Positions 1-64,000 of a stretch of DNA of 64,000 nucleotides are shown piece by piece. Every line of letters starts with the position of its first letter. Position 1 is the first letter of the stretch. Below the pieces are notes generated by a model that had not been told where the DNA came from, did not search any database, and saw nothing but the letters and a program-made list of their open reading frames with translations. The translations under genes were made by a program, and so were the position numbers. The stretch is taken from assembly GCF_040436345.1 (NCBI RefSeq), contig NC_133230.1, forward strand, positions 7,957,297 to 8,021,296, read 5' to 3'. This DNA comes from Pagrus major (lineage: Eukaryota > Chordata > Actinopteri > Spariformes > Sparidae).

Positions 1-607
1 TTCTGGATGTTTGTGGTCTGTCTGCACTTTGTTTCCCTCCTGTGTTCCTGTGCTCCTCCCCGGCCTGCTTTTCCCTCCACACCTGCCCTGCTTCAGCCTC
101 GTTAGCTCTGCCCTGTTCCCAGTGTTTTCACCAGCCAATCAGCTCCTTTCCTGTTCTCCTGCTTCTTCACCTCATTCTCCTCACCTGAGCTTCTCCACCT
201 ATCTCTCCACCTGCACCTCATTATATCCTCAATTTATTTTCCATTTAAGTTCAGTTTTCAGTTCAGTGTTTCTGGACTAATTTAACAGTGATATCAGTCA
301 ACACACTTCTGAAAATTTGAATGTATAATTTTAAAGTTGTGTAACAGGGTTTTTGTATATTTGGATTTATATCTGATAGACTTTTCCTATATTTTGCTTA
401 TTTCATACCTTGAAAATGTGAGGTGAAAATGGACATTGTGGGATGTTAGTTATCATAACAGTGTTAAATTATTAATAAGTATTGTGTGCTTGGTGAGGTT
501 CCTGTCAGCTCTGTGTTCAGTGGTCTGTGTCAGAGTCTCTTCCTCTTCAGCAGCTGCAGTCGGTTCCTGCTGTAACAGCTCAGTGTCTCTGCAGTCTGAC
601 TGAGGGA
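1..607. other. Flank of V segment, no gene seen
   Basis: Sequence on the recombination-signal side of the first V segment. The first 280 bases are pyrimidine-rich (C/T tracts) and open in one frame, but that frame shows no recognisable domain. The rest is AT-rich. No J segment, constant exon or other gene is visible. Confidence 0.5.
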
Positions 608-635
608 GGTTTTTGTACGACGACAAATCACTGTG
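608..635 (-). promoter_or_regulatory. Intact 12-spacer recombination signal (RSS) of V segment 1
   Basis: Read on the minus strand, the heptamer CACAGTG (635-629) directly follows the V coding end. It is followed by a 12-bp spacer (628-617) and the nonamer ACAAAAACC (616-608). Both blocks match the RAG consensus closely. A 12-bp spacer on V is the kappa (and teleost L1/L3, sigma) arrangement, whereas lambda V segments carry 23-bp spacers. Confidence 0.9.
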
Positions 636-1094
636 TGAACGGCCAAGCACTGCCGATTTGATGGACACTCTGACAGTAATAAACTGCTGCATCTTCAGTC
701 TGAACGCCACTGATGGTCAAAGTGAAGTCAGAGCTTCTTCCACTGCCACTAAACCGAGCTGGTGTTCCTGATTCACGTGTGCTCACATATTTTATTAGGA
801 GCTTTGGGGTCTGTCCAGATTTCTGTTGATACCAGAAAAGACGATCACCACTGTAAACAGCTGGGTTTGTCTTGCAGGTGAGAGTGACAGTAGATCCTGG
901 AGCAGATGTCACTACTGGAGGCTGAGTCACAGTCACCTGACCGCTGCATCCTGCACACAAAAACAAATCATTGATTTATCAGCAGAAATAAATGAGAGAA
1001 AAGGCAGCACATCATGTCTGAAATGTTGCTGAGTGAACAAACCTGTGAAACAGCAGCAGGCCAGCGTCCAGATGAGGATGGTGATGAGAGTCAT
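636..1094 (-). CDS. Immunoglobulin light-chain V segment (kappa-type), apparently functional
   Basis: Germline V segment awaiting RAG-mediated joining to a J segment. The leader exon is 1043-1094 ([17 protein letters not shown], then a phase-1 split with a GT donor). The V exon is 636-950, after a CAG acceptor. Framework landmarks are intact: Q-x-P-x-V in FR1, first Cys in LTCKT, Trp in FWYQQK, the [14 protein letters not shown] stretch of FR3 and the second Cys in AVYYC. CDR3 germline residues lead straight into the heptamer. No stop or frameshift is seen. The 12-spacer signal supports a kappa-like isotype. No J or C exon lies in the window, so the partner segments are probably to the left, or the V is an outlying or inverted member of the cluster. 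Isotype naming (L1 or L3) is not possible from this alone. Confidence 0.9.
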
Positions 1095-1160
1095 GGTGGT
1101 TGTGCTTTCTGCTGTGTTGACTGACAGATCTGAGTCCTGCAGTGTTGAACTCACAGGACT

Positions 1161-1204
1161 ATAAACCTTCTCAGTTCACTGGAGGATCAGCTGACCATGC
1201 AAAG
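1161..1204 (-). promoter_or_regulatory. Likely V1 promoter: octamer-like and TATA-like boxes
   Basis: On the minus strand CTTTGCAT (1204-1197) matches 7 of 8 bases of the Ig octamer ATTTGCAT. About 30 bp downstream is TTTATA (1166-1161), some 70 bp before the leader ATG. Octamer plus TATA in this order is the standard light-chain V promoter layout. Confidence 0.5.
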
Positions 1205-1509
1205 CCTCCTCTCTATGGAAATGATTTCTCTGCTCTCAACACACTGAAGGCAACGTGGGACACAAATGCATTCCTCAGTTTGTGTTATTTCCCGACTGCT
1301 TAAAAATGTACAGCACAGTAATCTACGTCACAGAGTGTGCTTTAGATCCTGTTTTAAAAGAGAAAATATTTTCTGCATTCATCCAAGCTGCCACTTTTAT
1401 CTTAGTGAGCAAGACTGGATGCATAATTGAACATCTGGAGCTGTAAAAAGGGAACAAACTGACTATGAGGGACATGGAAATCTAAGTTTCAGTTCTCCTT
1501 TGACTGACG
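1205..1509. other. Spacer between V segments
   Basis: AT-rich sequence between the promoter of V1 and the orphan leader-like exon. A short plus-strand open frame (1255-1446) shows no domain. Nothing further recognised. Confidence 0.4.
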
Positions 1510-1570
1510 ATGAGCTACCATAAGTTCCTGTACGTTGTGGTTGTGCTTTGGGTGACTGTGCTATTTTCAG
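1510..1570 (+). pseudogene. Orphan leader-like exon in opposite orientation
   Basis: Starts ATGAGC and encodes MSYHKFLYVVVVLWVTVLFS, a short charged start followed by a continuous hydrophobic core. It ends with one extra base directly at GTGAGC, a consensus donor. Length 61 nt (20 codons + 1) and phase-1 splicing are exactly the design of Ig/TCR V leader exons. No V exon follows on the plus strand, because the next 400 bp are occupied by the minus-strand V pseudogene. Best read as the relic of an inverted V segment; a chance open frame is possible. Confidence 0.45.
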
Positions 1571-1632
1571 GTGAGCAGTGGTGCGTATCAGAAGCTCTTG
1601 CAAAGGGTCACAGCTGCAACTAATTTGAGGGA

Positions 1633-1652
1633 GGTTTTTGTACGGCACTGTG
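1633..1652 (-). promoter_or_regulatory. Defective RSS of V segment 2 (4-bp spacer)
   Basis: Minus strand: heptamer CACAGTG (1652-1646) and nonamer ACAAAAACC (1641-1633) are both perfect, but only four bases (CCGT) separate them. Compared with the intact signal at 608-635, 8 bp of spacer are missing. Such a signal should not support normal 12/23 recombination. Confidence 0.85.
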
Positions 1653-2063
1653 TGCGGAGGCCTGTATACGCTCCCATGCAGTAGTAATCTCCTGCATCGT
1701 CTGCCTGGAATCCACCGATTGTTAGAGTGAACACAGGTTCAGATCCACTGCTCCTGAAATGACTTGGTGTACCAGACTGACGGCAGCAGTTTGGGAGGCT
1801 GTCCAGGTTTCTGCAGGTACCAACTGAGAACATCATCAACTCCTGTACTGGCTGTGCAGCTCAGAGAGACCGTCTCTCCCACACCAACAGACTTCGACGC
1901 AGGAGACTGAATCACAGTTGAACTGGCTGTTGATCCTGCAGAAAATAAATGACATTTCCAATGTAAAAATGCAACTACAACTCTGCATCAGTTATAGAAA
2001 GGTCAGCTCAATTATCTCACCCTGAATGTGGGCTGCCAGTATCAGCAGGAATACCAGTGACAT
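1653..2063 (-). pseudogene. Immunoglobulin light-chain V pseudogene
   Basis: Leader exon 2021-2063 encodes MSLVFLLILAAHIQ and has a GTGAG donor. The V exon begins at 1935 after CTGCAG. FR1 to FR2 read normally ([14 protein letters not shown], first Cys in [17 protein letters not shown]). The frame then breaks: the expected I-Y-x-x-N of the FR2/CDR2 junction is missing, and RQSGTP with FR3 ([18 protein letters not shown]) continues in another frame. So a short deletion around 1785-1800 destroyed the frame, and the RSS spacer is also shortened. An octamer-like ATTTGAAT (2182-2175) lies upstream. The V family differs from V1, with different FR1 and leader. Confidence 0.85.
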
Positions 2064-2389
2064 CTTCAATAGGACGTGTGTGTTTGTGTGTGAGAAAATA
2101 ATAAAATTGTGGCTTACTCTGCACAAGACTTGGTGCCTTTAAAAACATGTGATGTGGGAGGAAGCACAACAGATATTCAAATTATAATGTCTTATTCCTG
2201 TGAGAGTTGTCTGCATTTTGCCCGCGTAAAGACGAATGCTGCTCTCTTGTGGCAAAACAGGAAAATGTCACGTCATGGACGAATTATGAGCCTCTGTGGA
2301 CACAGACATGTACATTCCCACCATCTCTCTTTTATAGGGGAAAGACTATTGGTAGTTGAATTTCTTTGCAATGATTTTGTATCTTTATG

Positions 2390-3200
2390 GTTGATTCGCA
2401 TCTCTTTGTGGCCGATACGCTTCAGTTTGTTGTGTTTTTGCATCTCCCTGTTATTGTTTTGTCTCTCTTTGAAGTCACCTTGAGATTGTATTGGATCTCT
2501 TTGAGGTCGTTTTATGTCTTTTCTGTGTTTTGTTTGGATCTTTGAAGTCTTTTGCATCTCCCTTGTTTTGCATCGCTTTTTAATTGTTTTGAGCTTCTTT
2601 GAAGTTGTCTGCATCTCTTGGTGGTTATTTTGTCTAATTGTGGTCTGTTTTTGCTTGTTTTTCATCTCTTTGTGGTCATTTTGAATCTCATTTTGTCTAA
2701 TTGAAGTTGTTTGACATCACTTTGGCGCCATTTTGCATAATTTTGTAGCCATTTTGCATCTGTGTCATTGTTTTTGTGTCTCTGAAGTCACTTTGAAATT
2801 GTTTTACATCGCTTTGAAATTGTTTTATATCTCTTTGAAGTTGTTTTTATATCTCTTTGGAGTCATTTTGAGTCTCTTTGAAGTCATGTTTTGTGTCTCA
2901 GTTGTCGTTTTGCATCTCTTTGAAGTTGTTTTCTGTCTCTTTATGGTCATTCTGTATTGTCAGATTCATTTTGCCTCTAAGTTGTCTTGCGTCTCTATTA
3001 GTCATTTTGTTTGTGTGCTAATTTTGTGTCTTGAAGGTCATTTTGTCTGGGTGTGTAATCATTTTCTTGGAAATGGTCTTGCATCTCTTAGGTTATTTTG
3101 TTTCTTTGTCTTCTGCTTGTGGTTATTTTTCCAACTCTTGTAGTCATTTAGAAGTTTTTTTCATTTTTTTTAATTTTATTTTTAATCTCTTTGTAGCTGG
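2390..3200. repeat. Diverged T-rich minisatellite, about 20-bp unit
   Basis: Dozens of degenerate copies of a unit close to TTTTGCATCTCTTTGAAGTC, alternating with variants ending TGTGGTCATTTTG. The array is asymmetric: T/G-rich on the plus strand. Long open frames on either strand here are translations of the repeat. Confidence 0.7.
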
Positions 3201-4092
3201 CTTTCACCCCTCATGCCCTTTTAATAAACCAGACACAAGCCTATTTAGGTCCACCTTTAATAATAATTTACATACTGTATGGATTGTATTCAACACCAGA
3301 AGTTGTAGGTTTCATGATGAACATAACACATTCATTTTAAAGTCTGCAATAACTCATATTACATGTAAAACTGGAATGTGTGTTCTGGTCAAAAGCCACA
3401 CAACTGTGTCTTCCAGCCTGTTAATATTATATGCAGTGTTTGTGTCAACCTGTTGAGTACCATACGTTTTAAAAAGGCACATTTAATAAGCATTTAAATT
3501 AAATTAAATGCTTTCCAGTGATTGTCTAAACTTACAGAAAAAATAGGTGTAAACCAATCACATGTGGTACTCCGAGCAGGTTAAAACAAACAATCATTCC
3601 CAAATACTGCTTGACTCAGGTCTGGCTCGAGTGTCTCAGGCTTATCGATACATTTTATGGTTTGAGTCCATAAATGCAAAGTTCAGGGAACTGAGGATGA
3701 ATTGGTTCACAATAACAAGTTGAAAACACATATTTGTCTTCTGTTGTGTTAGTTACAAATATAAAACAATGATATACATACTTTTTCAAAGCCGTTAAAA
3801 AATACAGGACATCACCAATACATAATATACAAAACAAAATGCAAAGTCTTCCTCCAACACAGACAGACAGACAATTTCAAACAGTATTTGTGCTGCACTC
3901 GCACCAACACACTGACAGTAAGGCAAAAGGCACAGCTAAAGACAAACAGAAGAAGAAACATCATAGTAATAGAAATGTGACTTTTAGGGGACAGTAAGCT
4001 TGAGAATTCAAGGCATTTCTTTTCCGATCAGTGTTCAGATGGGTTTGCATAGTTTGCATAGAAGAGAGTTTGATAGCAGAAGTCTGACTCAT

Positions 4093-4451
4093 TTTAAAGG
4101 TGCAATTTGTAAGATTTTTTGTCTATAACTTTCAAAAATTAAATTTATCAACACAACACGAAAAAAATAAGAGTTTTGATGTTATTTATTGTGTTTCAGA
4201 CATATCTACTGAAGTTAGCGTGCTCACCAGCTTGACGCAGGCCTGAAAAACCTATTTCCTCACTCCTGTGTTGGTGGTGTTAACACCAGCATGGCAGCTG
4301 CATGGCTAACTGAGCTAACAAGCTAACAGTAACTACAGTTATGGATGTATGAACGAAATGTAGTTAGCAGCATGAGGGAGCTACTCTTATTATAGGCTGC
4401 CCTAGTATGAATTTAACAGGAGGCCAAATTTTTACATATTGCACCTTTAAT
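4093..4451. mobile_element. MITE-like element with about 20-bp terminal inverted repeats
   Basis: Begins TTAAAGGTGCAATTTGTAAG and ends with the near-complement, closing in ATTGCACCTTTAA. Length is about 0.36 kb, with no coding capacity. A TTAA/TAA-like sequence borders both ends, so the target duplication may be TTAA or TWA. Related termini occur at 28,934-29,288, and a similar start at about 46,381. Confidence 0.7.
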
Positions 4452-5077
4452 GATAGTGTGTTTTGGTGCCTGGTAATACCCCAAACTGCCAGCAGGGGCT
4501 GAAACTCTCAACTTACAAAACCTTGACACTCTACTATTATTTAAAAAAAAAAGTTTCATGGACAAAAACAAACTCGAATCCCATTCCTTTTACTGGAATG
4601 GTTTTAATTTTCAGTGAGATACAGGGTCAAACAAGGACACTTGTATGGCTTTTTCCCCTGAACAGAGATCATACTGTCCAATGCTGGGCCACAGTACAGC
4701 ACAGTATTGGCACATTTTAGTTTTCCATGCCAGTTTCACAACTTTTTGGACCCTGACACATGTGTAACCATCGCAACAACGACCAGTAAACAGTTGCAAA
4801 GGTCACAGTCTCTCCACACACCAAAGCTATAGAATCCTCTCGATAGTCATCTCTCACGATGAACAAGGTTCCCTTATTTCTAATTACCCATATTCCTTAT
4901 TCACAATACATCTTAAAGCTGAAAGCACCTCGTAACTGGACAAGTTAAAAGAAGAAACTGAACATTGAGCTGTGTCTGTCCACGCTTTAAGACTTGATGT
5001 TTTTGTCCAACAGCAATTCGCAGAGCAATTCAGCGCTAAAACTAGCTCCTTAGTCCATGAGAGATTAAGAGAAGGAG

Positions 5078-5437
5078 GTTCCCAACCTCTGGCCGATGGA
5101 CCGGTACTGGGTCTTGGGTCGTTCAGTACAGGGGCCGCGAAAACCCAGTAGGAACTAAGAGATGTGATGTAATTGCCATTTATGTACTGCATTGTGTTTT
5201 GTTACGCATTTTCCTGGAAATGGTGACCTACATACATATCACGAGGCAGATAACTTTCCTTTAACATCAAATGTTTCAAAACTGATTTTATTTACGTAAC
5301 AGTGTAAGTATGACAATGAAAACATTTTGCTGTTCATGTCACGTATGGGTCACACACGGCCACCTCCTGGGCCGCCAGAAAAATTATAGCTCATGTCTGG
5401 TCCATGTTTTCAAAAAGGTTGGGAACCCCTGGTCTAG
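5078..5437. mobile_element. hAT-like non-autonomous element
   Basis: Left end GGTTCCCAACCTCTGG and right end GGTTGGGAACCCCTG are inverted copies of the classic hAT terminus CAGGGGTTCCCAACC. The flanks share only about 5 of 8 bases, so the target duplication is degraded. No transposase frame. It lies downstream of the pak2 3' end. Confidence 0.7.
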
Positions 5438-5477
5438 AGCAATAAACCAATCACTGCAGAGATATAAATTCAATTAA

Positions 5478-5483
5478 TTTATT
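5478..5483 (-). terminator. Candidate pak2 polyadenylation signal
   Basis: AATAAA on the minus strand about 450 bp past the pak2 stop codon, the first canonical hexamer I noticed in that direction. Position is plausible for a 3' end, but no transcript evidence is available. Confidence 0.4.
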
Positions 5484-5929
5484 AAATATGATGTCATCAA
5501 TGGCAAAATTAGGAGTCCCCTTTTATTCTGTGAAAGCTGCATTCAGCAGCTTTGTGAACAGGTAACTCCTACAGGTGAGATGAGATCATTTGTTTTTTAT
5601 GGCTTTTGGTGTGTGAAGAGTCTTGAACCTTTGCAACAGTGATCACACATTCCTGATAATGCATACTGTAGCAACCAGTGTCAACATCAACAACACACAC
5701 GTGCTCTGGCTGCAAGAAATAGAAAAACACATCATGGCTGTGTGCAGCTTTAGAACAAGGCACAAAGGAGATACATCTGGCATCAGTACAGAAACACTGG
5801 AAAGAGTGGAGAGGCATTTTGTGAATCTTTGAGAAGGTCGCTGATGGTCGTCATACGTAGACCAGTAGATGATAATGGCTGGTCTGGCTGTCAATGGCAT
5901 TAGCACTTATAGTCTTTAGAGACTGGGAT

Positions 5930-12059
<6,130 letters not shown>

Positions 12060-12431
12060 CTACACACACGTACACCTGCACAGACGAGAAGAGGTGACAA
12101 TGGCGCACAAGAAACACAGTAAGTCCGTTGCATGCTCAATCACTCGTTCCCTTCTTCCTGTTTTTTTTTTTTAGATCTCACAATGCTAGCAAAAGCTTTG
12201 AGCTAAAAATGCTCCTGAGAAAAGAGTTCAAATCAAGCCTGCCTTATGAACACATAGAAACAACTCAACAACAAACCAAGAAAAACTCACGCAGAATTAA
12301 CTAGTCCATCCATGCCACAATCTGTGGATCGGCACGGAGTTGTGGAGCGAAGGGAACAGAGAGTGTGAACAGGAAGCAGCGCTGAACAGGCAAAGTGACG
12401 TGTTGAGTCTCGTTCAGTGTTACAAATTAAT

Positions 12432-12518
12432 GAGGAAGGAAAGGAGGCAGAGAGACACAGAGAGAGAGAGCGAGAGAGACACATACACACAGAAAGACAG
12501 AGAGAGAGAGAGAGAGAA
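12432..12518. repeat. GA-rich simple repeat
   Basis: Interrupted (GA)n/(AGAC)n purine tract in pak2 intron 1. Confidence 0.8.
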
Positions 12519-14223
12519 TGGTATTGTGACAATGACAGTGTTCAGTTAAAGGGAGAGGAGTGAAGAAGTCTGGGTAAAAGAAGCTGAAACCTCAGAATCA
12601 TGATGGAGACAACAGTCAAGTACTGTACTCAGTAAGCGCAGGAGAAGCTTATAAAACACAATGATTGTTTCACATTAAACAATGGTTTCTTTACTATCTT
12701 CTAAGCTTCTGCCCAGCAGCAGCTACTGTCCCCTCATTGTTCAGATGTCTTTGGGGTTGTTAGCCAAGGGGACACTTTAACCCTCTAGACTCTGGGGGAG
12801 TCTGGGGATATTGCAGTTATCAGTTCAATGGTGTTCGCAAACGACATTGCTGACATTGGCAGGTTAAGCGAGCCCAAACATTTACATTACACTGAGCCAC
12901 ATGTAAAGACAGTGTGAAATCCATTGTGCCTGTTATTGTGGCTTCTTCTTCTTGTTGTTTTGGCAGAACATCAGTTGAGCAGGAGGTCCTCCAATGTGAT
13001 CGGATCGCTAAGGACGATGTTGATACCAGGTCTGAACAGGGCCTTAGTTATTGATGAATCAGTATGAATAACCTAATAATGTCACACAACATATCAATCA
13101 TAGGATAGTACTTGTGTGCTTTCACTTAACTTGGATTTTAAATGTAGCATTTTCACATGTATGTATTGGTTCTTGATTTGACTACTTCTTCCTCACTCTG
13201 TGTTATCCATTACCCTAATATGGTGAAAACTGCCATTGTAGACACACGCACGCACACACAGACACACACAAATGCACACTCAACCACAAACGCACCTCTT
13301 TCAGTCTTGCAGAGCAAGCAGTTCGATCCACTCTTGAGCTGCAGCCTGCTTTTTTTGATGACATCACAGACAGGAAACAGGAAGCAAACAAAGGTTTCCT
13401 CACTTCCTGTGTCTGACCGCTGATGACACAGCTCGTATTAAACCGGGATAACAGACGTGGCTCGGGTTGGTATGTCTGTGTGACCTCCTTTTCACACATA
13501 AAGCTTGCATCTGCAAGAGCTCAGCTGGTCTGACTCAGCCGTGACACAAAACACCACAAAATCAATGAAATTAGGCTCCACATGGGAAGATATCTTGCTA
13601 CACACACTTTCCTTAATGCTTCAAACAACACACACAACACTGGGCCTTTGGGGTTATCGAAAAAAGCCATTTCACACAAGCTGATGTGACCCATGTTATA
13701 ACCAAGACTCCAGGCTACAAGTTAAAGACACATCAGCACTAACTCGACTCAAGGCTATATTTTCATCTCCCTGCATATTTTCCGAAGCGATCCCAGCAAT
13801 CACTGCTACTGACAAGTACTTAAACACCATTATAAAAATACAACCACACAAGCCAGTCCACCTACATTGAATGAGACACTCCTCTAACTCTCTTTACGCC
13901 CCCAAACGTCTTTTCAATCCCCTCGCCTCCTTCACAGAAGCTGCTAAGTACTCACCTGTTTGTGCCTCTTCTGCGTCTTACAGAAGATCAGGTAAACAAT
14001 GAAAAACTGTTGTATTCCCAAGTGTATGCAGCTCTTTCTCTGGCGCTCATCTGCCGACTTAGCTCTCACTGTTTCCTTACTCTTCTTTCCCTCTTTTCAG
14101 GCTTCTCTGGGCAGGTCTTAGCAGGCTGCCTCATTCCTCAGCAATCTGGGATGGGACAAGTGTATTCTTGCCCCGACAGGATAAAATTAGCCCCAGTGGT
14201 CCAGCCTTAATGTGCATTTTCAA

Positions 14224-14230
<7 letters not shown>

Positions 14231-14268
<38 letters not shown>
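14231..14268. repeat. (GT)19 microsatellite
   Basis: Uninterrupted GT dinucleotide run, likely polymorphic. Confidence 0.95.
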
Positions 14269-14269
<1 letters not shown>

Positions 14270-14376
14270 GTTGGACTGAATGTTGGGTGCTGGCTGGCCA
14301 GGCAGAGACAAGTTGTCTCTCAGTAGGAATTCCATAGCTGCAGGGCTGCAGGGGTTGGGCGTGTTCTCCTGTTCAT

Positions 14377-14381
<5 letters not shown>

Positions 14382-14444
<63 letters not shown>
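14382..14444. repeat. Compound (TC)n(AC)n microsatellite
   Basis: A TC run of about 12 units passes directly into an AC run of about 19 units, 115 bp from the GT run and in the opposite dinucleotide orientation, so the two can pair as a hairpin. Confidence 0.95.
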
Positions 14445-14445
<1 letters not shown>

Positions 14446-16639
14446 GGCTCCTCCTCCTCTTGCACGCCCCATCTCACACACACATTCCCTGCCCTAAAAC
14501 ACACACTCCCCTTGCCAACAGGGGCTCCATTGTGAGCTCTTGAACATCTTTTATGTAGCTCCGAGCCAAGCTTGCTGAGCGCAGCAGAGAAAACTTTTGA
14601 GGGGAGCAGGCAGGTGCACATCAGCCCTGGAGGCTACACTCTTCAGTGTTTTGTATAAATGAACACTAACTATTACTGCTGCAATGGTTTTATTAAATCA
14701 ACACACACTGCCAACCCTGACCCAGTCATTCAGCAAGAAGGAACCTCAATGATTTGCTAGTTACAGAAAGAGGTCACTAGATATATCTGAGAGGTCACAA
14801 GAGTAATAGAGAGTCAGATATATATTCATTTTACATAGTCTTGCGTTCATTTTTTCACTTTTTTGGATAGTTTTACCCTTTTAAGCCAAACCCAAAGAGT
14901 ACACACTGGCCCAAACACACTTTTCCCATAGACTTATACCATTTTTACAGCCTAATTAGTGTGTAAATGTTTTTTTTAAACATTTATACCCACTAAAAAG
15001 TAGTTGATTGTCTCCTTTCACGTTGCCAGTAGACAAGTTTGCCTATCTGTTGTATTTTTTTTCCTGTGTGTGACATTTGTCGTCACAAAAACGGCAGAAA
15101 ACGAGACCGTAGAACGCAGCAGATCAGACTCCATCCAGAAGATGTTAAAACTTGTTTTAAAAACTCTTAATTGACAGCCTTCTGAATTAAGACACATTGG
15201 TTTTACCGGAGCTGATGATGGAGTGAGACATCTTCTTCTTTCTCATCTCTGTTGAGAGCTGCACATGCACATGATACTAACAAGGCTAGTGTGGCGACAA
15301 GGAGGCCGTAAACAACGTTTAACTTTTTAATATCTTGTCCTCTAGTCTGTCTTTCAAACTCAGTGCTGATGGAAGGATGTCCGAGCGCTGCTTGAACAGA
15401 GACGGATGAAAAAGTGTGAACAAGCCAGCGGCCTTAACTTAATTGAAACAATAAACACACTAGTACGCATGTTTATGAAAGTGAAACCACAACATGTTTT
15501 GCTTAAAAAGTCACTCAAACAATTCTCAATTCTCAAAATTATTGTCATTTATTTTAATGTTACTCCACATATCAATGTATTGAGTAATCAGCTGTATTAA
15601 TGTGGATATGTTCCCTTTGCAACTACAGGCTGTGCTTTCCCTTCAACTCCTTGTCTCCACGCTTAATTTATCCCCTCCAACCCTGCGTGCTTGCTCACCA
15701 CACACACTATTTTACATCCAGACGGCGTCCACATAGATCTCCCATCTGTTCTCAATCCACAGACCTCTCTTTTCTCACCATCGCTGTGCCTCAGAGCCTG
15801 TCACATCCCTCTGCCCTTTATATTCTCTATTCCTCATTCTCCTCTCTCTCGCTGGATCTGAACACTTTCTATTCCCTGTGGCTGGCCGCCATCAGGGGAA
15901 GCCCACTTCCTCATCCTGGAACTCCCCGAGCACCAGAGGGTCAGAGGACCGAACCGGCCAACCAGAGCGCAGCAAACACAGCCGCCGAGCTGTTTACAGG
16001 AAGTGGACAGCAAGCCTTTTGTACTCGGCTTCTATAAAAGGAAATTCTGCGGAGGACTTCCTGGAAGGAGTGATGAAGCTGACACACACATTCACACACA
16101 CTCTACCCCCTTTCATTCACTTCCACATAAACATACAGGTATAAAAGCACACACATATGTACTATAAGTGCACACACACACACGCACACAGTCACTACCT
16201 TCTACAGTCACTGATTATAGGTCTGCTAGTGAGTGAGGCGTAAACACACTGCCCAGCTGCACACCCACACTGAACACCTTATCCTGTTATTCAAACAGCT
16301 GCCTCACCCCTGTGTCAACATTTGGACAAATCAAATCACCAACCTGGCAACCTGAAGGCCCAGGCTGCTGTCAAAACTTGACTCTACAGCTTGGACCAGG
16401 TACAAAACTAGCCTCAGCTCTCACAGTTGAAGTCTGTTAGCTTCAGGGTCTAGCAGTGTGTGAATGACTGGTTCAGTGTACCTGCAGGATTATAGGCTGG
16501 ACTGTCACAGCCTATAATGATGCATTTGCATGCATGCTGATAGTCGAGATTTTAGAAATCAGGAGGCCATAACTCCAAACTCCCCCTGAAAAAACTCAAG
16601 TTATTAAGAAGTTGTACATGTTTAGACTCGGGCCTTTTA

Positions 16640-16900
16640 GGCTATATGGCGATAGATAGGGACAGGGATACCAAATACCTCCATATCAATATCGCGACGA
16701 TATTATAGGGAAGATTATTGGTACTTTACAACATATAAACACTGATATTTCTGATAAATACTCATCAGTCGTGTGTGTATAATGATGTGTGAAGGATCAC
16801 TTTACTGTATTGCAGCCTTTAAAACACAAAATCTCATATGATATATAGTCTCGCATCACGATAACGATATAATATCGACATATTACCCACCAGTAGCTCA
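16640..16900. repeat. Diverged interspersed repeat, copy 1
   Basis: Contains ATATCGCGACGATATT-like palindromic ends and a core (GATTATTGGTAC, then TTTCTGATAAATA, CTTTACTGT and GCAGCCTTTAAAAC) that recurs in the same order at about 43,600-43,790. No coding potential. Confidence 0.55.
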
Positions 16901-17351
16901 TAAACAGGTGTGTACTGTAGCTACACACACAATACACTGTATCTATGTCGTACATTGCTGCACAGAAAACACTGTGACTTTAAAATGACATTTTATTATG
17001 AAAGTGCTCCTCTGATATTTATAGGCCTCTCCACTGGCTGTTGTTGCAGATGTTTTGTATTAACATCACATGTTATTACAATACTGTAGTGTCCCTGTAG
17101 GCTGTCATTACTTTGGGTTGAATTAAAAAGAAGGGCAAACCATAAATCCCACTAACACTAGGATGTGGATCTCTGGCCTGGTGTGCTTTTATTTTTATCC
17201 CCTCAGGAGACCAGAAGAAGAGTCTCCACAACAATTACGCAGGGAGATGTCGCTCAGTCTGAGGGCCAAAGCAACTCTAGTCAACTATTATCAAATAAGC
17301 AACTTTTATGTTAAGACCGGCTGTGTTGAGTGAGTAAATCTTAAAACTCAC

Positions 17352-17700
17352 CGGTTGCTGTCAACCGCAAAAGTATCAAGCTCACTCCGGGCAAACTCCC
17401 GAAACTCCGCCCCGTCTCGGCTGGTGTCCTCTCCGTTTTACAGCCCAGATTCAGCGCCGAGATTTCTCACACTTCCCCGGGGAGATGGAAACAAAAAGAT
17501 ATCTGTCTTTTATCGTACACTCTTCATTCCTCTTCACTTTCCTCCCCAATGTACTCTCAGCCTGGCTCTCCTTGCTCGGCCCGGGGAGGAGCTGGCGGAG
17601 AGGAAGCGGAACGTCGTAGTCGAATCGGAACCTCGCGGCTTCCGTAGCGCTCATTGGGCGAAACGCACAGCGCGCACAATGCAAGTGGCGAAAAAAAAGG
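17352..17700 (-). promoter_or_regulatory. pak2: Probable pak2 non-coding first exon and CpG-rich promoter
   Basis: GC- and CpG-rich stretch in otherwise AT-rich DNA. Minus strand shows a CCG/GTGAGT donor at 17352/17351 that can splice to the acceptor at 12076, and an inverted CCAAT box (ATTGG on plus at 17653-17657). The exact transcription start is unknown. Confidence 0.55.
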
Positions 17701-18179
17701 CTGAAGCAGCCTGCGTGAGCTGCGTTGAACTGTGAAGTTCACACGCACACAAAACAGGAAGCAAGGGAGCTTTGATTTCAGATTTAAATACATTCTTATA
17801 ATATTATTTCTTATAAAGTCAGTAATAGAGGCTTCAACAAATTATTATTTATTATGATTTTGTTTCGATGGCTTATTATTCAAAATCCACAGATATTCAT
17901 CAGCTGCATATTTTATTTATATAAAAGTATTTAAAAAAATACAATATTCATCTAAAACCAAACCAAATATTAAGCTGTAAAATGAGTATTACATTACACG
18001 TACAATACAAATGCACATGTACGATGTACATTTGATACTTAAGTACATTTAATGTCTGATACTTTCAGACTTTTACTCAGGCGGTACTTTAACGTGAGGT
18101 GTTTACTTTTATTTTGGAGGCTGCTACCGGAAGTCGTATAATAACTATCACTTGATACTTCGAGATTTAAAAACATTAG
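17701..18179. other. Divergent pak2-hltf intergenic segment
   Basis: About 0.5 kb between the two first exons. Mostly AT-rich, with a fragment at about 17,990-18,110 resembling the fish AAGTACATTT-type hAT MITE family (compare 36,500-36,960 and 50,340-50,843). The hltf-proximal end carries a perfect ETS site. Confidence 0.5.
18126..18134 (+). promoter_or_regulatory. ETS/GABP site upstream of hltf
   Basis: ACCGGAAGT, the exact ETS consensus common in housekeeping and DNA-repair promoters, about 120 bp before the predicted exon 1 donor at 18251/18252. Confidence 0.5.
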
Positions 18180-18251
18180 CAACAGAAACCGAGCTGAGGC
18201 ACCAAATTACGGTCCTCTTTTGAAAAGTCGACAACCACCGAGGAGAAGGAG
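18180..18251 (+). other. hltf: Probable hltf 5' non-coding exon
   Basis: GAGGAGAAGGAG followed by GTAAGAC at 18252 is a strong donor. The hltf coding exon opens with a TCCAG acceptor at 18950 just 5 bp before the ATG, so an upstream non-coding exon is required. The left edge is a guess. Confidence 0.5.
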
Positions 18252-18955
18252 GTAAGACATTGTTTATTAAAGATAAATCACACACTCTGTATTTTTTTAT
18301 ACGTACATTAATAGTAGATATAGCCCACGACCAGCTAACACCCTCAAACCCTATTAACCCAAACGTAAGGTAAGCTAGCTTCCAAGTAGCGTTAATGTTA
18401 ATGTAGTTTTCTTTATCTTACATTAACTAGCTAACATTAGCCGACCTTATCTGAGCGGGTATGCACCACAGCTGTGACTGAATAGCTCATAAGCCTGTAG
18501 GGAAACACATGTAAGGCATTTGGCCAGCTTGCTTTGCTGTTCAACAACATTTTTGTTCCAGTGTAGGGATAAATTTATGCTAGTTTCTGCATGTAAACCT
18601 CATATTATGCGTCTAATGTGAAGAAGTATGCACCAGATTAAACATTCCCTACAGTCTGCCCAACCAAAGGTTTGGTGGTCATGGCTTGTGTCATCAGTTG
18701 GTGCTGCTCTATCTTAAAGCATCCTTATGTGACTTTTTGACCTTAATATAACAGCTTCAAAATCATGTTGATGGTTCAGTGTCTTGTATTAGGGTGAATG
18801 GTGTCTCTGTCTCCGCCACTCTGCCCCAACATCACTTGTTTCTGCACTATGCAACTTCAGTGAGAGGGTAGGATCACAGTGTTACATACATGTTTACATC
18901 AACATACCTATGACCTTCTGTCTGTGTATGTGTTTCTGTGTGCGCTCCAGGTGCC

Positions 18956-21900
18956 ATGTTTTCCGGCAGGTGGAGGTTCGGTTCGGACAGGTCGGGCGAG
19001 GTGGACCTCTTCACAGACCCCCATGAGAACACTACAGAGACTCTCTTACAGCTCCTCAGAGCTGCAGTATCTCAGGAGCCGGAGGCCGATGGCAGCGTGC
19101 TCTTTGGCCACCTAAGAGGCACCGTGGTCGGCCTTAGATATTACACAGGGGTGGTGAGGATCAATCAGAGTCACCGATAAAAATGTATTTACCACCGAGT
19201 GGAGGTTGACCAAACCTTAAACTCATCTGTGTTTCATTCATAGGTAAATCGAGGAGAAATGGTTGGTTTAGTACGACAGCCCCAGAATCAACATGACAGG
19301 AATGCAGTGATGGTCGCCAACATTTATGGCAACCAAGTGGGTCACATCAAACGGGAGCTGGCAGCAGCTATGGCCTATGTTATGGACAACAATTTGGCTA
19401 AAGTAGAGGGGTGAGTAGATTGTTATTGGCCTGTCATTGTCATTCCCAGCTGACATGTTAAATGTCAGACAGACGGACAGAAATGGCTGCTATTGACAGC
19501 TAAAAATGAATATCTGTATTTTTTTTCTTCATATTTTTATCGTGCAGTGGTTTTAAGATGATATCTAAGCTCAAGTCCATCTTGTGCGGATATTTTTCAG
19601 GGTGGTGCCCTCTGGGACAAACAACTCGTTCACCATGCCAGTGATGTTGTCATTCTGGGGCAAAGAAGAGAGCAAAGCAACTGTGAATGAATTCATGGCA
19701 CGTCGAGGATTTAAACTGAACACAGGTGGAAGCGGAGGTACAACGGGTACAAACACACTCAACCGTCTGAATCTCACTTTCCTCCTGATGTAAAAGCTCT
19801 CATATTTATCCGTGTAGCTCACGTTGTTGCATCAAAAACAGTCAGTTTTCAGTCACAGCCACTGTTTATTTGTGTGTATGTGTTTGATTTCAGGTGCAAC
19901 TCAGAAAACCTATAATAGTATGAATCAAGGTGTCCTTGCATTGCTATCGAAAAAAGGCTCAACAATCCCACTGACTGCACAGGAGGTAATATACTTATGC
20001 TGCACTTACATGGATTCAGGCAAACGGTAGACAGCAATAAACACATCATTGTTAGTTAACTGCGGCTTTCAAAAGCCTCTTATTGTTTGACTTTTTAGTG
20101 CATAAAGAATTCATTGTTGTTTTTATGCTGAAATTATGTGGGATGACTATACATTTGCAGTTATATTCCAAACATTGTGAAACAGACTTACGTAAAGCAT
20201 GAGCTAGCAGTTTTTTTTTTACACACATCGTCTTCTCTTTTCAGCTGAGAAATTCATTTGACAACCTTTTTGAAGGCTTAATGGAGAGTAAAGATGGAGA
20301 GAAAGAAGCAGCCAAGGTTTGTATTTGATCTGTCTGCATTTTGTATATCTGTTTGTGGTCAGCATTTGTGTCATTAACTAATGATTGCATGATGTTTCTT
20401 ATTGTTTTTAACCACAGATTCTTCATTATGTCAACTTAATTGAAAACAGTGCCCAAAAGTCTGTTTTAAAAGAATGAAACTGCCCCTCAGCTAAGACTCT
20501 TTGCTGCTGGTCGTTTGTAATGCTGCCAAAGCTTAATCTAAAATTGGGCACATTGAAGGTGACTGTGGATAAAAGCATCAGCTAAATGTCTGTGACATAA
20601 CTGAAACAAACTATGCATGTCTTCTTCGTTCCTCCCTTCTCTTTCTTGCTCAGTTTTTGGAGAAACTGCTTCTCACCTCTTAGTCTGAAAGTTGTTGTAC
20701 ATTTCTATTAAAGTGCAGCTTTAATGTGAACATGCAGCCCTTTTTCTCTGCAGTCCGTTGGTACTCCTCTCCTGCCTCACCAGAAGCAGGCGCTGTCCTG
20801 GATGTGTGCTCGAGAAAACAAATCGGGGCTGCCACCCTTCTGGGAGAAGAGAGGCGAGCTTTACTATAACAGCCTCACATGTTTCTCTGCCAAAGAAATA
20901 CCAGAGAGAGTTCGTGGGGGGATACTGGCAGATGACATGGGACTGGTGAGCAACACACACACCCACTTTCTAAATGTGTTCTTTTTCAACTTTTATGTGA
21001 TGTAATATCATTACAGTTAAAAAGAGGTTAATTGTTGAATTACAAGTTGATTTCTACATTAGCCCATGATGTGATTTGGTCAGATTATCTCCAATTAAAT
21101 GAAGAAAAGATGAAACGACATTTACCACAATAACGGTATTCACACTGCTGCGATCTAAGCCGACCTAATTCAAAGCTAAAGCCCCTGTTCGTGTTTTCCA
21201 GGGAAAAACTCTGACAACCATTGCTCTGATCCTCACCAACTTTCACCAAGGAAAGCCTCTTCCCGTGGAGAAATGTGTAAGTGTAGCTGTTGGTTATTTT
21301 TTAAGTTTTAGATGTGATGATTGGGCTTTGAGAGTCTAGAAATGTTTGGTTAAGGTACCTTGAAGTGCTTGAATTTGCTGTACTAACCACTAACCATGTA
21401 CTAACCATGTTTGTTTACATGTGTGCAGGAGGAGCAGGCCTCGCCCACCAAAGCCAAAACTAAATCACAGATGGCCTCCAAACGGGAAGGTATTCACAAC
21501 TTCCCATAAGTTAACTGCTGTTGTTTGTTTTTTTTCTGCCTCATGCCTCAGTCTTCCTTTATCTTTCTTTGTGCCTGTGTGTGTGATGTTGTATCTTTGT
21601 TTCAGGAAGCACCAGTGCAGGAGCGAGTGATACAGCAGCGGCTGCTTCTCTACGCTCAGACCTGTAAGTGTTATTTGATTGATTAAATTTGGCATGCTCA
21701 GATTATATTGTAAGTGATGCGCTTTTTGTTTTTATCGCACAATGTGTAAAGGTAAAAATGCAAAAGAATCGCATCTGAACTTATTTCCATTAATTTTCCC
21801 ATCAGTCTTTCTATACAAGTGCACTCCTGATCTGTAAAATGTAACAATGATTGAGGCCATTGAGTGGTATTATTAATTTAGCTCCCTTCATTGCTTTTTG

Positions 21901-24900
21901 TATTTTGTCTCTCTGAATTTCTTCACTGGAATCAGTTAAGTTTCTTCTTACATGGGCTGATATTGTCCTGTGTGGGTCAGTCCTCAGGTGGAGGTGATCT
22001 CTGATGATTCGTCAGATGTAGTGGAGATTGTGGACAAGCCAGATAAAAGTAAGTAAGAATCGATTCTCATCTCCATGTTTTAGTTTAGTTGATTTATTTG
22101 ACATGGACACAACAGTAACATTGGTGCTGCAATATACAACCATGCACAAGCACCAGACGTACAAGTTAGTTATAGAGAGATGATAATTTGCAACACCAGT
22201 CCACAGGAGGCTTTTTCAAAGAGTAAGGAAAAGAAACAAAAAAGGACATCAGATGTGTCATCTCTATGTATATCACCATTTAACTGTTAAATATCTGTAC
22301 CTGCTGTTTGCATCTTTTGTCTTGTTCCACAGATTTTGTGGTTTATGATTTACCTGACTTCTCCATTTACAGGTACGAGCAAAGGAAAGATGAAAGCCAC
22401 CAAGCGAAAGCCCAGTAAAGGTGCAAGACCAGTAATCTTCTTGTATTTGTGCACTGTAATATGTGCATCTTGAAGGCACTATTGTTTTTTTTAACATTTT
22501 GTTTGTATCATTATTCTTCCTGTGTAGAGGCCCCAGTATTGCTGGAGGATCTGGACTTTGCTGCAGCACTGGGTGGCTCAGCGACAGATGCAGGCCCAAA
22601 AAAGAAGAAAACTGCCAAGAAAGCCACTCCAACAATCAGTGAGTTTGAGTATATTTATACCTGCTGTTTTCACTTACTGTATTCATTTATGCTGTTGTGG
22701 TATTGGAGATGTTAATGCACTTTTTTGAATGTGCAGTTGTGGAATCCTCTATCATTGAAAGTGCAGAAGACTTATCAGCAAGAACGACTCTCATCATCGC
22801 CCCGCTGTCTGTGCTCAGCAACTGGCTGGTAGGAATACAACTAACACTGCAAAACACATGCACTGTCCTGCTAATTCGCTTGATGATACAGCTGAATAAA
22901 GTGAAAACTCCTGGATTCAGCATGTGTCATGTTTTTCTCCTCTGTCCTTTTGTATGTGTGCGCAGGACCAGTTTGAGCAGCATGTGCGCCCTGACGTGAA
23001 GCTAAATGTGTATCTGTATTACGGCTCAGCTCGCAACAGGAGCAAGAAGTTTCTGTCCTCTCAGGATGTCGTGATCACCACCTACAACGTCCTCAGTGCA
23101 GACTTTAGCTGCAAGGTAAGCCAATGTGTTTACATGGGAGACGAAGCTAATGTGGTGGTGCAGACTGTGCTGATCCACTGATCATTTAATGGACTGTATG
23201 TTTCATTCATGTCACTCTTCAGTTGAGAAATGTTAATATGTTCATTTCCCTTTCAGACTAAGAGTCCGCTCCATGGGATCAATTGGCTGAGGATTGTGCT
23301 GGATGAAGGACATATTATAAGAAACCCCAATGCGCAGATGAGTAAGGCTGTGCTCGACTTAAAAGCTCAGCGGCGCTGGATTTTGTCAGGTATTACTGAA
23401 CCTTAACACACACATAGATAGTCCAACATATAAATACACAAACATTCTTGGGCTCGATGATAATAATCCACCATGAACACTAATTTTGACTGACTGTCCA
23501 TCCCTCCAGGTACGCCAATCCAGAACAGTGTGAAGGACCTGTGGATGCTGCTGGCCTTCCTGCGTCTGAAGCCCTTCGATGTGAAAGAGTGGTGGAACAG
23601 AGTGATCCAGAGACCTGTTACTCTGGGAGACAGGGCCGGTGTGCAGTGAGTGCCTACAGATATATCATGTTACACTGCTGCAGAGTAGTAATAATACAAT
23701 AGAGGGCGCTATTTGCTGTAAGCGAACAGTGACAAGCAGATTTTTTTTGGGGGGGGATGGGGGCAGATCCTTCAGGCTTCTAGCCATAGCTCTGCCCACT
23801 CACCAGCGTCCAAGGCTTGTCTAGGTTGATGGTGGTAATGTCTCATATTCACCTTACCAAAGTCCCCCAGATGTTGTTGAAGTTTATTGTGTGGTGATGC
23901 ATAACACCAGCATAACCATGACCTCAGGATGCTTTCTGTAACTCTTACTCTTGCCAATGTGACCATGTCCATGGCTGACATACCCTCTGAGCTTCCACGG
24001 TCTTGGCCCTTTGGAGGCATCTTGAAGGTTACTTGAGAGGAACCGGAAAGAGGAAGGGGATTTCCAATGTGCTGACTGTGCTGCCTGCACTTTTTTTCAT
24101 TTTAGATGGTAGAATAGTCTATGTCAACACTTGAAGTTGTAGCTTCATATTTTTGAATAATGTATCAGACATCTAAGTTGTAACATTACTACTGAAGACT
24201 TTCAAAAGTGTTCCTATGATTATGACTTGTTTGCTGTTTTTAAAGGACACCTGGATATGCTAATAAACACTCATCCTGAGCGAGGGTAGGATGAAATTTT
24301 GTAATTGTGGTCAACATGCAAGCATTTGTCATACTACAATTGATACTGTGCGCAGGAACCTTCAGACCCTGGTGAAGTGCATCACTCTGCGGCGGACCAA
24401 GACCAGTGAGGTGAATGGGCGCCCCCTGGTGTTCCTGCCTGAGAAGACAGTCTGTGTGGAGCAGGTAGAGCTGAGCCGGACGGAGAGAGAAGAGTACGAG
24501 CTGGCACGCAATGAGGGAAGAAACACCATCCGCAAGTATGTGTCATTGTTTACGAACATATGCATTGAATGAATCGGCGACATGACAGAAATCATCATCC
24601 GTTACAAAAATAGTTAGTTGATGAGGCCATTTTGACATAGTTGTCTCAACTGTTTGTGTGTGTGTGTAGATACATGGCTGAAGGGACAGTCTTGAGGAAT
24701 TACGCTGACGTGTTGGCCATCCTGATGAGGCTTCGACAGCACTGCTGCCACCCAGACCTGCTAGCAAAAACACTCTCAGACCTGGGTATAGTATAGCTTC
24801 TGAACCCTGGACCTGGTGGAGAAGGCAGAATACATTCACATACAACACATAATTTGTTGAAAATCACCTGTCACATGCTGGTCTTTGCTTAACAACTTTG

Positions 24901-27000
24901 GTTCTTCACTTCTTGCAGCTGATAACAGTGTACAAAGTTAAAATTGAGGCATATTTCTTACCAGACCTGTTTAATGAGCATAGAAACTGTGAGGTGAATA
25001 TGTAATGCCAACCCAGCATGTATAATATGTGTAATCCTGGACTATAAACTCCTTTTTAATGTCATTGTAAACCTTCAAATTTGACATCAGTGTCCTCAGT
25101 TGTGGCTAAATCTTTCCTCTGTCATCGTTTTAACGTTTAAATGTATTAATCTTTTGTCTATAGGTGCTGCAGCGACGCCTGCAGAACTTCGGGAGCGTCT
25201 CATAGAGAAGCTACGGTTGGTGTTGGCCAGCGGCTCTGATGAGGAGTGCTCTGTGTGTCTGGACTCAGTCAGTCTGCCCGTCATCACACACTGCGCCCAT
25301 GTTTACTGCCGGCCCTGCATTGCCCAGGTTATCAGCACCGAGCAGGTACATGTGTTGCTCTCAGTGGATAATCTTTACCTCAGTTTCCCGAGGCTGCTGA
25401 TCATTAACAGATCCACCTTTTCCTTTTGTGTTTCTGTGCGTAGGAAACGGCACGCTGTCCTCTCTGTCGAAGTGAGATCAAGACCAGTGAGCTGGTGGAG
25501 TTTCCACAGGAGGAAGTGGAGGAAGAAAACACTCCAAACTCTGAGAAGTGGAGGACAAGCTCGAAGGTACACTGCATATACTCTACTGAGGCTGCAGAAC
25601 TGACAAAATAATAGTGAAAACACTGTAGACTTCTAAAAAAAATGCAATCCGCCGTTTTTCATAACTTGTTGCCCATTTAGTAGCTCTTCTGACACTGGTA
25701 TTTTTTGTGACTCTGTCCCTAATTCTCATCTCAGAATCATTCAAAAAGTCATCTTCAGCAGTGTGACAGCAATGGAAAATGGGCATTGTATGCTACCGCC
25801 TGATAGCCGTGTTGTTCCATGTTTGTTTTTTGTCCCTGCAGGTGCAGGCACTGATGGGAAACCTGCTCAGGCTGCGATGTGAAGATAGCAGCATCAAATG
25901 TTTGGTCGTCTCTCAGTTTACACGCTTCCTCACCATTCTGGAGACTCCACTAAGGTAATACAGGCATTCAGAGTAGAGGTTAAGGCCTTTTCAGAGGTCT
26001 AGAGATCTGAAAGCAGTGCAGTAATTGTCTTCCTCTTCACCAGAGAGCATGGTTTCAGTTTTGTGCGCTTGGATGGCACCATGAGCCAAAAGAAGAGGAC
26101 TCGGGTCATCCAGGAGTTTCAGAGCACTGAGGCAGACAGTCCTGCCATCATGCTTCTGTCACTCAAAGCAGGAGGGGTGGGGCTTAACTTGACGGCCGCC
26201 TCACGTGTTTTCCTCATGGACCCTGTAAGTACTAGTTCAGGCCCTTCTGGGACTTTATTGTTTTGGTTTTTCTGTGTAACACACAGCAGTAACAACAAAG
26301 CTGGAATGCACAGTGCATACCTGCCGCCACTGTTTACAGAAACGTATCGTTCATCTGTGTGAAAGCTCACACCATTATCGTTATCATCGTAGTAATCTTT
26401 CTTGGTGTGGACAGCCATTAAACAAAGATCACCTCCTGATGTTAAGGCCATTATCTACACAATCTTGGATCGTAAAAAAATTAGATCACACAGAAAGAGA
26501 TGCTGAATAACAAAGTGTTTCTGAATTGCATTTTCACTTGTAATGAACTGTGTGTTTTAGGCATGGAATCCTGCTACTGAGGAGCAGTGTATTGACCGCT
26601 GCCACCGTTTGGGACAGAAGAGGAAAGTCGTCGTGACCAAGGTCAGAAAACTAGAACACCGTTTGTGTTTGTAGTGTTGTTACGCGCTGCAGCGAAAGCT
26701 TAGTGCATTTCGTGTCTGTGGAAAGGCATTCAGTTTTCCTTAGCAAGTTCTATACTGTCCATTTTACTCCATACTTGCAGGTACGTGAGAGACATCACTG
26801 ACTGGAACATTTTGCTTGTATCTATATTTTCATTTTGTGTGTGTCTGTTGCTACAGTTCATTGTGAAAGACTCGGTAGAGGAGAAAATGGTGGCGATCCA
26901 GAGGGGGAAGCAGGACCTGGTGGAGAAGGCTTTTGGCTCCACGAACTCTGACAGGAAAACATCTCGCATCGATGACATCAAGGCTCTGATGGAGCTGTAG
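18956..27000 (+). CDS. hltf: Helicase-like transcription factor (HLTF), complete, 24 coding exons, 969 aa
   Basis: SNF2 translocase and RING E3 ligase that remodels stalled forks and polyubiquitinates PCNA (Rad5 orthologue). Exons: 18956-19153, 19244-19410, 19601-19737, 19894-19985, 20245-20316, 20754-20945, 21202-21276, 21429-21489, 21606-21663, 21981-22048, 22373-22420, 22528-22638, 22737-22828, 22966-23115, 23257-23389, 23510-23645, 24356-24535, 24670-24785, 25164-25345, 25444-25566, 25842-25954, 26044-26224, 26561-26641, 26857-27000; all in phase to TAG. HIRAN about residues 55-170; Walker A MGLGKT split by an intron (GKT at 287-289); a Lys/Ser-rich insert coded by six short exons; DEGH at 523-526; RING starting Cys723 (CSVC, then [11 protein letters not shown] and CPLC); helicase C motifs [13 protein letters not shown] and HRLGQ. 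Human HLTF is 1,009 aa; the difference lies mostly in the linker. Confidence 0.97.
23646..24355. other. hltf intron, possible unidentified insert
   Basis: 0.7-kb intron with a G-run (about 23,748-23,764) followed by roughly 330 bp of unusually GC-balanced sequence. No terminal repeats, known domain or RNA found. Confidence 0.4.
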
Positions 27001-28933
27001 ATGTCTGACAATGGGCCTGAGCTCATGTGTTAACACTGCAACAAGACAAACGTTCACTTGTCTTTGAACCATACCAACAGTTGACTGTGTTCTTTTTTTG
27101 TTGTCTCAGTTCAAGTTTTTGCACACATTGTTAATGCTTGGTTCATATTTTGAAGTTAATATTTTTCTTTCATAGTTTATAATTATTGTTCTATTTGAAT
27201 TCTACCCGTTTTTATTAACATTTTGATAATAACTCATTTACAGGATGCACCACTAGGCAACCTTTTGATTTTGTTCATTTGTGATGGGCCTGTTTGTCTT
27301 GTTAAAGATAAAAATATGTAAGCATTCTGCATAAAAATGTCGGAAAACGACTAGACCTTTGTTATACACTTTGGTGAGTTGTGTACTTTATCCCAAATGT
27401 TTCCAACAATGTTCAAACCCAGAGAAATCTACAAGTTTACTCAAAGTGACGTTCAGTTGGTCGCCCATTGCTACTTCAAGGATAGAGAAGTTGGCGAATG
27501 AGACCAAACTTAACACACACATAAACATTACTTGTACAAGTGTTTATTCACCCAAAACAGCCAGATTACTTAACTGTACATCAGCTGTAAGATGGCGAGC
27601 AACGGCATGCACGAAAGGTTGTGCATCTGTGTTTGGATTCAGGTCAACTCAGTGAATTCAGCACTCACCAGAGATTCTCTCTCTTCTTTCCCCCTCTCCT
27701 CTCCTCTCTGTACTGTCCCTTCCCCTCTTGCTCCATGCCACAGTCAACATTACAGTACATAAACACCTGACAATGGAGGTCACCTCGCCGGATATGAGTG
27801 AAGATAAATCAACAATAAAAGGTAATCTCTGAGCTCTCCTCCTGTCGGTTAACAGTGTTGGATTTCGGCAAAATCAGATACAACTGTGGTTTCTTCCTCC
27901 AGAAGGTCTGGCTTATATCAATTATAATAATCATTTAAATGAAGCACCAAAAAAATGTCACCTTGGGTTTAAACAATGGGAGTGTAAAGAAAATTAAACT
28001 CATGACAGAAGGGATGGATAAAAGGTGATTTTCCACCTGCTCTTTATTAGCGCTTCAACAGGGATGAACAGTTAACAGCTGGGGAACAGGGCGGACCTGA
28101 ATTAACCGATGTCACTACAATTATATTCCACTTCCACACTCATGCATATTCAGGATTTAGCAGGCTGACAAGATTAGAAAATCTCAACCTTGCCGGCCTC
28201 TTGTCGGAGTGTGTTTAATGGAGTGAGGGGAGCTATTATTACTTCGCTGCTAGGAGCTAAAGATTACAGTTTAGTTTAAGGGCACACAGCTGGAGTGAAG
28301 CAGAGGAGGTATAAGTAACAGGAAAAGGAGGACTGAGCAAATTTAGTTGTGCTACTAGCAGCAGTTACAGTAAGTGAGGTTGTTGTAAACAGTAAACGGC
28401 AATAAGGCAGCTGGTAACACTACAGACAGGAAGTGATGAAACTGATCATGGCACAAAGATATACTGATGTGGGTCTGGCAGGGACGCAACATGCGGGGCA
28501 CGCGTACAGATAAAATGTCTGGGGAGCACACGATTACATACAAACTGACTATCAACATCGCTTTAGGATGTGGTTGGACTTTTCGGACCCATGTATGAAC
28601 TCTGTGCCATGCAAATACAACACAACAAAATACCAGACGTCACGAAGCTGAAGTCACAGGGAGCTGGTGAGTGTCGGAGGCACAGATAGGGGATGTTTAT
28701 CTATGCACTCAGGTGAGGTGAACACTGTCTGATTAAAGCAGCGAGAGCGTGGGACTGTAAGCTGGAAGTGAGCCAGTTACTGCATATCTGCTCGAAAGTG
28801 GTTTATTGCAGGACACAACTTTTAAATCTATCGATTTCCCTTTGCCCACGGGCCTTTTCCTCAGTTTGTGTTGCCGTTGAAAGTTTCCACGGGTTAGGAA
28901 GACCAAATCCATCTCCATCGGATGCGAAAGAAC

Positions 28934-29288
28934 ACTTAAAAGGCATAATATGTAACATTTCCACATTAAAATGACTAGAGTGAATGAAACAACAATATTT
29001 GATTGAGTTGTGTACTTAACATTATCCCAAATGATTCCAACAATGTCCAAAATGGTTTTCAAGGTGACGATGTGTTTCATTCGGTCGCGTGTCGCCCTCT
29101 GTAGTTTCTCTGCCTTCAAGGGAAACACTGTTAACACTAGACGATACGTCGGACAGTGAGGAAGGAAGACGGCTAACTATCTAGCTACGATCCCATGAAG
29201 CTTCGCCCCGTCATCAAACTACATCTTTTGTTATTGTTTTGACTGTGAGACCCCCAAAGCGGCAGAAATTACATACTGTGCGTTTAAG
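28934..29288. mobile_element. MITE-like inverted-repeat element
   Basis: Starts CTTAAAAGGCATAATATGTAA and ends TTACATACTGTGCGTTTAAG, imperfect inverted copies related to the element at 4,093. Internal phrase ATCCCAAATGATTCCAACAA recurs at about 27,390, marking a truncated second copy. Confidence 0.6.
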
Positions 29289-29436
29289 GAATAGTCTGAC
29301 ATTTTGGAAAGTAACATTTTGCTTTCTTCCAGTGAGTCAGATGAAAAGATCATACCTCTCATGTCTGCATGGTGAAGCTACAGCCTGGCACCAAGACGAA
29401 ACGGGTAAAACAGCTCAGCTGGCCTGGCTCTTTCCG
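29285..29436 (+). mobile_element. Short dispersed fish repeat, full-length copy, forward
   Basis: Begins GGAATAGTCTGACATTTTGG and ends CTGGCCTGGCTCTTTCCG. Related sequence, some in reverse orientation and several with the phrase TATGCTAAGCTAAG, occurs at 11,457, 29,904, 40,808 and 45,404. Non-coding. Confidence 0.65.
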
Positions 29437-29850
29437 AATTAGGACTATCACAATATCATGATTTTATGTGGCAGTAGCAGCCACAAGCTAGCTAGTGAAC
29501 TGCTGTTGGATAATTTTCTGAACATTTTGGGCAGAATATTACGACTTCACAGTGAACTTTTGGATATAAAAATATCATCACTTCATCATTTTGTCCTATT
29601 AGACATTTGTGTAAAATTTTGCCATAATATTTCATATGAATCGTGAGGTCACAGTGACCTTTGACCACCTAATTTTACTCAGCTCATCCTTGAGTCCAAG
29701 TAGACATTTGTGCCAAATCTGAAGAAATTACCTCAAAGCGTTTTCATAAAGCGCGCTCATAGGAATCGGATGGACGTATAGATGGACGGACAATTCAAAA
29801 ACATTATGCCTCCAGGCGCCGGCCACTGCTATCACCGGTGCAGAGGCATA
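29437..29850 (+). mobile_element. Dispersed repeat with GACCTTTGACCACC core
   Basis: Contains GTGACCTTTGACCACC, CATCCTTGAGTCCAAGTAGA, repeated GGATGGACG motifs and an end rich in CTCCAGGCGCCGGCC. I recognise this as a high-copy teleost repeat type, but cannot assign a class. It sits between two inverted copies of another repeat. Confidence 0.55.
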
Positions 29851-29903
29851 TAACAGTATTTTTGTCACAAATGTCTACCGTATCTCCAGAATAACACAAC
29901 CTT

Positions 29904-30036
29904 TGCCCTGGTAACTAAGCTGAGTTAACCAGCTGCGGTATATTCATATTCAACCTATAAATATGAATGAATGGTATCAATCTTCTCTTCCTAACTCTCA
30001 GCAAGAAAGCAAATGACTATTTTCCCAAAACGTTGA
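29904..30036 (-). mobile_element. Short dispersed fish repeat, partial copy, reverse
   Basis: GTAACTAAGCTGAGTTAACC through GGTATCAATCTTCTC to CCCAAAACGTTGAAG, the reverse orientation of the family at 29,285. Confidence 0.6.
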
Positions 30037-30237
30037 AGAAAAATGAATGATTAGAGTGTGTGGGAACAGTGTTAAACTCTCTGTCATTCACATACACACT
30101 GACAGGATGCAGAGAGTGAGGCTGAACGCTGCACGGAGGCTAATCGAGCCCCCTGTGATTGGCTGAGCAGTGGTTAAATCCCCACCCACACACAGCTTCC
30201 GCTGGTGCTCTCTCTGTCCATCACGCTCCCTCGCCCG

Positions 30238-33200
30238 CTACTTTAAGAAGGAGTCAAGCTTTCGCTCGATGTTGGCGAAGGAGTCGTCGCCCAAGTAGTC
30301 GATCTGGCCCGCTTCCCAGCGCTGCTTCCTCTCCTCTGATGAAAACTTCTGGGGAGGCGGGGCAAAATACGTCGGCTGCCCGCTCACATCCTCATCAAGC
30401 TTACTCTGTGTGAGAGGGAGAGAATGAATGAATCATTACATGGGACAGGAGGAATACTTTATAAGGACTGGTTTCTCCGAGTTCAGCCTTGCTCGGCTGA
30501 ACACAGTTTTACCCTTAAGACACAATCAGCCCAAGCAGGTGTTTCGTCAGAGGAGTCAAAGTACAACTGAGAGATTTTGCAACACACTTGCGGCAGATAA
30601 GAGTTTCTAACACGAAGAAAAAGAAAGGTTTGGCTTCCTATAGTAGGTGTACACTCAATAAGTCACTATCTCTTCCAGAGATACAGATTTTTAGACAAGA
30701 AAATACTCTTTTTGAGTAAAAATCTGTTTCTGACGTGTTTTTCTTTCCACAAAAAGTGCAAATACTTTGTTAAAAACGATTCTGCTGGAGAGAATCAATG
30801 AGTTTAACCGGACATAAGATGTCTCATACTGCTCCGACAAGTCAGTTCTCATAACATGCGCACCGGAGACTAAGTTTCCACATCACACTCATTTAAGTTG
30901 CACAATCTTACCACCGTGATATCACAAAATCATGCAACTGCACATACTGTACGTCTTCAACCCAGATTTCGGGTGAGCACAGTCAATCTTTCCTGCCTTT
31001 AGCAGATGTGAACAACAGTCGTCAAGCTGTCAGTACAAAGATCATTTTGCACAGTGACGATCAAACACTCAAGTTAAGTAACAAGCAGCTCAATACGATT
31101 GGAATTTTTGAGTGGTGGGGGATCAGTGTGAGTTGAGTGAAGTTGACCTTTGACTTCAGGTTGCTTAATAATGATGTCTTTAAAGCAAATGTAAAACTAA
31201 CTGACTTTTGGGAAGTTATATTAATTGATTGTGCCATTAGTCAGCAATTGACAGTCTTGCTGTTGAACAAAAGCCATCTGTCACTTTAAGCGATGAAAAA
31301 AGTCTTCAAGATTAACTTGAAACTTAAGCCTGAGCGAGTGCAAGACTTGAAAGCTTTCTCCGCTGAGCCCGGGGTGTTTGCCTGTATAAACTTGTCAGAG
31401 TGACACAAAATGGCACAACTTGAGGCAATTGGGCAAAGCTTCAGGTTTTGGCAGACTTTTTTTGATTATTTCACTGCTGTGCTGTCGCAACAGACCACTT
31501 GGAAACTTCCTGCTACTCAGTGAAGTGTTTGTTTGAGGTCTGGCCTTCCCCCCCTCATGCTTCACTGACAACGGAAAGCTGCTCATGCAGTCAGGACACG
31601 ACTGAGAGGACTGGAATAACCAGCAGCAACCCTGAAAACTTCTGGCAACGGACTGGTGCTGAGGAATGTGGAACCAATTGACTTTTTCTTGTTACTGTGA
31701 CAACTTAAAAAACTAGCCACCGTTTTTATCTGGAGCTTAAAAAAAAAGCTTTGTTTCACCACTTGGTAATTGCACGCCGTGACAGATTTACATATTTTAA
31801 ATACACCTCAGAGAAAGGAGAGATAAACATGGTAATCAGTGGTTTCGACACAGCTGGGGCATGATGGTTATGCAACACACTAAACGTACAGTCACAGCCA
31901 TCCCCATTTATGTCTCAACACATGCACGACACGCTGACTTACATCCTCGTTCGCCTCCACGCAGCCGCTGCTGAAGGGAGTGTCCCCATAGGCCTGCTGC
32001 AGCAGGGGCAGCACGGATTTGGCGTACAGCTGCCACCACATGAGCAGGTAGTCGGGGTGCAGCTGGCACTGGTCAGGGGACAGCGAATGACCTCTGACCT
32101 CGCCGCTCTGAGCGTCGTAGGAGTGACTCCACGGCTTCACCTTGCCCAGGAAGTGCACGACTTTGGCGTCACGGCCGTACCTGTGGAAAGGCAAAGAGAG
32201 CATCAGGCGGAGGAGAGAGTGAAAGAGGCTCAAACACGCAGACTCTTGACTCTTGTGGTCTTAAAAAATCATTTGTAAAGAAGCTTAACTCAATATTATC
32301 TCTTTTACGACTTACAGGAATCCTGACTAACTGGGGGAACATGGCACAAATGCAATTTCCCCCTAATGATATTAAAATATAACTGGTGACTGTCACCACA
32401 CAGCTGAATTCCACAGACCTTTTCACCAAATTTGCAGCACACAAGAAAAGAAAACCGTGCGCACACAAGTACCGGAAGTTTGGTGTCTACCATTAACACG
32501 ATATCAATAAATATCGTGGTTATCTTCCTTACCGGTGAATTGCAACACCCCTGATCGACTAGTCCTTGCAGCTGTGCAACTACAGTAGCTCTTCTTTTCT
32601 TGAGGCAGGATGTGTGTTGTTTCATTGGCCTCTTGTAATTCAACACCCAACCACAGACACAGAAATACACAACCTTTGAACTGACCTTGGATACGTTTTA
32701 TGCCTCCTCACACACAGACACCCTGAAGTCTCACAAGGAAAGCTACAGAATCGGGGGCAATAATGCGGCTGCACACGAACACAGGAAGAAACCCTGGATG
32801 CACTGATCGTGAATGTGTGTGTGCGTGTGTGTGAGTGTACTGACTGTTTGAAAGCTGGCAGGTAGGAGTAAATGGCGATACTGCTGAGGTTGTAGATGAA
32901 GGGAAGGTGTTTGGAAATATCCGCCGTCGCCCAGGTGTTAAAGAAACTGTTGAGGACCCCCTGGTCTCCACCTGCAGACGCGGACACACACACACACGCA
33001 TATTTTTAGACGTGACACAGTGAGAAGCAGCTGGAAGCTCTCGTTTGGCATTTAAATACAACAAACCCTCATTCAAGATATTAACAGTCATGTGAAAACC
33101 ATTCTGTGTTCTTGCTGCGAGCGACGAGAGGGGATTCAAAGACACAAAACAAGATAATGAATGAAATTAAACTGTTTTTGTGGACTTTCTAAAAGAGTTA

Positions 33201-36200
33201 TAATTTTCCATTCTCATAACATTTTCCTCATCTGGCCTCTCTGCTCGGGCTCTGAAATCCAGACTGACACACTGCAGCACATACCTGACTGGTCAACGCC
33301 ACACACACACACACACCCACATACCGTACATTCCCACAGACCGTGTCCTTTCTCACAAGTATAAATAGAAAAACTGAAACGTGTTGACAACGTTGGGAGA
33401 GGATGCTGCACACAGTGAATTACAGCATGTACAGATGTACGTGACACTGTTGACGCAGGCAAAGGTCAGGGGTGAGCCGGTGGTGTGAGGACGAGGTTGG
33501 ACCAAGTCAGGGTTAAGACGAGGACATACTGAATGAGCCTGAGGAAGCATGCTAATGTTTGTCAAAGAGTTGCTCGCATGGCTGCAGACTGAACAAGAGG
33601 TAATAACAGCTAGACATCAGATACCAGCATCTGTCTCCCTGCATTTTTTGGTGTCATTTCCTCTTCAGATCACTTTCTCGCTTTTAATGGGCCATGGGAG
33701 ATTAAAAAAAACGCTCGGGTCTCACCGTCAAAGCTGCCGTTTTCACTGCAGAACTCGAGCAGCTTCTCGTGCGTCTCGTTGGACGGTCTGAAGACAAACA
33801 CACCTGAGTTGAAACAGTCTGGCCAACCTGGATCTGGCGCTGCGGATAGTTCCTCTCTCTCAAAGAGTTCATCTATATTTGACAGAACCTGAATACATTA
33901 AAACAAATGTTACTTACTCAGATATATCTAGTTTCATCTTTCCTGTTTCCACAATAGTGATTCTTGAAAAATGCAGAAGTCTAATGTAGAGGAAAAAAAG
34001 CAATTCAGGTGTTTCAACTTGTAGCTTCAATATTATATCTAACTCTAGGTTGATTTTTCTTTGCCGATGTGGATGTTTTCTGCTGTCGTCAGGTCTGTTT
34101 CTCACCAGCGTGTCAGCGTCCATGAACACACACTTGCTGTAGTGCGTGAGAGTCCAGCAGTGCAGTTTGGTGAATGTCACTCCCAGATCCGGACGCTTCA
34201 TGAGGGACAGGTGAGCCGAATCGCCCGAGTCCATAACGTCCACCACACGCACCTCGTCAAAAATGGAGCGTAGAGCATCTCTACAACACAGACAGTACGA
34301 TTTATGATGTCAGTGGGTGTGTCGGATATCATTTGACGTTTTTGTCATCCAAAGCCTCACTGGCTCTGCGTGTTACCTGCACGGATCTGCAACATGAGGC
34401 CCCACCAGTGCGACCAGTTTCTTGGTTGTGTTGTGGTTTCGTAACGACTGGCCGAGAACCATCGCTCCCTTGGCGTAGCTGTCGTTTGTCGCCAGCGTCA
34501 CAAAAGCCTCGTCTGTTTGGAGAAGCACACAAAACACACACTGTGATCAGCCACGTGACTAGGATGTTATCATATCAGTGTCACTCATGTGTCTTCTGTC
34601 TTTAACCCATCATTTATCTGCCTATCAAAGTCTCTTATTAGCTTTAGCTTTTTAGTAAGACACACCCCTACAAGCCAGTCCGATGACCTAAACAGTGGAT
34701 TTTATAGTGGATGTTACAATAATTTCATACAATAGAGCTGTTAACTGTTAAATTAAACTGCTTGCAAGCATTATAACAAAAAAATCACACAGTACACTCT
34801 TTACAGCCTCTTGTCCCTTTAAGGACAGTGGGATACAGGCAAACTTTGTGTTGGTCAGATCGCTGTAACATCGCAGTAGGATGGGTCACAACCAAGCATG
34901 ATTATTCATTTTGCTCACCAGCACCAGGGTTATTGATGTGCTGACTGTCAGTTGGTTCATTTTAAAAACTGGGCCGAACTGCTTCCCCAACTCTCACTGA
35001 CACTGCTTTTGTTGTCCAGCATATATCCTGTATGCTGAAGTGTTAAAGTAATGGATGACCTATTAATCAGTGATGAAGATAGACAAATTGGCACCAGTTA
35101 TGTAAACTTCACTTCGTCTGACTTCATCTGCAGGCCCATTGTGTGAACTCCGGCGTCTGACGTGTCCCTCCATGAATACATTAGCGACAGCAGGGGGCAC
35201 ACTGTGTTGCTGCTACAGTGAAAGCAGGCCCGGAGCCAGCAGATAGTATTCATCAAGCTGAGTGTGTGTCTCGCGAGGGGGCTTCTGGGAAACCTGATCG
35301 GAGGAGGCGGTGTTGTACGGTTGCTAAGTTCTCTTTCAAGGAACTATAAAGTGACTAACGCAAGAGTGTGAGGCGTGTCTCTAGTACAAGGCCGTACAGG
35401 AAGCATGTGTTGTTTTCCCACAGGGTAATCAGAAGCCACATACAGTACGACCTACACACCTTCACCTCCACTGGGTCTGACATGCCTCAAATTATGAAGA
35501 GATATTTATGAATAACAGATTCTGGTAAATCTGTTTAAAATATTAGTGAATGGTGATAATGGCGCAGGATTGTACAAGATAATGAAGTAATAATCTGATT
35601 AAATATTTATTTATTCATATTCTGATGTCAAATTTATGTTTGTTTGCAGATTAAATGTAAAAAGATGCTTGTGAAGTGTTTATGAAGAACAAATAAACTA
35701 TTTCCTGTATTCAATTTCATGTTAATGTGATGCAAAAATAAAAAACTCTCTGCCATACAGTATTTTACACAGTAACTTTATAGTCATTTAAGGGACTACA
35801 TTAATAATAATAGAGAATAGAAAGTGTGACACTATAAGCCTTATATAGTATTATAAAAGGCCACAGACTGTGGCGCACGTAGGCACTGGGAACATCCAGT
35901 CAAGGCAATCAAAGACCTCACATTAACCCAGGAAGTGAACAGAGTGGTCTTTAAAAAATAAAAGCGCACATGAGCTATGGAAGAAAGTGAGGTTTTAAAG
36001 TTTTTCTTGAGATCAGACTTGATTTCAGCACAGTAGTAAGTAAAACAGACTGAATATGAACAAACTATTCTTAATCCAAGTCTTTTTGCATTCTTAACTT
36101 TCAAACAATCTCAGAACAAACGTCTTAAAGTAGGATCATCGGTGTCCAAACACGAATTTGGACCCTGGCAAAGTCACCAGGGTGACACCAAGGACTTCAC

Positions 36201-37421
36201 TTGAGTCAAGTCAAAGAATCTTATTTTGAAAGTACAAGATAATCCATTTATACTAAAAACAATACCAGCTACATTTTCTTTTATCTATACATAAGATTAT
36301 TACACTTGGTAAGATCTTCAGTTTACGCAGGGTGTGCATGAAGAAATCAATGCTGGTAATTTCAACTGGTCCACTTTGTGACACCGGGATGTGCAGTGTC
36401 ACAATCCACACTTCCACTCTGACTTCACTGTGGCTGCACATCCGACTCAGACCTCAACATTAGAGCTAGATCCATATTGAAAAGTTATGTCTGACCTAAA
36501 ACTGACCAGTGATAGAATGTAACTAAGTACATTTACTTAAGTATCGACAGCTTTACAAGTTTACAAGTTGTACTTTACTTGAGTATTTCCATTTTCTGCT
36601 ACTTTACATTTCTATTCCAGTTTTGGAGGCAAATATTGTACTTTTTACTTACTACATTTATGTGACAACTTTAGTTACTAGAGCCAAAGTAGCTGGGGCT
36701 TTTATTTTATTTAATTATTCCAGTAAAAAAAACACACCAAAAAATCCCAAAAATCTCTAATTTCTGATCCAATAATCAGTTCACCCATATCTTACTGTAT
36801 ATACAGTATATATATATATATGTAAATATATGTATACCTTACTTTTATTAGTACTTTTGATACGTAAGTACATTTGATATCAGATATTTCAAGACTTTTA
36901 CTAAAATACTATGCATATGGCTGACTTACTATACTTTTACCTTGGTAATATTTTATAAAATATCTTATGCAATATAAGTATTTTTGAAGGATCCTCATCA
37001 ACAATCAAACAAATCTCCTAAGAGATTGAATTCTCCTATTTTCTACATTTTGAGTTTCTCCACACCAGTTGCACAAAACACGCTTTAACTTTGAAAATCA
37101 CAACCGGACGTGCTCTTCCTGTTGCTCGCCCGCTTCACTCTGGTCCAAACCACTGCAGCAGCTCATCACATCCAAAACCAAAACCTCTCAAAAACGCTCC
37201 CATCAATAACTAACACTACAAACCCCTCCTGTGTCCACACTGCAGCAGCACCGGCTGTAGCAGCAGCTGTTTTTCTGCAGCCTGCACATAAAAATCGCGA
37301 TGTTTCGGGAGATGAGTGCAGTGCGCGCAGCCCCGGTCCGGTCCGGAGTGGCCGTGTTCCGGTGCCAGTGCGGCGGCTGTGAGTGTCGTCGGAGCCCCCC
37401 CGGAGGAGCCTTACCTGACAT
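30238..37421 (-). CDS. gyg1: Glycogenin-1, complete, 7 coding exons, 337 aa
   Basis: Self-glucosylating GT8 enzyme that primes glycogen synthesis and recruits glycogen synthase in the cytosol. Exons: 37415-37421 (Met-Ser plus one base), 34377-34512, 34106-34280, 33726-33888, 32845-32971, 31943-32180, 30238-30405; all in phase to TAG. Visible: [16 protein letters not shown] near the N-terminus; UDP-glucose/Mn site DAD at 102-104 (MDADTL), same numbering as human; MKRPDLG around the family's Lys86; autoglucosylated Tyr195 in [21 protein letters not shown]-terminal synthase-binding peptide [13 protein letters not shown]. Between catalytic domain and tail the linker is short, matching the short GYG1 isoforms of mammals (333-350 aa) rather than long GYG2. 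Which fish paralogue (gyg1a or gyg1b) is not decidable. Convergent with hltf. Confidence 0.96.
30406..31942. other. gyg1 last intron, nothing recognised
   Basis: 1.5-kb intron with short open frames only and no clear transposon ends. In mammals alternative linker exons lie here; I see no convincing one. Confidence 0.45.
35186..35200 (+). promoter_or_regulatory. CTCF-like motif
   Basis: GACAGCAGGGGGCAC matches the CTCF core CAGCAGGGGGC. Sequence match only. Confidence 0.35.
36500..36960. mobile_element. Diverged fish hAT-type MITE (AAGTACATTT family)
   Basis: Phrases AACTAAGTACATTTACTTAA, TTGAGTATTTCCATTTTCTG and TACTTTTTACTTACTACATT in the usual order of this very common teleost family. Ends are eroded. 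An (AT)n stretch lies inside. Confidence 0.6.
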
Positions 37422-37600
37422 GGTGCCGTGAGGAGAGCCCGACCGGGTCGCGGGGGTCGTGATGGGGCAGATGTAGGGTTTGCACTGCGAAGGGCAGAGC
37501 TTCAGCAGCTGGGAGCAGTCCAACACAGGAATTAAGCCCCACATTTTCCGGGTCATGTGACCACTGACAGCTGACACGCCCCCCAGCCTTTTCTCTCTCT
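37422..37600 (-). promoter_or_regulatory. gyg1: gyg1 promoter and 5' UTR region, CpG-rich, with M-box
   Basis: CpG-dense sequence surrounds the first coding exon. TCATGTGA (37,553-37,560), the palindromic M-box/CLEAR-type E-box bound by MITF/TFE factors, lies about 135 bp upstream of the ATG. A role in regulation is inference. Confidence 0.4.
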
Positions 37601-39034
37601 CTGTGTGTGTCTCTCTCTCTATTTCCAGTTTATCTTGATCACTTTATCATTAGTGATGGGAAAACAGAGGAGATTAGGCTACGCTGACAGGCTTATATTC
37701 TGCAGAAATGATACTGAAACCATACAGGTGGAGGGAAGCAGTACCACAGTGTAATAATGCTCTGTTACAATTAAAAGTAATGTGTTTAAAAGTTTGCAAA
37801 ATGCACATTAGCATCAAAATATACTTTAAGATATATATAAATATAGATATACTGTAATTTATCAAAAGTAAAAGTATTAGTCTATTCTTCAGAGCATTCA
37901 TGTTGCAGCTGCTGACATACTGCTGGTTAGTTTAATCTATAAATAATCTTTTATTTGTTTATTATATGCTCTATTAATGACATAAATCTAACTTAATATT
38001 TAAAAAGGTAACTAGTAGATATATGTTTTATACACAACAGGCTTTAAAGTTTCCCCTTGTTAAAGAGTAAAGTTACTTATGAAATCTAAGATCAGTGAAA
38101 AACAGGAAGCCACAGAACCTACTTTTACTCTTTACTCTACACTTTTGCTTGTTGTTTTATTTTACTTCCTGTAATATAGGCTAATTATTTAAAACAAGTA
38201 TCCTGTTTGCTTCAGTTTAAGAAGTATGCAAACTATGTCGCCTGCAGCAGCCCAGCAGCAGGATGACCTTCGGTGCAGTTTACTTTTCTAAGAAAACAGG
38301 AAGATCCTGTTTCTCCATCAGTCTGAGTCAGCGCTGCCCCTGTGTGGCCATGACTTTGCATTACAGCCGAATGAAGCGTCAAACTTTGACATGCATTAGT
38401 CTCACACACAGCTATAGCTACATCCAGTATGTATGAGAAAAGATAAAAAACAAAATGTGTAGTGAAGCGTTGTTCTTCTTCTGTTTTCTTAGACAGCTTT
38501 TCTTTGCTGATGCTCGGTGCAAACTCATCAGCAGTTTGAGATGAGTCACGGAGGAAAAGATGTAAGAAGCAATCCTTCCTTTCTGCTGCTGTCACAGCAT
38601 TTAACACCCGTATCCATCTGTGCAATCATTAACTGGTACAACAGTATGTGAATGACTAATTCTGTCTTTCTCTTCTTCTTTTGGTTTTCACTCTTGTATG
38701 CACCTTTGACCAAATACATTTCCTCTTTTAGATAATAAAGGAACATTTGATTTTCACAGAAAAGGGGAATTTCATACACCAGTGGAGTAGGAACAACAAT
38801 TGTCAACAACATTTGTCTATGCAAATGATATTTTTAGGCTCAAACTATGTCTATAAATTCAGACTGTATCGCCTCTTTAATAGTCAACACTCAGTTTTCC
38901 AGAACAGATGTAGCAAGAAGACCCAAAGCACTCAAACAAATGACAATAAATCCACCTTGTGTGCATTTTGTGTGTGTATGTCTGTGTGGTTTTTTCCACC
39001 TCCCTGCGCATGTGCTCCCGGATGCCAGTGAATA

Positions 39035-39157
39035 ATGCAGGAGGCTTGTGAGAAATTCTTTGGCCGACCGTTACAACTTTTACACCAGCAACAGCTGATC
39101 CTGGCTCAGGGTCCGCAACCTGCTGCATCAACGGCTGGAGGTGGAGCGCTTACCTGA
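39035..39157 (+). other. Short open frame, 40 aa, coding status unknown
   Basis: ATG to TGA with Q-rich composition (starts MQEACEKFFGRPLQLLHQQQ). An in-frame stop lies two codons upstream and a CCAG acceptor-like site just before it. GC content is higher than the surroundings. Could be an upstream ORF in a pls1 5' exon or chance; no family recognised. Confidence 0.2.
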
Positions 39158-40322
39158 GAGCGGCGATGAGGAGGAGAGGGTAACCGGAGAGCACCTCAGA
39201 GTCACAGAGTGAAACTGGGCTGATCAGGTGACTCAGGTGAGGAAGAAAGACATGATGGAGGTGTGCTGGCTCAGAATTTAGTCCTGTGTTACTTTGTTGT
39301 GAACAGGTATGAAAATGATGTGAGAGAGATATTTTGCAGAGTCTTGTGTCTTGATTTTAGTCTTGATTATGGGACTGTTTGTGTCTTTTTAGAGGTGAAG
39401 GGAGAGTCTGACAGGGGAGACGTGAAGAAAAGAAAAAGGTTAGGAGAGAGGGAAAGTGAAAAAGAGGGGCTTGGAAAGGAGAATACGGAAGAAAAGGCCC
39501 CAAACCCGATTCTGAGTCTGCAAAAAGCTGATTTACTACTTTGGATTGGCCCCGCTCCGGACTGTAAGCCCCTTCAGCCTGCCTGCAACTGAATGTAAGC
39601 TCCTTACTTCTCTTGTTTCCTTACATTATACTTTACTATGCTCAAAATTCTCAACTTTTCTGCACAATGTCAAGTCGGCAAACTCAGCTCGACAAAAGTT
39701 GCCTGGAGGTTCGAGGGTCAAATGACACAGATCCAGGACTAAAAAAGGCACAAAGACAAGAAAACGAAATAATCAGCAATGGTTTTAAACTTTTCTGTGT
39801 GTTGGAATAAAGAGTGAACACTGAGGTAAAGTGTCACTGTTGCTGTGAAGTGGGGCAGTTTAATCTAGGTGATGCAGTTGGCTCAGTGCCTCAGGTTACA
39901 AGGCATTGTGTGACAGTGAGGCAAACGATGCAGACAAACACAGGCCTCATGTTTTAAACATGTCCGACAGAGATAAAAAATGTGCGCCACCATGACACTA
40001 GAAACACTAACTTCATCCTAAATACTATTTTCCCACAAAATGCAACAAGAGGACAGACACAGTGTTGTTAGTGTTATTTATTTATTCATTTTAAAAAATC
40101 AACAAAATCATCTGCTTGAAATCTCTGTCAATGCCCTGAGCTGTGCCTTACAGGCAGCACTTAGGCTTACTCTATTTTTTCCCACCTTGTATTTTAAAAT
40201 ACTGTTTATCAATGAGTCATTCTTTATGAGAATATTCATTTTTATAAATAACTTTTTTGACCATTTGGACCGCTTTCATTCATTATAGTTGTTTTTTTTT
40301 TTGCCACAGTGTTCTTAGTTTT

Positions 40323-40451
40323 GTCATAGTCACGTCAGAATGATGTCAGAATGATATCAAAGTTATGACATGGTGATGAATGACTGATGTCATAGTACAG
40401 TGATGTCAGAATGATGTCATAGTGATGTCATAATGATGTCAGAGTGATGCC
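40323..40451. repeat. Minisatellite with 10-bp GATGTCANAAT-type unit
   Basis: About a dozen near-copies of TGATGTCA(G/T)A(A/G) in tandem. Each unit contains TGATGTCA, close to the ATF/CRE core, but the array looks like simple duplication. Confidence 0.75.
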
Positions 40452-40807
40452 AGCAGGCCCTCTGGCAATCTGCCAACACTCCTATCTGCTTTCATGTCTC
40501 CATTATGGACCAAATTAATGAATTACCTCACGTTTTGTTCTGTGTTGTTGGTAGTGGCTACTCTGAGGAAAAGTGATCCACACCACTTGGAAACAGTGGG
40601 GAAAAGTTGTCTGTTTTCACTTTAATATAAAGGAAACAGCTAGCCAGTCAGTCACATGGTAACAAAGTCTGTTGACCCGCACCACAAAAGCTCACTTACC
40701 AACACGTTACATCTGGTTTGCATCATCCATGCAAAAAACAAAGTATAGAAAAGAAAGTAGTGGTTTTGTGGATTTTCCAGCGGGAACTTCAGGAAGTCAC
40801 TGCGCCT

Positions 40808-40937
40808 GATAGCTGTTTCCCCCTATTTCCAGTCTTTATGCTAAGCTAAGTTAACCATCTTCTCATATTCATGTTTAGACATGTCGTGAGAGTCAGTCTT
40901 TTGATCTAAATCTTGGCAGGGCAAATAGCCCTTTAAA
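40808..40937 (-). mobile_element. Short dispersed fish repeat, reverse copy
   Basis: GATAGCTGTTTCCCCCTATTT then CTTTATGCTAAGCTAAG, ending in GCAAATAGCCCTTTAA; same family as 29,285 and 45,404. Confidence 0.6.
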
Positions 40938-42559
40938 TTGTATATGGATAAGTCTTGGGCAATGTTTAAGGCTTAAGATAAAATCAGTCTGATAAAAGAG
41001 CAAATTTTTTTTACAGCTTCAGAGATATGACAGCCTTGCAGGTCCAATTCAGGGCAAACATGACCCCATAGCAGCACACTGAGGAGTTGGTGTCATGCCA
41101 GGGTGTAAATTTGCCACACAAACAGTATATTAAAATTGATCTAGTTCTTTACTTTTTATTTTGATCTTTCATTTTAGGGTTTAAATGTTCTATTCTTCCT
41201 TAGATGCACTGTAAGTCCGATGTTAACTTTAACTGCAGATCAGCTGGCCAGAAGAGACAAACAGATGAAGCCATCTCTCTCTATAGACAACAACATGATG
41301 ACACAGCTGAGGTGTTAAATGTTAACTGTCTGACGACGCCTGTCTCAGGGTCCAGGCAGGCCAAAGGTCCTCTCTGCGCCTCTCCTGAGTGACTCCTCCT
41401 AGGAGAGATAACCAGCTCTCCAGACTCTCTGGGATCCAGCTTCCGCTCTGTCCCTGGAGCTGTGGAAGACTCGACTCCTGTAGCCAGCCCGGAGGGATCT
41501 GCACCGACAGGCTTACAACTCAAGGAAACACACAGATTCTTATGAAGGTATCGGCTCTGTCTTGGTCTCATGTTGTCTTTTCCTTTGTCGTCTCCTCGGC
41601 AAACAACTTTATCGTGAAATGCTAAGACCTCAGGGGTTTTATGGGAGACCTCAGGTGTGTGAATGTGTCCGCATGTGTGTGAATAATTGGTGCAGAGTGA
41701 AGAAATGTCAGTGCTCTAAAGACAATGAGACAAATCCCAGTCTATAACCTCACACTTTGTGATGTTTCTTCTTCCTTTATGCCATCTCTCAGCTTGTGTT
41801 AGTTATGTTTTCGAGGTTGAATGACTTTAAATCTCTACATCAAGTGTTTGCAGCATTATAAAAATGAAGTCCTCAGGTACTCTATTTAGTAAAAGAACCA
41901 TTACAACAATGTAGAAATCTGTGCCAGTAAAAGTCCTGCACTCAAAACTTGCTTGGGTAAAAATATAGAAGTATTAGCTGTAAATGTACTTAAAAGATCA
42001 CAAGTAAAAGCATGCGTTGTGCAATAAAATCTCCCATGTGACTTATGATATATTATATAAAGCAATTTAGATAGTAAATACTGATGAATCAATGTATAGG
42101 CGTCATTTTGCGGTTATAGCTGCAAGAGGTGGTCCCAACCTCAGGATCAGGGACCCTCCAAAGGGTCAGCAAATAAATATAAAGGGTTGTGAGATCATTA
42201 ATGGGAGAATAGAAGCAAAAACGTTCTGACACTCACGTTTTCATTATTTGAACTTTGGGCTTGGACTGGTATTTGCTTTTTTGGAGAAAAATCTGAAAAG
42301 TAACGTAAAGTAAGTAAAAGTAAAAGCAGAGCAAAAAGTAAAATGTTTGCCTTTGAAGTGGAGCGGAAAAGAAATACAAAGTAGTATAAAATAGGAGTAA
42401 AGGTAAGTAAGGTACAGTACTTGAGTAGATGTACTCAGTAACTTTCCACGTGTTGCTTAATCTCGTAAAATCACCTCCTTCCTTGTGTTCAGTACAATCC
42501 AAAACATGTGTGTTTATCATCTGGGTGCATGTTTCAGGTGTACCAAGGCAGAAGGCACA

Positions 42560-45500
42560 ATGGAGAATCACATCACACAGATTTCCCGAGACAACCTGGA
42601 CGATCTCAGAGAGGCCTTTAATAAAATTGGTCAGTTTCACACACCCACACACACACACACACACACACCCTGCAAAATGTATCGACAGGGAAATGTGACC
42701 CAAGTAAGAGTTTTACAGCCGACCATAAAGTATGAGTCTTATGTAAGAGATTTTTATGGCTCGGGTTGTTGAGTGTATGTACTTTCTGTGTGAGGTATTT
42801 CTGAAGGTAATAAGGAGACGTTGCCAGATTTTTGTCAGTTAATCATAAGTGTGTAATTACAGAAAGATGCTGTTGATAGTGTGCAATAAAGGTACAACCT
42901 TTGTGTTACAGTATGATATGCAAAAGATAAACAGGTGGGTGAGATTTTTGTTCAGTTTCACCTGTAACACTCCAGTGAACGTCATTTCATACAAAACAAC
43001 TGACATGTGGCAAAATTAAAAGTAGGAAGGCTTCTTTAAGACTATGCAGCGTAGTACTAATTGTAGGTAAAACCACACAAAATGCCAATTTCTACATAAC
43101 TTTGCTTTAATATCTGGAAGGTGAGTATAATTATCATCTCATGAGCATTAAACTTTAGGTTTATTTGTGTGATGATGGTGTACGCAGAAAGGTCAACATG
43201 TGAGATTTTATGATTCATATACAATATAGTGTTGAGTGAGATATTAAGAATGAGCTAGAGAAATACTACTTAGTTGTTTTTTAACAATAAGACACGAAAT
43301 GACTATATATGTATGTATATATATATATATATTTATTTATTTATTTTAGTTTTGGCATATTAGCAGACCAAAGTACAGCACAAGGGAATGTCATTAGTTT
43401 TACAAGTATTTACTCGTAAGTAGAGCTGCTCTATATGACCTTAATTATATATAATATTAAGGCTATAATGTCCCATAGTGTATGTCCCAATACACGATAT
43501 ATATATTGATGTTTAAAAATCTCCTCAAAATCACTTCATAGACACTCAGACTGCGAGGGAAAATCAAATATCACAATATTTTTGACCAAATACCTCAAAA
43601 TTGATTGTGCATTATTATTGGAGGGTTGACTATCGGTACCTTAACAAAATATTAGCACAATGAGATTTTTGATAAATATCAGCAATGTTGATATAATGAC
43701 TCAGTGGGTAAAGACAAGTTTTAGAACAAGTAGAACAGTTTAAGTTTAGAAAATGACATCGCTTTACTGTGACGCAGCCTTTAAAACAGGAAAAATGAAA
43801 CACATAACATAGGCAAAATCACAATTCATCACATATGGAGAACAAAGTGTTCAGTCAAGGGTTTAAATGGAGCAGTAACTATTTATAAAGCAATAAACTT
43901 GGCATAAACTCAACACAACTAATTAAACTCAAATATTATCCTTGGTTTTCCCTGTAATCAGCACCAAATTATATAGTTGGGAAATCATTAGGAAATTACA
44001 GACCTCTTACTAAAGCATTATCAGGCTTTTGTTTGTGCTAGCGCTTATCATCTGTGTGCACCCATAAATATTGAGCCCATCAGTTTTAGATTGATATTTG
44101 TCAAGCAAATTGACTCACTGGATCTGTGTCTGTGTGTCTGTGTGTGTGTGTGTGCTTCTCTGTGTGATTAGACATTGATAAAAGCGGCTTTGTGAGCGAC
44201 TTTGAGCTGCAGGAGCTGTTCAGAGAGGCGAGCTTCTCCCTGCCGGGGTACAAGGTGCGAGAGATCATCGAAACCTTCATCGCCGGGGACACCAACAAGG
44301 ACGAGAAGATCAGCTTTGAGGAGTTTGTGTCTGTGAGTTCTGATACAAAGATTGTGTGAGCAAATGTATGATCTCGCTCATCAGACCACACGTGGAGTGA
44401 CACAGTCTGTCCATGTTCAGATCTATCAGGAGCTGAAGAGTAAGGAGTTGAGCGAGACGTTTAGGAAAACCATCTCAAGGAGAGATGGGATCCGCTCCTT
44501 CGGAGGAATGTCAACGATCTCCAGCGAGGGGACTCAGCACTCCTACTCTGGTGAGGGAGAGTATGCATTGTGTGTGTTGGTGTGTGTCCCCCTATTTAGC
44601 ATTCCTAAGTAGTAATCATTTAAAATATGTTTCACAACAAACTACAATATAGTTGTAAGCTGATTTAAGTGCTAAGTGTGTGTCTGTGTGTGTGCGTGTG
44701 TGTGTAGATGAGGAGAAGGTGGCATTTGTCAACTGGATCAACAAAGCCTTGGCAAAGGATGAAGACTGCCAACATCTGCTGCCCATGAACCCTGACGATG
44801 AAAGCCTCTTTAACTCTGTCCGTGACGGCATCCTATTATGGTAAAACACGCACACACAGCGTGTTACACATTGTTCTATCAAAGTGATTTATGACAGCCT
44901 ACCTTCATGTCACTGTTACTTCAAGTACCCTTTCTTTTCTGTTTTATAGATTCCTGTAATTGTTGCCTAACCTATGGTACCTGCAAATGTTAAATAGTTT
45001 ATTTTATCTTGGAATGACAATGACTGTGACATCAAAGGTTAAAGCACGAGTGGTGTGATCCTATTTTATTGCAGTTGTTATTGTAGTTCATGCATCCTCC
45101 TTATTCACTTTCATTCCTTCGCTACCACGTGACGGACAGAGTACACAGCGATAACACACATCTGAAACGACATTAGGCAATTTGCTGAGACTGATATCGT
45201 GCTCCGTGTTCTCTTTTCAGCAAAATGATCAACCAGTCTCAGCCCGACACGATTGACGAAAGAGTCATCAACACCAAGAAACTGACCCACTTCAAAATGA
45301 CAGTGAGTCGTTGCTTCATTTAAGTTTAGTAAATCCATAACACCTGCACGCTGCAAATACAGATGATCCAGAAGCACCAGATTTTTAATAGTATCATCAA
45401 CTAAAGGAATATTTTACCTTTGGACCGAGCCAGGCTAGGGGATTCCCCATGCTCCCAGTCTTTATGCTAAGCTAAGCTAACTGGCCACTGGCTGTAGCTA

Positions 45501-46185
45501 CGTACTGAAGAGATAAATATGTAAATGGCATCAATCTGATAAAGAACTGGAAACTCTGCTGGAAAATATTGATTTAGCCAATAAACTGCAGATTTTATGG
45601 GTTTTTTTAATAGCAGTTCTTTAACTGTATATATGGATATCAGCTAAGACAGTAACAATTATAAGTGTGGATCTGTGAGACAGAATATGTGGACTGTGCA
45701 GAAACAGCTTGTCATTTATTAACTTTTTACTGCCCACTTCCTTCTTTTTTCTGTTTTATATTGCTTGTGATGCTCTTGTTGCCTCCTCTGAAAAGAAGTA
45801 AAGAAAAGAAAATCATAGTCTGGACCTTTTAATTCTCGCTGGATCACATTTATCCATAAAACCATCCATCCCTTTCCTAAAAGGAGCAAGAATATAGTGC
45901 TGCGTTTTATTTCTAATAAGTTAGTTATTATTGGATTCAGGCCACAAGCCTGTTTTTGCTCAGCTGTTGAATGGCTGAACCAAAAATGAACTCACGATTC
46001 ATTGCATTCGTAGGAGAATCTGGTCCTGGCTCTGAACTCAGCCTCAGCGATCGGCTGTATGGTGGTGAGCATCGACACCCATGATCTGATGGCTGGGAAA
46101 CCCCATCTGGTCCTGGGACTGTTCTGGCAGATTATCAAGGTCGGCCTCTTTGCTGATATAGAACTAAGCAAGCACGAAGGTCAGT

Positions 46186-46233
<48 letters not shown>

Positions 46234-49200
46234 TAACCCAGCAGTTCACGTTCCGAATGTCATAAGATTGATATAAAGCCAAATAAATAAAAGTTTGTTA
46301 TCTTCACTTTCATCAGAAAAAAAAGACGCTCGCAAATTGCAAGGCTGTAATCTTAGCGATTATTTCCCTCCCTTTCTTTAAAGGTCCAATTTGTTAGAAA
46401 GTTGATTTTTACAGACGCTTTGGGATTGTAAGACGAGTCAGCCGCCATCCCAAAGCATCAGTACATGACTTCCTCCTTTGCAGCTGTAATAATAAGCATG
46501 GCCACTAGAGGTCACCGCCTAAAAAAGAAATGCAAATATGGGTTTTAATAAGCTTTCACAGTCAACCTACAGCATATGCTCGTTTTTCATGATGAGGACG
46601 TGCTGTATAATTCAAGCCTTCATGTCAAGTTGGCACACTGATATATAATTGATATATAAAAATCACTACACGGGCAAACATGATCATTTGCATTTTGTAT
46701 GAGATGAATTTAAATCCAAACAAATGGTGGATTTGTGCTTTTCCACTTGTAATAAAATAAAGCTGATAATGACCACTGCTTGAATTTAGAATATCAAAAC
46801 AGATTCAATAAACAGTGCCATTCAACATTTAACGACAACATTTTCACATGTGTTTGTAGGTCTGATTGGCCTTCTGTTAGATGGGGAGCAGCTGGAGTGC
46901 CTGATGTCTCTCTCCCGTGAGGACATTCTGCTCCGCTGGGTCAACTATCACCTACAGAACGCAGGAACAAACACCATCAGCAACTTCAGCGACGATATTA
47001 AGGTACACTTCAGAACACACACACACAGACACAAAATTACACAAATACATGGGTTTTAACCCCTTCTTTTACTGTACCACTGTAGGACTCACGAGCCTAC
47101 TTCTACCTGTTGGACCAGATTGCTCAACATCAAGAGAGCGACTTCAAAATGAACATCAAAATTGACATGAGCGGGCTCAGCGTGAGTCAGTTTGTCTTTT
47201 TTAAAGGGTTACTTTGAGTGACTGATGCAGGATTACATGATGTACATAATGTCTGTAACGTCCCTGTGCATGTTTCATGTGTACGTGAAGGAGCATAATT
47301 TGGACCGCAGGGCTGAGCTGATGCTGCGACAGGCGGCCCGGCTGGACTGTAGACAGTTTGTTTCTCCTCAAGACGTCACATCTGGAAACAGCAAGCTCAA
47401 CTTGGCCTTCGTAGCCAACCTGTTCAACATGCATCCTTCTCTGCAGAAGGCTCAGATCAACGGCATGGAGGGTGCACACTTCGAGGGTGAGACGCACATA
47501 CAACTCACTGAGCAGCTAGATTTTCTACAGGAGTGACAAACACACAGACACACACAGTCCAGAATGTGAATCATAATGTGAATGTGATGCAATTCTAAAC
47601 ACACATTGGGTCTTAGCCCAGTAAAAAGCCCAAGGCAATAAATGTTTAAAGGTGTGACAAGTTATGGCAGCCATAAATCCATATTTACCGTGAGCTATAG
47701 CTGAACCTAAAACATTCTGATCAGCTGACAGTAACTGTATGGCTCCTTTATCATGTCCTCATGTCTCACCAGCTGAGACCAGAGAAGAGAAAACATTTAG
47801 AAACTGGATGAACTCCCTGGGCGTCGCTCCATATGTGAACCACCTGTACAGGTAGGTCATCAGTTACATGCCAATGTAGTTACCCTTATCAAGGAAGTGG
47901 GGTTGGATCCTTAACATTCCTACAGTTATTGAGTTATAACCAAGGGCCATGGGGAGCAAACGCACAGTATGTTATACAGTACACATGCAGTATATTAGTA
48001 CAGTATATTCATGGTTTTATCTGATCTTTTTTGCACTGTTTAATCATGTTTTTGAAAGGTGGCGTACAAAATACTCATCATCTATTTTTTATTCTAATGG
48101 CTTTCTTTGAACACGCGCCTGTTACTAAAAATGAAACTGTTGCAGCAGTGATACTTGGATCTAACTCTGTAGAGCTCCTGAGAGATGTCTACAGTTCCTC
48201 ACTTTCTCTGTCCTCTACAGTGACCTGTGTGACGGTTTGGTGATCCTGCAGCTTTTTGAGAAGATAAATGTGCCTGTGAACTGGAAGAAAGTCAACAACC
48301 CGCCTTACCCTTTGCTGGGGGGCAACATGAAGAAGGTGTGTGTGCTATGCATACATATTAAAGAAACAGAAAGCTTGCGATGGGAAAGTAAAAGGACCGT
48401 AACATGTTTTTTCTTCATGTGTCGTAGCTGGAGAACTGTAACTACGCTGTGGACCTGGGCAGGCATCTCGCTCAGTTCTCTCTGGTCGGCATCGGAGGAG
48501 ATAACCTGAACCAGGGGAGTAAGATGCACACTTTGGCGCTCGTCTGGCAGCTGATGAGGAGGTACATGAACAGTCTGAGGCTTCGGGACATGTCACCTGC
48601 TGTTTGGGAAAAATTAGACCATCGATTTTGAACTGGAGTTTAGTGGTTTCAGTCGTTTATTTTGCTTGTCATCCCTCAGGTACACAGTGCGGGTTTTGTC
48701 AGATCTGGGTGATGGAGAAAAGATTGGAGATCTGATCATCCTCAACTGGGTCAACACCACCTTGAGCCAGAAACGCAAGGACACGCAGATCAACAGCTTC
48801 AGGGTGTGTGTGTGTGAGAGTGTTTGTTGTATTTGAGTAAACACAAGGCTGCATTTGCATTTGACGCCACCTCTCTGTTTCCCGCAGGACCAACTGATCA
48901 GCACCAGTCTGCCAGTAATCGATCTGATCGACGTCATCGCTCCCGGTACCGTCAAGTGGGACATGGTGAAGAGAGTAGAGAGAAGAGCGATGACGGCAGA
49001 CGATAAACTCAACAATGCCAAGTAAAATAATTGTTTCTCCTCCTTCAACATGTTTGTGACAAGGTCTTCATCTCCTAACTCCTCCCTCTTCCTGTTCCTC
49101 TCCTAGGTACGCAGTCTCATTGGCTCGTAAGATCGGAGCTCGTGTCTACGCACTGCCGGACGATTTGGTGGAGGTGAACCCCAAGATGGTGCTGACGCTG

Positions 49201-49245
49201 TTCGCCTGCCTCATGGGTCACGGTTTGAAAAAGGCCGACCACTGA
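42560..49245 (+). CDS. pls1: Plastin-1 (I-plastin/fimbrin), complete, 15 coding exons, 633 aa
   Basis: Calcium-regulated actin-bundling protein of microvilli and stereocilia. Exons: 42560-42629, 44172-44332, 44421-44550, 44708-44840, 45221-45302, 46014-46179, 46860-47002, 47086-47181, 47291-47486, 47773-47851, 48221-48335, 48428-48561, 48680-48803, 48888-49021, 49107-49245; all in phase to TGA. Two EF-hands: loop [12 protein letters not shown] at 24-35 and [12 protein letters not shown] at 63-74, both with usable Ca ligands. Four calponin-homology domains follow at about 120-230, 264-375, 394-503 and 515-624 ([37 protein letters not shown]). The N-terminus ([12 protein letters not shown]) and EF region fit plastin-1 better than L- or T-plastin; human PLS1 is 629 aa. 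Confidence 0.94.
42630..44171. other. pls1 first coding intron
   Basis: 1.5-kb AT-rich intron with an (AT)n tract near 43,305-43,345 and a diverged element at about 43,440-43,830. Confidence 0.5.
43440..43830. repeat. Diverged interspersed repeat, copy 2
   Basis: Shares ordered phrases (ATTATTGG, TTTTTGATAAATAT, CTTTACTGTGACGCAGCCTT) with 16,640-16,900. Probably a non-autonomous element with AATATCGATAT-type ends. Confidence 0.5.
45303..46013. other. pls1 intron with dispersed repeat
   Basis: Contains a reverse copy of the GCTAAGCTAA repeat family at about 45,404-45,545; otherwise nothing recognised. Confidence 0.5.
45404..45545 (-). mobile_element. Short dispersed fish repeat, reverse copy
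   Basis: GAATATTTTACCTTTGGACC, then GAGCCAGGCTAGGG, CTTTATGCTAAGCTAAGC and GCATCAATCTGAT; same family as 29,285. Confidence 0.65.
46180..46859. other. pls1 intron with (CA)n and a MITE-like start
   Basis: (CA)23 at 46,187-46,232, immediately after the donor. AAAGGTCCAATTTGTTAGAAA at about 46,381 resembles the 4,093 element terminus, but no matching right end is clear. Confidence 0.5.
46187..46232. repeat. (CA)23 microsatellite
   Basis: Pure CA dinucleotide run starting 8 bp downstream of a pls1 exon. Confidence 0.95.
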
Positions 49246-49614
49246 AACCGACACGAACAAACCAAATGGAAACCAACCACCGACATTTATCCCACTCCTA
49301 TACGCTTTTCATTTTTTTCTCATTGTTGTAATTTTCCTTTTTTTGACCTTTATTTAACTTTTGCATGATCACCAGAGAGAGCGAGACAACCTCTCACTCT
49401 ATGTTAAACAATAAGCCTGCCTAAAGTTCAAAATAATCTCTCATGAGCAAAGCCATCGCATTTGTTTATCTGCGATTGTATTTAATAGGAAATTACATCC
49501 ATTTACTTCTTCTGTTATATGACAAGAGAACAAGATATGTCAGAAGGAAAAGCAGAATCACACACCCGTGCTTTATTTCTGTAAATGTTGTGCATTGAAT
49601 ATTGCTATTTAATT

Positions 49615-49620
49615 ATTAAA
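49615..49620 (+). terminator. Candidate pls1 polyadenylation signal ATTAAA
   Basis: 370 bp after the stop codon, followed within 25 bp by a T/GT-rich stretch (TTTTTCTTGTGTGTTG), the usual downstream element. Confidence 0.55.
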
Positions 49621-50214
49621 GAGAATCTCTTAATTTTTCTTGTGTGTTGTCTCCGGATACAAATTCTTTCAGAACTCTCAGAAGTTAAACCAGGTAGATC
49701 ATAACATCTGTTAGTCCATAAGTACAGAAAAATATAACTGAAGCCATGTGTTATTCGTGTAATGATTAATCAATATGAATCAGACACGGTGTCCCTGAAA
49801 GCTCCATGGAGAAAACACCCTTGTAATGAGAGGCAATTAATTGATTACCCTATTATATAATAGTAGTTGCAAGAGAATAAGGCCACAATTTCCAACTCAA
49901 GTACTACAAACTCTTCTTTTACCATTAGTTTAATTTTGCATATGCATCAGAAAATCAGAATCTAATGGGACTTTTGCCTGGTTTGATAAACAATATACTC
50001 ACATGTTGATTTAAAGATACTGAGCTACATTTCAAGGAAGAATTGAATGTGACCCTGTGAAGTGAAATCTCCAATGTATTTCTGAGGGAAATGCTGTACT
50101 TCTTCACTCCACTAAATTAATTTTGAAGGTTTGCAGATCCAGATTATCAAAATAAAATATAACTAAGTAAGCCATTGCGATGTTGTCAGCACAGGTTGAG
50201 TCTGCTGTGCAGGC

Positions 50215-50232
50215 TACGCCACCTTGTGGTGG
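50215..50232 (-). promoter_or_regulatory. CTCF-like motif, reverse
   Basis: TACGCCACCTTGTGGTGG matches about 10 of 12 core positions of the reverse CTCF consensus GCCCCCTGGTGG. Weak alone. Confidence 0.3.
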
Positions 50233-50339
50233 ATGTAACCAGTTGTCCTTTAAAGAAAATCTTAGACTGTACGTTTTAACAGTATGGTTGAAGCTTTTTC
50301 TCCAGACAGTGATGTGAAGTAAAAACACATGATAAGACA

Positions 50340-50843
50340 ATTACTCTCAGACAGGAGTACTTTTACTCTACTGAAATTGTGGATTACTTACTCTGAACTT
50401 GAGTACATCCATTTCCATCTCCCTTTCACTTCCAATCCACTATATTTTGGAGGAAAATACTTAACTTTTTTACTCTGTTGTATTTTTTCAATTGTGGAGG
50501 AAGTACTCAGACCTTTAATTCAGTAAAATAGTGATGCCACAGTGTACAAATACGAGTACAAGTAAAAGTCCTGCATTCAAAATCTTACTTATGTGAATGT
50601 ACTAACATCATAATACTTGTTTATACCTTTATCCATTATAATTATTGATGTATTAAACATTAAGTTCACCCAAAAATGAAAATTCAGTCATTATGCTTTT
50701 TAGTACTTTTGGGATGTTTTGATACTAATACTATTTATCTTTTATTTTTGATTATATCATCTTTCTTGTAATAGAGTAAATCGACACTGTGATATTGCTA
50801 CTATTACCCAAGTAAAAGGAGTATTTTTCCACCACTGTGTTTA
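50340..50843. mobile_element. Fish hAT-type MITE(s) (AAGTACATTT family)
   Basis: GTGGAGGAAGTACTCAGACC at about 50,495 and TTTTTCCACCACTGTG at the right edge are inverted termini of the common CAGTGGTGGAA element. A diverged second half lies to the left. Confidence 0.65.
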
Positions 50844-50875
50844 CAGTCATATCAACAATAAGTCATTAACAAATC

Positions 50876-50894
50876 CTCCGCCAGGGGGCGCAGT
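50876..50894 (+). promoter_or_regulatory. Strong CTCF-like motif upstream of atr
   Basis: CCGCCAGGGGGCGCAG contains the 11-bp CTCF core CCAGGGGGCGC exactly (50,881-50,891), about 210 bp before the atr start codon. Confidence 0.55.
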
Positions 50895-51099
50895 GTAGTT
50901 CGAGTTTTTGTTCAGGTGTAATGGCCCTCGGTGGCTTCCGTATCAAAACACATAACGTCATTTTGGAGCGAAAGTTTTCGAAAGACCCGACGTGATGGAC
51001 AGGACATGGAGGCGTATGCTGCTTAAAATAACCTGACAAATCCGTCATATTATATTTTTAAAGACGTCTTTCAAATAGCGACACGAAGCTGCTGTAAAG

Positions 51100-54000
51100 A
51101 TGGAGGGACTGGAGATGTCTGCGATGATACCGGCTCTTCAGGAGCTAGCCAGGTGAGTAAAGTTGGCTAAGCTAACCTGTTAGCAGTAAACTCTGAAGCT
51201 GCTCTAAGTTGAAGTTAGCCGTATAAACTTCAGTTAAGTTGATTAAAACCTTCGCTGTGCCATGTTTCCATAAATAACCTTACACTCTGTCGGTGTGTGC
51301 AGTGCCAGCGCGGCTGAGTACGACCAGGCGGTGCAGAAACCTCGACAGATCCTCTGTCAGTTCATTGACAGGATACTGACGGATGTGGACGTCGGTAAGT
51401 CAGGATGAGGTGGACAACCTCAACAATATCAGATGCACCTGTCAGTAAAGCCCAGTAAAGAGGTAGACCACAGCTTGGTAAAACTATAAAAGCTTCAAGA
51501 GTGTGTCTGTTTAACTTTGAATCGTTCAAACAATCCCTGTTTGTGGCTCCTCAAAGCAAATCAATGTCTATATCAGCCCTCCTGCTGCAGGTTGCATTAA
51601 ATAGTAAAGCAAAAAAAACAAAACAAAACAATTCTCTTTCTTTTTTCACCGCATTTGATCATTTTGTGACTAAAGAGAAGTTTCTAATCCCCAGGCTGTA
51701 AACAAGTTGGTTAATTTATTCTGTTGTTTGTCTGTCTTCCAGTTGCCCTCGGGCTGAACAAGAAGTCCAGTTCGGAGCCGGCCTGTGTGATGCTGCTGGA
51801 TTTTTTGCAGCATATAATCAAATCCTCGTCACTGATGTTTGCCAACCCTGCCTGCCAGCCTGCCGAGTATCCAGACACCACGCAGAGCTGCACCGGTACG
51901 AGTTGGTCTTCAAAAATCTGATTTGAAAATGTGAAAAATTGCTATTTATGTTAGAATCTTATGTGTTTTCTGTCTCCACCTCTGATTTGTCCTCATTCCT
52001 TCCTTGATTCAGACTTCAGTAAGTGGGTGGCAGTGCGTTTGCTTCGTGTGGCAGCAGCTCCAGACTGTGACGTGATCCACAGGCGGGTCTCTGCAGTGCT
52101 GTGCTCCTTACTTCACACTCTGAGAGCTCGGGCGCCGTTCATCTGCAGCGGCCTCACTCGGGACCTAATTTTTTTGTGCCAGGAACTCAGTGACATCCTG
52201 TACACGCATGTTGCCACGCTGGCAGGAAAGGGACACACTCACACACAGAAACAGTGGCCCGTAACACTTGAGTGCTTCAGGATCTCCTCCGTTTGTGCCT
52301 CCACGTACCTCACCCCCTCAACCCTTGCGCTCTCCTCTCCTGCTGCCCTGGAGTCGCTCTCTGCCATGACGATCGAAGTCGTAACTGACGTCCTGAGGGG
52401 GGTCTTCTCCCGTCGTGATGTCAGTGTGGCCTGGGAGACGGCTTGCGCCTTCCTGGCCAACGGCAACACCAGGCTGAGGAAGACCTCCATGGTGATGCTG
52501 AGGAACCTGGTGGAGCTGGGAGGGTTTCCTCAGATGCAGTGCCACGAGTTCTTCACGGCCTACCTTCACTTGCTGGAAACACACTCCTACACACACACAG
52601 CAAACACAAACTTGGATGAGAAAGATCTCTATGAAGGAGAGCTGCTACACCTGACTCGCTGTGTGTTTCAGTCATCTGGTGTCTCTCACTCACACTTTGA
52701 GCCCATCTATCTCTCGCAGGTGTTCGAGTGCGTTTGTACTCTTGGCGGGGCAGGCGTCAAATTGGGGACAGAGGTTAAAGAATCACTCTGCTGGCTCTTC
52801 AGCTTCTTGCTATCTGTTGGAGCAGTTTATGAAAGTGCCGTGTTGTTAAGAAGGCAGCGAGTCACCGAGGTCTGCCGGATGCTGGCAAGCACCGTCGGAA
52901 CAGAAAATCAAGCTGAAGTACGATTCTCTTCTTCATGTTTCTTTGTAAAATCTCTTGCTTTTACCTTTGACAACATTTGTCACAAATTTACTCTCACTCT
53001 TCATGTTCTTTAGTGCGTGGAGGGATTTCTCCAAGCTGCGCTGAAGGCTGAGACTGTGGCTGTGATGCAGAAGTCAGGAGACGGAGAAACTCCTGCGAAG
53101 AAATCCTGCAAATCTGCCACCAATGACAGTAAAACAGCCAAATCAATATCAGAGTGAGTTTATAAACATTTACATCAATAATAGCCTATCACAGATATAT
53201 CGGTACCAGCATATATGTTGTCCTATATGCACCGATATGAAAGAGATTATTATTACTTGAAAAATGTGGTTTTAGGGTGTCTAATAATGTGTAACTTTCA
53301 CTTACTCAAAATGTGGTTTGTAGCAAATCAAAATCCTTATAAACCTGTATCGTAAAGCTGTATTACTAATCAATAAAATTTCTGTCTTTAGCGAGGTGGA
53401 CATGCGTGTTCACAGTGAGGTTTGGGCTGTGGTGAACAGTCGGCTGGAGGAGCTGCTGACCTTATTGAACTCTGACTCTGGGGAACAGGAAACCACACAG
53501 ACTCTCTCTGCCCTGCAGGGTGTGGCCCTCATCCTCCACCTAGCAGCTCTCTGCTGCTCTCCCACCAGGTAATACGCAAACATTTAGTCATGCTCTCTTT
53601 CTTTAACATTTTCTTTTCCTTTCTTACACAATAAAATTCAAACTTTCAACAATATTGTTTCCAGGAATGACTACCTTTGCAGACTGCAGTTTTGTGACAA
53701 TCTTTCACTGAGCTTAGTCTACTTCCTTTCTTTGTTGACAGCCCTTCTCCTCTTCTCTGGGTGCCCCCTGAGACTCTGGGCAGAGCCTTGAAGAGCTGTC
53801 AGTCAGTGTTAGAAGGTGGCACTCAACCCATCTCAAACCAGGATTACTTCCAGTCCGCTGTCCAGACTACTGTTGGGATCTTGGACTCCATCCTCTACCT
53901 GACGAGTAAGGATGTATACTCAGAAAAATCACATTATACATGCTGTTCCTATGTATTTTATTTGCTTGCTTTGGTATTTATAAACCATTTATTTATTCAT

Positions 54001-57000
54001 GTCATGACAAAAGCATATTGTCAGTTATTTTTGACATTATTTGCCACAATTGAGTGTAAAAACAAGCTTTACTCTGAATTCTGTGGCAGGAATCAACCCC
54101 AAAATGCATCTTTTCGAGTAGAGTTTATTGATCACTATCTACTTGCATCATCATGTGTGACTTTGTGTATATGTCTAGTGAGCAGCCACAGAGAGGACAG
54201 GATCCAGTCGCGAGTGTGTGTTCTACTCTCTCTTCCCTGGGTGTGTGAGAACAAGTCTGTTTCAGCCTATAAGGGTTCAGGATTCCCGCCCTGGCTGCCC
54301 ACCTTTGCTCAGAGACTAAGCTTCTGCTATTGTGAGTATTTGACTTCACTGGTCCACCTATAGCTGCTACATGCATCTTTTTGTGAAGTAAGGACCTAAA
54401 TATATGTAATATTTTTTTCACTAGTCAATTTCCATTGTAAAAACTCCAAATTGACGTCAAACGGTGTGTTTCTTTCTAGCATCTGAGATCCAGGCAGACT
54501 GTGTGTCACTCCTGGCCCTCCTGCGTCCTGGTGTGTGTGACACGTGGCGCGTGTGTGTATTTTCCAAGACGTTGCAGAGTGCAGATGAGGTGGTGAGAGC
54601 GGCAGCAGTCAGGGCCTTTCCTCTTCTTCTTCACCACCTGGGAAAGAAACACCACAACCTCATCGGGACTACTCTGCTGTACGCACATTTAAAGTTATAA
54701 CATCACAAGCACAATCGCAGACTTTTGTCATCATGTTAATGGTGTGTGTTTGCAGTTCCAGGCTGGAGGACAGTTCAGAGAAGGTGAAGACGGAGCTCGC
54801 CAGGATCATTGGTCAGCTGAGTTGTATCCAGTCAGGGCTCTCCCAGCTCAGTGACACCCGCACAGAGTTCAGTCGTCCTCCTGAGATCCTCTGCCACCAA
54901 ATCAGCCTAGCAGCAGAGCATGCTGGGAACACCTCTCCATCCCTCAGGGCGAATGTTGTCAAACCCTTCCTGCCACTGCTCAGAGGGCAAGCTCCAAGTA
55001 GTGTTAAACAAGGTACTTTTTTTGTTTGTTTGTTTATTTGCTGTTTTCTTCCATTACAATCTTGCAGAAAGCATAAAAAAAACGTATACTTACTTTTTAA
55101 TTTTGCTTTCTTAGCTTTCCTAGAAGCTCTGCCTCACCTCTGCCGGCACGTGAACTTGGTTGGTGGAGACAGCGACTCCCGGGCAGTTCTTAATGCTCTG
55201 ATTGGTCTAATGGAGGACTCAGATCCAGTAGTCAGGACACGCTTCAGCCAATCAGTGCGTTTCTTGCTAACAGAGACCACCAGGAACTCGGAGCAGGACT
55301 CTCTGAGCGAGGTGAGAATTACCAGTGAAATGACTCAAAATGTCTGTACTTTACACATCTAAAAGACCTCACGATATTGGGATTATTTCTTATAAAAATA
55401 CTTGTTTGATGGTATGTGTTTGTGTGTCTTCTCGTTATTCAAGCTCCTGGTTGCCCGTCTGAAAGAGGCATTCAACAACGCTAAACTCAACAGAGACGAC
55501 GAGCTGCGTAACACTCTCATCCTCACTACTGGAGAGATTGGGAGGTACGGGTCACCTTTTGTCTGTATGAAGAGCAAAAAGTAGCATCACTAGCTGTGTT
55601 GTCATCACTCAGATATACCTTAATTTGCTCAGCATAAAAAGTATGTTTATTTGTGACCAAAACAAGAAAGCAGGGACAAGAAACAAGAAATTTTAGACTA
55701 TGCGGAAATCTAAAAGATATCGTTTTGGTTGAATTCATCTCTCCCCTCTTTTGTTAGAGCGTCTCAGGGCAGCTTGGTGTCGTTCTCTCTGCTGCGGCTG
55801 CTCCACTGTCTGCTGTCCAAGTCGTCCCCGGTGTCTGTGGCTGCGTACGCTCAGATCAGAGCCCTCGCCACCGCCAAGGGTCTCAAGCTTCAGACCCTCT
55901 TCAGCCAGTACAAGAACCCAATTTGCCAGGTATAATATCTTTAATACTGCTGCAATAAACGTGGGCTATAAACATACTGGTTTTAATTTGTTCTTTCTTC
56001 GATGTGTTTAGTTCCTGGTGGAGTCACTACATTCACGTCATGCGTCAGCCTTGCGGAGCACTCCCGATCAGGGCAGTGAATCAGCCAATCAGAGAGAGCT
56101 GGCCCTGGACATCCTGGCTCAGATCGCACATGCTTTTGATTTCCCGGACCTCCACCGCTTCCTCACTGTATGTCAAACACTGAACTATACAAAATCTAAT
56201 TGAGTGATAGTACATTAATACTGTATTATGTATATGTGCATGTGTGTACGTGAGTTAATAGGTTTCTGTGTCTACTTGTGCATGTAGAGGACCCTGCAGG
56301 TGCTCCTGCCCTACCTGGCAGCCAAGGCGAGCTCCACTGGCTCCGCCCTCATCCGTACCCTGGCCAATGAGCTGAAGGCAAACAGGAGAGAGATCCTGAT
56401 CAACAACTTCAAGTACATCTTCAGCCATCTGGTCTGTTCCTGCACCAAGGAGGAGCTGGAGAGGGCTTTCCACTACCTACAGGTATTAATCTGTCATTGT
56501 CTGAACATTGATGCTACAGCAAAGACACTGTCAACAGAATCTACATTTCTCAGCTCTCATCCCCATCGAAAATAACCTACATATGAATAGAAGAAAGAAA
56601 TCATATAAACGAAAGACAGATTTCATTATTAAGTGTCACTGTCACCAAAATTAATGAAACAGCTTGTATGATTTAAAGCACAGGGCAAAGCAACCTTTGG
56701 AATAAATTAATATTAAGGTCGGCCAAAACTCTCAAGAGCATTAATCAGATAATGACACTTTGGCAGTGGAGTGAGTCCCAGCTGTGTGACAAGGCTGATA
56801 AATAAATCAGTGGTGCTGAAATGGCTTTGCTCCATAGTAATGAATAAGTTTAGCAGACTGATTTATGTTTGTTTTCCTAATGATATGCCAGAGTGAGACA
56901 GAGATTGAACTGGGCTCTCTGCTGAGGCAAGACTTCCAGGGTCTTCACAATGAGCTGCTGCTGCGCCTGGGAGAACACTATCAACAGGTCAGAAAGTTCA

Positions 57001-60000
57001 ACTACAAATCCAGCCCTTCTCAGCATATATTCCTGCTACACTTGAGTGAATTCTTCTCAGTAATTAATTATCTTAATGTGGTTTACCATTGCAGGTGTTC
57101 AACGGACTGGCGATTCTGGCTTCCTTCGCGTCCAATGACGACCCGTATCAGGGTCCCAGAGACATCACTAAACCAGAACGCATGGTATGTGTGAGTTAGA
57201 TATGGTGCAGCTTCATCTTGTGCTTTGACTAAGGCCTTGTCCACACGTACTGGGGTATTTAGGGAAACAGAGTTTTAAAACAAAAATGATCTCTTTTTTT
57301 ACATAACATTCAAAGTGCACAAATGCAGATACAACACAATAAAATAAATGAAAGACAAAAACAATTTCACAGGAAAAAAGCTATAAATAGCTGAAGTGTC
57401 CATCTTTTCTACATAAACTAAGACAGGCTGACATTTTATCGGGAATCTGTATTTTTCCTTGTATGACAGGCGGACTACCTTCAGCCGAAGCTGCTGGGAA
57501 TTCTCGCCTTCTTCAACATGCAGCTGCTCAGCTCCAGCGCAGGAGAGAAGGATCGCAAGAAGCTGGTGTGTGATCCACAGCTGACAACTAATTTAATACC
57601 TTGTATTTTAAAATGTATTCTGTCAGTGAGAGAATTCACGGAGGTCCTGTTTGAAGTCAGTACTAGTACAGTCTGCTTAGCTTGTGTAGTATAAAAGTGT
57701 CCACCTATTTTGTGTGCAGGCGTTGACAAGTGTGATGGCTCTAATGCGACTGATGGGCTCCAAACACATCAGCTCTGTCAGAGTAAAGATGATGACGACG
57801 CTCCGCACGGGCCTTCGATACAGAGAGGACTTCCCTCTGCTCTGCTGCCAGTTAGTAAACACACTCACACACACTCAACCTGACATGTTACAGACTGACA
57901 AGACAGACAATTCCTAACTTTTAACTGTTAAATACTTGATTAACTAACTGATACTGTGATTAACTCAAACACCTGTGTCTGATTCTGTGTATTAAATCCG
58001 TCTTCCTGTTTGAACAGGACGTGGGAGTGTTTTGTGAGGAGCGTGGAGCCGACACACTTGGGCCCTCTCCTGAGTCATGTTATTGTTGCACTCCTGCCCC
58101 TGATCCCACTGCAGCCCAAAGAAACAGCCGCTATTATCCGCTTCCTGATACTGGACAACAGGTAACACACACAAAAAATAAAATATAGGGATTTTGTCAT
58201 TTTGGCTCATCAGTTTCTAAATGTACACATTCACTGGGCAAAATAATAACTATTAAGTAGATAGTTCCCATCACATGCGCATAATTAAAGCATCGTCATG
58301 TATCGGCTGTCATATCGGCAGAAATTATCATTTCAGGCCGATGCTGATATTTCATTTTAAAGCCTTTGTTCACTGATACGACGAATTGCCGATATTATCA
58401 TGCATCCCAAATAAAATTAAGATAAATGTGGAAAAATGACCAAACAAAGCCTGTTAAGAATGTTACACATCCAAACTTGTAAAGTTCATAACCAAAATAA
58501 TTTTTAATAATTTTGTTTTCATGCTTTAGTTTAAATGTTACTTTTTACGTCAAAGCAACATTTTATAACCTCAAAAAATAGTACCTGAGTTTTTCTACAC
58601 TGAAAAATAAAATGAATCAAATAAATACAAAACTACGGAAGCCCAAAGGGCCATGCATTCATACATTTTATTTCCTCCGTTTTCCCGTGATAACGAGTTA
58701 ATTTCATTTGTTTTCTCGAGATCTCGAGTTATTATCTCGAAATAACAACTGCCATTTTCCCAAGATAACGATATAATTAATTCGAGATCTCGAGATAACG
58801 AAACTTTGTTTTCCCGAGATAACAATATAATTAATTTGAGATCTCGAGATAACGAGACTTTGTTTTCCCGAGATAACGATATAATTAATTTGAGATAGAC
58901 CTGAGATTTCCATCACACACAAGCGGCATGGCATGTCAGTTAGTCTCTCAGTCATCATCCGGTATCCATGGAGACGCCCAGGACCTCGTAGCTGGTCAGC
59001 TATGTAATTAACAACAACATCAGGCTCACTTAGATTGCGCCGCTGATATAGCTGAAGCCTTGCTAACAGTCTTTTTAGATTACGCACACTAATGTGTATA
59101 TTATCTGTGGCGTAATGCTATTTCAGCCTGTGTCAGGCCTTGATTGAAAAGATATGTGACGTGGTGATCGATATGCTCCTGCTCCTCTGACATTGCTACA
59201 CTGAATCGTGTTTCCTGCAATGATTTAATATACTACACTATCGTTTTGTTTTCTCAAGATCTCAAATTGATAATATCGTTATCTCGGGAAAACAAAGTTT
59301 CGTTATCTCGAGAAAATTATCTCGGGAAAACAAAGTTTCGTTATCTCGAGATCTCAAGAAAGTTATCTCGTTATCTCGGGAAAACAAAGTTTCGTTATCT
59401 CGAGATCTCAAGAAAGTTATCTCGTTATCTCGGGAAAACAAAGTTTCGTTATCTCGAGATCTCAAGAAAGTTATCTCGGGAAAACAAAGTTTCGTTATCT
59501 CGGGAAAACAAAGTTTCGTTATCTCGAGAAAATTATCTTGTTATCTCGGGAAAACAAAGTCTCGAGATCTCGAGAAAATTATCTCGTTATCTCGGGAAAA
59601 CAAAGTTTCGTTATCTCGAGATCTCGAGAAAATTATCTCGTTATCTCGGGAAAACAAAGTCTCGAGATCTCGAGAAAATTATCTCGTTATCTCGGGAAAA
59701 CAAAGTTTCGTTATCTCGAGAAAATTATCTCGTTATCTCGGGAAAACGGCAGTTTTTATTTCGAGATAATAACTCGAGATCTCGAGAACAAATTTAATTA
59801 ACTCATTATCACGGGAAAATGGAGGAAATAAAATGTATGAATGCATGGCCCTTTAGGGCTTCCGTACAAAACAAAGCCCATGTTTTGATTTAGAAATGAG
59901 CAGACAATTAAAGACTTCCGACATCAGAGATCTAATTCAGTCATTTTCCCACAGGGAAGAAGTGAACGACTACCTCCATGAGATTTACTTCCTGCCAGAC

Positions 60001-62920
60001 CACCCTGAGCTGAAAGACATCCACACTGTTCTGCAGAACTACAAGAAGGTTAGTATGGACAAGAAGGCGATCGCGATGAAGTAAATGAAGGTTGCTGATG
60101 GTGATGAGGGTTATTTGTCGTCATCAGTGATGTTAAAGATATAATATCCGATTCCCTGCAGCTGACAGCCAGCAGCAGTGACCTGGCCGAAGCGCTGCAG
60201 CTCTCCATGAGAGCCGTACAGCATGAAAACGTTGACGTCAGGATTCATGCACTGACCAGCCTCAGAGACATGATGCACAGCCAGCAGGTACACGAACATA
60301 CACACACATTTTAAGACAGCCACCTCAGAAAGGACCAGAGCTCAAGCCTGTTGTTTTTAATCTTTGATCCGCTACCATAAATATTACTTTTTGTGTGTGC
60401 AGGAGTGGCTGCTGCGGCAGGTGTGTGCAAGTGAGGCGGTGGAGCCGGTCATCTCCAACCTGGTGTCAGTGCTGCTGAAGGGCTGCCAGGACTCAGCCCC
60501 AGAGGCCCGGCTCCTCTGTGGGGAGTGTCTGGGGGAGCTGGGGGCCGTGGACCCCGGACGTCTGGACCTGTCACACACACACACCCATGGTGACCGCAAC
60601 ACCTTCGTGGTAAGAGAGACAAGACCAAAGCTGTACATATATACAGGGCACGAAACTTACAAATTCACAGTTTTACGTATTTCTTAACATTTTTATACAG
60701 CTGACTGACATAAATTGAACACAAAAAGCCATAGACAAACATGTATTTGTTTGATTGAGGATAAAAGTCTATTTTTCTTTATACAGAGTGGGGTTGATGA
60801 TCCCAACTTCGCCTACGACCTTCTGACTGAGCTGACCAGAACATTTCTGGCTTACGCTGACGACGTGAGAGCACAGGACTCTGCTGCTTATGCAATACAG
60901 GTACACACACACACACGTGCTACACTCATACTTGACACTGTGTGTGCACTTTGGTACCTTTTCTGTGCTCATCTCATGTGTTGGTGCACCGCAGGAGCTG
61001 CTGTCCATCTTTGAGTGTCGTGAGGGTCGAACCGACTCACCAGGGCGCCGTCTGTGGAGGAGATTCCCAGAGCAGATTCAAGAAATACTGGAACCACACC
61101 TCAACAGCAGGTACTAGAGTTTACATACACACTCTGATCCTGTCACACATAATTCAGCAAATCAAATATGAAGTTTCTTTTCCTCTGTTTTCCCTCTCTG
61201 TCTTTAGGTATAAGAGCAGCCAGAGGGAGGTTAACTGGTCCAAACTGAAGAAGCCAGTGTACTTGAGTAAGGGAGGCAGCAAGTTCTCTGATTGGTCGGC
61301 CACCTGGGCTGGATACCTCATCAGCAAGGTCAGCTGATTTATCCTTCACTTTAGAAAGGCCAAACAGATGCACATCAGTTGGATCATGTATCATCTCTTC
61401 CAAATTGTCGGATATTTAGCAGTTTTATCATATTTTATTATAATTATACTTGCTTTCTGTAGGCCTTTTTTCACAGATTATGAAGATGAAAACCAAAAAC
61501 AAAATAAACACATTTAAGGAAAATAATTTAACCATTTTTATGCATTTGTTGTCAATTTCCCACCTTTTATTAAAAAAGTTTCATTTTGTAGGTGAGACAT
61601 GAGCTGGCCAGCAGAGTCTTCACCTGCTGTAGTTTCATCATCAAACACGACTACAAGGTCACAATCTACCTGCTGCCTCATATTCTGCTCTACATGCTGC
61701 TGGGCTGCACACCTGCAGAGCAACGGGAGGTGAGGAAACATCTGCATCATGTGCACTTGCACAAGAAGTTTGTGCAAATTTGGCTGAGTTTTTTAGTAAT
61801 AATAACACGCCTGCTTCCAGGTAACGGAGGAGATGCTGGCCGTGTTGAAGGACGGGGATGGAAGAGGAGGAGGGCGGTGTCAGGAGACTGCCTCCAGCCT
61901 ATCACAGCTCAGCATTCAGACTGTGTTCAGCATGTTGTCCCACCTGATGCAGTGGAGTCGCCACATCCTGTACTCCAAACCCAAAAACAACGGTTAGAGA
62001 CCAAAACAAAAACATACTCTTTTCTTGCTTGGTTCATATCTTGAGTGTTATTCAAAGAGATCTGAAGACTGTTCTGAAATCACCTGCGTTGCATAAGTCA
62101 GCAACAACAGAACAGACAATTACTAAGATGAAAATATGGGAAATATTCACACATATTCACACGTATCTGCATGATTACATTCATGATTAATTAAGGCTTG
62201 AAGTAACAAACAAAAATGTTTTATTGCAGAGAGTGGGGATTATCAGCGTGTGGTGGCCTTCCTAAAGGGTATCCCACAGGACGTTCTGGCGAAGGCCTCT
62301 CTGCGCTCCAAAGCGTACACTCGTGCCCTCATGCACTTTGAAGCCTACATCTTAGAAAACAAGGAGAACATACAGGACCATCTCACCTTCCTGCAGGTCA
62401 GACAACAAATTAACTGTCATTTAAATCTATTTCTTTGATAACATGTGTGAGCGCATTTCTTTTCCCTCTTGATTAATCCAAAAGTAGTTGCTTGAGAACA
62501 TGTCGACATGGTGCTGGTTTCTTCGAGGCATAATACCAATATATGTTGATGCTTCACAGAACTACAGTTATTAGAGTTTTTGGTGCCATTTGACATCAAA
62601 ATCAGAATATTACAAAGTTATACTTTCTGATTATAATCTACAATATGACAAATAAAAGCAGGATCATATATTAACTAATCAGACAGATGTTCAAAGCGAT
62701 TAAATATGTACTAAACTAAAATGTTATTTATTTATTTATTTATTTAATTTTGCAGACACTGTACGCTGCGATGCATGAGCCCGATGGAGTAAGGGGGGTC
62801 AACGCCCTGAGGAGGGAGGAGCCGTCGTTACGAGAACAGATACTGGAGCACGAGAGCATCGGGCTGCTCCGAGACGCAACTGCCTGCTACGACCGAGCCA
62901 TACAGCTGGAGTCAGACCAG

Positions 62921-62965
<45 letters not shown>

Positions 62966-63867
62966 CACACACATTTTAGTGTTTTTTGACCTGGAGTTGC
63001 TTTTAATGTTTAAAACCACACCTATTCCCGACTTCAGGAATCAGCGCTTTGTGATTAAGAGTCATTATTGCTTTTATTGTTTTTATTGACGCCTATGAGT
63101 TTTATCAAGGCATGCCAGGAAGATAACTGTGTGCTGTTAGCTGTTGAATCTTTCTGTAGTTCTTTCACTGTTGCCATTTTGCCTCTTGTGTATAGATTGG
63201 TCACTATCATGGGGTGATGACCTCTATGCTCGGCCTGGGACAGCTTTCAACAGTCATCACTCAGGTCAATGGAGTACTGGCCAACAAGTGAGACACACAC
63301 AAAAACACAAACACCATCTCATTCTCACTTAAGATGCTTTATAATTCATAGGAGGAATACATTGTTTTTTGTTAATGTTAGTCAGTTATGGTGCACTGAA
63401 TTTGGCTGTGTTGTACACATTTAGGCAGCAGTGGAAGTCGGAGCTGAACACCTACAGAGTGGAGGCAGCTTGGAAGCTCGGGCAGTGGGACCTGCTGGAA
63501 GATTATTTGAGCTCAGGTAATAAAATACACAGATGTCTGTTGGTGGCAGAAATAGATATCTACTGGTTAACAAAAAACAAGTTAATGCTAATTTTTGCAC
63601 TACTGTTGTGTCACTAGACCGGCAGTCCAGTACCTGGGGTGTGCGGCTCGGCCAGTTACTCCTGTCGGCTAAGAAGCAGGATGGAGAGACTTTCTACGAG
63701 AAGCTGAAGCTGGTGAGGAAGGAACAGGTCGTCCCTCTATCAGCTGCCAGTTATGAGTGTGGGACCTACCAGAGAGGATACGAGTACATCGTCAGGTCTG
63801 TCTGTATATTCATGGATTCACTTATATTTCCTATGTTTGTGCGAGGGATTAACTTGTGAATCCAAAA

Positions 63868-63902
<35 letters not shown>

Positions 63903-64000
63903 CTGATAAGGCTCCACATGCTCAGCGAGTTGGAGCACACTTTCACTGAGCTCCAGAAACAGAGGGAACGCTCCGCCCCCAGTCTCAGCCAGCTGCCTCT
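51100..64000 (+). CDS. atr: ATR checkpoint kinase, 5' part (34 exons, about 1,847 codons), runs off window
   Basis: PIKK-family apical kinase of the replication-stress checkpoint (with ATRIP). Exons: 51100-51152, 51303-51394, 51743-51895, 52013-52917, 53014-53153, 53392-53568, 53742-53905, 54179-54331, 54480-54678, 54756-55012, 55115-55311, 55444-55544, 55758-55929, 56012-56167, 56288-56482, 56892-56987, 57095-57184, 57470-57565, 57720-57850, 58018-58161, 59955-60048, 60162-60287, 60403-60609, 60787-60900, 60995-61110, 61208-61328, 61592-61729, 61821-61992, 62230-62396, 62756-62920, 63196-63287, 63425-63516, 63618-63795, 63911-64000+. Start supported by an in-frame TAG upstream and by [11 protein letters not shown], like human. 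HEAT repeats, UME region ([20 protein letters not shown]), then FAT ([16 protein letters not shown]). Exon 10 has a tandem in-frame acceptor (54756 or 54762). The kinase domain is not in the window. Confidence 0.96.
52233..52256 (+). repeat. AC-rich tract inside atr coding exon 4
   Basis: GGACACACTCACACACAGAA encodes GHTHTQ in frame. A second such tract at about 52,579-52,608 encodes [10 protein letters not shown]. Human ATR lacks these His-Thr runs at the aligned sites. Confidence 0.7.
58162..58633. other. atr intron 20, left part
   Basis: AT-rich intron with a diverged repeat around 58,290-58,410 (TATCGGCTGTCATATCGGCA and AATTGCCGATATTATC), probably a short MITE; a similar ATATCGGTACC fragment lies near 53,195. 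Ends with the target-duplication copy CAAAAC next to the large insertion. Confidence 0.5.
58634..59866. mobile_element. 1,233-bp inverted-repeat transposon, IS3EU-like, non-autonomous
   Basis: Left terminus TACGGAAGCCCAAAGGGCC and right terminus GGCCCTTTAGGGCTTCCGTA are inverted copies, and similarity continues for well over 150 bp. Exact 6-bp direct repeats CAAAAC flank it (58,628-58,633 and 59,867-59,872). The about 0.33-kb unique core (about 58,896-59,240) carries on the minus strand an eroded peptide with [15 protein letters not shown] and LHGYRMM, resembling the HTH_21/G-Y-R-R segment of IS3-type transposases and their eukaryotic relatives; the catalytic domain is gone. From 59,250 on, about ten tandem copies of an ATCTCGGGAAAACAAAG unit alternate with CTCGAGATCTCGAG palindromes. 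It sits in atr intron 20 and ends 88 bp before the next exon. The 6-bp duplication fits what I recall of IS3EU; family naming is tentative. Confidence 0.75.
59274..59760. repeat. Tandem array inside the transposon
   Basis: About ten units of CTCGGGAAAACAAAGT separated by GTTATCTCGAGATCTC-type spacers, unit spacing roughly 23-54 bp. The left arm of the element holds only three such units in reverse, so the right arm has expanded. Confidence 0.85.
60571..60590 (+). repeat. AC tract inside atr coding exon 23
   Basis: (CA)n at the exon 23 segment encoding [11 protein letters not shown]; the mammalian counterpart reads FSTTETQGKD. Still in frame. Confidence 0.75.
62923..62962. repeat. (AC)20 microsatellite at an atr donor site
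   Basis: The repeat begins inside the splice donor itself (CAG/GTACACAC). Confidence 0.95.
63871..63898. repeat. (GT)14 microsatellite next to an atr acceptor
   Basis: Ends 12 bp before the acceptor of the last visible atr exon, standing where a pyrimidine tract would normally be (GTGTGT then ATATCTGATAAG). Confidence 0.9.

Follow-up and report, generated by a model that had tools for sequence, protein, structure and literature searches.

Results

Structure of the element and its place in atr

The window, which is the whole 64-kb stretch of DNA that was analysed, carries in an intron of atr a transposon of 1,233 bp (58634-59866) with TACGG..CCGTA ends, the terminal letters being TACGGAAGCCC on the left and GGGCTTCCGTA on the right. 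The element is bordered by two unstranded copies of the target site duplication CAAAAC (58628-58633 and 59867-59872) that are identical at 6/6 positions. Its left arm of 264 bp (58634-58897, plus strand) combines the terminal inverted repeat with 2.6 copies of a 54-bp unit, its core (58898-59242, minus strand) holds the broken remains of a transposase N-terminal region in two frames, and its right arm of 624 bp (59243-59866, minus strand), located 5' of these remains, consists of subterminal units at 59276-59746 and the terminal inverted repeat. The outermost inverted-repeat block measures 74 nt and is 92% complementary, so that the terminal inverted repeats exceed 30 bp, and further complementary blocks follow inward. 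An 18-base terminus occurs twice in the 64-kb window at three or fewer mismatches, as compared to 0.02 occurrences expected.

The atr exon located 3' of the element (59955-60051, plus strand) was delimited from its AG and GT signals and encodes ATR (PDB chain 9l4d_A, E 2e-9), which places 88 bp between the element and the exon. The element includes neither the acceptor (CCCACAG) nor the pyrimidine-rich tract that belongs to it. These results uphold the initial annotation, made from the sequence alone, with respect to the long inverted repeats, the exact 6-bp duplication and the distance of 88 bp to the atr exon.

The subterminal repeats comprise approximately 9-10 units of 46-54 bp in the right arm (59243-59866) and, in the left arm, a related unit of 54 bp repeated 2.6 times (58755-58896). 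With up to two mismatches allowed, a 16-bp motif of the unit was located 18 times in the window, always within the element (15 right and 3 left), as compared to 0.01 expected. The description of about ten subterminal copies on one arm only is therefore correct as to the number and incorrect as to the restriction, as an array is present on both arms and one of the two is longer. Three of the right-arm units (59317-59478) are identical, with 0/108 mismatches at a lag of 54, and the left-arm units show 5/88 mismatches. The units are internally palindromic as well as subterminal in position. The element also contains 37 WGATAR (GATA-type) motifs, with 28 of these in the right arm (59243-59866).

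A transposase-bearing relative on C9

The remnant in the core comprises two minus-strand fragments in different frames (58889-59117 and 59101-59232). A Pfam scan of this remnant returned nothing above the cut-off, and it was recognized as a transposase N-terminal region through comparison with a second locus, L046. The genome contains at least 154 matches to the Pfam integrase core domain rva_4, a count obtained from 150 scored of 294 candidates, and one of these matches, on C9, adjoins a copy of the core of the window element (L046). Reading inward from its right end, L046 presents TACGGAAGCCCTAAAGGG..., a 1.9-unit array of 54-bp units, an ATG and a frame of 237 amino acids. Residues 1-27 of this frame are 96% identical (26/27) to one of the window fragments and residues 32-86 are 91% identical (50/55) to the other, in agreement with the earlier reading of the core as an IS3-transposase-like remnant. 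The core retains this broken N-terminal piece, and the reported loss of coding capacity is likewise supported.

The remainder of the L046 frame matches rva_4 (E 1.6e-20) and, weakly and below the cut-off, rve (4e-4), with no further Pfam matches. Putative catalytic residues, assigned by motif, are D136, D195 and E235 with spacings of 58 and 39 residues, and an in-frame stop directly follows the third. No credible left end is present in the 3.5 kb read from the right end of the C9 copy (L046, L054 and L090); a loose left-end match in L090 agrees only in the first few bases and was judged to be due to chance. Given the stop after E235 and the left end that was not found, the C9 copy is itself broken. 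The anticipated transposase with matching ends is thus represented by a DDE core and one end, and L046 shows, on one side only, the kind of transposase that would belong to these ends.

Two ends and a whole transposase were combined in none of the copies among the window and the 80 fetched loci. A 314-aa open frame on C11 was considered as an autonomous copy and rejected, as its transposase N-terminal region runs straight into the repeat array. A Phmmer comparison of the C9 transposase fragment with PDB chains returned a single irrelevant weak match (E 0.068). The rva_4 matches in the genome fall into several score classes, some with identical scores on many contigs, which suggests that the genome harbors further repeat families with an integrase.

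Family copies and target sites

The searched genome comprises 786 Mb in 25 contigs, with the window on C16. Scoring covered 40 of the 866 first-look candidates from a DNA search with the whole element and 150 of the 697 from a search with the core peptide, all 150 of which matched. The sample consists of the window and 80 loci (L009-L088) that represent the best-scored copies of the DNA search and 40 of the 150 core-peptide rows (20 best and 20 lower). Removal of 6 duplicates and of 10 sources without two recognizable ends reduced the 81 sources to 65 distinct copies; 3 of the 65 derive from the rearranged loci L037, L041 and L045, for which the central core and its nearest ends were counted. 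The window element is accordingly one member of a large non-autonomous family in its genome, and the initial annotation is upheld as to the existence of other copies. The other copies end in TACGG..CCGTA or in single changes such as TACAG.

A target duplication of 6 bp is also the rule elsewhere in the family, being perfect in 44 of the 65 copies and matched at 5/6 positions in another 9; the 12 copies with four or fewer matching bases presumably reflect decay, rearrangement or wrong ends. Where the duplication is perfect (44 copies), it begins with C or G in 32/44 and ends with one of these in 33/44, and A or T occupies the four positions between them in 37, 39, 39 and 36 copies, respectively, as compared to 64% A+T (563/880) in the bases that flank the same copies. 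These counts indicate a symmetrical target, S-W-W-W-W-S, which CAAAAC fits.

The leftmost segment of the core, approximately 70 bp in length (window 58900-58967), is present in only some copies; among the 40 loci L009-L048, the full core was matched in 7 (L012, L013, L015, L020, L024, L033 and L034). This patchy distribution suggests two subfamilies, one of which carries a further deletion.

Age of the family

The mean divergence of the core from the majority is 1.8% among the 32 cores of the first sample, and the window core, at 3.6%, is the joint highest of the 32. The latter differs at 10 positions (3 private, 4 of the CpG type) and has a further 8 gap columns. The CpG observed/expected ratio is 1.62 in the element versus 0.48 in the window. 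An exact duplication, which the initial annotation had taken to suggest a recent insertion, is by itself a weak sign of recency, and the low core divergence and the CpG ratio are better ones. Recency holds for the family, which is young, and less so for the window copy, which is not among its youngest members.

Variation in arm length

In the first sample, collected with the window element as query, 24 of the 32 single-core copies have a right arm that exceeds the left (p 0.008). This bias is absent from the copies found with the core peptide, where 12 of the 36 have the longer arm on the right (p 0.42; 4/40 loci unpaired, and 6/36 copies, including the window, shared with the first sample), and one-sided expansion was therefore rejected as a trait of the family. 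The bias of the first sample is best explained by ascertainment, since the query was itself a long-armed copy.

The core-found copies are mostly short, with 22/36 measuring 641-821 bp and median arms of 247 bp (left) and 226 bp (right). Among all 65 copies the commonest lengths are 246-247 bp on the left (20/65) and 226 bp on the right (8/65), and arms over 300 bp number 15 on the left and 27 on the right in a pool that still includes the biased first sample and in which left-arm figures are inflated for copies with the 70-bp core extension (334 for the window, where the true arm is 264). The longest arms in single-core copies reach 676 bp (left) and 2,940 bp (right, in L011). In L011 (1975-4568) the right arm holds approximately 48 units of 54 bp in a satellite-like array, and the 6-bp duplication (GTTTCA) is intact.

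Pairs of expanded arms (over 300 bp) were set against pairs of arms of 300 bp or less, the right arm of L011 being excluded for its length. Edit distances below 10% were found for 2/325 pairs of expanded right arms versus 146/703 among the shorter, and for 1/105 pairs of expanded left arms versus 407/1,225 among the shorter, a contrast that is overstated because longer arrays have more room to differ. The right arm closest to that of the window is at an edit distance of 20%. Expansion thus affects left as well as right arms, and almost every expanded arm is confined to a single copy. The arm data fit a minisatellite-like turnover and give no sign that transposition propagated the longer arms.

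Rearranged loci

Two loci, L041 (~1839) and L045 (~1751), are head-to-tail dimers that each lie inside one perfect 6-bp duplication (GATTAC and ACAAAC). At each junction two ends adjoin directly, one of them short of 10 bp, and one junction is the reverse complement of the other. In bacteria, IS3 elements give rise to circles with joined ends and to dimers. By analogy, IS3EU might move via a joined-ends intermediate that leaves head-to-tail dimers behind, although we consider this unlikely, and two dimers with damaged junctions are too few cases to argue from. Locus L037 (1586-4176) contains three copies of the element and was rejected as a trimer within one duplication, as its cores sit in a tandem duplication of 831 bp that extends into the host flank, with repeats up to 100% identical. 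This is a recent local duplication that postdates the insertion.

Discussion

Origin of the element and its arms

The window element is very probably a non-autonomous deletion derivative of IS3EU type that was mobilised in trans and whose arms are subject to a minisatellite-like instability comparable to that of Foldback and Galileo elements. The derivative would have lost everything past approximately residue 86 of a transposase of the L046 type. Its insertion into the atr intron would have depended on an IS3EU transposase supplied in trans that recognizes the terminal repeats, and we infer, as the initial annotation had supposed, that the element was mobilised in this manner. The transposase presumably cut an S-W-W-W-W-S target with cuts six bases apart. 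The number of 46-54-bp units may then have shifted through slippage or unequal exchange in the manner of a minisatellite, separately in every copy and on either arm. The element is most likely passive DNA within the atr intron.

The arrays could instead be binding sites of the transposase, with longer arms favored because they raise mobility. The internally palindromic structure and subterminal position of the units agree with such a role, the authors of the Galileo study discuss tandem subterminal repeats as secondary transposase sites open to positive selection (PMC3573991), and the right arm is longer in 24/32 copies of the first sample. However, that sample was found with a long-armed copy, the core-found sample has no such bias (12/36), and 22/36 of its copies are only 641-821 bp in length. 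Since almost no expanded arm is shared, it seems that copies with long arms have not been successful sources. The selected arm expansion that the initial annotation had considered possible is not supported, given long arms on either side, nearly all private, with no side bias in the core-found sample, and we regard this explanation as quite unlikely. The units as such may still be bound by the transposase.

It is highly improbable that the arms act on the host, with GATA-type motifs and CpGs by which the insertion would serve atr as an enhancer or silencer. The element does have 30 WGATAR motifs per kb versus 2.8 per kb in the window, together with its raised CpG ratio (1.62 versus 0.48), but the motif is part of the family-wide unit and its density follows from the array. 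The element almost certainly does not belong to the Foldback/Galileo lineage of the P superfamily, which it resembles in its long arms with variable internal tandem repeats, as described for Galileo and Tetris, as its 6-bp duplications and TACGG..CCGTA ends argue against this placement and the relative with a matching end encodes an rva_4/rve integrase core rather than a P-type transposase.

The family provides a well-sampled vertebrate case of IS3EU-type target choice (S-W-W-W-W-S). It indicates that a short element of this type can bear fast-changing, Foldback-like minisatellite arms, of 2.9 kb in one copy, and an array of that size is possibly a seed of satellite DNA. For surveys of such families, a long-armed query can create a false one-sided bias in arm length.

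Comparison with known systems

IS3EU families are described with TA..TA ends and usually 6-bp duplications (PMC10045372), and fungal IS3EU elements that bear TET with TAYGG..CCRTA ends and terminal repeats over 30 bp (PMC12730594). The family of the window element resembles IS3EU/GingerRoot in its TA..TA ends of the TAYGG..CCRTA type, its terminal repeats over 30 bp and its 6-bp duplications. The C9 relative, which shares one of the ends, is also alike in its integrase-type DDE transposase, whose presumed first D at 136 lies within the published range of 100-300 (PMC10045372, PMC12730594). The ends, duplication length and transposase type thus agree with IS3EU at the level of sequence, and the window copy differs in being non-autonomous with variable minisatellite arms. 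IS3EU itself is reported from killifish genomes (PMC12763893), and IS3EU-like pieces have been described in satellite and repeat families of oyster and Tribolium (PMC8268682, PMC5844308). Each part of the present element is known, and their combination in one IS3EU-type family may be undescribed; in the open-access literature no paper was found with both IS3EU and subterminal, which says little beyond that literature.

The closest parallels for the arms come from Drosophila. Galileo (P superfamily) likewise has long arms whose internal tandem repeats vary on one side independently of the other, the longest arms being those of non-autonomous copies, and its authors view tandem subterminal repeats as possible secondary transposase sites that may be positively selected (PMC3573991). 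It is unlike the present family in its own, different transposase, its 7-bp duplications and a repeat unit of approximately 210 bp (PMC3573991). In Tetris, an apparently non-autonomous foldback element of Drosophila virilis, arm-internal tandem repeats reach satellite-like arrays of kb size comparable to that of L011, although its unit is approximately 220 bp and the likeness is drawn by description and not by sequence (PMC4079207). In this descriptive sense, rather than as a statement of lineage, the window element has the Foldback-like architecture of long inverted arms with internal tandem repeats in variable number.
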